Assembly: GCA_016177925.1 (NCBI GenBank) | Contig: JACOUH010000155.1 | Location: 1-38,567 of the forward strand | Direction of reading: 5' to 3' | DNA: 38,567 bases | Source: Planctomycetota bacterium | Lineage (GTDB): Bacteria; Planctomycetota; Planctomycetia; Gemmatales; Gemmataceae | Part shown: piece by piece, positions 1-38,567 of the stretch | Numbering within the stretch: the stretch's first letter is position 1 | Layout: the number at the start of each line of letters is the position of its first letter | Position numbers and translations under genes: made by a program | Notes under the pieces: model-generated | Database searches by the model: none | What the model was told of the DNA's origin: nothing | What the model saw: the letters and a program-made list of their open reading frames with translations, nothing else

Positions 1-396
1 GAGTTGGCGCTGTCGTTCCTTGGTCGAGGTGTCGCCGGTGCGGACCGCAACCTCCAGCGCCGGCAGCGGCTGTCCCATCCGCCGCGCTGTCTCGGCGACA
101 CCTTCGAGGGGCACCTGAAGGTTGCGATAGATGTCGTTGTTGAGTGCCTTGAGCGGCGAGACGTAGAGGACGCGCACACCGCGTCCGGCGGGCGGCCGTC
201 GCCACAAGCCATCGAGACAGGCGAGGAAGGCCGCCAGCGTCTTGCCCGATCCAGTCGGGGCGAGGATGAGCGTGCTGCGTCCCGCCGCGATGGACGGCCA
301 GCCCTGCCGCTGGGCCGGCGTCGGCTCGCCCAGCGCCTGCCGGAACCACTCGCGCACCGGAGGGAGGAAGAGGTCGAGAACGTCGGTTGCGTCCAT
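1..396 (-). CDS. Lhr-like DEAD/DEAH-box ATP-dependent helicase, N-terminal part (runs off the left edge)
   Basis: The first 132 codons of a superfamily 2 helicase are read leftward from the ATG at 396; the frame is still open at base 1. Visible parts are a Q-motif-like stretch (PTPAQRQGW, residues 26-34), Walker A APTGSGKT (46-53), motif Ia SPLKALNNDIYRNL (80-93) and motif Ib VRTGDTS (118-124). The combination LAPTGSGKTLAAFL with SPLKALNNDI is characteristic of the large Lhr family, which unwinds nucleic acid 3' to 5' with ATP. Family members are usually far longer than this fragment, so most of the protein, including the DEAH box, lies outside. The gene follows the small gene at 428-727 after 31 bases and may be co-transcribed with it. 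Family assignment is good; the exact subfamily cannot be decided from the N-terminus. Confidence 0.9.
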   Translation of the reverse strand, partial: MDATDVLDLFLPPVREWFRQALGEPTPAQRQGWPSIAAGRSTLILAPTGSGKTLAAFLACLDGLWRRPPAGRGVRVLYVSPLKALNNDIYRNLQVPLEGVAETARRMGQPLPALEVAVRTGDTSTKERQRQL

Positions 397-427
397 GCGA
401 CCATTATACACTTGTGCGCTACGCGAG

Positions 428-727
428 TCATGGTGTTCCTTCCTCAGCCGACGGCTTGCGCGACCGCCGTTTGCCGCGCGTTGAGGCCGGCGGCGGCACG
501 GGCAGCTCCTCGCGCAGCCGCTCCTCGAAGTGTTGGAGGCTCGCGCAGGTCGCCGCGTCAAGCGCTAGACGCAGGAGTTTCTCTTCTTCTTTCACCTGTT
601 CGAGACCTGCGGTGATACTGGGCTCGACAGGGCCAAATCTGCCTTGCAGAATGTGGAGCGTGATTCTCACGCTCCGAACCCGCGCGAACTCGTCACCGAT
701 TTCTTGAATGAGGGGGGACTCGATCAT
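428..727 (-). CDS. Small DUF4351-like protein
   Basis: This encodes 99 aa. The ATG at 727 is preceded by a strong ribosome-binding site (GGAGGAAGAAAAACC then ATG), which is why this start was chosen over the longer open frame. The core reads RITLHILQGRFG (residues 21-32), followed by a heptad-like helical stretch with LLRLALDAATC and SLQHFEERL near residues 51-71. This resembles DUF4351, the C-terminal helical domain of many Rpn/PD-(D/E)XK-type transposase-like nucleases; here it stands alone without a nuclease domain. The tail (80-99) is basic and low complexity. The 190 bases upstream (728-917) remain open in the same frame and read plausibly (LFGPSSLFAVAQVFAQLHYN), so this may be the end of an older, longer gene. 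Function unknown. Confidence 0.65.
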   Translation of the reverse strand: MIESPLIQEIGDEFARVRSVRITLHILQGRFGPVEPSITAGLEQVKEEEKLLRLALDAATCASLQHFEERLREELPVPPPASTRGKRRSRKPSAEEGTP

Positions 728-917
728 GGTTTTTCTTCCTCCAAGGATCTCCAACCACTCCGGTTTGTTATAGTGCAACTGGGCGAACACCTGGGCCACC
801 GCGAACAGGCTCGACGGTCCGAACAGCACCCGCAGCCTTGACCCGTCGCGCCGCGCCGGCACGCCGGTGCCGCGCAACGCCCGTCTCTCGCACCAGTGGC
901 TGGCCCGCCCTTGACGG

Positions 918-3800
918 TCACGGCTTCTTCTCGACCTTCTTCCGCAGGGCGACGACGTCCGCCCAGAGGTTCTGCCACGCCGCCCGCTCCTTCTCGGCCA
1001 GGGCGGGCAGGGCCTTCGCGTCGCGGACGGTGGCCAGGTCGTCATCCGCCAACCAGTGCGACAGTCGTTGCTGCACCATCTGTAGCGCCGCCTTGTCCTC
1101 TTTCTCCGCGAGTTTGGTGTAGGCAGCGAGGTCGGCCCGCAGCCATTCGAGGGCGCGCTGCCGAAGCTTGCTGCGCTGCTCGGCGTTGAGGCCCTTGGCA
1201 TCTTCCCCCTTGCCGGCGGCGGCCAGTGCGGCGGCACAAGCGGCGTTGTAGCGATGCGCAACGTGGAGATCCTCCGCCAGCTTCGGCTCGGCGGCGAACG
1301 CTGCGCTGAAGAAGTTCACGGCTGTGGCATAGTGATGTTTGTACCTGACGCAGAAGTTACCCAGTTCGAGCTGTTCCTGCGCGTTCTGAGGCTTTTCCTT
1401 GTTGGCCAGGATCGCGGTGAGTTTCTTCTCCAGGGCGAGCCAGCGTTCGGCAACGCGCAAGCTGTGGAGGATGCCCGCATGGTTGGGCAACAGATGATCG
1501 GCCTTGCGGAAGGTAGCGACCGCCTCCGCCAGCTTCTTCTGCACAGCCAGGGCGATGCCGAGGCTGCGGTACACCAAGGCGTCATCGGGCCGGAGGTCGA
1601 TGGCCTTGCGGTAGGCGGCCTCCGCCTCGACCGGCCGATTCTGCTCGGCCAGGGCGTTGCCGAGATTGGTGTACGCCTTGGCATAATCGGGCTTGAGTGC
1701 GATGGCCTTGCGGAAGGCTGTCTCCGCCTCCAGCAGTTTCTTCTGCTTGGCCAGGGTGTTGCCGAGGTTGTAGTACGCTCCGGCAAAGTTGGGGTTGAGT
1801 TCGATGGCCTTGCGGAAGGCGGCGACCGCCTCCCCCAACCTCTCCTGGGAAGTCAGGGCGTTGCCGAGGCCGACATACGCCTCGGGAAAAGCGGGCTTGA
1901 GTTCGATCGCTTTGTGGAAGGCGGCGATGGCATCCTTCAGCTTCTTCTTCTCAACCAGGACGTTACCGAGGTTACTGTACGCATGGGCGAAGTCGGGCCG
2001 GAGGTCAATGGCCTTGCGGAAGGCCGCCTCCGCCTCGTCCAGCTTCTGCTGCTTGCGCAGCGCGGTGCCGAGGTTGTTGTGTGGGTCGGCATCGTGGGGC
2101 TGGAGGTCGATGGCCTTGCGGTAGGCTGCAACCGCCTCATCCAACTTCTGTTGGGCTGCCAGGACGTTGCCGAGATAGGCGTGGATCTCGGGATTGTCGG
2201 GTTGCTGGCGTGTGAGATCACGGAGGACTGTTTCCCCCTCTGGGGCCTGATTCGCCTTGATGAAGGCCTTCCCCAGAGCGATCCCAAGTTGCGGTCGCAC
2301 GGCTCGGGCAGCTCGATAGAGCCCGATGGCCGCCTCCAGCCGAGGTGGCTTCTGGTTCTCCAGCAGCCCGCCCAGGGCGGCCAGCAAGATCACTTCGTTG
2401 GGGTGTCTGGCCAGCGCTGCGCGGAGCATCGCTTCGGCGCTGACAGCATCACCGAAGGCATCCAGGGCACGGGCCAGCGACAGCACGATCGGCACCGGTT
2501 GAGTCGCCGGATCGACCTCCCGGGCCAACTTGCGGAGGGCGGTTCGCGTACGCTCCCAGGCCACTGCAGTCGCCGGCGTCCGCTTCATAGGGCTGCTTGC
2601 CAGCAGACGACGCAGCTCCTTGCGGGAGCCGCTTTGGTCCAGCCGCTCCGCCACGTCGATCAACCGCCGCCAGCGGGTTTCTTGAAGGTTTTTGCGCCGG
2701 CGCTCCTGTGTCCACGCATCCAGCCCGGCAACGATTTCCTGCACCACAGGCTCCGGCTGCGTCTCCAGACGGACAAGGAGGTCTTCCACCGAATTGCTGT
2801 CCAGGTTCACCCCCCAGCGGCGGAAGGCCTCGACGAATTGTTCCTCTACGCTGAGATGGGCGAGTTCCATCATCCGGCCGTCCGCGCTCTTCGTGTAGCG
2901 TCTCGTCTCGGGCGGCTCGCTGATGTCGAGCAGCCCGGCCAGCAGGGCACTGTTCTTCTCCGCCGCCCTGATCTTCTCCTCGATTTCATTCCGCAGCGCC
3001 TCGGCTTCTTCCTGGATGTCGAGGCTGGCGTTGCCGCTGCGCGCGACCTCTAACGCCCGAACCGCGGCAGCTTTCGCCTCGACCAATTTCGTCTGGTCGT
3101 GATTCTTCCAACCTTCCTTGAGCAGAGACCGGGCCTGGTCCATCGTGGCACGGATACCCTGCGCCGTGGCGGCGCGCTGTTGCTGCACCAACCACGCCCC
3201 GGTCCCGACGCCGACCACGAGCAGGAGCACCGCGGCGGCCAGCCCGAGCGTGAGGTGACGGGCACGGCGCTCCGCCGCCGCCTTTTTCGTGGCTTCTTCC
3301 GCCCGCGCCTGCGCCGCCACCGCCGTGCGGGCCCGGTCTTCGACGCCGGCCTGGTAGGCCTGGACCGCGGCCCTTACCTCAGCGGCGTCGCGCGGGCGTT
3401 GCTCCAGGTTTGGGGCCAGGCAGTGCTTCGCCAGCGCGATCAGTTCGGCATGGGCGCCGCAGGCATTCAGTCCGGCGAAGGCTTCCGCCAGGTTGCCCAA
3501 CGCTGTCTTCTCCAGGACCTCGGGTCCGTTCGTCCCGGTGAAGGCCGGCCGCCCCGTCAGGATAACACACAGCACCGCTCCCAGGCCGAACACGTCGGCA
3601 CGCTCGTCCACCCGGTCGATCTCACCGCGGGCTTGCTCCGGCGCCATGAATCCCGGCGTCCCGAGGACCCTGCCGGTTTCCGTCCCTGTCGGGGCGAGCG
3701 GGGGGCTCACGCCCTCGGTCGAGTCTTCAACAAGGGGTTCACGCCCCCCCGCTCGCCCGTACCTTGGCAAGTCCCCAGTCCATGACCTGGACCTCGCCAA
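918..3800 (-). CDS. Ser/Thr kinase C-terminal part with membrane segment and TPR repeats (downstream half of a frameshifted gene)
   Basis: This frame continues the kinase that begins at 4620. It opens with the activation segment and C-lobe: GRVLGTPGFMAPEQARGE, DVFGLGAVLCVILTGRPAF and the RPRD region. A juxtamembrane coiled coil follows, then one transmembrane helix (LTLGLAAAVLLLVVGVGTGA) and a long helical region. Then come seven 34-residue TPRs of the YxNLGNxLxxQxKLxEAxxAFRKAIxLxP type, encoded by a visible 102-bp periodicity around 1500-2190. The C-terminus is helical. The only start in this frame is a TTG at 3800 inside the other half's coding region, so it is not a real gene start; the true entry point is the G-run at about 3745-3751. 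In planctomycetes such kinase-TPR fusions are common membrane receptors; targets are unknown. Confidence 0.8.
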   Translation of the reverse strand: MARSRSWTGDLPRYGRAGGREPLVEDSTEGVSPPLAPTGTETGRVLGTPGFMAPEQARGEIDRVDERADVFGLGAVLCVILTGRPAFTGTNGPEVLEKTALGNLAEAFAGLNACGAHAELIALAKHCLAPNLEQRPRDAAEVRAAVQAYQAGVEDRARTAVAAQARAEEATKKAAAERRARHLTLGLAAAVLLLVVGVGTGAWLVQQQRAATAQGIRATMDQARSLLKEGWKNHDQTKLVEAKAAAVRALEVARSGNASLDIQEEAEALRNEIEEKIRAAEKNSALLAGLLDISEPPETRRYTKSADGRMMELAHLSVEEQFVEAFRRWGVNLDSNSVEDLLVRLETQPEPVVQEIVAGLDAWTQERRRKNLQETRWRRLIDVAERLDQSGSRKELRRLLASSPMKRTPATAVAWERTRTALRKLAREVDPATQPVPIVLSLARALDAFGDAVSAEAMLRAALARHPNEVILLAALGGLLENQKPPRLEAAIGLYRAARAVRPQLGIALGKAFIKANQAPEGETVLRDLTRQQPDNPEIHAYLGNVLAAQQKLDEAVAAYRKAIDLQPHDADPHNNLGTALRKQQKLDEAEAAFRKAIDLRPDFAHAYSNLGNVLVEKKKLKDAIAAFHKAIELKPAFPEAYVGLGNALTSQERLGEAVAAFRKAIELNPNFAGAYYNLGNTLAKQKKLLEAETAFRKAIALKPDYAKAYTNLGNALAEQNRPVEAEAAYRKAIDLRPDDALVYRSLGIALAVQKKLAEAVATFRKADHLLPNHAGILHSLRVAERWLALEKKLTAILANKEKPQNAQEQLELGNFCVRYKHHYATAVNFFSAAFAAEPKLAEDLHVAHRYNAACAAALAAAGKGEDAKGLNAEQRSKLRQRALEWLRADLAAYTKLAEKEDKAALQMVQQRLSHWLADDDLATVRDAKALPALAEKERAAWQNLWADVVALRKKVEKKP
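3691..3758. repeat. Dispersed GCGAGCGGGGGG palindrome inside the kinase gene
   Basis: Two inverted arms, each with the core GGGCGAGCGGGGGG followed by a C/G-T-GA-type tail, face each other across about 25 bases. The same arm sequence occurs at 12453-12517 and 32570-32660, so this is a dispersed repeat family. Here it encodes the linker between the DWG motif and the GTPGFMAPEQ segment of the kinase. One arm has a run of seven G/C where the other has six, and the extra base causes the frameshift. Confidence 0.75.
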
Positions 3801-4620
3801 AGGCGCCCACCATGATGTTCTGCGGCTTCAAGTCGCGGTGAATCACGCCTTGGAGGTGCGCGTAACCGACCGCCTGACAGACCTGCCCGAAGATGGCCAC
3901 GAAACGCGGCAGGTCCCTGGACCGCGTCGATCGCTCCTCGAGCAGCTCGTGCAGGGTGCGGCCCTCGATCAGCTTCATCGCCAGGAAAGGACGGCCGTCG
4001 TCGAGTCGGCCAATCTCGTGAACCGGAGGGATGCCGGGGTGCTGCAGGCGGCCGGTGATGCGTGCCTCCGCCACGAACCGACTCTCCGCCTCGGGCCGGT
4101 GGGCCAGCTCGGCCAGCATCACCTTCAGGGCGAGGGGGCGATCGAAAGCCGGGTCGTGGGCGCGGAACACCTCCCCCATGCCGCCCCGGCCCAGCAGTCC
4201 GCGAACCTCGTAGCCCGGCACGACCACCTCGGGAACGGTTGCAGCGACAGGGCCAGGCGTCTCCAGCCCCGCCCCATCTCCTTCCGGCCGGATCGTCTCC
4301 TGGGCCGGGGGTGCTCCCGCAGCGCGAGCGACGCGAAGCACAACTTCCTCGCGAAGGAGGTTCTCGTGACCAGGGAACCGGCTCAGGTAGTCTCCGATAG
4401 CGGGCACGTCGCCCCGTTGGAGGCGCAAGTCCAGCTCGACGCGGAGCAGTTGGCACAGCAGGGCTTCCCGCTCACCCCCTTCCAGATCGCCGAGGAAGTC
4501 CTCGATACGAGGCGCCTGCCCCTCGTTCCAGACGGCCTCGAAGCGCACGCAAACCTCATCAATCCTTTTTGCCGCGGACAGCGACAGGGACTCGCCCTGC
4601 TCGGGATTCGCCGGACTCAT
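3739..4620 (-). CDS. Ser/Thr protein kinase N-terminal part (upstream half of a frameshifted gene)
   Basis: This encodes 293 aa from the ATG at 4620. Residues 1-100 are the helical N-terminal region typical of planctomycete kinases (IEDFLGDLEGGEREALLCQLL). The catalytic domain follows with the glycine loop LLGRGGMGEV (142-151), Lys166 in LALKV, HRDLKPQN (261-268) and DWG (281-283, in place of DFG). Three residues after the DWGLAKVRAS segment the frame hits TGA, while the activation segment and the rest of the kinase continue in the next frame (918-3800). Reading a run of seven G residues at about 3745-3751 as six restores one continuous protein of about 1,230 residues. The break lies inside a palindromic repeat (3691-3758). 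It is either a sequencing/assembly slip or a real inactivating mutation. The ECF sigma gene just upstream (4788) is a usual partner. Confidence 0.85.
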   Translation of the reverse strand: MSPANPEQGESLSLSAAKRIDEVCVRFEAVWNEGQAPRIEDFLGDLEGGEREALLCQLLRVELDLRLQRGDVPAIGDYLSRFPGHENLLREEVVLRVARAAGAPPAQETIRPEGDGAGLETPGPVAATVPEVVVPGYEVRGLLGRGGMGEVFRAHDPAFDRPLALKVMLAELAHRPEAESRFVAEARITGRLQHPGIPPVHEIGRLDDGRPFLAMKLIEGRTLHELLEERSTRSRDLPRFVAIFGQVCQAVGYAHLQGVIHRDLKPQNIMVGAFGEVQVMDWGLAKVRASGGA

Positions 4621-4643
4621 GGTTATCTCCGCTTCGGTGAAAA

Positions 4644-4737
4644 CCCCTCCCCCCGGCCCCCTCCCCGAAGCGGGGAGGGGGAGAAAGAGCTTCGGCTCCC
4701 CCTCTCCGCTTCGGGGAGGGGGTTGGGGGGGAGGGGT
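4644..4737. repeat. C/G-run inverted repeat between kinase and sigma genes
   Basis: The sequence alternates CCCCTCCCC and GGGGAGGGG blocks around CGAAGCGGGGAGGGGG and CCGCTTCGGGGAGGGG cores and can fold into long hairpins. It fills most of the gap between the sigma gene stop (4788) and the kinase start (4620). Similar elements are scattered in many GC-rich genomes. No transposase or coding function is associated here. Confidence 0.7.
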
Positions 4738-4787
4738 GGTTGAAATCGCCCCTTACAGGATTCCTCCGCGTTCGTGCCGCTCACCCC

Positions 4788-5327
4788 TCACGACGGCATC
4801 TCTTTTTCCCAGAACCTGCGGATCAGGGCCAGGCGTCGCTCCACCGTCGCCAGCGAGCAACCCACCAGTCCGGCGATCTCCTCGTTGCGGTAGCCCTCCA
4901 GCTTCCGCACCGCGATGGCCCGTAGCTGCTCATCCGGCAGCAAACTCAGCAAGCGACTCGACTCCTCCGCCACCTCCGCGGCCACGGCCGGGTCGGGGTC
5001 AGTGCTGAACGGTTCCGCCACCTCTCCCTCTAGAGACGCCGTCCGTCGCCAGTCACGCCGTTCGCGTCCCTCGTATTTGGCCAGGTCGCACGCCTTGCGG
5101 TTGGCAATCAGCACCAGCAGTTGCCACAGGTCGTCGCGATCGTCCAGGCGAGGGAAGCGGCCCTTCTCGGCGCGGCGGCAGAAGCTGTCGAACGCGCTCA
5201 GGGCCACGTCCTCCTCGTCCGTCGTCCGCCGCGGCAGCTTGCGCAGCCGGTCGCGGGCCAGCCCGATCAGCCGGCGGAAGTAGCGCTCCCACAGCGGCTG
5301 GGCGGCGTCGTGGTCCCCCGCTTTCAA
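4788..5327 (-). CDS. ECF-type RNA polymerase sigma factor (planctomycete Sigma70_ECF type), start region interrupted by an amber codon
   Basis: The surviving open frame gives 179 aa from a TTG at 5327. Region 2 covers roughly residues 5-85 (WERYFRRLIGLARDRL, DEEDVALSAFDSF, DLWQLLVLIANRKACD). Region 4 covers about 125-175 (LPDEQLRAIAVRKLEGYRNEEIAGLVGCSLATVERRLALIR), the helix-turn-helix that reads the -35 element. The natural start appears to be the ATG at 5366, reading MSSTGDVTR then TAG (5337-5339) then LQQLKAGD. Relatives, as I remember them, have Trp (TGG) at the TAG position, so one G-to-A change breaks the gene. The downstream TTG has no clear Shine-Dalgarno. It sits upstream of the broken kinase gene (3739-4620), a pairing well known in planctomycetes, so both partners of this module carry lesions. 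Confidence 0.85.
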   Translation of the reverse strand: MKAGDHDAAQPLWERYFRRLIGLARDRLRKLPRRTTDEEDVALSAFDSFCRRAEKGRFPRLDDRDDLWQLLVLIANRKACDLAKYEGRERRDWRRTASLEGEVAEPFSTDPDPAVAAEVAEESSRLLSLLPDEQLRAIAVRKLEGYRNEEIAGLVGCSLATVERRLALIRRFWEKEMPS

Positions 5328-5366
5328 CTGCTGCAGCTAGCGCGTGACGTCGCCGGTGGACGACAT

Positions 5367-5687
5367 CGGGACGGCCTTTCGGTCTGATGAGGTCTGTGCA
5401 ACGATACACAGATTCTAACCAACCGCGGAAGCCGTTCCCAGCCAGTTGTACGAGTTGTTGAGAGCTAGCGCGGTTTGCAATGGTGTGGAGGTAGGTGCCG
5501 CGAGCCGAGCGGCACCGGGCCAGCAGGTCCGGCTCGGCTCGCCGGACCTACACCGCTCCACCCGTCCGCACACCGCTCTATCGATGAAACGATCCGTTCG
5601 AGGCATTGGACAGGATAAATGGTGCGTTGCCGACACGACGTCAATACACTGGAGATAGGTGGCATCAAGGACCGCGGGCAGCGTACC
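5367..5687. other. Intergenic region between divergent genes
   Basis: This 321-base gap separates the leftward sigma gene from the rightward PSD1 gene and should hold both promoters. It contains the palindromic repeat at 5491-5552. I did not find a convincing -35/-10 pair and saw no open frame with gene-like character. Confidence 0.6.
5491..5552. repeat. Dispersed palindrome of the GTAGGT...ACCTAC type
   Basis: The outer arms GTAGGTGCCGCGAGCCGAGC and GGCTCGGCTCGCCGGACCTAC are inverted, with a second inverted pair (GGCACCGG / CCGG) inside. Short elements of this kind recur between planctomycete genes; only one copy was noticed in this window. Confidence 0.6.
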
Positions 5688-8600
5688 ATGCGAACGACTA
5701 CCGTTCTGGCCCTGACCCTCGTGGCTCCGTTCGCTCGTGGCGACTCGGGCGTGGAGTTCTTCGAGAAGAAGGTGCGGCCGGTCCTGGTCGAGCATTGCTA
5801 CCGCTGTCATTCCGAGCAGGCGAAGAAGAATCGCGGCGGTCTGCTCCTCGACACCCGGCAGGGCATTCGCGCGGGCGGCGATACCGGACCGGCCATCGTG
5901 CCGGGAAAGCCCGCCGAGAGCCTGCTCCTCAAGGCGGTCCGCTACACCGAGGAGACGTTGAAGATGCCGCCCAAGGGCAAGCTGCCCGATGCCGTCATCG
6001 CCGACCTTGAAGAGTGGATCAAGAAAGGGGCTGCCGATCCCCGCGACCGCGCCGCGACCGCGGGCTCCCCGTCGTGGGAAGAGATGCTCCGCAATCGCCG
6101 GCACTGGTGGAGCCTGCAACCCGTCCGCAGGGCCGAGCCGCCGCGCGTCAAGAATTCGTCCTGGTCGCACCACCCGGTCGATCGCTTCCTGCTGGCTCGG
6201 CTCGAAGAACGCGGATTGACGCCCTCGGCTCGCGCGGATCGACAGACGTTGATCCGCCGGCTCAGCCTCGTGCTGAGGGGGCTGCCGCCGGCGCCGGACG
6301 AGGTGGAGGCGTTCGTCCGGGATGAATCGCCGCACGCGCTGGACAAGCTGGTGGACCGATTGCTGGCGTCGCCGCACTTCGGTGAACGCTGGGCGCGGCA
6401 CTGGCTGGACGTCGTGCGTTTCACGGAGACGCACGGCAATGAATGGAACTATGAAGTGCATCACGCCTGGCGCTATCGCGATTACCTCGTTCGCGCCTTC
6501 AACGACGACGTCCCGTACGATCAGTTAGTCCGTGAACACCTGGCCGGTGATCTGCTGAAACAGCCGCGCTGGAACCGGAGCGAGGGATTCAACGAGTCGG
6601 TGATCGGCACCGCGTTCTATCGTTTTGGCGAGGGCAATCACGACGACTGCATCGGGTTGCCGCAGATCGGCTACGACCTGGCGGACAACCAGATCGACAC
6701 GCTCAGCAAGGCGTTCCAGGCCGCCACGGTCGCCTGCGCGCGCTGTCACGATCACAAGCTCGACGCCGTGTCCACCAACGATTATTACGCTCTGCTCGGT
6801 GTTTTGCGCAGTTCGCGGCTGGTCAGCCATACCATCGACGCTCCCGAGGTACACGCGAAGACGATCCAACGACTCCGCGATTTGAAGCAGGCCATTCGCA
6901 AGGAGTTGGGCGCGGTCTGGCTGCGCGAGGTGCAGGAGCTGCCCCAGCGCTTGCTGGCGCGGCAACCCGACAAGAAACCAGCCCAGGACGACATGCTGGC
7001 GGCGTGGCGGACGATGGCCTCGCTTTCGAGGAAGGACGAGAGCGGCTTCGCGGCAGCGTGGCGAAAACTGGCAGAGCGCTACACGAGGGAGGAGCGCGAA
7101 CGAATAGCTCACGAGGCCAACGAGTTCGTCCGCTTCGACGATTTTCCTGGTGGCAAAAGCGCGGGATGGCAGAGGGGCGGTCAAGGGCTGCGCGACGGAG
7201 CGGGTCGTGCGGGCGACTTCATCGTCCGTCTCGAAGGAGAGGCTCTCGTCAAGAGCGTGCTGCCGGCGGGCTGCTTCACGCACGCGCTGTCCGACCGGCT
7301 CAATGGCACACTGCGTTCCCCGGTGCTCAGCGGGACGAAGAAGTACATCAGTTTCGAGGTGCTGGGCCGGCGCAGCAGCGCCGTGCGGCTCGTGTCCAAC
7401 AACTGTCAGCTCAACTACCGCAACTATCGCGCGCTCACCTCCGACGACTGGCAGTGGGTGACATTTCCGCTCCCGGAAGAGCGCGACAACCTGCGCGTCT
7501 ACGCCGAGCTGATGACGATGTTCGACAACCCGAAATTTCCCGATCAGCTCAGCGCCCTGGGCGGCGATACCGGCAACTATCGGCTGCCGTGGGAGCAGGC
7601 CGCCGCGAACCCTCGATCGTTCTTCGGCGTCACGCGCATCGTCCTTCATGACGGCCCCCAGCCGCCGAAGTCGACGCAGGGGCATCTGCTCCGGTTGTTC
7701 GATCGGGCCCCGCCGCGGACGCTTGCCGACGTCGCGAGCCGTTACGCCGCGTCCGTGGAGACGGCGATACAGTCCTGGATCGAGGACCGGGCTTCCGATG
7801 CGGATGTTCGCTGGATCGACGGCCTGCTGCATCGCGGTCTGTTAAGCAACCGGGTCGGTCTGACGTCGCGCCTCGAAGCCCTGACGAAGCAGTATCGCGA
7901 GACAGAAGCCCAGCTGTCGCAGCCGCGGGTCGTGCCCGGCATCGCGGACTGCGGTCCCGGTTTCGCGCAGCCCGTCCTGGTCCGCGGCGACTGCCTGAAG
8001 CCTGGCGAGCGAGTGCCGCGCCGCTATCTCGAAGTGCTGTCACGACCCGGCGATCAGTTCGCAACCGGAGAGAGCGGCCGGCGCGAGTTGGCCGAGCGCA
8101 TCGCCAGCGCGGACAATCCGCTGACAGCGCGCGTCATGGTCAATCGCATCTGGCATCATCTCTTCGGCACGGGACTCGTTCGTACCGTCGATGACTTCGG
8201 CCGGGTCGGCGAGCTGCCGTCCCATCCGGAGCTACTCGATTACCTGGCGGCTCGTTTTGTCGAGGAGGGCTGGTCGATCAAGCGCTTGATCCGCTCGCTC
8301 GTGTTGACGCAGACGTTTCAACTGTCGAGCCGGCCCTCGCCGGCAGCGCGGGCGATCGATCCCCTCAATCGCCTGCTGCAGCACTATCCCGCCCGCCGGA
8401 TCGAGGCGGAAGCGATTCGCGATTCGATCCTGGCCGTCTCGGGCCGCCTGGACCGCACGCTGTACGGCATGAGCCTTCCCTCCTTCCGCGAGACGCCGAA
8501 TGCGGATCGGCGACTGTTCCCTGGCCCGCTCGATGGCAACGGGCGGCGCAGCCTCTATATCAAGAACACGCTGATGGAGGCGCCGCGTTTCCTCGACGTC

Positions 8601-8951
8601 TTCGACTTTCCGGGTGGCAAGGTGACCCAGGGCCGCCGCGACGTGACCAGTGTTCCGGCCCAGGCGCTCGCTCTGCTCAACGATCCGTTCGTCCTGCAAC
8701 AGGCGGAGGTCTGGGCAGGACATCTCGTGAACCGGCCCGATCCCACCATCACCGACCGGGTCGGCCACCTGTTCCAGGTCGCTCTTGGCCGACCGGCCCA
8801 GGGCGAGGAACTGAGTCGAGTCGAGCAGGCTGTCGCTCAGTTCGCCGAGTTACATCAGGTCAAGCCCGCCGACATCCTGAGGAACCCCGCGGTCTGGAAG
8901 GACGTCGCTCATGCGTTCTTCAACTTGAAGGAGTTCATTTACATTCGCTAG
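5688..8951 (+). CDS. PSD1 / DUF1549-DUF1553 protein with cytochrome-c-like N-terminal domain (PSCyt1)
   Basis: This encodes 1,087 aa from the ATG at 5688, which directly precedes a signal peptide (MRTTTVLALTLVAPFARGDS). Residues about 22-115 are the planctomycete cytochrome-c domain, with heme motif CYRCH (37-41) and a possible Met ligand in LKMPPKGKLP. DUF1549 follows (HPVDRFLLARLEERGL, WARHWLDVVRFTETHGNE, and a second CxxCH in ACARCHDHKLD). A variable beta-rich middle separates it from C-terminal DUF1553 (ARVMVNRIWHHLFGTGLV, FGRVGELPSHPELLDYLA). The protein is probably exported and may bind heme. The function of this very expanded family is not established, although it is repeatedly linked to polysaccharide or sulfated-substrate breakdown. 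The DUF1501 gene downstream is its usual partner. The longer open frame starting at 5619 lacks a signal at its N-terminus, so it was not used. Confidence 0.93.
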   Translation: MRTTTVLALTLVAPFARGDSGVEFFEKKVRPVLVEHCYRCHSEQAKKNRGGLLLDTRQGIRAGGDTGPAIVPGKPAESLLLKAVRYTEETLKMPPKGKLPDAVIADLEEWIKKGAADPRDRAATAGSPSWEEMLRNRRHWWSLQPVRRAEPPRVKNSSWSHHPVDRFLLARLEERGLTPSARADRQTLIRRLSLVLRGLPPAPDEVEAFVRDESPHALDKLVDRLLASPHFGERWARHWLDVVRFTETHGNEWNYEVHHAWRYRDYLVRAFNDDVPYDQLVREHLAGDLLKQPRWNRSEGFNESVIGTAFYRFGEGNHDDCIGLPQIGYDLADNQIDTLSKAFQAATVACARCHDHKLDAVSTNDYYALLGVLRSSRLVSHTIDAPEVHAKTIQRLRDLKQAIRKELGAVWLREVQELPQRLLARQPDKKPAQDDMLAAWRTMASLSRKDESGFAAAWRKLAERYTREERERIAHEANEFVRFDDFPGGKSAGWQRGGQGLRDGAGRAGDFIVRLEGEALVKSVLPAGCFTHALSDRLNGTLRSPVLSGTKKYISFEVLGRRSSAVRLVSNNCQLNYRNYRALTSDDWQWVTFPLPEERDNLRVYAELMTMFDNPKFPDQLSALGGDTGNYRLPWEQAAANPRSFFGVTRIVLHDGPQPPKSTQGHLLRLFDRAPPRTLADVASRYAASVETAIQSWIEDRASDADVRWIDGLLHRGLLSNRVGLTSRLEALTKQYRETEAQLSQPRVVPGIADCGPGFAQPVLVRGDCLKPGERVPRRYLEVLSRPGDQFATGESGRRELAERIASADNPLTARVMVNRIWHHLFGTGLVRTVDDFGRVGELPSHPELLDYLAARFVEEGWSIKRLIRSLVLTQTFQLSSRPSPAARAIDPLNRLLQHYPARRIEAEAIRDSILAVSGRLDRTLYGMSLPSFRETPNADRRLFPGPLDGNGRRSLYIKNTLMEAPRFLDVFDFPGGKVTQGRRDVTSVPAQALALLNDPFVLQQAEVWAGHLVNRPDPTITDRVGHLFQVALGRPAQGEELSRVEQAVAQFAELHQVKPADILRNPAVWKDVAHAFFNLKEFIYIR

Positions 8952-9017
8952 ACACAAGCCCGGAGCGCCAGCGACGGGACGCCGACGTCCCCGCGCTGGC
9001 GCTTGGGGCTTGTCTCA
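8952..9017. repeat. Dispersed palindrome of the ACACAAGCCC...GGGCTTGT type, copy 1
   Basis: Inverted arms ACACAAGCCCGGAGCGCCAG and CTGGCGCTTGGGGCTTGT lie immediately after the PSD1 stop codon. A second copy with the same arms is at 21938-22022. It lies within the PSD1-DUF1501 transcription unit and could act as an mRNA hairpin. Confidence 0.75.
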
Positions 9018-9060
9018 ACCGCTGTACTCGCCCGCAAAACGCTCGAATCAGGGAACCGTC

Positions 9061-10443
9061 ATGAACCGCATAATGAGTCGCCGACAACTGCTGGCATCGA
9101 GCGCCAACGGCTTTGGTCTGGTCGCGCTGTCGGCTCTGCTGGGCGAGAGCACCTCGGCCCGCGCTGCTGCTCGTCACTTCCGGCCTCGGGCGAAGAATGT
9201 CATCTTCTGCTTCATGGACGGGGGTGTCTCGCATGTCGATACCTTCGATCCCAAGCCGGCGCTCGTCCGGCTCGACGGCAAGGGTGCCGGCAAGATCGAC
9301 AATCCGACCGCGAGCGCCAACCGCAAATGGCTGCAAAGTCCCTGGAAGTTCCACAGCCGCGGCCGGAGCGGCCTCCCGATCAGCGAGCTGTTCCCGCACC
9401 TCGCCACCGTCGCCGATGAGCTGGCCGTCATTCGGTCCATGAAGGCCGATCTGCCCCTGCACTCGACAGGCGTTCTGCGGCTGCACACGGGCGTCAACAA
9501 CGCTGGTCGTCCGAGTCTCGGCTCCTGGGTCAGTTACGGCCTCGGCAACGAGAACCGCAATCTGCCTGGCTTCGTCGTCCTCAGTTTCGGCGTCGTTCCC
9601 TGCGGCGGATTGGAGACGTTCTCTAACGGGTTCTTGCCGGCGAGTCATCAGGCGACGCTCTTCCACGCCGACGGCAAGCCGATTGACAACATCGTCCCCG
9701 CCGACCGCGACGGGCGCGTCCAGCGCGCCAAGCTCGATCTGCTGCGGCGGCAGGATGAGGCGTTCGCGCGCTCGCTGGGCGGAGAGGAGGCGATCGAGTC
9801 GGCCATCCGCAATCACGAGATGGCCTATCGCATGCAATCGCTGGTGCCGGACGTCCTCGACCTGGCCCGGGAGAGCGCAGAGACGAAACGGCTCTACGGC
9901 ATCGACTCGAAGGTGGCGTCCCAGCGGCTGTACGGCATTCAGTGTCTGCGCGCGCGGCGGCTGATCGAGAGCGGTGTGCGCTTCGTCGAGATCACCTGTC
10001 CGCCGGGCGCGTCGAACGGCACCTGGGACCAGCACGGCAATCTGAAGAAGGGCCATGAGAAGAACGCTTTGGACACCGATCAGGCGATTGCCGGACTCAT
10101 CAAGGACCTGAAGCGGCGCGGCCTGCTGGAGACGACGCTGATCGTCTGGGCGGGCGAGTTCGGAAGGACTCCTCATTCGACGGGCCGGGATGGGCGCGAT
10201 CATCATCCGGAGGGTTTCAGCATCTGGCTGGCTGGCGGCGGCATCAAGGGCGGCACCGTCCACGGAGCCACCGACGAGATGGGCATGCATGCTGTCGAGA
10301 ATGTCTGCGATTTCCACGATCTGCATGCCACCATCCTGCATCTGCTTGGACTCGATCACGAGCAGCTGACGTATCGCTTTGGCGGTCGTGATTTCCGCCT
10401 CACCGACGTGGAGGGTCACGTCGTCAAGGCGATCATCGCATGA
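9061..10443 (+). CDS. DUF1501 family protein (Tat-exported, sulfatase/phosphatase-like fold)
   Basis: This encodes 460 aa from the ATG at 9061. The N-terminus carries a twin-arginine signal (SRRQLLASSANGFGLVALSALL). The body shows the DUF1501 signatures: NVIFCFMDGGVSHVDTFDPKP after the signal, ELAVIRSM, GTWDQHGN, and LIVWAGEFGRTPHSTGRDGRDHHPEGFSIWLAGGGI near the C-terminus. DUF1501 belongs to the alkaline phosphatase/sulfatase superfamily, and the conserved Asp/His residues are consistent with metal binding; no substrate is known. It sits 110 bases after the PSD1 gene on the same strand, the standard gene pair in planctomycetes, and is probably co-transcribed. The ATG chosen is where the Tat signal begins; the frame is open upstream to 9010. 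Confidence 0.93.
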   Translation: MNRIMSRRQLLASSANGFGLVALSALLGESTSARAAARHFRPRAKNVIFCFMDGGVSHVDTFDPKPALVRLDGKGAGKIDNPTASANRKWLQSPWKFHSRGRSGLPISELFPHLATVADELAVIRSMKADLPLHSTGVLRLHTGVNNAGRPSLGSWVSYGLGNENRNLPGFVVLSFGVVPCGGLETFSNGFLPASHQATLFHADGKPIDNIVPADRDGRVQRAKLDLLRRQDEAFARSLGGEEAIESAIRNHEMAYRMQSLVPDVLDLARESAETKRLYGIDSKVASQRLYGIQCLRARRLIESGVRFVEITCPPGASNGTWDQHGNLKKGHEKNALDTDQAIAGLIKDLKRRGLLETTLIVWAGEFGRTPHSTGRDGRDHHPEGFSIWLAGGGIKGGTVHGATDEMGMHAVENVCDFHDLHATILHLLGLDHEQLTYRFGGRDFRLTDVEGHVVKAIIA

Positions 10444-10500
10444 GTGGGGCAAGTTCCCAACTTGCCCGACTGAATCGGGCAAGTTACAAACTTGCCCCAC
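10444..10500. repeat. Dispersed palindrome of the GTGGGGCAAGTT type
   Basis: GTGGGGCAAGTTCCCAACTT and its inverted partner ending AAACTTGCCCCAC start directly at the DUF1501 stop codon. Internal CCCGACTGAATCGGG forms a second stem. It could also end the upstream transcript, although no T-run follows. Confidence 0.65.
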
Positions 10501-10522
10501 GTTGCGAGGAGGGACCGGCACC

Positions 10523-11533
10523 ATGAGATGGTCTCTAGTCGTCCTGTCTGGCTTCCTGCTGTCCCCTGTGTCAGCCGCCGGCGAACCACCGCCTCCCGAC
10601 TGGGTCAAGGTGACCGGCAAGGCAGGGTGGCAGCCCCGCGACTCCAGCGGGGAAGTCGTCTTCAAGGACCAGCTCTGGATTCTCGGCGGCTGGTTCGACT
10701 CGTTTACCGCGCCTCCCCGGGACGTCTGGAGTTCCTCCGACGGGAAAACCTGGAAGCTCGTGACGAAGACGGCCCCGTGGAAGCACAGTGACTTGCCGAT
10801 GACGCTTGTCTTCAAGGACCGCATGTGGCTCATGGGCGGTTGGTTTAACGGCCGGCTGGCGGGGCACGGCGCCAGCAGCGAGGTCTGGTCGTCCACGGAC
10901 GGCGCGCAGTGGGAGCAGGTGACGAAGGAAGCCGGTTGGAGTCCTCGGATTGCCGCTGGCGCCGTGGTCTTCAAGGGACGAGTGTGGATTCTCGGGGGTA
11001 CGGAGAATTACTACTTCGGCAATGAGAAAAGCCTCAAGAGCGACGTCTGGTCTTCCGCCGACGGCAAGACGTGGAAGCAGGAGACGGCCAGCGCCCCCTG
11101 GTCGCCGCGGGCCTATCATGCGGCCGTCGTCCACGACGGCAAAATCTGGGTCCTCGGCGGCGGCAACTACGTTCCAAAGTATCACGCGCTCAACGATGTC
11201 TGGTGCTCCGCGGACGGCGTGAACTGGGAGCAGGTGACCCGGAAGGCCCCGTGGCAGCCGCGGATCTGGTTCTCCTCGGTCGTCTACCGGGACCGCCTGT
11301 GGGTCCTGGGCGGCTGGTCGAACAACCCCTCGAAGAACTGGGGAGACGTCTGGTATTCCCGCGACGGCAAGGGGTGGACGCGGCTGCCGTCGAAGGTGAC
11401 CTGGAAGGAGCGCCACGAGCACTCCACCTTTGTCTTCAAGGACAAGATCTGGGTGGCGGGGGGACATGCTCAACCCCTCAGTAGCGAGGTTTGGTCGCTG
11501 GCGGTCCCGAAGGACTGGTTCAACGAGAAGTGA
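10523..11533 (+). CDS. Secreted kelch-repeat beta-propeller protein
   Basis: This encodes 336 aa from the ATG at 10523, preceded by a good Shine-Dalgarno (GAGGAGGGA). A signal peptide (MRWSLVVLSGFLLSPVSAAG) is followed by six propeller blades, each with a strand pair like VFKDQLWILGGW and then DVWSSSDGKTWKxVT. The six GG motifs are in QLWILGG, RMWLMGG, RVWILGG, KIWVLGG, RLWVLGG and KIWVAGG. The DGxxWxxV elements also resemble Asp-box turns. No catalytic residues are recognised; propellers of this type bind ligands or surface glycans, or act as enzymes. It lies between the DUF1501 gene and the nitrilase-like gene on the same strand. Periplasmic or cell-surface location is inferred from the signal peptide. 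Confidence 0.88.
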   Translation: MRWSLVVLSGFLLSPVSAAGEPPPPDWVKVTGKAGWQPRDSSGEVVFKDQLWILGGWFDSFTAPPRDVWSSSDGKTWKLVTKTAPWKHSDLPMTLVFKDRMWLMGGWFNGRLAGHGASSEVWSSTDGAQWEQVTKEAGWSPRIAAGAVVFKGRVWILGGTENYYFGNEKSLKSDVWSSADGKTWKQETASAPWSPRAYHAAVVHDGKIWVLGGGNYVPKYHALNDVWCSADGVNWEQVTRKAPWQPRIWFSSVVYRDRLWVLGGWSNNPSKNWGDVWYSRDGKGWTRLPSKVTWKERHEHSTFVFKDKIWVAGGHAQPLSSEVWSLAVPKDWFNEK

Positions 11534-11593
11534 AGACTTTCTTCCGGAGCGCTTCCGCTTCGACGTCGATACTGACTTTCGAGGAAAAAGTCC

Positions 11594-12442
11594 ATGCGTC
11601 CGCTCAAGATCGGCCTGGCCCAGTGCAGGCAGACAGGGGATTTCGCCTCCAATGCGGCGACCATTCGGCGATTCCTCGAGGAGGCAAGCCACGCCGGAGT
11701 CCAGATCCTCTGCTTCCCGGAAGCCCAGACGGTTGGCTATCGTGTGGACATTGCAACCCCCGACCTGCCCGTGCCCGTCGCGCAGCTCGACGACTTGCAC
11801 GGCGAGGTCGCCCGGTTCTGCGGCAAGTCGGGGATGGCCTGTGTCCTGGGCACGGAAACTCCCCGGGCCACGGGCCCGTACCACGGCAAGCCGCACAACA
11901 GCGCTCTGGTCATCTCCGAAACGGGGATCGTCCTGGGAACCCACCACAAGACGAGGTTGACGCCCCTGGATGCCGTGGCCTATTCGCCGGGCAGCTCGAT
12001 GGAGACGTACACGCTCTTCGGAGTCAGGGTCGGTGTCGTGATCTGCTTCGAGGGGTTTCGCTTCCCCGAGACGACGCGCGAGTGCGTGCGGCGGGGGGCA
12101 CAGCTCGTCCTTCATCCGCAGAATAACACGACACGGCCCAACGACTGGAAAGTCCCCGTGCATCATGCCATGATTGTCACCCGCGCCGCGGAGAACACGA
12201 TCTGGTTCGCCTCGTGCAACGCCTGTCTCATTCCGCATCAGAACTGCCGCAGCCTCATCGTTGCCCCCGACGGCCAGGTCCATGCGCAGACCGAACTGAA
12301 ACAGGAACAGCTGCTCGTGGCCGAGATCGACATCGACCAGGCGACCCGGGCGATGTTCAACTACGACCTGGAAGGCTGCGCCCCGCTGCTTTTCCGTCAG
12401 ACAGTCGCGCGGGAGGAATATCAGCAGGTCCTGGCGAGGTGA
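11594..12442 (+). CDS. Carbon-nitrogen hydrolase (nitrilase superfamily)
   Basis: This encodes 282 aa from the ATG at 11594 with a GAGG ribosome-binding site. The catalytic triad of the superfamily is intact: Glu43 (CFPEAQT), Lys119 (HHKTRL) and Cys151 (VVICFEGFRFPE). Length and strand order match single-domain amidases/carbamoylases of this family, which hydrolyse non-peptide C-N bonds in amides, carbamoyl groups or nitriles. No signal peptide is seen, so it is probably cytoplasmic. The true substrate cannot be read from sequence; Glu-Lys-Cys enzymes without a ring-hydrolysis partner next door are most often omega-amidase- or N-carbamoyl-type. It ends facing the TPP-enzyme gene, with a palindromic repeat between them. 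Confidence 0.92.
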   Translation: MRPLKIGLAQCRQTGDFASNAATIRRFLEEASHAGVQILCFPEAQTVGYRVDIATPDLPVPVAQLDDLHGEVARFCGKSGMACVLGTETPRATGPYHGKPHNSALVISETGIVLGTHHKTRLTPLDAVAYSPGSSMETYTLFGVRVGVVICFEGFRFPETTRECVRRGAQLVLHPQNNTTRPNDWKVPVHHAMIVTRAAENTIWFASCNACLIPHQNCRSLIVAPDGQVHAQTELKQEQLLVAEIDIDQATRAMFNYDLEGCAPLLFRQTVAREEYQQVLAR

Positions 12443-12452
12443 GCTTGAATTT

Positions 12453-12540
12453 GGCGAGCGGGGGGTGTGAACCCCCCGGTACTTCGACTTACCGGGGGGT
12501 TCACACCCCCCGCTCGCTCGCCAGTACCGGGGGGTTGAGG
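12453..12540. repeat. Dispersed GCGAGCGGGGGG palindrome, intact copy between convergent genes
   Basis: Arms GGCGAGCGGGGGGTGTGAAC... (12453-12481) and ...TTCACACCCCCCGCTCGC (12490-12517) pair almost perfectly, with an 8-base loop. A partial third arm (CCAGTACCGGGGGGTTGA) follows. It lies between the stops of two convergent genes and could serve as a bidirectional terminator. It is the best preserved of three copies in the window (others at 3691 and 32570). Confidence 0.8.
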
Positions 12541-12551
12541 GCCGCTCCACC

Positions 12552-14207
12552 TCACCACGGCTTGGATAACCTCGTCTCCTCACCGGTGATGAACTCCACC
12601 AACGCGGGCCGGCCGGGGCCTGCCTCGGGGTCGGGAGAGACGACGGCCAGGGCACGCCGCAGTGCGGGGACGATCTCGGACGGCTGCGTGACGCGCTCGG
12701 CGACGACCCCCAGGCCCTCGGCAACCTTGGTGTAGTCCCCGCTGAGATAGCGGCTGCGGTACTTCTGGCTGGCGACGGGAATCCAGCGCTCGTAGCCGCC
12801 CATCACCCCGTTGTTGACCAGGACCGTCAGGATTGGAATGCGCTCGCGCACGGCCGTCTCCAGGTCCAGGCCGCACATGCCGAAGGCCGTGTCGCCCAGG
12901 AAGTGAATGACGAGCTTCTCGGGGGTGGCCAGCTTTGCTCCGAGGGCGAAGCCCAGCGAGCTGCCCAGTTGCGTGGACTTGCCCCAGCCGAGGTAGCCTC
13001 GCGGAGTGAGCGTCTCCCAGAACGGGGCCAACTGGTCGCGGGGCATGCCCGAGTCGTGAGTGATGGTCGTCGTCGTGCGGTCCACCAGCCGCATCAACTC
13101 GTGAATCACGCGGTACGGGTTGATGGGGGTCTCGTCCGAGGTCAGCCGCAGCAGCCACTCGGCCCGCCATCTCGCCCGCAGCGAAGCAATCTCCTCGACC
13201 ACGGGCCCGCCCTCCGGTCGCTCACGCTCCCGGCTCGCCTGCCGCCAGGCTTCTTCCAGCATTTGCTGTAGCACGAGCCGGGCGTCGCCCAGGACCGCAC
13301 AGTCGGCGGCCACGTCCTTGTTCAGGTCCGCCTCGTTGTTCGTGACGTGGACGATGACCTTCCCTTTCGGGATCGGGGCGGCGAAGACCGTGGTGGTGAA
13401 GCTGCAGCCGATGCCGAAGATGACGTCGGCTTGCCGCAGGAAGTGGTCCACCATTGGGGTGCCGGCGTAGCCGCCGGTGCCCAGCGCCAGGGGGTGATTC
13501 TCCGGGAAGGCGCTCTTGCCAGGCAACGTGGTCATCACCGGGGCCTGGACGAACTCGGCCAGGGCGCGCAGCTCCTCCCAGGCTTCCGCCCAGTGTACCC
13601 CTTGCCCGACGTGCAGCACCGGCCGGCGCGCCTGTAGCAGAATCCGGACCGCCTCGCGGACGTCCGCGGAGTCGCCGGCGGCACGGACCACCCGGACCGG
13701 GCTGTAGGCAAACGCCTCGACCCCCTCGCTGGCAACGTCGACCGGGACTTCCAGGGCAACCGGCGCCCGCCGGCCAGTGCGTAGCAAGGTGAACGCGCGG
13801 CGCAACAGGCCCGGGATGCGCTCCGCGCTGTTGGCCTGCGCGGACCACTTCGTGACGCCGCGGTAGTTCTCGGCGGCCTGGAAGTTGGGCGCGATGTCGC
13901 CCCGGCCGCGCGGGTTGCCGCCGGGCAGGAAGAGGACCGGCGAGCCGTCGGCAAACGCCTGGGCGACCCCGGCGAAGGCGTTTTCCGCCCCCGGGCCGTG
14001 CTGCACCGTAGCGACCCCGATCCGCCCCCCGTTCGAGGCCCGGGAGTAGCCGTCGGCCATGTTCACCAGCGTCCGCTCGGTGCGGGCCACGATGGGGCGG
14101 ATGCCCACTCCGGCACACTCGTCGATGAGGGCGTTGACCGGGAAGCAGAAGAGGTAGTCCGTACCCTCGGCCTTGAGGATGTTGGCAATTGCCCTGGCCC
14201 CGTTCAT
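12552..14207 (-). CDS. Thiamine pyrophosphate-dependent enzyme, acetolactate-synthase-like
   Basis: This encodes 551 aa from the ATG at 14207. The three-domain layout of the POX/ALS family is clear. The N-terminal PYR domain has the activating Glu44 (ARTERTLVNMADGYSRAS) and HGPGAENAFAGVAQA. The central domain (about 190-330) has VREAVRILLQARRPVLHVGQG. The C-terminal PP domain has the TPP/Mg motif starting GDTAFGMCGLDLETA and ending VLVNNG. Such enzymes decarboxylate 2-oxo acids and join or transfer the resulting two-carbon unit. It is not part of an ilv operon: no small regulatory subunit or ilvC is nearby, so branched-chain amino acid synthesis is unlikely. Its neighbours (nitrilase-like, creatinase-like and secreted proteins) suggest a catabolic role. 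The reaction is undetermined. Confidence 0.9.
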   Translation of the reverse strand: MNGARAIANILKAEGTDYLFCFPVNALIDECAGVGIRPIVARTERTLVNMADGYSRASNGGRIGVATVQHGPGAENAFAGVAQAFADGSPVLFLPGGNPRGRGDIAPNFQAAENYRGVTKWSAQANSAERIPGLLRRAFTLLRTGRRAPVALEVPVDVASEGVEAFAYSPVRVVRAAGDSADVREAVRILLQARRPVLHVGQGVHWAEAWEELRALAEFVQAPVMTTLPGKSAFPENHPLALGTGGYAGTPMVDHFLRQADVIFGIGCSFTTTVFAAPIPKGKVIVHVTNNEADLNKDVAADCAVLGDARLVLQQMLEEAWRQASRERERPEGGPVVEEIASLRARWRAEWLLRLTSDETPINPYRVIHELMRLVDRTTTTITHDSGMPRDQLAPFWETLTPRGYLGWGKSTQLGSSLGFALGAKLATPEKLVIHFLGDTAFGMCGLDLETAVRERIPILTVLVNNGVMGGYERWIPVASQKYRSRYLSGDYTKVAEGLGVVAERVTQPSEIVPALRRALAVVSPDPEAGPGRPALVEFITGEETRLSKPW

Positions 14208-14297
14208 GGCGTTGGCTCCGTAAGGCCGGCTGTAACAACATCACGTCTCGAAAACTCGTGATGCCGCCCCGGTCAACATCATCGGTTGGTTCGCCAC

Positions 14298-15431
14298 CTA
14301 TTTCACCAGGCGCCATCCCGATTTATCGGCGCTCAGAGCGGTGTGGCCCTTGTAGCGGTCGTGTACCTTGTGCATGTCCTCGATGGTGTCGAAGTAGCCC
14401 ACGATGAAGGCAGCGCTGAAGGATTCGCCGGCCTTGACCGGCTTGCCGTGGGACTCCTCGATCATGACGATGATCCCCCCGGGCCGCTGGCTGCACCACG
14501 CCTCGTAGACGACGGAGGGCTCGAGCGTCAGACCCCCCAACCAGGGGCCGTCTTTCCCCGTCTTCTTGTCCCGTAAATGGTAAGCGCGAATGAAATGCTC
14601 CGGCGTTTTGTGGGTGTCGCGTCGGTAGCCAAACTTCCTGTCGGGCGGGAAGGGGGTAAAGAACTCCCTGGAAGGAATGCGCAGCCCTTTGGGACCGCTC
14701 AGGTAGCTGAGGTAGATCTCGCTGAACGTGTCGCCCCGGTCGTGGCGGACACAGCCCGGCGTGTCATTGCGGAGGAACATCTCGTCTGAATCGTTAACGC
14801 TATCGATCCGATCCATCAATACGAAGTACCGCTCTCCTTTTGGAAACACGATCCGTTGCGTCCAGCGCGATCCGGCTTTGCGGCCGGGGGCGGCGTACTC
14901 GTAGCGGTAGGTCGTCGTTACCGCGATGAAATCTTTGCCTTGGATGACCTCCGGCTGCACCGGCTTCATCCGGTGGCAGAGTTGGGGGCCCTCGACCATA
15001 CGCTTGCGATGGCTGCTGCCGTGGGCCATCAGGGCGTAGTGTCGTCTGGCCGGTTCGGTCTCGTTGGTGTGCCAAGTATAACGGCCAACGCCGTGTCCGT
15101 CTGGTGCGAAAACCTTATCGCGCCAGGCTTCGTCGCTGCCCGCCTCCATGAGCCAGTCGACGACCATCAGCCCGTCGCCGATTTCGCGGAAGCCCGTGGT
15201 CTTATCGAGAAACGATCCCTTTTCGATGCCGGTCATCCACTGCTTGGGTTTCTTCTTGGGAATGACGGCTTCGAGTTTGTCGGTCTCGATCTTGATGGCG
15301 CGATCGTTCTCGGTAACGCGCGCCCAGGGCTTGTCACCGGGCGGCTCGGCCGAAACCGGTCCAGCGCTTGCAATCGCGATGAGCAACGGAGCCAAGGACC
15401 ACTTGCCCACGAACGTGTTGGAAACTCTCAT
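14298..15431 (-). CDS. Secreted protein of unknown function
   Basis: This encodes 377 aa. The ATG at 15431 has a good Shine-Dalgarno (AGGGAGGACGCC) and begins a signal peptide (MRVSNTFVGKWSLAPLLIAI...ASAGPVSAEP). The mature part is rich in aromatic and charged residues with alternating strand-like segments (RWTQRIVFPKGERYFVLMDR, ESFSAAFIVGYFDTIEDM), consistent with a beta-sandwich or mutarotase-like fold; I do not recognise the family. Cys residues are few. It is followed after 90 bases by the TPP-enzyme gene and preceded by the sialidase-like gene on the same strand. Location outside the cytoplasm follows from the signal; a role in carbohydrate handling is only a guess from the neighbours. 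Confidence 0.82.
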   Translation of the reverse strand: MRVSNTFVGKWSLAPLLIAIASAGPVSAEPPGDKPWARVTENDRAIKIETDKLEAVIPKKKPKQWMTGIEKGSFLDKTTGFREIGDGLMVVDWLMEAGSDEAWRDKVFAPDGHGVGRYTWHTNETEPARRHYALMAHGSSHRKRMVEGPQLCHRMKPVQPEVIQGKDFIAVTTTYRYEYAAPGRKAGSRWTQRIVFPKGERYFVLMDRIDSVNDSDEMFLRNDTPGCVRHDRGDTFSEIYLSYLSGPKGLRIPSREFFTPFPPDRKFGYRRDTHKTPEHFIRAYHLRDKKTGKDGPWLGGLTLEPSVVYEAWCSQRPGGIIVMIEESHGKPVKAGESFSAAFIVGYFDTIEDMHKVHDRYKGHTALSADKSGWRLVK

Positions 15432-15772
15432 ATGGCGTCCTCCCTGAAGAAAGCCCTCGCAGCAAACACTGCTTCCCGAAGCGGCGGGCCCCGACCATTC
15501 CGGGGATTCGCCCTGCTCTCGAGCAGCTTCAAGCATTCTGATCGGACCTTTCTGCCTCGGCAAGAAAAAAACCGCCAACCGCGACGATCTCAGGCTGGAA
15601 AGCCTGACGCGGCGTCAAAGTCAGGCTGGAAAGCCCGACGCGGCGTCAAAGTCAGGCTGGAAAGCCTGACCTACTCTCGTGCCGGAGTAATACCCGTTCG
15701 GGCTCTCAGCGACGTGAGTCGGCTGCCATCCTCGACGTCGCGCATCCTTCCGAGGAGGACCTGCTGCGTCGA
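15432..15772. other. Intergenic region with tandem repeat
   Basis: This gap of 341 bases lies between two leftward genes. It holds the 31-bp tandem repeat at 15590-15671 and an A-rich patch near 15560-15575. I saw no gene-like frame. The spacing makes a separate promoter for the 14298-15431 gene likely, though none could be pinned down. Confidence 0.5.
15590..15671. repeat. 31-bp direct tandem repeat, about 2.6 copies
   Basis: Units starting at 15590, 15621 and 15652 share TCAGGCTGGAAAGCCTGACG plus CGGCGTCAAAG. Each unit contains the small palindrome TCAGGCT-GGAA-AGCCTGA, so the array can form a row of hairpins. It differs from a CRISPR because there are no spacers. Units differ at single positions (CCTGACG versus CCCGACG). 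Confidence 0.85.
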
Positions 15773-16969
15773 TCACTTTTTCGTTTTCACCAGCCGGAAG
15801 GAGTCCATGACGATGGACTGATCGACCTTGCCGTAGGCGTCGTCGCCGCCGACGTGGCCGAACACGAAGATGCGGCCGTCGGCGGCCTGCACGCTGCGCG
15901 GGTAGTAGGCGGTGCCGGGGACCTTCAACGGGTGCCAGCTCTTGCCGGCATCGTTCGTCCAGTGGATGCCGCTGGTCGCGGCGTGCAGGATCGGCCCCTC
16001 GCGCGTGGCGAGAAGTTCCGGCTGGCCGCTGTGGGGTAGTACCGAAGGGCCGGCCTTTCCGGGGACCCAGGTGTCGCCAGCTTTCTTGAGCACTCCCTGC
16101 CAGCGCCTGGTATCAGACTCGCGCCGGAATACGCACAGCAGATCGCCGTTGGCAAGTTCCGCCACGTCGAACTCCTCAGTCCAGCCGCTCCGCTGCTCCT
16201 TGGGGACCGCGGCGAGCGGGCCTTTCCAGGTCTTGCCTTGGTCGTAAGAGACGACCAGCATCGGCTCAACCCGCTTGCTGAACTCCCTGCGGGTGTGCTT
16301 GCCTGCCGGGATGTGGGCGACGCCCAGCAGCACGATCAGCCGGCCATCGCGCAGCAGCCGAATGCGCCGCGGCCAGGTCGAGTACCTCTTGGGATCGAGC
16401 AGTACCTCGGGCTTGCCCCAGGTACGCGTGCCGTCGCTCGACCGCTGCAGGTAGCCCGTCTTGGGCAGCTGCGGGTCGTAGGGCAGATAGAAACCAAAGA
16501 CCCCGCGGATCACTGTGCCATCGGCCAGCGCCGTCTCGGCCTCCCCCGAGACCCCATTCATGCAGGTCTTGAAGGGGTCAGCGCTCACCTGTTTCCAGGT
16601 CTTCCCCGCGTCGGCCGAGCGGAGGTGGACGTTCCTCATCTCAAGTCCCGTCATGTCGTAGCCAGGTGCCCCTGGGGGGGGCCAGTTCAGCTTTTCCTGC
16701 ACGTCCTTCGGGGCCTTGGGCCGGCCCTGGACGGAGCCGGTCGCCTGCGTGAAGCTGGTCATGAGTCTGCCGTCCGGCATCGTCCAGGCGCCGACCCAAC
16801 TCGTGAAGCCGGGCTTCTGCGGCGAGTGGTAGATGGTCTGCCGCTTGTGCTCGACGGCGGCGAACTCGTCGGCACTCGCGCGCATGCCGGTCGCGAGCAA
16901 CGCCACGGCGGTCACAACCCGCCAGGGGAGCATTGAGCTTGCGTGAGTGTTTGCTCGGTTGGTGATCAT
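15773..16969 (-). CDS. Secreted sialidase-like (BNR/Asp-box) six-bladed propeller protein
   Basis: This encodes 398 aa from the ATG at 16969; a second ATG 12 codons later directly precedes the hydrophobic signal MLPWRVVTAVALLATGMRAS and is an alternative start. Four Asp-box motifs are visible: SADAGKTW, SSDGTRTW, SYDQGKTW and TNDAGKSW. An early strand region GAWTMPDGRLMTSFTQATG and RRIRLLRDGRLIVLLG are typical of exo-alpha-sialidase-like proteins. Sialidase catalysis needs an Arg triad, Tyr and Glu, which I cannot assign with confidence, so a non-sialidase glycan hydrolase or binding role is equally possible. It lies between the M24 gene (98 bases upstream) and the 14298 gene. It is probably periplasmic or secreted. 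Confidence 0.85.
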   Translation of the reverse strand: MITNRANTHASSMLPWRVVTAVALLATGMRASADEFAAVEHKRQTIYHSPQKPGFTSWVGAWTMPDGRLMTSFTQATGSVQGRPKAPKDVQEKLNWPPPGAPGYDMTGLEMRNVHLRSADAGKTWKQVSADPFKTCMNGVSGEAETALADGTVIRGVFGFYLPYDPQLPKTGYLQRSSDGTRTWGKPEVLLDPKRYSTWPRRIRLLRDGRLIVLLGVAHIPAGKHTRREFSKRVEPMLVVSYDQGKTWKGPLAAVPKEQRSGWTEEFDVAELANGDLLCVFRRESDTRRWQGVLKKAGDTWVPGKAGPSVLPHSGQPELLATREGPILHAATSGIHWTNDAGKSWHPLKVPGTAYYPRSVQAADGRIFVFGHVGGDDAYGKVDQSIVMDSFRLVKTKK

Positions 16970-17024
16970 CTTGGACTCGAGTCTTGGGTTGCCTGATTCT
17001 TGAGTGATTTCAACTTCCGTCGTC

Positions 17025-17052
17025 CCGCAGGAGCGAATCCTCGCTCCTGCGG
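17025..17052. terminator. Hairpin after the M24 gene
   Basis: The perfect inverted repeat CCGCAGGAGCGA-ATCC-TCGCTCCTGCGG lies 15 bases past the stop of the leftward M24 gene. Its stem is strong, but the following sequence lacks a U-run, so an intrinsic terminator is only possible; a dispersed repeat or mRNA-stabilising hairpin fits equally well. Confidence 0.45.
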
Positions 17053-17067
17053 CGTCCACGGATCGCC

Positions 17068-18357
17068 TTACTGACGAAAGAGCTTGCGCGGCAGGCTGGT
17101 CAGCACCTCGCACCCCTTTTCGGTGATCAGCACCGTTTCGCTGCACGTCATGCCGATCTGCAGGGGGTCGCGGATCGACGTGCTGCAATGGAAGACCATG
17201 CCCGGCTTCAGTTCCGCCTTGCCTCCTTTGGACACTTCAATGTCATCGCAGTCGCCCCACTCGGGCGGGAACCCCAGGCCGATCGAGTACGCATAGATCC
17301 CGTGCCAGACCCACCCCTTGGGGAGCGGGCCCAGCGCCTTCTCCGACAGCGCGGCGAGATCCCCCGCGGTCGCCCCAGGCTTCAAGTTGTTGATCGAAGT
17401 GTTCACGCTGCGCAGGCACATCGCGAACATGCGCTCCATTTTTTCCGTGGGCGGACCAACGACGGCAGTGCGCATGAGGGGGCTGCTGTAGCGGTTGACG
17501 CAGGCCCCCAACTCCATGAACACCGGGTCGCCCCGCCGGATCGAAACGCGGTGGAAGGTCGAGTGCGGCACGCCCGAGCGCCGGCCGACCGTGACAATCG
17601 GCTGGTAGCAACAATACTCGCTCCCCGCGCGAAACATTCGTTCCGCCGCCACGGCAGCGATGGCATTGTCCGTAACTCCTTCGCGCACGGCATCGAGGGC
17701 GGCCCGCATGGCGGCGCTGCTGATGCGGGCCGCTTCGCGGAGGTAGGCAATCTCCGCCGGCGACTTGACGGCTGCCACGGCCGGGACCAGGTTCGTGGCA
17801 TCGACCAGCCTGGCCTTGGGAACCGCTTGTCGAAGCCGCAGGTAATCCTGGGCGCTCAGCGAGGAGAGCACGCCCATCTCGACGCCCAGCGTTTTCTTGT
17901 CCAGTTTCTGGGATTGAAGCAACTGGCAGGTGGCGTCGATCGGGTCGGCGCCGAGGGCATACGTTTCTGTTTGTTCCAGCCAGGACGAAAGCTGGGCGTT
18001 ATGGCTTTCAAAATCCTGGGCGAGCAGGACCGGGTCGCCGGAGGCCGGGACCAGGCACAGCCAGTATTTGTGGACCGCGATGCTCTCCACCCCGGTGAGG
18101 TAACAGACGCTGGCCATGTTATGGACTAACAAGGCCTCCAGCCCTCGGTGGGACATCTCTTTCTGAACCTTGCCCACCCGCTCGCGATACTCGGCCACGG
18201 AAAAAGCCAGGCGTTTCACGGTAGCCTCCTTGGCCCGTTGCTCTTGTGCCACCGCGGAGTCGATGCCGCGCAGGACGGCAGGCCCCGCCAGCGAGCCGCT
18301 CAGCGCCGCTGCACCGAGAAAGGTCCGCCGCGCGATCCCTTTGTCGTTGCCACGCAT
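17068..18357 (-). CDS. Tat-exported M24 (creatinase/ectoine-hydrolase-like) pita-bread hydrolase
   Basis: This encodes 429 aa from the ATG at 18357 (Shine-Dalgarno AAGGGGGA). It has a twin-arginine signal (IARRTFLGAAALSGSLAG), a creatinase N-terminal domain (EYRERVGKVQKEMSHRGLEALLV) and a C-terminal M24 domain (KSPAEIAYLREAARIS, GVPHSTFHRVSIRRGDPVFM, PGMVFHCSTSIRD). In metal-dependent M24 peptidases the segment after RGD reads DxG...SDxTRT; here it reads MELGACVNRYSSPLMRT, so both Asp ligands are missing. This matches the metal-free creatinase and DoeA (ectoine hydrolase) branch, which uses a His (here probably in PHSTFHR) to cleave C-N bonds. The ATG fits the Tat signal; the frame is open upstream. 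A degraded copy of its 5' end is at 22121-22245. The substrate is unknown, perhaps a small N-containing solute. Confidence 0.88.
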   Translation of the reverse strand: MRGNDKGIARRTFLGAAALSGSLAGPAVLRGIDSAVAQEQRAKEATVKRLAFSVAEYRERVGKVQKEMSHRGLEALLVHNMASVCYLTGVESIAVHKYWLCLVPASGDPVLLAQDFESHNAQLSSWLEQTETYALGADPIDATCQLLQSQKLDKKTLGVEMGVLSSLSAQDYLRLRQAVPKARLVDATNLVPAVAAVKSPAEIAYLREAARISSAAMRAALDAVREGVTDNAIAAVAAERMFRAGSEYCCYQPIVTVGRRSGVPHSTFHRVSIRRGDPVFMELGACVNRYSSPLMRTAVVGPPTEKMERMFAMCLRSVNTSINNLKPGATAGDLAALSEKALGPLPKGWVWHGIYAYSIGLGFPPEWGDCDDIEVSKGGKAELKPGMVFHCSTSIRDPLQIGMTCSETVLITEKGCEVLTSLPRKLFRQ

Positions 18358-18469
18358 GGGTTCCCCCTTAGGGCGAAAAACGCAGGAAAGCTGCTGCGGA
18401 CAGGAGGAAGCATCAGAGGGAAGGTGGGCTCGGTCCATCGGGCAATGATCCTCGGCCTACGGTCTCGAT

Positions 18470-21400
18470 TTAGTTCTGTCCTTCCTCCACCAGCCGGGCC
18501 ACCGCCCACTTGCGAACGTCGGCGTTCTTCTTCTGCCCAGCCGCCTGGGCCAGGGCGACCTTGACCTCGCCGGGGGCCAGGGCCTTGAGGGCTTTCAGGG
18601 CGGCCGTCTTGCCGCCGCCGGCCGCGGTGTCGAACGTCTTCGGATCCCAGGTCTCGTCGGCGATGCGCTTCTTCAGGGCAGGCACGGCGGCCTTGTCTCC
18701 CTGCACCTTCAGCTCCACCGCGGCCCAGTAGCGCTGCTCGGTGTACTTCGAGAACAGGGCCCGGGTCAGCGGCTCTGTCGCCTCGTCGAAGGCGAGGTCG
18801 CGGAGGGCCTTGAGGGCAGCGGCCTTGCCCCCGCCAACCGGGTCCGGGTCGATGTTGCTGTACTCCCGCGCGTACCAGAGTTCGTCCGCCACCCGCTCCT
18901 TCAGGGCGGGCAGGGCGGCCCGGTCCTTGTGCCGCCCCAGCTCCTCGGCCGCCCAGCGGCGCATGGCGTAATGACTGCCGCCCAGCGCCTTGCTCAGCGC
19001 GGCCGTTACCTGCTCGGGGGCCAGCTCGCGCAGCAGAACGAGGGCGGTTGCCTTGCCGCCCCACTCGGGGTCGTGGTCGCCGCGGTAGTTCGTCTGATAC
19101 CAGGTCTGCATCGCCACCAGTTCGCGCAGGGCCGGCACCACTTTCTTGCGGTCCTCCTGAGAGGCCAGCTCGCGGGCCGCCCAGCGGCGCATGTGGCCCT
19201 CCTTGCCCTTGAGGGCGACGACAAGGGCGCTGGTGACCTGCTCCGGGGCCAGCGCCCGCAGGGCGCGCAGGGCGGCCGTCTTGCCCCCTGCCTCCGGGTC
19301 CTCCACGCCGATGATCCACGGGTTGAACCAGACGTTGTCCTCCACCCGCCTGCGCAGGGCGGCGACGGCCGAGCGGTCCCGCAGCTTTTCCAGGCCCTCC
19401 GCCGCCGTCTTGCGCACGCCGGGATCGCTGTCACCCAGCAGCTTGCACAGGGCCGGCACGGCAGTCCGGTCCTTGAGGGTGGCGAGACCCGAGGCGGCCT
19501 CCTTGCGCACGGAGGGGTCCTTGTCCTCGACCAGCGGCAGGATGGCCTGTACCGCCTCCGACGGCTTCACGCTGCCACCCGGTGGGTCGGCTGCGGCGTG
19601 CGCCCGCGGCCCGGCCAGCGCCAGCTGGAGGGACTTGCCATCGTTGGCGCGCGTCACCGAGAACGACTCGCGCTCCTCGTCGGTGCCCCGCCGCAGCACC
19701 AGGACGTGGTTGCCCGGCAGCAGGTGCAGGGGCTTTTCCAGCTCCTCAAAGGACACCTTGCGGCCATCCAGCAGCACCTCCAGGGCGGGGTCGTTCCGGT
19801 CGACGGCGGGCAGCTTCAACGTCACCGTGACGCGGCGGTAGTCGTGCAGGGCCACCGGGACACTCTTGCCCCCGTCGTCGGCTTTGACAGCGAAGACATT
19901 GCTCTCGACTTCCGTGCCGCTGCGCTTGACGACCAGGACGTGCATTCCCGGCCGCAGTGCCAGCTTGTCCCGCAGCTGGGCGAGCGGCACTGCCTTGCCG
20001 TCCAGGAAGAACGTCAGCTCCTCCTCCCTCTCGTCCACCTTGATGCCCGCCAGGCTCACCGCCACTTCCTTTTTCTCGACGCTCTCATCGGGCAGCACCC
20101 GGACTGTCTCACCGTTGTCGTCGCGGCCGACGTGGAAGACGCGCTCCTCGACCACCTCGTCACCGCGCTTGACAACCAGCCGGTTCTCGCCGACTGGCAG
20201 TTCGACCTCCCCGCGCAGCTGGTCCGGGCTGACTGGCTCGCCGTTGAGGATGAACACCACGTTGGTCGTGTTGACCTGGACATTGAGGTTGGTGAGGTGG
20301 AGATCGCCGAGACGGACGCTGACGCGGTTCTCCACCGGCGCCGGCTCCTGCCTGACGATGAGAAAGACGACCACCCCCAGCAGAGCGAGGAAGGCTGCGG
20401 CAGCCGCCCCGGCCCACACTGCCACGGACCGCCGGGGCGGGCGGTCCAGGCGGGCCAGCAACTGGGCCATCAGTTCCGTAGCCTGCGCCGGCGAGCCGGG
20501 AGCGTCAGCGACCGGAGGCGAGCCGGGAGCGTCAACGACCGAAACCGTGATTCCCGCGTCCCGTGCCGGCACGGGATGCGCCGGCTCCTCGCCGAGGTAG
20601 GCGGCCAGGGCGGCAGCGAACGCATCCATCGAGGCGAAACGCGCCCGGGCGTCCTTGGCCATCGCCTTCCGGCAAACGGCCTCCAGGGCGGGGTCGAGGT
20701 CCGGCCGGTGTCGGGAGGGCGGGGCCGGCTCGCGGCCCAGCACGTCGGCGAAGATCTGCCCGACCGTGCCGCTGAAGGGCAGCCTGCCCGTCAACAGCTC
20801 GTAGAGGATGACGCCCAGGCTGTAGACGTCCGAGGCCGGGCCCACCGCCGCGACGTCACCGCGGACCTGCTCGGGCGCCATGTAGGCCGGCGTCCCCATC
20901 ACCTGCCCGGCGGATGTCAGGCGCGGGTCCTCGCCGCTATCCCGCCGCGCCAGCCCGAAGTCCATGATGACCGGCTCGTGCCGGGGCGTGACCATGACGT
21001 TGGCCGGTTTGAGGTCGCGATGCACGACCCCCTTCTGGTGCGCCTCCTGCATGGCCAGGGCCAACTTCTGCACCAGGGCAGCCACCTGCCGCTGGGGGAG
21101 CGGCCCGCCGCCGCGGAGCAGGTCCGACAGCGGCCGGCCCTCGACAAAGGGCATTGTCAGGTAGTGGATACCACCGACCTCGTCCACGTCGAAGACGGGG
21201 CAGAGGTTGGGGTGGTTGAACGCCGAGGCGGCGCGGGCCTCGCGATAGAAGCGCTCGCGGCCTTCCAGGTCGCCGGTCAGTCGGGCGCTGGGCACCTTGA
21301 CGGCCACCTGGCGGTCGAGCCGCGTATCGTGGGCAAGGTAGACGCTGCCCATTCCGCCCTGGCCCAGTTTCTTGAGGATGCGGTAGCGGCCGAACTGCTC

Positions 21401-21910
21401 CGGCAAGTCGCCGGCCGCCCCGCCAGCGACGTCGAGCAGCGGCGGCGCCTGGCTGGGCTGCCGCGTCGGCAGCACGAGCGGTGTCTCCGCGAGCGGCGCC
21501 CCGGGCGTCGTCGCCGGCGGCTCGTTCAGCGTCTCTGCGGCGGGCAGCAGGGCGGCCTGGGCCGGGAAGCGGCGGCGGTAATCGTCGAAGTCGACCGCGT
21601 CTCCGCGCGTCCGCCGCACCTCGTACTCTGTCCCAACCAAGTCGGCCGGCACCCCGTCCCGGCCGCCCAACTCCGGGTAGGCCTTCAGGTACTCCTCGAC
21701 CAGGACCGTCTGCCCGCGCCCCCAGCGCTTGCGCAGGTCGACTTTGATCATCTCGACGAGGATGGCCCGGCGGGCCGAGCTCTCCGGCACCTGCCGGGCC
21801 TGCTCGGCCAGGAGGGTCGGCGTCCAGCCTTGCTCGAAGGTCCGGAGCCACTCGCTCAGGGCCCGACGGTAGTCCTCGGGTAGACTGTCCAGCTGTGTTG
21901 CTATTCTCAT
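18470..21910 (-). CDS. Membrane Ser/Thr protein kinase with PEGA-like and HEAT repeats
   Basis: This encodes 1,146 aa from the ATG at 21910, preceded by GCGGAGGTGG. After a helical N-terminal region (1-170) comes a complete kinase domain: KLGQGGMGSV (181-190), Lys205, HRDLKPAN (298-305), DFG (317-319), GTPAYMAPEQ (339-348) and DVYSLGVILYELLTG. A Pro-rich linker and one transmembrane helix (about 497-519) follow. Outside lie three related repeats of about 75 residues, each ending in a turn like FxLDGKAVxxxxL followed by LxPGxHxLVVKR (PEGA-like). The C-terminal third consists of HEAT/PBS-lyase-type repeats (DPSVRKEAASGLATLKDRTAVPALCKLL and five more), often bound to protein partners. The longer frame to 22012 is a palindromic repeat and was not used. 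It is 112 bases upstream of the M24 gene on the same strand. Confidence 0.93.
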   Translation of the reverse strand: MRIATQLDSLPEDYRRALSEWLRTFEQGWTPTLLAEQARQVPESSARRAILVEMIKVDLRKRWGRGQTVLVEEYLKAYPELGGRDGVPADLVGTEYEVRRTRGDAVDFDDYRRRFPAQAALLPAAETLNEPPATTPGAPLAETPLVLPTRQPSQAPPLLDVAGGAAGDLPEQFGRYRILKKLGQGGMGSVYLAHDTRLDRQVAVKVPSARLTGDLEGRERFYREARAASAFNHPNLCPVFDVDEVGGIHYLTMPFVEGRPLSDLLRGGGPLPQRQVAALVQKLALAMQEAHQKGVVHRDLKPANVMVTPRHEPVIMDFGLARRDSGEDPRLTSAGQVMGTPAYMAPEQVRGDVAAVGPASDVYSLGVILYELLTGRLPFSGTVGQIFADVLGREPAPPSRHRPDLDPALEAVCRKAMAKDARARFASMDAFAAALAAYLGEEPAHPVPARDAGITVSVVDAPGSPPVADAPGSPAQATELMAQLLARLDRPPRRSVAVWAGAAAAAFLALLGVVVFLIVRQEPAPVENRVSVRLGDLHLTNLNVQVNTTNVVFILNGEPVSPDQLRGEVELPVGENRLVVKRGDEVVEERVFHVGRDDNGETVRVLPDESVEKKEVAVSLAGIKVDEREEELTFFLDGKAVPLAQLRDKLALRPGMHVLVVKRSGTEVESNVFAVKADDGGKSVPVALHDYRRVTVTLKLPAVDRNDPALEVLLDGRKVSFEELEKPLHLLPGNHVLVLRRGTDEERESFSVTRANDGKSLQLALAGPRAHAAADPPGGSVKPSEAVQAILPLVEDKDPSVRKEAASGLATLKDRTAVPALCKLLGDSDPGVRKTAAEGLEKLRDRSAVAALRRRVEDNVWFNPWIIGVEDPEAGGKTAALRALRALAPEQVTSALVVALKGKEGHMRRWAARELASQEDRKKVVPALRELVAMQTWYQTNYRGDHDPEWGGKATALVLLRELAPEQVTAALSKALGGSHYAMRRWAAEELGRHKDRAALPALKERVADELWYAREYSNIDPDPVGGGKAAALKALRDLAFDEATEPLTRALFSKYTEQRYWAAVELKVQGDKAAVPALKKRIADETWDPKTFDTAAGGGKTAALKALKALAPGEVKVALAQAAGQKKNADVRKWAVARLVEEGQN

Positions 21911-21937
21911 GACCACCTCCGCTGATTCGGGCGTGAT

Positions 21938-22022
21938 GCGGGGCGAGTTGACACAAGCCCCAAGCGCCAGCGCGGGGACGGCCCCGTCGCTTGCGCTCCG
22001 GGCTTGTGTCAACTCGCCCCGC
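21938..22022. repeat. Dispersed palindrome of the ACACAAGCCC...GGGCTTGTGT type, copy 2 with long arms
   Basis: Arms GCGGGGCGAGTTGACACAAG... and ...CTTGTGTCAACTCGCCCCGC form an almost perfect 23-base stem; a second stem forms inside around GCGGGGACGGCCCCGTCGC. It lies just upstream of the kinase start (21910). The core matches the element at 8952-9017. Confidence 0.8.
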
Positions 22023-22028
22023 GTTGAG

Positions 22029-22065
22029 TATAATTCGGGCGTGACGCGGCTCCGAACGAATTATA
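22029..22065. repeat. AT-rich inverted repeat TATAATTCG...CGAATTATA
   Basis: Nine-base perfect inverted arms lie 19 bases apart in otherwise GC-rich DNA, between the large palindrome and the M24 remnant. TATAAT could also be a -10 element reading into the kinase gene. No clear -35 was seen. Confidence 0.5.
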
Positions 22066-22237
22066 GGCTCGCTGAGTTTCGCGAGGCTTGTCGTTGAAGA
22101 CGGGCGTCGTGCGGTCGTCGCTCGTGTGCCCCCGCGGAGTCGATGCCGCGCGGGATGGCAGACTCCGCCAGCGAGGCGCTCAGCGCAGCCGCACCGAGAA
22201 ATGTCCGCCACGCGATCCCTTTGTCGTTACCACTCAT
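22061..22237 (-). pseudogene. Remnant of an M24 paralogue: signal-peptide region only
   Basis: From the ATG at 22237 this reads MSGNDKGIAWRTFLGAAALS, then stays related through SAIPRGIDSAGA, and stops at 22061 after 58 codons. It matches the first 39 residues of the M24 protein at 17068-18357. By eye, bases 22121-22250 against 18241-18370 differ at 15 of 130 positions with no gaps. The second Arg of the Tat motif is now Trp, so export through Tat would fail even if it were translated. Beyond residue 40 the similarity disappears. The start is 11 bases after the stop of the YdjM-like gene. Confidence 0.8.
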
Positions 22238-22248
22238 GGGTTCCGCCT

Positions 22249-22923
22249 TCAGGAACTGTGAGCCGCCGCGATGACGCAGGCAAACAGCGCCGCGATGGTC
22301 ACGATCAAGTAACTCTTGCGGATGAGCTTTCCTTCCCGGTCGGACCAGGTCGCCGTTGCTCGGGTGCCAAACCATTTCTGCAGCACCCGGCAAAACTCGG
22401 CGTCCATGCGCAGCGACACGAACTCGAACCATGTCCGATTCAGCCGGACCGCAATATACAACCAGCCCGCGAAGCCGCCGAGCGTGACCAGCAGGTTCGG
22501 CCAGGAGTCGAGCGGCCACTGCCACGGATTCCAGTACCACGGCGGACCGACGAACTTCCCCCCTTCCTGGCGTCCTATCAGCGGATAGAAATAGGGGAGA
22601 ACCCACGGCTGCGTGTCCCACGGCCCGCGCGAGCCGAAGTAGTCACAGGCCAGGTGCAAGTGCCAGTTGAGCACGCACAACACCACGCACCGTAGCCGAT
22701 CCTTTGTCGCCAGGGCGACGAGCACCGTCCAGCCGAGACACGCGAACACATTGTGGAACAGGACGTGGTGATACGTCAGGTAAGCTTCGTCGCTGAACAA
22801 CAGCCCCAGGCCATCGAGGTCGGGAAGCACGCCACCCAGGAAGACGAGCAGACGGTCGCGGCGCGTCAGCGGCACGACGTTCGCCGTCCACCAGCCGATT
22901 AGCGCGTGCGTCCCCGGTGCCAT
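22249..22923 (-). CDS. YdjM-like membrane-bound metal-dependent hydrolase
   Basis: This encodes 224 aa from the ATG at 22923. The N-terminal half carries the family pattern: His6 in GTHALIGWW, GGVLPDLDGLG (30-40), and a His cluster YHHVLFHNVF (51-60), spread over several hydrophobic helices. WHLHLACDYFGSRGPWDT adds further possible metal ligands, and a final helix (SYLIVTIAALFACVIAAA) closes the protein. Members of PF04307 are small polytopic inner-membrane proteins with zinc-like ligands, related to phospholipase C folds; their substrates are poorly known. It sits 31 bases downstream of the DUF1501 gene stop on the same strand. Family assignment is likely; activity is uncertain. Confidence 0.82.
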   Translation of the reverse strand: MAPGTHALIGWWTANVVPLTRRDRLLVFLGGVLPDLDGLGLLFSDEAYLTYHHVLFHNVFACLGWTVLVALATKDRLRCVVLCVLNWHLHLACDYFGSRGPWDTQPWVLPYFYPLIGRQEGGKFVGPPWYWNPWQWPLDSWPNLLVTLGGFAGWLYIAVRLNRTWFEFVSLRMDAEFCRVLQKWFGTRATATWSDREGKLIRKSYLIVTIAALFACVIAAAHSS

Positions 22924-22953
22924 GAGCGGAGCCTACTCTTCCTCCCGAGCCGC

Positions 22954-24393
22954 TCAGCCCTTCAGCAGGGGCGTGAGCACGCGGCCGGTGCTGAGCGGGA
23001 AGGGACGACGCAGGTGGTCGACCATCGTCTGCTCCGGGTCGAGGCCGAGGCAGTGATAGAGCGTTGCGTGGATGTCGACCGGGTCGACGGGATCGGAGGA
23101 GGGATACGCGGCGATCCGGTCGGACGAGCCGTGAACTCGCCCGCCCTGGATGCCGCCGCCGGCCAACAGCACCGACTGAGACAACCCCCAGTGATCGCGG
23201 CCGGCCTGCGGGTTGATGCGCGGCGTGCGGCCGAACTCACCCATCATCACGACCAGCGTCTGCTCCAGCAGCCCGCGCGCATCGAGGTCCTCAAGGAGGG
23301 CCGACAGTCCCTGGTCGATCATGGGCAGCAGTTCGCCTTCGAGCGCCGGGAAGTTCTTCGAGTGCGTGTCCCAGCCGTCGCAGACGGTCATCTCGTTGAA
23401 ATGGATCGCGGCCATCGGCACGCCGACCTCGGCGAGGCGACGGGCCAGCAGCAGGGCCCGGCCGAAGCGGTTCTGGCCGTAGCGCTCGCGCAGCCGCTCG
23501 GGCTCGCCGTCGAGCGAGAAGACGCGGGCCGCGCCGCCGGACGCCCCGCTGAGGACGACCGCCTGCTGGCGCAACTCGCCGCTGACCCGCGTCCCCGGCA
23601 GCGTTCGGCCGCGGTGCTCCAGGACCGACAGCAGGGCAGCGCGTCGTTCCAGGCGATCGCCGGAAACTCCCACCGGCGGACTGAGGGCCGGGATCGCTTC
23701 CGGCGTTCCGGGCTCGCCGTCGACGTTGAGGGGGTCGACGAGCGGGCCAAGGAATCCGCCGCCGCCACCACGCAGGAGACTCCGTGTTCGCTTGAACTCG
23801 CCGCGGGTGCTGCTGCGCACGGCTAACTCTGGGATGGCGACGTAACCCGGTAGACCTTCCGGCGATCGCTTGAACCGTGCCAGCACCGCTCCCAGGTGAG
23901 GGAAGTCGGTACGCTGCGGCGGGCGGACGTCGTTGTCTGCCTCGGGACGCTCGACCTGCCGGCCGGTGAGCGTGTAGTAGATCATGGGCGTGTGGTTGTG
24001 ATTGTTGTGGCTGACCGACCGCACCAGGGCATAGCGCTGGGCCAGGCGGGCCAGGCGCGGCAGGTGCTCGCAGATGCGGAGGCCTGGGACGGTCGTGGCG
24101 ATGGGCTTGAACGGGCCACGGATCTCGGGGGGAGCGTCGGGCTTGAGGTCGAATGTGTCGAGCTGAGGCGGGCCGCCCAGCAGGTAGATGAAGATGCACG
24201 ACCGCGCCGCCGCCCGCCGAGGCTCGGGAACCGGCGCCTTCGCCGCCAGCGCGGGCGACAGGAACCCGGCCACCGCCAGCCCGCCGCCGACTCGCAGGAA
24301 CTCGCGGCGACCACAGAGCGGAGCGGCCAGCCCGTCGTGAAGCGTCAGCACATCAGCACCTCCGGGCATTGCAAGGATCGATCTTTCGCTCAT
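22954..24393 (-). CDS. DUF1501 family protein (Tat-exported)
   Basis: This encodes 479 aa if started at the ATG at 24393 (MSERSILAMPGG); the ATG at 24369 is possible too. A Tat signal (CGRREFLRVGGGLAVAGFLS) leads into SCIFIYLLGGPPQLDTFDLKP, ICEHLPRLARLAQRYALVRS, CDGWDTHSKNFP, VVMMGEFGRTPRINPQAGRDHW and VLLAGGGIQGG, all standard for the family. Unlike the gene at 9061, there is no PSD1 gene beside it; its downstream neighbour is the YdjM-like gene. It was probably exported folded through Tat. The function of the family is unresolved. Upstream lies a 151-base divergent promoter region shared with the gene at 24545. Confidence 0.92.
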   Translation of the reverse strand: MSERSILAMPGGADVLTLHDGLAAPLCGRREFLRVGGGLAVAGFLSPALAAKAPVPEPRRAAARSCIFIYLLGGPPQLDTFDLKPDAPPEIRGPFKPIATTVPGLRICEHLPRLARLAQRYALVRSVSHNNHNHTPMIYYTLTGRQVERPEADNDVRPPQRTDFPHLGAVLARFKRSPEGLPGYVAIPELAVRSSTRGEFKRTRSLLRGGGGGFLGPLVDPLNVDGEPGTPEAIPALSPPVGVSGDRLERRAALLSVLEHRGRTLPGTRVSGELRQQAVVLSGASGGAARVFSLDGEPERLRERYGQNRFGRALLLARRLAEVGVPMAAIHFNEMTVCDGWDTHSKNFPALEGELLPMIDQGLSALLEDLDARGLLEQTLVVMMGEFGRTPRINPQAGRDHWGLSQSVLLAGGGIQGGRVHGSSDRIAAYPSSDPVDPVDIHATLYHCLGLDPEQTMVDHLRRPFPLSTGRVLTPLLKG

Positions 24394-24466
24394 TCTGTCC
24401 GGAGTCTCGCCTCTGTCAAGGGGCAAGGACGACGGCACGGCGGCACAGCGGCTCTCAACCCCCTTC

Positions 24467-24494
24467 TTGACCGATGCCGATAATGGGGTAGAAT
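24467..24494 (+). promoter_or_regulatory. Candidate sigma-70-type promoter
   Basis: TTGACC (24467-24472) and TAGAAT (24489-24494) are separated by 16 bases and lie 50 bases before the ATG at 24545. Both hexamers differ from consensus at one position. No experimental support. Confidence 0.5.
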
Positions 24495-24544
24495 GCGAGA
24501 GGTTGAATAACGAAAACTTCTCCTTGATCGGAGGGGGAGAAGCC

Positions 24545-24934
24545 ATGTCTGCAACCACAACGCCGACGGCCGTTGCTCCGCTCAACCGGGAGGAGCGATT
24601 AGAACGGGCCAATCAACTCTATCGCGAGTATCACACGCGGTGCTTCTGGCACTGTCCCCGCGAGCTGCTCATCACCGAGGATCTGATTCCTTTGGTGGTG
24701 AAGGGGTTGCGGACACACGGCGGACGCCGAGGGTTCATCCTGTCCGTCCAACTCCAGCAGAGGAGGACGGGCTCCCGGGCCTCCGAGAGAGAAACTCCGG
24801 GATGCCTCTAATTGGGTTGCCTCTACCTTGACAGGGACAACAAGCCGCTGACGCCCGTCCCTGACCATCCCGACTTTCCCAACTTGAAGCGTCACTTCGG
24901 CACCGTCCGCGGGGCCTGGCCGAAGATCTCTTGA
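24545..24934 (+). pseudogene. Small conserved-looking protein interrupted by an in-frame TAA
   Basis: From the ATG at 24545 (strong Shine-Dalgarno GGAGGGGGAGAAGCC), 88 codons are open up to TAA at 24809-24811. The first 65 residues look like a real protein (REERLERANQLYREYHTRCF, ITEDLIPLVVKGLRTHGGRR) and resemble, from memory, small proteins of unknown function common in Gemmata relatives. After the TAA the same frame continues for 40 residues with clear coding character (LYLDRDNKPLTPVPDHPDF, then LKRHFGTVRGAWPKIS) to TGA at 24932. A direct repeat GGxTGCCTCTA flanks the stop (24799-24827), suggesting a local duplication. The complete product would be 129 codons. A candidate promoter is present, so the first 88 codons may be expressed. 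Confidence 0.65.
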
Positions 24935-25079
24935 GGACCTCGGCGAGCACCCGTAAGGACTTGCCTCTCGCGCTCGTCATTCGTCCGCATCCTCAAGACC
25001 CTGGCTCGACGCGCAGCGAGGAGGGAATTTGTCCTCGCTGTCGCTTCGGGCTGATGTCGGCGTGCCGATCCAGGGCGGC

Positions 25080-25661
25080 TCACGCCCTGGAATCGTGGTC
25101 CGTTACGCCTCCGGCTCGCAGCAGCTTGCGGAGCTTTCGCCGCGCCCGATGCAGACGACTGCGGATGGTTCCCACGGGCACCTTGAGCTGCCTTGCCATC
25201 CAGTTGTATTTGTTCCCTTCCAGGTCGATCAAGGTCAGGAGGTCCCGGTCCCGCGGTGTCAGGCGGCCGAGCGCGTGGTGGAACTGCCGCAACGTTTCCG
25301 CGATTTCCAGGGCGGTGCCCGGATGGTTCGTCCTCGACCGATCAGGCAGGTCCATGCAGCGCCCGTTGGCGAAGCCGGAATCCACGCTCACGGTGCTCCG
25401 TTGCTTTCGCTTCAAGCTGATGGCGGCGTTGACCGCAATGCGATATAACCAGGTGTAGAAATCCGAGTGGCCGCGGAACCGCCGCAGCGACTGATACGCG
25501 AGGAAAAACGCCTCCTGAACCGCGTCCTGGGCATCCTCGGCATTGTGTAACAAGCGATGCATCGGTCGATACAGACGGTCCTGGTAACGGCGGACCAACT
25601 CTGTAAAGGCTGACGTGCGTCCTTCCAAGCACTCCGCAATCAACCGCCGGTCATCGGACAT
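25080..25661 (-). CDS. ECF RNA polymerase sigma factor
   Basis: This encodes 193 aa from the ATG at 25661 (GAGGGG upstream). Region 2: FTELVRRYQDRLYRPMHRLL, DAQDAVQEAFFLAYQSL and FYTWLYRIAVNAAISLKR (residues about 15-95). Region 4: LTPRDRDLLTLIDLEGNKYN followed by WMARQLKVPVGTIRSRLHRA (135-175), whose last helix contacts the -35 promoter element. It lies 156 bases downstream of a kinase gene with a zinc-finger N-terminus, itself preceded by a second ECF gene, and all three read leftward. The cognate promoter is not visible. The start codon is set by the Shine-Dalgarno and the usual distance to region 2. Confidence 0.93.
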   Translation of the reverse strand: MSDDRRLIAECLEGRTSAFTELVRRYQDRLYRPMHRLLHNAEDAQDAVQEAFFLAYQSLRRFRGHSDFYTWLYRIAVNAAISLKRKQRSTVSVDSGFANGRCMDLPDRSRTNHPGTALEIAETLRQFHHALGRLTPRDRDLLTLIDLEGNKYNWMARQLKVPVGTIRSRLHRARRKLRKLLRAGGVTDHDSRA

Positions 25662-25817
25662 TCCGTGGTCCCCTCGCTTGTCATTCTTCCGTGCCAGGCC
25701 GCTGTGGGTGTTCCTCCCGATGCTGGCGAACGCGGCGACAGGCGCAGCGGGAGCGGACGTACGGAGGGCGGGACGGCTGCCCGTGGCCCGCCCGGCGCAA
25801 CGTGTCGCGTGCAAGGA

Positions 25818-27740
25818 TTAGTGGATCGAGAAGGCGATCACCTGCAAGGCATCCACTTGCGGACGTGCTGACAGGGATTGACACAGGGCTTTCAGGAAGG
25901 CAGGCACCTCCGGCTTCCCTGCCAGGGGGGGCAGTCCCCCCGAGAGCTGGACATATTGTTGACCATCAAACCTCCAGGTTCCTTCGCCGGCCAGGGGTTG
26001 CCGAGGCCAGATGCCTTGGCCCGCGCGCCAGCGTTGATATTCCGGCAGCGGATGGGTCGAGGCCACCAGCGCGAACGTATAGACGCCTGAATCCATCACC
26101 GGCAGGAACTCCTGCGGAGGGTAGACGAGGCCCTCACGCGGTTCCGGCGGCTCCAGTTCACTGTTGGGAAAGCAAAGCACGTCCTTTCCGTCAGGTCGGA
26201 AGGCAATCAGGTAACAGGAGGCCGACTCCCTGAGCCGGGCCGTGACGCGGAACGAATCCCCCCGCGAAGGCACGGCCGTGTGCTCCCTCCCGATCAAGCC
26301 AAGTGAGACAAGGCCCTGTTCCCCGGAGCGATAGTGGCCCACGTCCAGCGCCACGATGAGCGGCTGCTCCCTGTTGTCCTGTGAGACGTCGGGAGGCCCT
26401 TCGCGGTCGTGGGAAAGGCCGGGCCACAGGGCGAGCAGCCCCAGGGCGACCAAGACGGCCAGGAACACAAGGGCCCCCACCTGCCAGGGACTCAGGCTGG
26501 TTGGCTTGTCGAAAGGCGACCGGAGCGCAGACGGCAAGGAACGGGCAGAAACCGGCCCGCCCCGGGGGAACAGCGCGCGGAGATTGCAGCCAGCCGTCAA
26601 CGGCGTTATCGCCGCGCACAACTCGGCCGGGGTCGTGAAGCGGTAGGCGGGGTCCCTGGCCAGAAGCCGCTCCAGCACGATCACCAGGGCTTCCGGCACG
26701 CTGGACCGGAGCACGCGGACGTCCGGCGCTGCCTCCTCCAGGCGGGCGCGCTGCTTGGCGAGGTTGCCCTGGGCAGACGTCCCGAACGGGGGCTGGCCCG
26801 TTAGCAAGTAGTACAGGGCCCCGCCCAGGCTGTAGAGATCGGCCCGGATGTCAACCGTTCGGCTGTCTTGAAGTTGCTCGGGGGCAATGTAGTCGATCGT
26901 TCCCACAACGGGAGCGGGAGCGGCCAGCTCGTCCGCGGGCGGGGCCCGCTCCGTGTCCAGCCGGGCCAGGCCGAGATCGAGCAGTTTCACACATCCCTCC
27001 GGCGTGAGCATCAGGTTGGAGGGTTTGACATCGCGATGGACCAGGCCGCGCTCGTGGGCGTGCTGCAAGGCGAGCGCCGCCTGCCGGATGCACTCGCTGG
27101 CATCGGCAACCCGCAGGGGGCCGCACTCCTTCACCAGCCGGGACAGATCCATGCCCTCCAGCAATTCCATCGCCAGGTAGGGAATCCCTTCCACCCCCGC
27201 GTCGTGGGCCTGAACGATGTTGGGGTGGCTCAACTGGCCGACCGCTTTCATTTCCTGCATGAAACGCGTGACGGCCACGGGATCGCTCAAATGAGCCGCC
27301 GGGAGCAGCTTCAGAGCCATGATCTTGCCCAGGTGGAGGTGCCGAGCCCGGTAGACCGCTCCCATGCCCCCCTCGCCCAGGGGCTCCAGGAGTTCGTACG
27401 GTCCGACCTGCCTGGGTGGGGGTGTTCCGGGTGGTGTCGGAGGCTTGCTCGCCACGCTGAGACGCATGGCAGGCCAGGGGAGCAATTCCTTGAGTCGCTC
27501 GGTCAACCGCACCTCGTCCGCGGTCCCCCCTGGTTTGAAGTTCTGGCCCCCCAGCTCGAACACCAGGGGGTCGGAGCGGTCGTCCAACCGTTGCAGCGTT
27601 TCCAGGCAAGACCTGCATTCCTCAAGGTGAGCCGCTACCAGGGCAATCTCCTCCAGGGGAAGGGTCCCGAGATTGTAGCCGGTCAGTTTCTCCGGGCCGG
27701 GGCAGTCCTTCAGGGCTGCTGTTTCGAGGTGAGGTTTCAT
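25818..27740 (-). CDS. Ser/Thr protein kinase with anti-sigma-like zinc finger and DUF4384-like C-terminus
   Basis: This encodes 640 aa from the ATG at 27740. Residues 1-55 form an anti-sigma-factor type zinc finger: Cys13, then His38-x3-Cys42-x2-Cys45 (AAHLEECRSC). The kinase domain has LGEGGMGAVY (121-130), Lys144, HRDVKPSN (235-242), DLG (255-257, replacing DFG) and GTIDYIAPEQL. One transmembrane helix (about 420-440) separates it from an outer domain resembling DUF4384 (SFRVTARLRESASCYLIAFR, then LCFPNSE), a sensor-like module. The upstream sigma gene ends 49 bases before, and a second sigma gene follows. This architecture fits a membrane receptor that binds a sigma factor through its zinc finger and releases it on phosphorylation; that mechanism is inferred from planctomycete ECF-kinase pairs, not shown here. 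Confidence 0.92.
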   Translation of the reverse strand: MKPHLETAALKDCPGPEKLTGYNLGTLPLEEIALVAAHLEECRSCLETLQRLDDRSDPLVFELGGQNFKPGGTADEVRLTERLKELLPWPAMRLSVASKPPTPPGTPPPRQVGPYELLEPLGEGGMGAVYRARHLHLGKIMALKLLPAAHLSDPVAVTRFMQEMKAVGQLSHPNIVQAHDAGVEGIPYLAMELLEGMDLSRLVKECGPLRVADASECIRQAALALQHAHERGLVHRDVKPSNLMLTPEGCVKLLDLGLARLDTERAPPADELAAPAPVVGTIDYIAPEQLQDSRTVDIRADLYSLGGALYYLLTGQPPFGTSAQGNLAKQRARLEEAAPDVRVLRSSVPEALVIVLERLLARDPAYRFTTPAELCAAITPLTAGCNLRALFPRGGPVSARSLPSALRSPFDKPTSLSPWQVGALVFLAVLVALGLLALWPGLSHDREGPPDVSQDNREQPLIVALDVGHYRSGEQGLVSLGLIGREHTAVPSRGDSFRVTARLRESASCYLIAFRPDGKDVLCFPNSELEPPEPREGLVYPPQEFLPVMDSGVYTFALVASTHPLPEYQRWRAGQGIWPRQPLAGEGTWRFDGQQYVQLSGGLPPLAGKPEVPAFLKALCQSLSARPQVDALQVIAFSIH

Positions 27741-27789
27741 GTCCCGGTCCCTGTTCAAGCCACGGCTCGCGCGCTGCTTGCCTCGTTTG

Positions 27790-28413
27790 TCACTCCTCGG
27801 CCGCGTCTCCGAGCGTCTCGCGGAGGGCTCGCAGCACGCGGGATTTAGCAAGATAAACCGCATTCAGGCTCAGCTGAAGTTCCTTGGCCACCTCGGCCGG
27901 GCGCTGGTTTTCGCAAACCACACGCCAAAAGGCTTGCCAGGTCTTCTCCTCGAACTCGCTCTGAATCAACGCCAGGGCCCGGCGATACACGCCCGCGGTT
28001 TCCGCCGCAGCCGACTCGCCAGGCTCCGCGCTTTCCGTGTCCGGCACCTGCTCGACCTGCTCGCGAAACGCGGAGCCCCCCGCCGCCTGGGGCTGGGCCG
28101 TGCAGCGGCGCCAGTAATCCCCCAGCTTGTTCCGCGTGATGGTCCACAGCCAACCGCGGAACGTATCCGCGGCAGACTCCTTGCGAAAGGCGGCGATTCG
28201 CGTGAGCACCACGCGAAACACTTCTTGGACCACATCCTCCGCGTCGACCGCCTGCAACCCTCGCTGCCTGCACCAGGTGTAGATCAGCGGCCCGTACACC
28301 TGGACAAGCCGCTGCCACGCTTCTGGCTGCTGGACACTTAGGCCGGAGAGCAGGCTCACGGAGGTCACACAGGAGCCGTCGCCGGGCCTTCTCGATTCTT
28401 GTACCAGTACCAT
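27790..28413 (-). CDS. ECF RNA polymerase sigma factor, likely partner of the adjacent kinase
   Basis: This encodes 207 aa from the ATG at 28413. Region 2 (residues about 25-100): AWQRLVQVYGPLIYTWCRQR, DAEDVVQEVFRVVLTRI and FRGWLWTITRNKLGDYWRR. A variable linker follows, then a region 4 helix-turn-helix near the end (NQRPAEVAKELQLSLNAVYL, then AKSRVLRALRETLG). The linker holds FEEKTWQAFWRVV, typical of planctomycete ECF groups that travel with Ser/Thr kinases. The kinase gene starts 49 bases downstream on the same strand, so both are probably one transcript. The ribosome-binding site is weak (AGGG), and a start at 28455 is also possible. Confidence 0.92.
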   Translation of the reverse strand: MVLVQESRRPGDGSCVTSVSLLSGLSVQQPEAWQRLVQVYGPLIYTWCRQRGLQAVDAEDVVQEVFRVVLTRIAAFRKESAADTFRGWLWTITRNKLGDYWRRCTAQPQAAGGSAFREQVEQVPDTESAEPGESAAAETAGVYRRALALIQSEFEEKTWQAFWRVVCENQRPAEVAKELQLSLNAVYLAKSRVLRALRETLGDAAEE

Positions 28414-28546
28414 TGCAGAACCCTGTCTCGATTTGGGTCTTTCCTTCGCACCCAACTCCCCAAGGGCGCAAGCGGGATTCTGTTTGCTCTCGATTATTGT
28501 ACGGCGAAAATCAAGACGGTCCGATGATCGCCGGCTCCCGCGCTGC

Positions 28547-28577
28547 TTGTAGGACGGATTGGAAATCCGTCCTACAA
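28547..28577. repeat. Perfect short palindrome TTGTAGGACGGATT-GGA-AATCCGTCCTACAA
   Basis: Fourteen-base perfect arms with a three-base loop lie upstream of the blaI-like gene. Elements of this sort are common dispersed repeats; its position five bases before a candidate -35 element could also make it an operator. Confidence 0.65.
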
Positions 28578-28581
28578 CCTC

Positions 28582-28610
28582 TTGACGCCTCAGTCAGAAT
28601 GTTTTAGACT
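28582..28610 (+). promoter_or_regulatory. Candidate sigma-70-type promoter for the blaI-blaR1-like pair
   Basis: TTGACG (28582-28587) and TAGACT (28605-28610) are separated by 17 bases, 36 bases before the ATG at 28647. No typical BlaI operator dyad (TACA-TGTA) was seen nearby, so regulation by the encoded repressor is only presumed. Confidence 0.5.
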
Positions 28611-28646
28611 CGCCCCCAGACCTTCTCTTTCAAGGCGAGGTGGATC

Positions 28647-29051
28647 ATGGCAAGGACACCCAAGGACGTAACCGACGCGGAACTGCGGGTGCTACAGACC
28701 CTGTGGGAACTGGGTCCTTCGACGATCCGTCAGTTGACGGATCGACTGCACCCCAGTGGCGGTATCGCACAGTATGCGACGGTGCAGGTGCTGCTGGACC
28801 GGCTGAGGCAGAAGCAGTACGTGGTCCGTCAGTGTCTTTCGACCCCCTACACCTTCACGGCGCTGGTCGATCGGGATGAACTAATCGGCCGCAAGCTGCG
28901 TTCGGTGGCCGAGACGCTGTGTGGCGGGTCGGTGACGCCTCTGCTGACGCACCTGGTGCGGGCCAGGAAGCTCAGCGCCCGGGAACGCGATGAGCTGCGG
29001 GCACTGATTGATGAGCTGGACGAGGGCGGCAAGGGCAAGCGCGGGCGCTGA
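28647..29051 (+). CDS. BlaI/MecI/CopY family transcriptional repressor
   Basis: This encodes 134 aa from the ATG at 28647 with GAGGTGG upstream. An N-terminal winged helix (VTDAELRVLQTLWELGPSTI, then QLTDRLH, QYATVQVLLDRLRQKQYVVR) binds DNA as a dimer; the C-terminal helices (LTHLVRARKLSARERDELRA) provide dimerisation. In the classical system the repressor is cleaved or displaced when the partner M56 protease senses a signal. The partner is encoded 15 bases downstream. Length fits the family. Target genes are unknown; no beta-lactamase gene lies in the window, so antibiotic resistance cannot be inferred. Confidence 0.93.
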   Translation: MARTPKDVTDAELRVLQTLWELGPSTIRQLTDRLHPSGGIAQYATVQVLLDRLRQKQYVVRQCLSTPYTFTALVDRDELIGRKLRSVAETLCGGSVTPLLTHLVRARKLSARERDELRALIDELDEGGKGKRGR

Positions 29052-29066
29052 GATCCGGAGGCACCC

Positions 29067-30944
29067 ATGAACGACCTGCTGCACGTTACCCTGAGCAACG
29101 CAGTGGCGGCGATGGCCCTGGCGGTGGTGGCCGCAGTCACCAGCCGACTCTGCCGCCGTCCCGCCCTGACGCACGGTCTGTGGCTGCTGGTGTTGCTCAA
29201 GCTGGTGACGCCCCCGTTGCTGACAATCCGCATCCCCTGGGTCGACGTTGCCCCGCCTTCCGGTCCGGATGTATCCTCGACCCGGGCAGCTGACGCGTCT
29301 CTGCCGGCTCCCGTTCCGCAGGCGGAGCTGGAAGTCACGGTCGTCGGCCCGGCGGAAGACGCCGAGGGCGCCGCCGGCGAGCCGGTGCCGGAAGTCGCAC
29401 CGCTGGCCCCGCCCACGACGACGAGCGAGGCTCCCACGCACCCGACGCCGGGGGACCGACCTCCCGAACGATCCGCCTGGATGGTTGCCGGGGTTGTCCT
29501 CTGGTTGGCGGGGACGGTCGCGTGGACGGTGCTGGTCCTTGTGCGAACCGGCCGTTTCCGCCGTCTGCTGCGCTTCGCCGAGCCGGCTCCCGCATGGTTG
29601 CGCGACGAGGTCGGGGCGCTGGCGTCACGCCTCGGACTGCGGCGGGTGCCAAGCGTTTGGCTGGTGCCGGGGCGGCTGGCACCGATGCTGTGGTCGCTGG
29701 GCGGCGCCCCGCGGCTGCTGGTTCCCGACGAGTTGCTCGACGGCCTGACGGCACAGCAGCGGGCGACGCTGCTACTGCATGAGTTGGCGCACCTGCACCG
29801 CCGCGATCACTGGGTGCGGCTGCTGGAAATGCTGGCGACGGGGCTCTACTGGTGGCATCCTGTCGTCTGGTGGGCGCGGCGCGAGCTGCGCGAGGCCGAG
29901 GAACAATGTTGCGATGCCTGGGTGGTGTGGGCGCTGCCGGGCGCCGGCCGCATCTACGCCACCGCACTGTTGGAATGTCTCGATTTCCTCTCCGAGGCCC
30001 CGCGCCTGCTGCCCCTGGGGGCGAGCGGGTTGGGGCAGACCGACGACCTGAAAAGGAGGCTCACAATGATCATGCGCGGGATGACTCCCCGGCGACTGAG
30101 CTGGGGTGGCGGGCTCGTACTGGCTGGCCTGGCACTGATACTCTTGCCGATGGTACCCACGTTCGCCCAGGACGAGAAACCTCGCGATCCCCGGCAGAAC
30201 CGGCTCGATGACCGCCGCGATCGTCGCGACGAGAAGCCGGCGAGCAAGGAAGAGATCGACAGGGCCCGCGACGAAGTGGCGAAGCTGAAGCAGCACCTGA
30301 TGGAGCAACTCCAGCGCGTGCGTGAGGCGGAGGAGCGGCTGCGCGACGCCGCGGCCCGGCTGGGGCGGCTGGAGGGCAAGCACGTCGAGAGGCGCGACAT
30401 CCGCATCATCATCGGCGGCGGGGACGGGCCCAAGGGCTGGCGGTTCGAGCGGGGTGCCGGCGGCGGCCGGGACGACAAGGGCCGTCCGACGCCGCAGCCC
30501 AGGACCGCGGGCCAACCGGGGCATCCTCCAGGGCCGCAGTCCGTTCCTCCAGGGCATCGGCCCGTCCCCGGTGCCCGACCGCCGGGCCCTGGAGAGCGCC
30601 CGCCGGTTCACGACGACGTCCTCCGTCCCACGGGCGACAGCGACCGCCGCCTGCGCGACCTGGAAAGGCGGCTCGACGAGGTGATGCGGCAACTCGAGAT
30701 GATGCGCCGGAACATGCAGGGCCCGCGCGACGACAGACGGCCGGACGACCGCCGCCCTGAAGGGGGCACGAGGGAACGTCGCTCGGTCGGCCCGGAGAAA
30801 GACACTCGCCCTGAAGGAGGCACGAGGGAGCGTCGCCCGGACGCGCCCCCCGGCGTGGAGCGCGACCCGAAGAGGGACCCGAACCTCGAGCGCCGTGAGC
30901 GACCACGGACCGAGACCGACCCGCCCCGCCCTGAGCGGAAATGA
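29067..30944 (+). CDS. M56 family (BlaR1-like) membrane metalloprotease with unusual Arg/Pro/Gly-rich tail
   Basis: This encodes 625 aa from the ATG at 29067. Membrane helices are at about 9-26, 35-53, 137-159 and 345-367, with an acidic Pro-rich loop between the second and third. The zinc-protease motif HELAH is at 238-242 and the third ligand is likely in EAEEQCCDAW (276-285), facing the cytoplasm in this family. The normal BlaR1 penicillin-binding sensor domain is absent. Instead, residues about 385-440 form a coiled coil (EEIDRARDEVAKLKQHLMEQ) and the rest is low complexity, rich in Arg, Pro, Gly and Asp, including two copies of RPEGGTRERR. It is probably co-transcribed with the repressor gene. 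The inducing signal is unknown, and the tail may bind another envelope component. Confidence 0.9.
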   Translation: MNDLLHVTLSNAVAAMALAVVAAVTSRLCRRPALTHGLWLLVLLKLVTPPLLTIRIPWVDVAPPSGPDVSSTRAADASLPAPVPQAELEVTVVGPAEDAEGAAGEPVPEVAPLAPPTTTSEAPTHPTPGDRPPERSAWMVAGVVLWLAGTVAWTVLVLVRTGRFRRLLRFAEPAPAWLRDEVGALASRLGLRRVPSVWLVPGRLAPMLWSLGGAPRLLVPDELLDGLTAQQRATLLLHELAHLHRRDHWVRLLEMLATGLYWWHPVVWWARRELREAEEQCCDAWVVWALPGAGRIYATALLECLDFLSEAPRLLPLGASGLGQTDDLKRRLTMIMRGMTPRRLSWGGGLVLAGLALILLPMVPTFAQDEKPRDPRQNRLDDRRDRRDEKPASKEEIDRARDEVAKLKQHLMEQLQRVREAEERLRDAAARLGRLEGKHVERRDIRIIIGGGDGPKGWRFERGAGGGRDDKGRPTPQPRTAGQPGHPPGPQSVPPGHRPVPGARPPGPGERPPVHDDVLRPTGDSDRRLRDLERRLDEVMRQLEMMRRNMQGPRDDRRPDDRRPEGGTRERRSVGPEKDTRPEGGTRERRPDAPPGVERDPKRDPNLERRERPRTETDPPRPERK

Positions 30945-30989
30945 TCCGGTCGCCGAAACCTGTCTCCGCGCCCTATCAATGGCGAGAGC

Positions 30990-31023
30990 GGGCGGCGGAT
31001 CGGGACGTCCCGATCCGCCGCCC
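30990..31023. terminator. Perfect 34-base palindrome between convergent genes
   Basis: GGGCGGCGGATCGGGAC is followed directly by its exact reverse complement, centred between 31006 and 31007. It sits 45 bases past the M56 stop and 140 bases past the DUF1501 stop on the other strand. It could fold as a strong RNA hairpin from either strand, but there is no U-run, so terminator activity is only a suggestion. Confidence 0.5.
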
Positions 31024-31163
31024 GGTGTGCCGTCGCGTTGTGGCGTGGGCCGTCTGCGTTTCGCCGCGAGCTTCGGGCGAGCGCGGGGTGCCACGCAACT
31101 GGGGTCGACGCCGAGGAACTCGGCTACCTCCCGGGTGGAGTACCCCTCGTTTTTGCTCCCCGG

Positions 31164-32438
31164 TCAGAGCAATTCCTTGACCGGCGCGCGATCGTCGAGG
31201 ATGTACATCGGCCGCCCACTTCCGTTGGGGAAGGTCTGCGCCGCGTCGATGCCAAGCACGCGGTAGACGGTGCTCAGCACATTCGACGGCACATAGGGAC
31301 TGTCCTTCGGCCGTTCCCCCCGCGAGGTGCTGGCGCCGACCATCTGTCCCATCCGCAGCCCACCGCCGGCGACCAGCGCCGACATGACCGACGGCCAGTG
31401 ATCGCGACCCGCCCCGCGGTTGATCTTCGGCGTCCGGCCGAACTCCCCCCAGACCACCGTCACCACCTCGTCGCCCAGGCCGCGGTCGTACAGGTCCTGG
31501 ATCATGTTGGCGATGCCGCGGTCGAGCATCGGCAGCTGTCGCTTCAGCGTGGTGAAGTTTTGGCCGTGCGTGTCCCAGCCGCCGTAGGCCAGCGTGACAC
31601 AGCCGACACCGGCCTCCACGAGCCGACGCGCTGTCAGGAACTGCTCGACGCCCTTGTAGCGGGCACGGCTGCGGGACTCCTCCTTGGACAGGTCGAGGGC
31701 GTGGCGCACCTTGCCCGAGACGACCAGTTCGAGCGCCTGCGTAGCGAAGGAGTCCATGCCGGTCATGGTGCCCGAGGCGTCGGCCTCGCGGCGGACGCTG
31801 TCGAAAGCGTGGAGCAGACCCTTGCGATCCTCAAGGCGATCGAGGGAGACGTCACGGGCCATGCGCAGGTTCTGGGCGCCCGGCCCGCTCGGCGTGAAGG
31901 GCCGATGCGCGATGCCGAGGTAGCCCGGCTCGGTGCCGCGCGTCATGTTGCGCAGGCTGACGAAGGGGGGCACGCCGGCGTGTCCGGTGCCGCGCACCTT
32001 CGAGACCACCGAGCCAATCGACGGCCGGCCGGCGGTGCGGTTGACGCGGTCGGGGAAGCCGGTCATCACCATCGTGTCGGAGTGCTCCTCGACCGTTACG
32101 ATCGAGCGGACGGCGGCGAGCTTGTCCCACATGCGAGCTTGCATCGGCATGTGCTCGCAGACCTGGACGCCGGGGACGTTGGTCGGGATCGGCTTGAACT
32201 CGCCGCGGAACTCCTTGGGCGCGTCTGGTTTGAGGTCATACATGTCCATGTGGGACGGCCCGCCCGGCAGGTAGATCATGATGGCGGTCCGTGTACTGGC
32301 CCTGGGCCCGCCGGCCGTGGCCCGCAGGCGGAGCATTTCCGCCAGGGTCAGCCCGGCGCCAAAGGCGCCGACCTGAAGGAAACCGCGGCGCGTGACACCG
32401 TCACAGAAACTCTCGCGCTTGCCCCATACTGTCAGCAT
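31164..32438 (-). CDS. DUF1501 family protein (Tat-exported)
   Basis: This encodes 424 aa from the ATG at 32438 (upstream GAAAGGGGGGC). A Tat signal (VTRRGFLQVGAFGAGLTLAE) is followed by the family set: TAIMIYLPGGPSHMDMYDLK, EHMPMQARMWDKLAAVRSI, YGGWDTHGQNF, VVWGEFGRTPKINRGAGRDH and VMSALVAGGGLRMGQ. It is the shortest of the three DUF1501 proteins here and, like the one at 22954, has no PSD1 gene beside it. Upstream lies the TSR3/DTW-like gene, separated by a dispersed repeat. It faces the M56 gene tail to tail. Confidence 0.93.
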   Translation of the reverse strand: MLTVWGKRESFCDGVTRRGFLQVGAFGAGLTLAEMLRLRATAGGPRASTRTAIMIYLPGGPSHMDMYDLKPDAPKEFRGEFKPIPTNVPGVQVCEHMPMQARMWDKLAAVRSIVTVEEHSDTMVMTGFPDRVNRTAGRPSIGSVVSKVRGTGHAGVPPFVSLRNMTRGTEPGYLGIAHRPFTPSGPGAQNLRMARDVSLDRLEDRKGLLHAFDSVRREADASGTMTGMDSFATQALELVVSGKVRHALDLSKEESRSRARYKGVEQFLTARRLVEAGVGCVTLAYGGWDTHGQNFTTLKRQLPMLDRGIANMIQDLYDRGLGDEVVTVVWGEFGRTPKINRGAGRDHWPSVMSALVAGGGLRMGQMVGASTSRGERPKDSPYVPSNVLSTVYRVLGIDAAQTFPNGSGRPMYILDDRAPVKELL

Positions 32439-32569
32439 GGTGCCCCCCTTTCGATCGGGCGAACGGTCGTTTCTTCGGGGCGAGAGTGCGGACACTCTCT
32501 CCCGAGTTTGATGGTAACCCTCTCGCTCGTTCGTCGCAAAGGAAAAGTGACGGGGCGCCTTCCGTTTTT

Positions 32570-32660
32570 GGCGAGCGGGGGGTGTCAACCCCCCGGTTCT
32601 GTGCCTGACCCCGCTCGTGTACCGGGGGCGGCCGCTGCGCGGCACCCGCCCCCGCTCGCC
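32570..32660. repeat. Dispersed GCGAGCGGGGGG palindrome, copy forming the end of a coding frame
   Basis: Outer arms GGCGAGCGGGGG and CCCCCGCTCGCC are inverted, enclosing CCCCCCGGTT and a second GTACCGGGGGC stretch. It belongs to the same family as 3691-3758 and 12453-12540. Its right end coincides with codon 154 of the gene at 32585-33121, so the last 25 residues and stop codon of that gene come from the repeat. Confidence 0.75.
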
Positions 32661-33121
32661 AACATCGTGGCAGGCAGGCCATTGAGCTGGAGGAACTCGG
32701 CCGCCCAGCGGTAGTGATCGAGCAGTCCTTCCACCGGCCGGCCAAGAAGATAGTGGGCCAGGAAGAGGGCCTCGACGGATGCCAGGCCGTTTGACGGGTC
32801 GGTGCCGAGCTTCGAGACGCGTGGATAAGCGGTCTGATAGCCCTGGAGTGATCGCGGCGGAACGTCGAGGAAGTCGCGCGTCATCTTGCCCGCCCAACGC
32901 CAGCTGCCGTCGAGCAGCAGGATGCCCTTGTCGGCGTCCGCGGCCGATAACGCCGGCCCCTCGGCGGACAGGCGGACGTAGCCCTCCAGCGGCGGCCGCT
33001 TTGCCAGGGGCCACGTCAGGAAGACCAGCCCCGGCCGGCCGCGCAGGGGCAGCACCGAGCACTTGCGCGGGTTCTCGTGTACGTCGCGGACGATGAGGGT
33101 CGAGGGAAACGTGTCGGACAT
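32585..33121 (-). CDS. TSR3/DTW-like aminocarboxypropyltransferase-family protein
   Basis: This encodes 178 aa from the ATG at 33121 (CAAGGAGAAAGG). The features match the SPOUT-like TSR3/DTW group, which transfers the 3-amino-3-carboxypropyl group of S-adenosylmethionine to rRNA or tRNA: ENPRKCSVLPLRGRPGLVFL (16-35), SAADADKGILLLDGSWRWAG (59-78), then GLASVEALFLAHYLLGR (112-128) and LLDHYRWAAEFLQLNG (133-148). The order of motifs, with DGSW then SVEA then FLQLN, is that of TSR3. Residues 154-178 (LASGGGCRAAAAPGTRAG...) come from a dispersed palindrome and look foreign; the ancestral end is probably near residue 150-160. The gene starts 12 bases after the stop of the membrane-protein gene, so they are probably one transcript. 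RNA target not predictable. Confidence 0.75.
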   Translation of the reverse strand: MSDTFPSTLIVRDVHENPRKCSVLPLRGRPGLVFLTWPLAKRPPLEGYVRLSAEGPALSAADADKGILLLDGSWRWAGKMTRDFLDVPPRSLQGYQTAYPRVSKLGTDPSNGLASVEALFLAHYLLGRPVEGLLDHYRWAAEFLQLNGLPATMLASGGGCRAAAAPGTRAGSGTEPGG

Positions 33122-33133
33122 CCTTTCTCCTTG

Positions 33134-34480
33134 TTACGATTCCTCACCACGCTGTCTGACGCTGCCGACCTCCTCGGGCTCCGGCGGAGTCGGTTCCTCC
33201 TCGCCGCCGAGGATCTCGAACAAGGCGTCGCCGTAGGCTGCGTTGCGGAACCAGATCAGGACCGTCCCTCGCGACGGCGAGTAGTCTTTCAGCTTGACCG
33301 GGCTGGACCTGAGTTTGCCGGCGCCAGCGCCGATGAGAGCGCCGACCACTCCGCCGACCACGGCCAGCGGAATCGCCAGGGGGAACACCGCCCGTGCCGC
33401 CTGGCGCGGCTTCACCATGATGCCCAGGGCCAGGGCGAGCACGACTCCGGCGAGAACGCCTACGAAGAGGCCGGTGACCAGCCCCGTCTGCTGCGCCCGT
33501 GCGTGTCCTTTCTGGCAAGCGGCACAGACCGGCACCTCGACGGGAACACTCTGCCCCGCCTCGAGGAAGCCCGTCGCCTGACCCTGAAACTCCTTGCGCT
33601 CGGCGGTGTAAGCGCCACAGTCGCTGCAGTAGGGCGGAAACGACAGGTGGACCAGGCTCGCCTCGAGCCAGCCGTCTCGCTTGCGGACCAGCACCGGCGC
33701 CGACTCGAGCGCCTCCTCCTCGGGCTCGTCCCAGCGCTCCGTCGACCTGCCCGGCAGGGCGGTCCCGAGCTGCCGACCCAGGTGAACCAGCAACTCGGCC
33801 AGTTCGAGCGGCTCGACCTCGAAGATGCCGTGGATCTCGAGCAGGTTCGCCGTTTTGAAGTGCAGCGCCTTGAGCTGCGTGCGGGGACCACGGCCGATCG
33901 CCTGGTCGGCGCGGCGCACCTCGACAAGGGAGACCGCAGCGGGGTCGACCGGCAGCAGGACACGGTCCTTGGCCGGCTGGAACGGCGTGCCCTCCGCGTT
34001 GAATAGCGACCACGGACACACCACCGTCACGCCGCGGTGATGCACTTCCACGCCGTCGCGCTTCAGCAGCAGGCGCCCCCCCTGAAACAGCCGCAGCATC
34101 AGGGCGATCGAGGCGACAGGCGTCCCGAACAGGAACAGGATGGCGCCGATCATGAAGAAAGGGCCCGGCTGCGGCGGCATCATCCCGTTCGCCGCCAACA
34201 GGACCACGCTCCCCAGCCCCAGCAGGACCAGGGCGACGACCAGTCCCAGGGCGGTCGCGGTGCCCCAGCGCCGATACGGGCCGATCGGGACGTCGCCTTC
34301 GGCCAGCACGGCGACGGGCCGGGCACGCAGCTCGCTCAAATTGGCGACCGCCTTGCTGAGCTGCTTCAGCGAACGCCGGTCGAGCCAGAGGATGAACTCG
34401 ATCAGCAGAAAGACGAGATGTTCCAAGCGCGCCCCCTCCTCGACTCCGGTCGTGGCGGCCAGAACCCATTCCCATTCCAT
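33134..34480 (-). CDS. Membrane protein with zinc-ribbon-like cysteines
   Basis: This encodes 448 aa from the ATG at 34480. Two hydrophobic helices lie at about 75-97 and 106-131, followed by a soluble middle with strand-like segments (GVEVHHRGVTVVCPWSLFNA, LLEIHGIFEVEPLELAELLV). Two Cys pairs, YCSDCGAY and VCAACQKG, about 40 residues apart, could bind zinc. Two more hydrophobic helices (TGLVTGLFVGVLAGVVLALA, FPLAIPLAVVGGVVGALIGA) and an acidic end complete it. I do not recognise the family. Upstream, the PIN-domain frame has no stop of its own and runs through this whole gene in another frame. The regular hydrophobicity and cysteine pattern identify this frame as the real one here. Confidence 0.8.
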   Translation of the reverse strand: MEWEWVLAATTGVEEGARLEHLVFLLIEFILWLDRRSLKQLSKAVANLSELRARPVAVLAEGDVPIGPYRRWGTATALGLVVALVLLGLGSVVLLAANGMMPPQPGPFFMIGAILFLFGTPVASIALMLRLFQGGRLLLKRDGVEVHHRGVTVVCPWSLFNAEGTPFQPAKDRVLLPVDPAAVSLVEVRRADQAIGRGPRTQLKALHFKTANLLEIHGIFEVEPLELAELLVHLGRQLGTALPGRSTERWDEPEEEALESAPVLVRKRDGWLEASLVHLSFPPYCSDCGAYTAERKEFQGQATGFLEAGQSVPVEVPVCAACQKGHARAQQTGLVTGLFVGVLAGVVLALALGIMVKPRQAARAVFPLAIPLAVVGGVVGALIGAGAGKLRSSPVKLKDYSPSRGTVLIWFRNAAYGDALFEILGGEEEPTPPEPEEVGSVRQRGEES

Positions 34481-34490
34481 TGTAACGCCG

Positions 34491-34913
34491 AACCTTGCAA
34501 CCGGGGGAGTCTGGTACAGGAACGCCAGCGGTGTTGAAGGTAAGCAGATGCGTCAGGCCATGTACGGTCATCGCCGCGACGAGGCGTGCGTCGTGTGCGT
34601 TCTTGCCAGCGACCGAGTGCGTGGCGACCAGCCGCTTCCACGCGGGGTAGATGGCCGGGCTGTCGGGCAGAACCGCGTACAGCCCCTCCAGACGGGCAAT
34701 CTCAGAAGCCGCCTGGATCGGGATCATCCCAAGTCCGTTTGCCGCCGCCGGCCTCGTGGCAACAACCCAGAACTCATAGAGAACCTGGGGGACCAGGGAA
34801 GGGGAGTCGCCGCGGCCGATCAGGGCAGCGACGGCATCAACGGCTCGTTGGTGTTGAACATGCCCGGGCTCTGTCATTCGTCCCAGGATGTTCGTGTCGA
34901 GAAGGACGTTCAT
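34491..34913 (-). CDS. PIN-domain (VapC-like) toxin, no stop codon of its own, degenerate active site
   Basis: The ATG at 34913 overlaps the TGA of the upstream antitoxin gene by 4 bases. About 141 residues form a PIN domain, an Mg-dependent ribonuclease fold: Asp6 in MNVLLDTNIL, Glu47 in LVPQVLYEFWV, and Asp108 in KNAHDARLVAAM. The fourth acidic residue, normally in a FNxxD motif, is Gly130 (LTFNTAGVPV), so catalysis may be impaired. The domain should end near residue 141 (SPGCKV), 10 bases before the next gene. Instead the frame stays open to 33144, 589 codons in all, through the membrane-protein gene. The extension is Arg/Gly/Ala-rich and looks like a GC-rich shadow frame. The coordinates given cover only the domain; a lost stop codon is likely. 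Confidence 0.65.
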
Positions 34914-35155
34914 TCACCCCGACCAGCGTAGATGCTTTCGCGGCTCCAGTCTGCCGAGGTGCCTTCAGGCTTGTGGCTCGCAGCCCACTCACGGATCGCT
35001 TTCATCCACTCCTCACGCGAGGAGAACGAAGAGCCGCCTTGAAAGGGCGTTTGCCCCCGAAGGAGGGAAACGAGCGCTTCCACGGCCCGAACCGCCTCTT
35101 CCGGCAATCCGGTCACGTCGATTGATTGCGTCACGTGCTGCTCTGTGTGCGCCAT
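34910..35155 (-). CDS. Antitoxin-like small protein paired with the PIN toxin
   Basis: This encodes 81 aa from the ATG at 35155. The N-terminal part (HVTQSIDVTGLPEEAVRAVE) resembles the short helical segment of VapB/Phd-like or related antitoxins. The C-terminal half is polar (EEWMKAIREWAASHKPEGTS, then ADWSRESIYAGRG) and would wrap the toxin. The ATGA overlap with the PIN gene implies translational coupling. No DNA-binding motif could be assigned with confidence; the family is called from context and size. Confidence 0.75.
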   Translation of the reverse strand: MAHTEQHVTQSIDVTGLPEEAVRAVEALVSLLRGQTPFQGGSSFSSREEWMKAIREWAASHKPEGTSADWSRESIYAGRGE

Positions 35156-35356
35156 ACCCTCTAGGATAGCAGAATCCTTATCCGTGGTCAGCACCCCTCT
35201 GCTCCTGGTCGGGCTTCGTCTGGTGCCGCTGCGCCTGAAGAAACTCCTTGGCTGAGCTCGCCTGCTCGCCGCGGCCGCGCTGGGAGGCAGTGAAGTCCGA
35301 AGAATCCAGGATCGCGGCCGCCGGCTGTTGCAACGGGTTGTTCGACCTGCCACTTT

Positions 35357-35581
35357 TCAGAGCAGGGCCTTGAACTCGTCCACCGTCAGACCCGCTTGCC
35401 GGATGATGGCTCGTAGAGTCCCTTTGGCCACTTCGTCATGGTCCGGCACCGTCAGCCGCCGATGCGGCGGAGCGGTCTGCCGCAGGACGATGTGGCTGCT
35501 CCGCTGGTGGTCGAAGACGTAGCCGATCTTTCGTAAGGCGCCGACCACTTCACGGCCCGAGAGGCGCGGCAAGTGACTCAC
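35357..35581 (-). CDS. hicA: HicA-family toxin (mRNA interferase)
   Basis: This encodes 74 aa from the ATG at 35581. The pattern is that of HicA: SGREVVGALRKIGYVFDHQR, the catalytic His30 in RSSHIVL, and a basic C-terminal half with RRLTVPDHDEVAKGTLRAII. HicA is a small double-stranded-RNA-binding-like ribonuclease that cleaves mRNA and is held inactive by HicB. The hicB stop and the hicA ATG share 4 bases (35578-35581), so the antitoxin comes first and the two are translationally coupled. Length is normal and no residue appears lost. Confidence 0.92.
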   Translation of the reverse strand: MSHLPRLSGREVVGALRKIGYVFDHQRSSHIVLRQTAPPHRRLTVPDHDEVAKGTLRAIIRQAGLTVDEFKALL

Positions 35582-35790
35582 ACCGCCACCTCCACGACCT
35601 CCTCAGAGATGGACGGCGGGATGGGGTCGCCGTGCGCGGTCAGGCTCTCAAGGTAGGCCGCGATGGCCTCCTTGATGTTCGTGATGGCCTCCTCCCGGGT
35701 CCGCCCCTGGGAGATGCAGCCGGGCAGCGCGGGCACTTCGGCCACATACACGCCGTCTTCATCCGGCTCGAGGAGCACGCGGTACTTCAC
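35578..35790 (-). CDS. hicB: HicB-family antitoxin
   Basis: This encodes 70 aa from a GTG at 35790, chosen because GGAGG lies seven bases before it and because HicB proteins start with a KYRVLL-like strand. The motif set is standard: YRVLLEPDEDGVYVAEVPAL, PGCISQGRTREEAITNIKEA, then IAAYLESL. It has the HicB RNase-H-like fold but lacks the C-terminal DNA-binding domain of longer HicB proteins, so autoregulation may need another factor. The open frame upstream to 35883 lacks similarity to the family. Confidence 0.9.
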   Translation of the reverse strand: MKYRVLLEPDEDGVYVAEVPALPGCISQGRTREEAITNIKEAIAAYLESLTAHGDPIPPSISEEVVEVAV

Positions 35791-36241
35791 GACGGAACCT
35801 CCGCCAGGACGGTGCGTTGGGAATTCGTCCCGAAGCGCCGCGCGTCGCCTGGCTGTCCATGCGGCGCCGGGATAGCCGTGCATCCACGCTACTTCAAACC
35901 GGCCCGCGCAGCAACCCTCGGAGGCCGGAAAGGGGTCAGGAACCGATAACTATCTTTTTTATCGGTTCCTGACCCCTTTCCCGCCCCTTTCCCGCCCACG
36001 GCATTGGCGACCTCCGAGGGCGGGCGACTCCGCCAATGCCAGCGTAAGCGGCCCCGGTCGGCCTGTCCAGCGTCCGGCGGCATCGCTGCTCGGGGCAGGA
36101 TTCAGGGGCTGCTTGCCTGAACCTTTTTTCAGTTAGCGATTGTTCCACCACTCGTCTTGTCTGATAGGCTCGCGTCCGGGCTTGTCGCTCGGGTGACCGG
36201 GAGCCAATAAAGGCGGGAAATCGCGACAACGGAGAATGACA
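35791..36241. other. Intergenic region holding hairpin repeat copy A
   Basis: These 451 bases separate the leftward hicB from the rightward gene at 36242. They contain the repeat at 35929-35998 and, overlapping its end, a second inverted pair GGCATTGGCG / CGCCAATGCC (35999-36042). Some short frames are open, but none looks like a gene. The hicB promoter should lie here. Confidence 0.5.
35929..35998. repeat. GGGGTCAGGAACCGATA hairpin repeat, copy A
   Basis: Arms AAAGGGGTCAGGAACCGATA (35929-35948) and TATCGGTTCCTGACCCCTTT (35960-35979) are perfectly inverted around an 11-base T-rich loop; a CCCGCCCCTTTCCCGCCC tail follows. The same hairpin and tail recur at 37911-38020. Such GGGTCAGG-type repeats in other bacteria are often associated with RAYT/REP elements or small transposons; no transposase gene is in the window. 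Confidence 0.85.
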
Positions 36242-36493
36242 ATGACACCAAGCCACCTTTCGCACGCAGCGAGGACGGTCCTCACTCACCACCGGGGCTT
36301 GCCGGACAACGAGCCAAAATACGCATCCGTGCTCGTCGGCACCGCCCCAGACATCCAGTCCTATCAAGATCTGGATCAGGCATATGTCGAGTTGGAGAAC
36401 GCCGATCTGGTGCAGACGGCAGGGACGGTGGACCTGTTCCACCCGGAGATGGAGGGGAGGCACATAAAAAGCCGGTTCCAGTGCAGGCGATAA
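36242..36493 (+). CDS. Small protein of unknown function
   Basis: This encodes 83 aa from the ATG at 36242, which has GGAG seven bases upstream; the ATG at 36236 is less well placed. The sequence shows helical segments (HLSHAARTVLTHHRGL, QSYQDLDQAYVELENADLVQ) and a winged-helix-like layout (DLVQTAGTVDLFHPEMEGRH), but no known family. It ends opposite the leftward broken gene at 36376-36758, overlapping it by about 118 bases; one of the two ends is probably not original. It lies between the two GGGGTCAGG hairpin repeats. Confidence 0.55.
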   Translation: MTPSHLSHAARTVLTHHRGLPDNEPKYASVLVGTAPDIQSYQDLDQAYVELENADLVQTAGTVDLFHPEMEGRHIKSRFQCRR

Positions 36494-36758
36494 GGCGGGA
36501 CCGGAGAGTGTTTTCCATCAACCCCCAGCCGTTGAGGGACAGCTACCCACGATCCCGCCAACGAGGACCATCGCGGGGAGGGCGGGACCTCCCAGCGCAC
36601 CGGCCACCAATCGACACGAAGACGGGCGATACGCTCTTCCTCCGACCACTCCGCGCGGATCTCAGCACATCGCTCTGCGATCTCCTCTTCCACGATCGGG
36701 GGCGGCGGATTCGCGCCATGATAGACCCGTGGTCTTCGGTCCTTCGGTCCTTCATCAT
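36376..36758 (-). pseudogene. Small gene frameshifted by an 8-bp tandem duplication
   Basis: An AGGAG ribosome-binding site six bases before the ATG at 36758 leads into MMKDRR. The next bases are a perfect tandem duplication of TTCGGTCC (36735-36742 and 36743-36750, plus strand). Removing one copy joins MMKDRR to PRVYHGANPPPPIVEEEIAE and on through RCAEIRAEWSEEERIARLRV, DWWPVRWEVPPSPRWSSLAG. With both copies, translation leaves the frame after six codons. The EEEIAERCAEIRAEW part resembles, from memory, N-termini of small planctomycete proteins of unknown function. The C-terminal end is unclear because it overlaps the opposite gene at 36242-36493. A GTG at 36693 could still give a shortened product. 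Confidence 0.6.
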
Positions 36759-36911
36759 CTCGTCTCCTGAGAATGGGTCACCTGCCAGGGCATCGAGGAA
36801 TCTGCTTGACCGGACAACACGATCGGGTCCATGATAGAAACGTCTCACCAGCCGCCGCGGCCGCTGACCTTGAACGTTCGACGGCTTTGGGACACTGAGG
36901 GGTCAGGGGTA

Positions 36912-37877
36912 ATGAGCGAGCAGTCGCCTTCACTGGAGGCTCACGACGGAAACTGGTACGTCCTGATTGCGGGACTTCCTCGTCCGGCCACGGCTCTAAC
37001 GCTTGCGCCTGGGGTTTCGCTCCGTCCTCTTGAACAGCCGCTTTCCGTCTTCGACCTTGCGTCTGCCGGAGCTGTCGGGTTTCGAGGTTGGGCTGTTCTG
37101 GAACCTGTAGCTCCGGGGTGCTGCTCCGAAATAGAATCCGCGAAAGATGCCGCGATTTTGCCCGGCTACGACACCCTGAATAGGGCGTGGTTGGCATCGA
37201 CCCTGTTGGTACTGCGAGGGTTCACACGTCATTTATGTGTTGCGTGCAGTTCCTACTCGTGGAACCTCGTCGCTGGTCATCAAGAACGAACTTCTCATGT
37301 GTTCCAGCAGCAGCTGCGGGAGGAAGGACCAGATGCGGCCGTTTACAAGTCCAAGCGCGATTTGCCCAGATTTGAGGGCAATCTTCTCGATTTTCATCTG
37401 ACTCTGCTGACCCATAAGGATGCTCGGTCAGGTGAGGTCTCCGTCGAGGACGCCTCCTGGGTTCATGAGCACTTTGATGTTTTCAACCATCTGGCGGCAC
37501 AGAGTCAGCCATTTCGCTTCGCTCTTGAAGCCGCGATCGATTGGCGTTTCGCCAAGGATGCTCGATCGGCCGTGTCTCGCCTCTGGAGCGGAATCGAGGC
37601 GATCTTTGGCATTACATCGGAATTGGTTTATCGGATTTCCCTTCTGTCAGCATGTCTCCTCGCAGAACGCGGGGATACACGCAAAGCCAAGTTTGAAGAG
37701 GTCAAGAAGCTCTACGATTTGCGAAGCAAGGTAGTCCACGGGGCGCAACTGACTGATGAAAAGATTGCGTCGGCGTTAAACGACTCTTACCATTTGCTGG
37801 CCGGTCTCTTGCTTCTCTCAATCAACAAGGGCCATGTTCTCGGCCAAGCGGACTTTGATCAAGTGGTGTTTGGGTGA
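36912..37877 (+). CDS. Apea-like HEPN domain protein (putative ribonuclease)
   Basis: This encodes 321 aa from the ATG at 36912 (GAGGGG upstream); an in-frame ATG at 36831 is an alternative. The C-terminal 110 residues match the Apea-like HEPN domain: AVSRLWSGIEAIFGIT, LVYRISLLSACLLAERGDTR, KLYDLRSKVVHG with the RxxxxH motif (Arg271, His276) that forms the metal-free RNase site, and DSYHLLAGLLLLSI. The N-terminal 200 residues are of unknown family. Such HEPN proteins often act in stress or phage defence by cutting RNA. Base composition is visibly less GC-rich than the neighbours, and codon use differs, pointing to horizontal transfer. It lies between two copies of a hairpin repeat. Confidence 0.82.
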   Translation: MSEQSPSLEAHDGNWYVLIAGLPRPATALTLAPGVSLRPLEQPLSVFDLASAGAVGFRGWAVLEPVAPGCCSEIESAKDAAILPGYDTLNRAWLASTLLVLRGFTRHLCVACSSYSWNLVAGHQERTSHVFQQQLREEGPDAAVYKSKRDLPRFEGNLLDFHLTLLTHKDARSGEVSVEDASWVHEHFDVFNHLAAQSQPFRFALEAAIDWRFAKDARSAVSRLWSGIEAIFGITSELVYRISLLSACLLAERGDTRKAKFEEVKKLYDLRSKVVHGAQLTDEKIASALNDSYHLLAGLLLLSINKGHVLGQADFDQVVFG

Positions 37878-37910
37878 AGTTTGTGGAGAAACACAGGGCC
37901 ACCGGGGCGG

Positions 37911-38020
37911 GAGAGGGGTCAGGAACCGATAACTATCCAGGAACCGATAACTATCTTTTTTATCGGTTCCTGACCCCTTTCCCGCCCCTTTCCCGCCCCC
38001 CTTTCCCGCCCCCTTTCCGG
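37911..38020. repeat. GGGGTCAGGAACCGATA hairpin repeat, copy B, with an 18-bp internal duplication
   Basis: It has the same arms, loop and CCCGCCCCTTTCCCGCCC tail as copy A. The segment CAGGAACCGATAACTATC is present twice in tandem (37920-37937 and 37938-37955). Both copies have the same orientation, about 1.98 kb apart, and enclose the genes at 36242, 36376 and 36912. Confidence 0.85.
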
Positions 38021-38167
38021 CCCTGAACCCCCGGCGTTCTTGGGCGCCTTCTCGCGGCTGGCCCGCTTCGGAAACCTCCGTAGAATATCAAGTGCGTGTC
38101 CTCATTCTGAGGCACGGGTTCGGAGTGGCGCGGGAAGAAAGCCGGTGCGGTCAGCAAGGAGACAGGG

Positions 38168-38567
38168 ATGAGAACCTTCCTCCTCAGCATGGCTTTCCTT
38201 CTGGCAGGCGGCATTCTCTGTGGGGCCCAGCCACGCCCGACCGAGCAGACGTTGGCCCAGCGGGCGGCGGTCATCAAGCCAGCGCCGGCAGAACTGCGCT
38301 GGCAACAGGTCCCGTGGCTTACGGACCTGGCCGAAGGCCAGCGGCTGGCCCAGGCCGAAAGGCGACCGATCTTTCTCTGGGTCACCGGCGACGACCCGCT
38401 GGAACGCTGCTGAGGCTACGCGGCCGGGCTCCGTGCGGGCCCGTTGTCCGACCCGGCGGTCATTCGCCGCGTCACGAGCCACTTCGTGCCGGTCGCCGTC
38501 AACCTCTACAAGGTGCGGCAGGCGAACGATGCCGGCGGCGAGTTGTTCCGCTCCGTCCAGCGGCAGA
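38168..38567 (+). CDS. Thioredoxin-like exported protein with in-frame UGA, candidate selenoprotein (runs off the right edge)
   Basis: The ATG at 38168 follows AAGGAGACAGGG. A signal peptide (MRTFLLSMAFLLAGGILCGA) leads into ELRWQQVPWLTDLAEGQRLA and RPIFLWVTGDDPLERC. Codon 82 is TGA (38411-38413). The frame then stays open for 51 more codons with clear protein character: GYAAGLRAGPLSDPAVIRRV, TSHFVPVAVNLYKVRQAND and on to the window edge. The layout (strand, active-site turn, helix, SDPAVI, FVPVAVN) matches Thioredoxin_7-like proteins, and the UGA falls where an active-site Cys is expected, right after Cys81. A SECIS-like hairpin follows at 38425-38443. If UGA means selenocysteine, the active site is Cys-Sec. 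Alternatives are a point mutation or sequencing error. Without readthrough only 81 residues are made. Confidence 0.75.
38425..38443 (+). promoter_or_regulatory. SECIS-like RNA hairpin downstream of the UGA codon
   Basis: The stem CGGGC pairs with GCCCG, a single U (38430) bulges on the 5' side, CC pairs with GG, and the apical loop is GUGC (38433-38436). The loop G lies 20 nt after the UGA. Bacterial SECIS elements, as in E. coli fdhF, also have a bulged U and a loop containing GU at a similar distance. Folding was done by eye; GC-rich sequence makes chance hairpins common. Confidence 0.5.

Follow-up and report, generated by a model that had tools for sequence, protein, structure and literature searches.

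A candidate selenocysteine codon in a thioredoxin-fold gene at a planctomycete contig end, and the apparently undescribed protein family to which it belongs

The SECIS element of E. coli fdhF is a short hairpin located right after the UGA, with GU in a small apical loop. New families enter bacterial selenoprotein inventories largely by way of their Cys homologues. For bacterial SECIS (bSECIS) elements, the published constraints include an apical loop of 3-9 nt with G in the first two loop positions, a stem of 4-16 bp, a spacing of 16-37 nt, and a minimum free energy (MFE) of -7.5 kcal/mol or lower (PMC13188914). In the same 2026 inventory, the recognisable thioredoxin-like motifs are UxxC, CxxU, UxC, UGC, and CxU in PF13192 proteins, the families of Haft and Tolstoy (2025) appear with NCBIfam accessions, and planctomycetes are not mentioned (PMC13188914). 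Selenoproteins have been reported in two marine planctomycetes (PMC4807772).

Here we analyzed a stretch of 38,567 nucleotides (hereafter the window), which is the entire contig C213 of the assembly of a Gemmataceae-like planctomycete (83% complete, 484 contigs). Our analysis indicates that an in-frame UGA close to the end of this contig in all likelihood encodes selenocysteine (Sec) in a thioredoxin-fold protein, the insertion itself being deduced from sequence comparison. The gene is a member of a large family, apparently undescribed, of thioredoxin-like proteins of planctomycetes that are predicted to be exported.

Layout of the gene at the contig end

The preliminary description of this DNA reported an 81-codon frame that ends in TGC TGA and is followed by 51 codons in the same frame, and all of these elements are present in the window sequence (Table 1). 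No stop interrupts the 51 codons; the frame is open to position 38566 because the contig stops at 38567, and since the DNA is GC-rich this open stretch weighs little as evidence. The missing 3' half of the gene was searched for in the same assembly and was not found, the only match being a paralogue on contig C207. The N-terminus, MRTFLLSMAFLLAGGILCGA, was judged by its hydrophobicity to be a putative signal peptide, implying that the product would be extracytoplasmic.

Table 1. Coordinates of the gene at the end of the window and of its elements
Feature	Position	Strand	Remark
Shine-Dalgarno-like AAGGAG	38156..38161	+	6 nt upstream of the start codon; from sequence and inference
Predicted selenoprotein gene, 5' part (133 codons)	38168..38567	+	cut by the contig end
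Putative signal peptide, MRTFLLSMAFLLAGGILCGA	38168..38227	+	from sequence; relatives have similar hydrophobic N-termini
TGC, Cys81, putative vicinal partner of Sec	38408..38410	+	Cys at -1 or -2 in 73/74 UGA members
TGA, predicted Sec82	38411..38413	+	one alignment column in all UGA members aligned
Candidate SECIS hairpin	38425..38443	+	7-bp stem 38425-38431/38437-38443, loop CGUGC 38432-38436
CGT, Arg89, codon +7 after the UGA	38432..38434	+	holds the loop GU

Two further features of the window should be mentioned. A palindromic repeat, AGGAACCGATAA...TTATCGGTTCCT, is found at two intergenic places (35938-35970 and 37921-37971), with 5 half-sites against 0.07 expected, and repeats of the CCCTTTCCCGCC type adjoin the palindrome at the second place. 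On the minus strand, a serine/threonine kinase frame is apparently split by a frameshift at 3739-3800, where a single kinase domain runs on from one ORF into the other (3739-4620 and 918-3800) with a change of frame.

Homologues, the UGA column and the selenocysteine machinery

With the read-through protein as query, matches were obtained in 68 of 95 genomes of the same family. Among the 150 matches listed, 120 have exactly one in-frame stop and 30 have none, and every one of these stops is TGA, never TAA or TAG. A profile search across 392 genomes of the phylum showed a like distribution of in-frame TGA among its strong hits. Three paralogues, each with one TGA, are encoded in the window's own genome, and the closest relative (L017/L020) is a full-length protein of 402 amino acids with 66% identity over the shared part and the same TGC TGA. 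In the alignment of the retrieved members, every TGA falls in a single column.

This distribution bears on the alternative of a lesion, which the preliminary description had raised. In that case an ordinary thioredoxin-like gene would have been inactivated by mutation or misread in sequencing, and the frame after the TGA would be a pseudogene remnant. Planctomycete MAGs are fragmented and the same assembly has other apparent lesions, such as the kinase frameshift near 3740-3800, both of which would favor such a proposal; against it are the TGA at the same column in independent genomes, the homologue lists without TAA or TAG, and the constraint on synonymous sites in the codons 3' of the TGA (see below). 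Because the TGA is common to independent genomes, a lesion can be regarded as already refuted, and we consider it highly improbable.

At the column of the UGA, homologues have UGA and sometimes Cys (L037 and L122), as anticipated for a Sec position, and the remaining members have Asp, Ser, Gly, or Arg. The expectation that nothing other than Cys or Sec would occur here thus failed in a minority of homologues that are scattered over the tree, and these are better read as losses than as a refutation of Sec. The tree requires at least nine changes between Sec and non-Sec states, the scatter of the non-Sec rows being as expected from repeated loss. Given Asp, Ser, Gly, or Arg in some homologues, neither the fold nor the role of those copies strictly depends on Sec or Cys at this position. 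Asp or Gly occupies the Sec position in L053, L054, L055, L117, L118, and L120, and several of the genomes concerned also encode Sec forms; perhaps these Asp/Gly copies have lost the redox function.

The family is amplified in some genomes. Thirteen members with TGA are encoded in genome G061. Seven tandem paralogues share a contig (L052, G061:C62, 3202-13643), each with one in-frame TGA at the same column, and the others lie on different contigs. Elsewhere, family domains lie in or beside very long open frames of 1261 to 1998 amino acids (L112, G255:C321; L125, G308:C88; L124, G374:C244); at the column of the UGA, some of these have Sec and one has Asp.

The genes for Sec synthesis and insertion, whose presence in the genome had been proposed as a check, were all found there. 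ARAGORN identified two tRNA-Sec genes with a UCA anticodon (Rfam family scores of 73 and 70 bits), contig C393 has selB (391 bits) and, directly after it, selA (578 bits), and selD (369 bits) has an in-frame UGA of its own within ASCAG-U-AGK. The presence of tRNA-Sec, selA, selB, and selD means that the organism is very probably able to make and insert selenocysteine. It should be noted that the two tRNA-Sec genes (L001 and L002, on contigs C322 and C15 of G000) differ from each other, which could be due to a real duplication or to mixed strains in one assembly.

The same observations bear on a change of the genetic code by which UGA would be a sense codon, for Trp or Gly, in this organism. 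Read-through of TGA in many genes of the family is what such a change would produce; nevertheless, TGA is the ordinary terminator at 27 of the 56 ends of the very same genes, which argues against a changed code, as do the column itself, with no Trp and no consistent Gly among the homologues, and the presence of tRNA-Sec and of a SECIS hairpin. We consider a code change extremely improbable, even more so than a lesion.

The TGA forms are also associated with selB. Among near-complete genomes of the family (completeness of 90% or more and contamination of 5% or less, selB being counted over the curated cut-off and the tally made by hand), TGA forms are present in 43 of 61 with selB and in 0 of 5 without it (Fisher p=0.004). 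In six other genomes, which are incomplete (65-88%), TGA forms are present and no selB exceeds the cut-off, presumably due to missing contigs.

The hairpin downstream of the UGA

A hairpin with a bulged U and a GUGC loop had previously been placed at 38425-38443. The hairpin at this location was confirmed, with the stem CGGGCUC/GGGCCCG and a 5-nt loop, CGUGC, that begins 18 nt after the UGA; the bulged U and the GUGC loop correspond to an alternative fold, in this subfamily, and the conserved register pairs that U with G. The published bSECIS constraints are satisfied, the loop having 5 nt and GU at its positions 2 and 3, the stem 7 bp, the spacing 18 nt, and the predicted energy being -12.4 kcal/mol. 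The hairpin resembles the SECIS of E. coli fdhF and the bSECIS consensus (PMC13188914) in being short, in its apical GU, and in the 18-nt spacing to the loop, and differs from fdhF-type SECIS in that the bulged U is not conserved across the family. In single-sequence folding, the window hairpin is no more stable than expected by chance (z -1.5; its stability was reached by 21 of 200 shuffles) and this analysis was therefore left out as evidence. An Rfam scan of the window gave no match.

The hairpin was also compared among relatives, where it covaries. The family has two main subfamilies, PLERC-U-GYAAGLRAGPL (CU, including the gene of the window) and HPLGC[TV]-U-NNGV..R (CxU), and both have a 6-bp stem with the loop CGUGN at the same distance from the UGA and wholly different stem sequences (for example, GGGCUC/GGGCCC, GUGGGC/GCUCAC, GUCGAC/GUCGAC, and GCGGUC/GACCGC). 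In 57 distinct sequences from across the phylum, selected by the sole criterion of CGN at codon +7, stem pairing reaches 90.1% compared with 61.1% in shuffles, and the covariation score is 0.743 compared with 0.185 in shuffles (0/500), all six pairs having changed on both sides. Sliding the stem register by one to three bases lowers pairing to 45% or less. A shifted register is required in a few, distant members (L050, L051, L056, L052_3, and L052_7).

The codons that form the hairpin are constrained as well. When synonymous codons were redrawn in the 34 sequences with CGT in the loop, pairing dropped from 0.98 to 0.765 +/- 0.021. At codon +7, 70 of 74 members encode Arg, by CGT in 51 of these 70 and never by CGC, the commonest Arg codon; CGT accounts for 11.6% of the other Arg codons of the same genes (p about 1e-32, relatedness among the sequences being ignored). 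What places the Sec82 observation far above chance is thus the set of relatives and not the single sequence of the window.

Downstream hairpins are able to stimulate UGA readthrough, which raises the question of a programmed, selenium-free readthrough in which a near-cognate tRNA would insert Trp, Arg, or Cys, or in which two products would be made, a short exported peptide and the read-through protein. The 81-codon product would end in Cys, a point in favor of such readthrough. The full Sec machinery in the same genomes, the restriction of TGA forms to genomes with selB among the near-complete members of the family, the loop GU and spacing that fit the bSECIS constraints, and the Cys that replaces U in some homologues all point away from readthrough of this kind, which we consider very unlikely. 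The assignment of the UGA to Sec82, as originally proposed, is thus supported by the machinery, by UGA or Cys at the same column in homologues, and by a covarying, bSECIS-compliant hairpin. Under this assignment, the hairpin just 3' of the UGA would recruit SelB with Sec-tRNA-Sec, and the UGA would then be read as selenocysteine and not as a stop.

Predicted fold, active site and relation to described families

A profile of 26 members matched PDB 3ira (DUF255; E 2.5e-7), with weaker matches to 7tkv, AGR3, and a DsbD-like domain. When the N-terminal domain of L017 was modelled (pLDDT 74, pTM 0.75), the model gave structural matches to 3f9u (Z 11.7), 7tkv (Z 11.6), and 3ira (Z 11.1), and falls with the branch of DsbH, DUF255, DsbD, AGR2, and ERp18 (Z 11.7 to 10). 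By both profile and model, the N-terminal domain is a predicted thioredoxin fold of the DsbH/DUF255/DsbD branch. A full-length structure prediction from two sequences reached a pLDDT of 36 and was discarded. The C-terminal region, of roughly 220 residues, is conserved in relatives and lies outside the cut gene of the window; its comparison with Pfam, NCBIfam, and PDB sequences gave no convincing match. This family-specific domain may set the substrate or the partner.

Both the profile alignment and an alignment with L018 place Sec at the first Cys of the CxxC motif. All 74 UGA members have G, A, or V where the second Cys of the motif would be (+3), the gene of the window having Ala, so that the UGA members lack the second Cys of a canonical CxxC or UxxC. 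Instead, 73 of these 74 members have a Cys directly before Sec (CU) or two residues before it (CxU). Sec82 would therefore stand at the nucleophilic first-Cys place of the thioredoxin CxxC, Cys81 would become the resolving partner on the opposite side of the nucleophile from the lost second Cys, and the two residues would probably form a selenenylsulfide during the cycle. We consider such a redox mechanism of Cys81 and Sec82 moderately likely. Taking into account the predicted export, the thioredoxin fold, the Sec nucleophile, and the nearby Cys, the simplest reading and the most likely role is a reaction of the thiol/disulfide or peroxide reductase type outside the cytoplasm.

It is also conceivable that the protein is a selenoprotein in which the Cys-Sec pair binds a metal, a metalloid, or a sulfur species and is no thiol/disulfide redox center; the handling of selenium, mercury, or copper would be examples. 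The canonical second Cys is missing, and the CU motifs of the 2026 inventory are found in the metal-related families HgcA, SaoL, and MbdU (PMC13188914), which makes metal or metalloid handling a serious alternative. Against binding, Sec lies precisely at the nucleophile position of a thioredoxin fold, and we consider this alternative rather unlikely.

As regards previous descriptions, no UGA member scored above the cut-off of any Pfam or NCBIfam (release 20) family, including the curated selenoprotein families, and none of the 119 prokaryotic families of the 2026 inventory is recognisable as the Sec82 family (PMC13188914). A literature search for selenoproteins in Gemmataceae gave no match. 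Judged by the listed motifs, the active-site layout of Sec82 is absent from the thioredoxin-like motifs recognised in the inventory (PMC13188914). Single members may have had earlier notice among the selenoproteins reported in the two marine planctomycetes (PMC4807772). It is likely that these genes form a phylum-wide superfamily of exported planctomycete selenoproteins, mostly with Sec and with up to 13 copies per genome, in which a Sec nucleophile has its partner Cys on the other side (CU/CxU). If so, the rarity of Cys forms would explain why searches for Cys/Sec pairs overlooked the family. Since the family is mostly Sec, extends across one phylum, is unnamed in Pfam and NCBIfam, and is amplified within genomes, its genes have probably been annotated as encoding truncated proteins. 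The family would add a large selenoprotein group to a phylum absent from the 2026 review, and its vicinal Cys-Sec pair, set in a thioredoxin fold, is open to biochemistry.

Among described systems, AGR2/AGR3 and ERp18 (TXNDC12) share the thioredoxin-fold branch (Z 10.2-11.1) and, unlike the Sec82 family, are eukaryotic ER proteins without Sec. NF041383 (Trx_VPGUxxT type 2 (seleno)protein) and NF041199 (Trx7/PDZ (seleno)protein) are likewise thioredoxin-like bacterial selenoprotein families, with the motifs VPGU and CxxU, whereas the Sec82 family has CU or CxU with the second Cys lost and scores far below their curated cut-offs (NF041383 weakly matched one member, E 0.0025). The N-terminal domain has a sub-threshold profile likeness to Thioredoxin_7 (PF13899), from which the family differs in lacking CxxC, and all UGA members scanned stay below the gathering score. 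Finally, Thioredox_DsbH/DUF255 (PF03190; PDB 3ira, 7tkv, and 2ju5) resembles the family in fold and profile, with Sec on the first Cys of CxxC; in comparison, the Sec82 family scores below the Pfam cut-off, lacks the second Cys, and has an extra Cys at -1 or -2, a putative signal peptide, and a different C-terminal domain.
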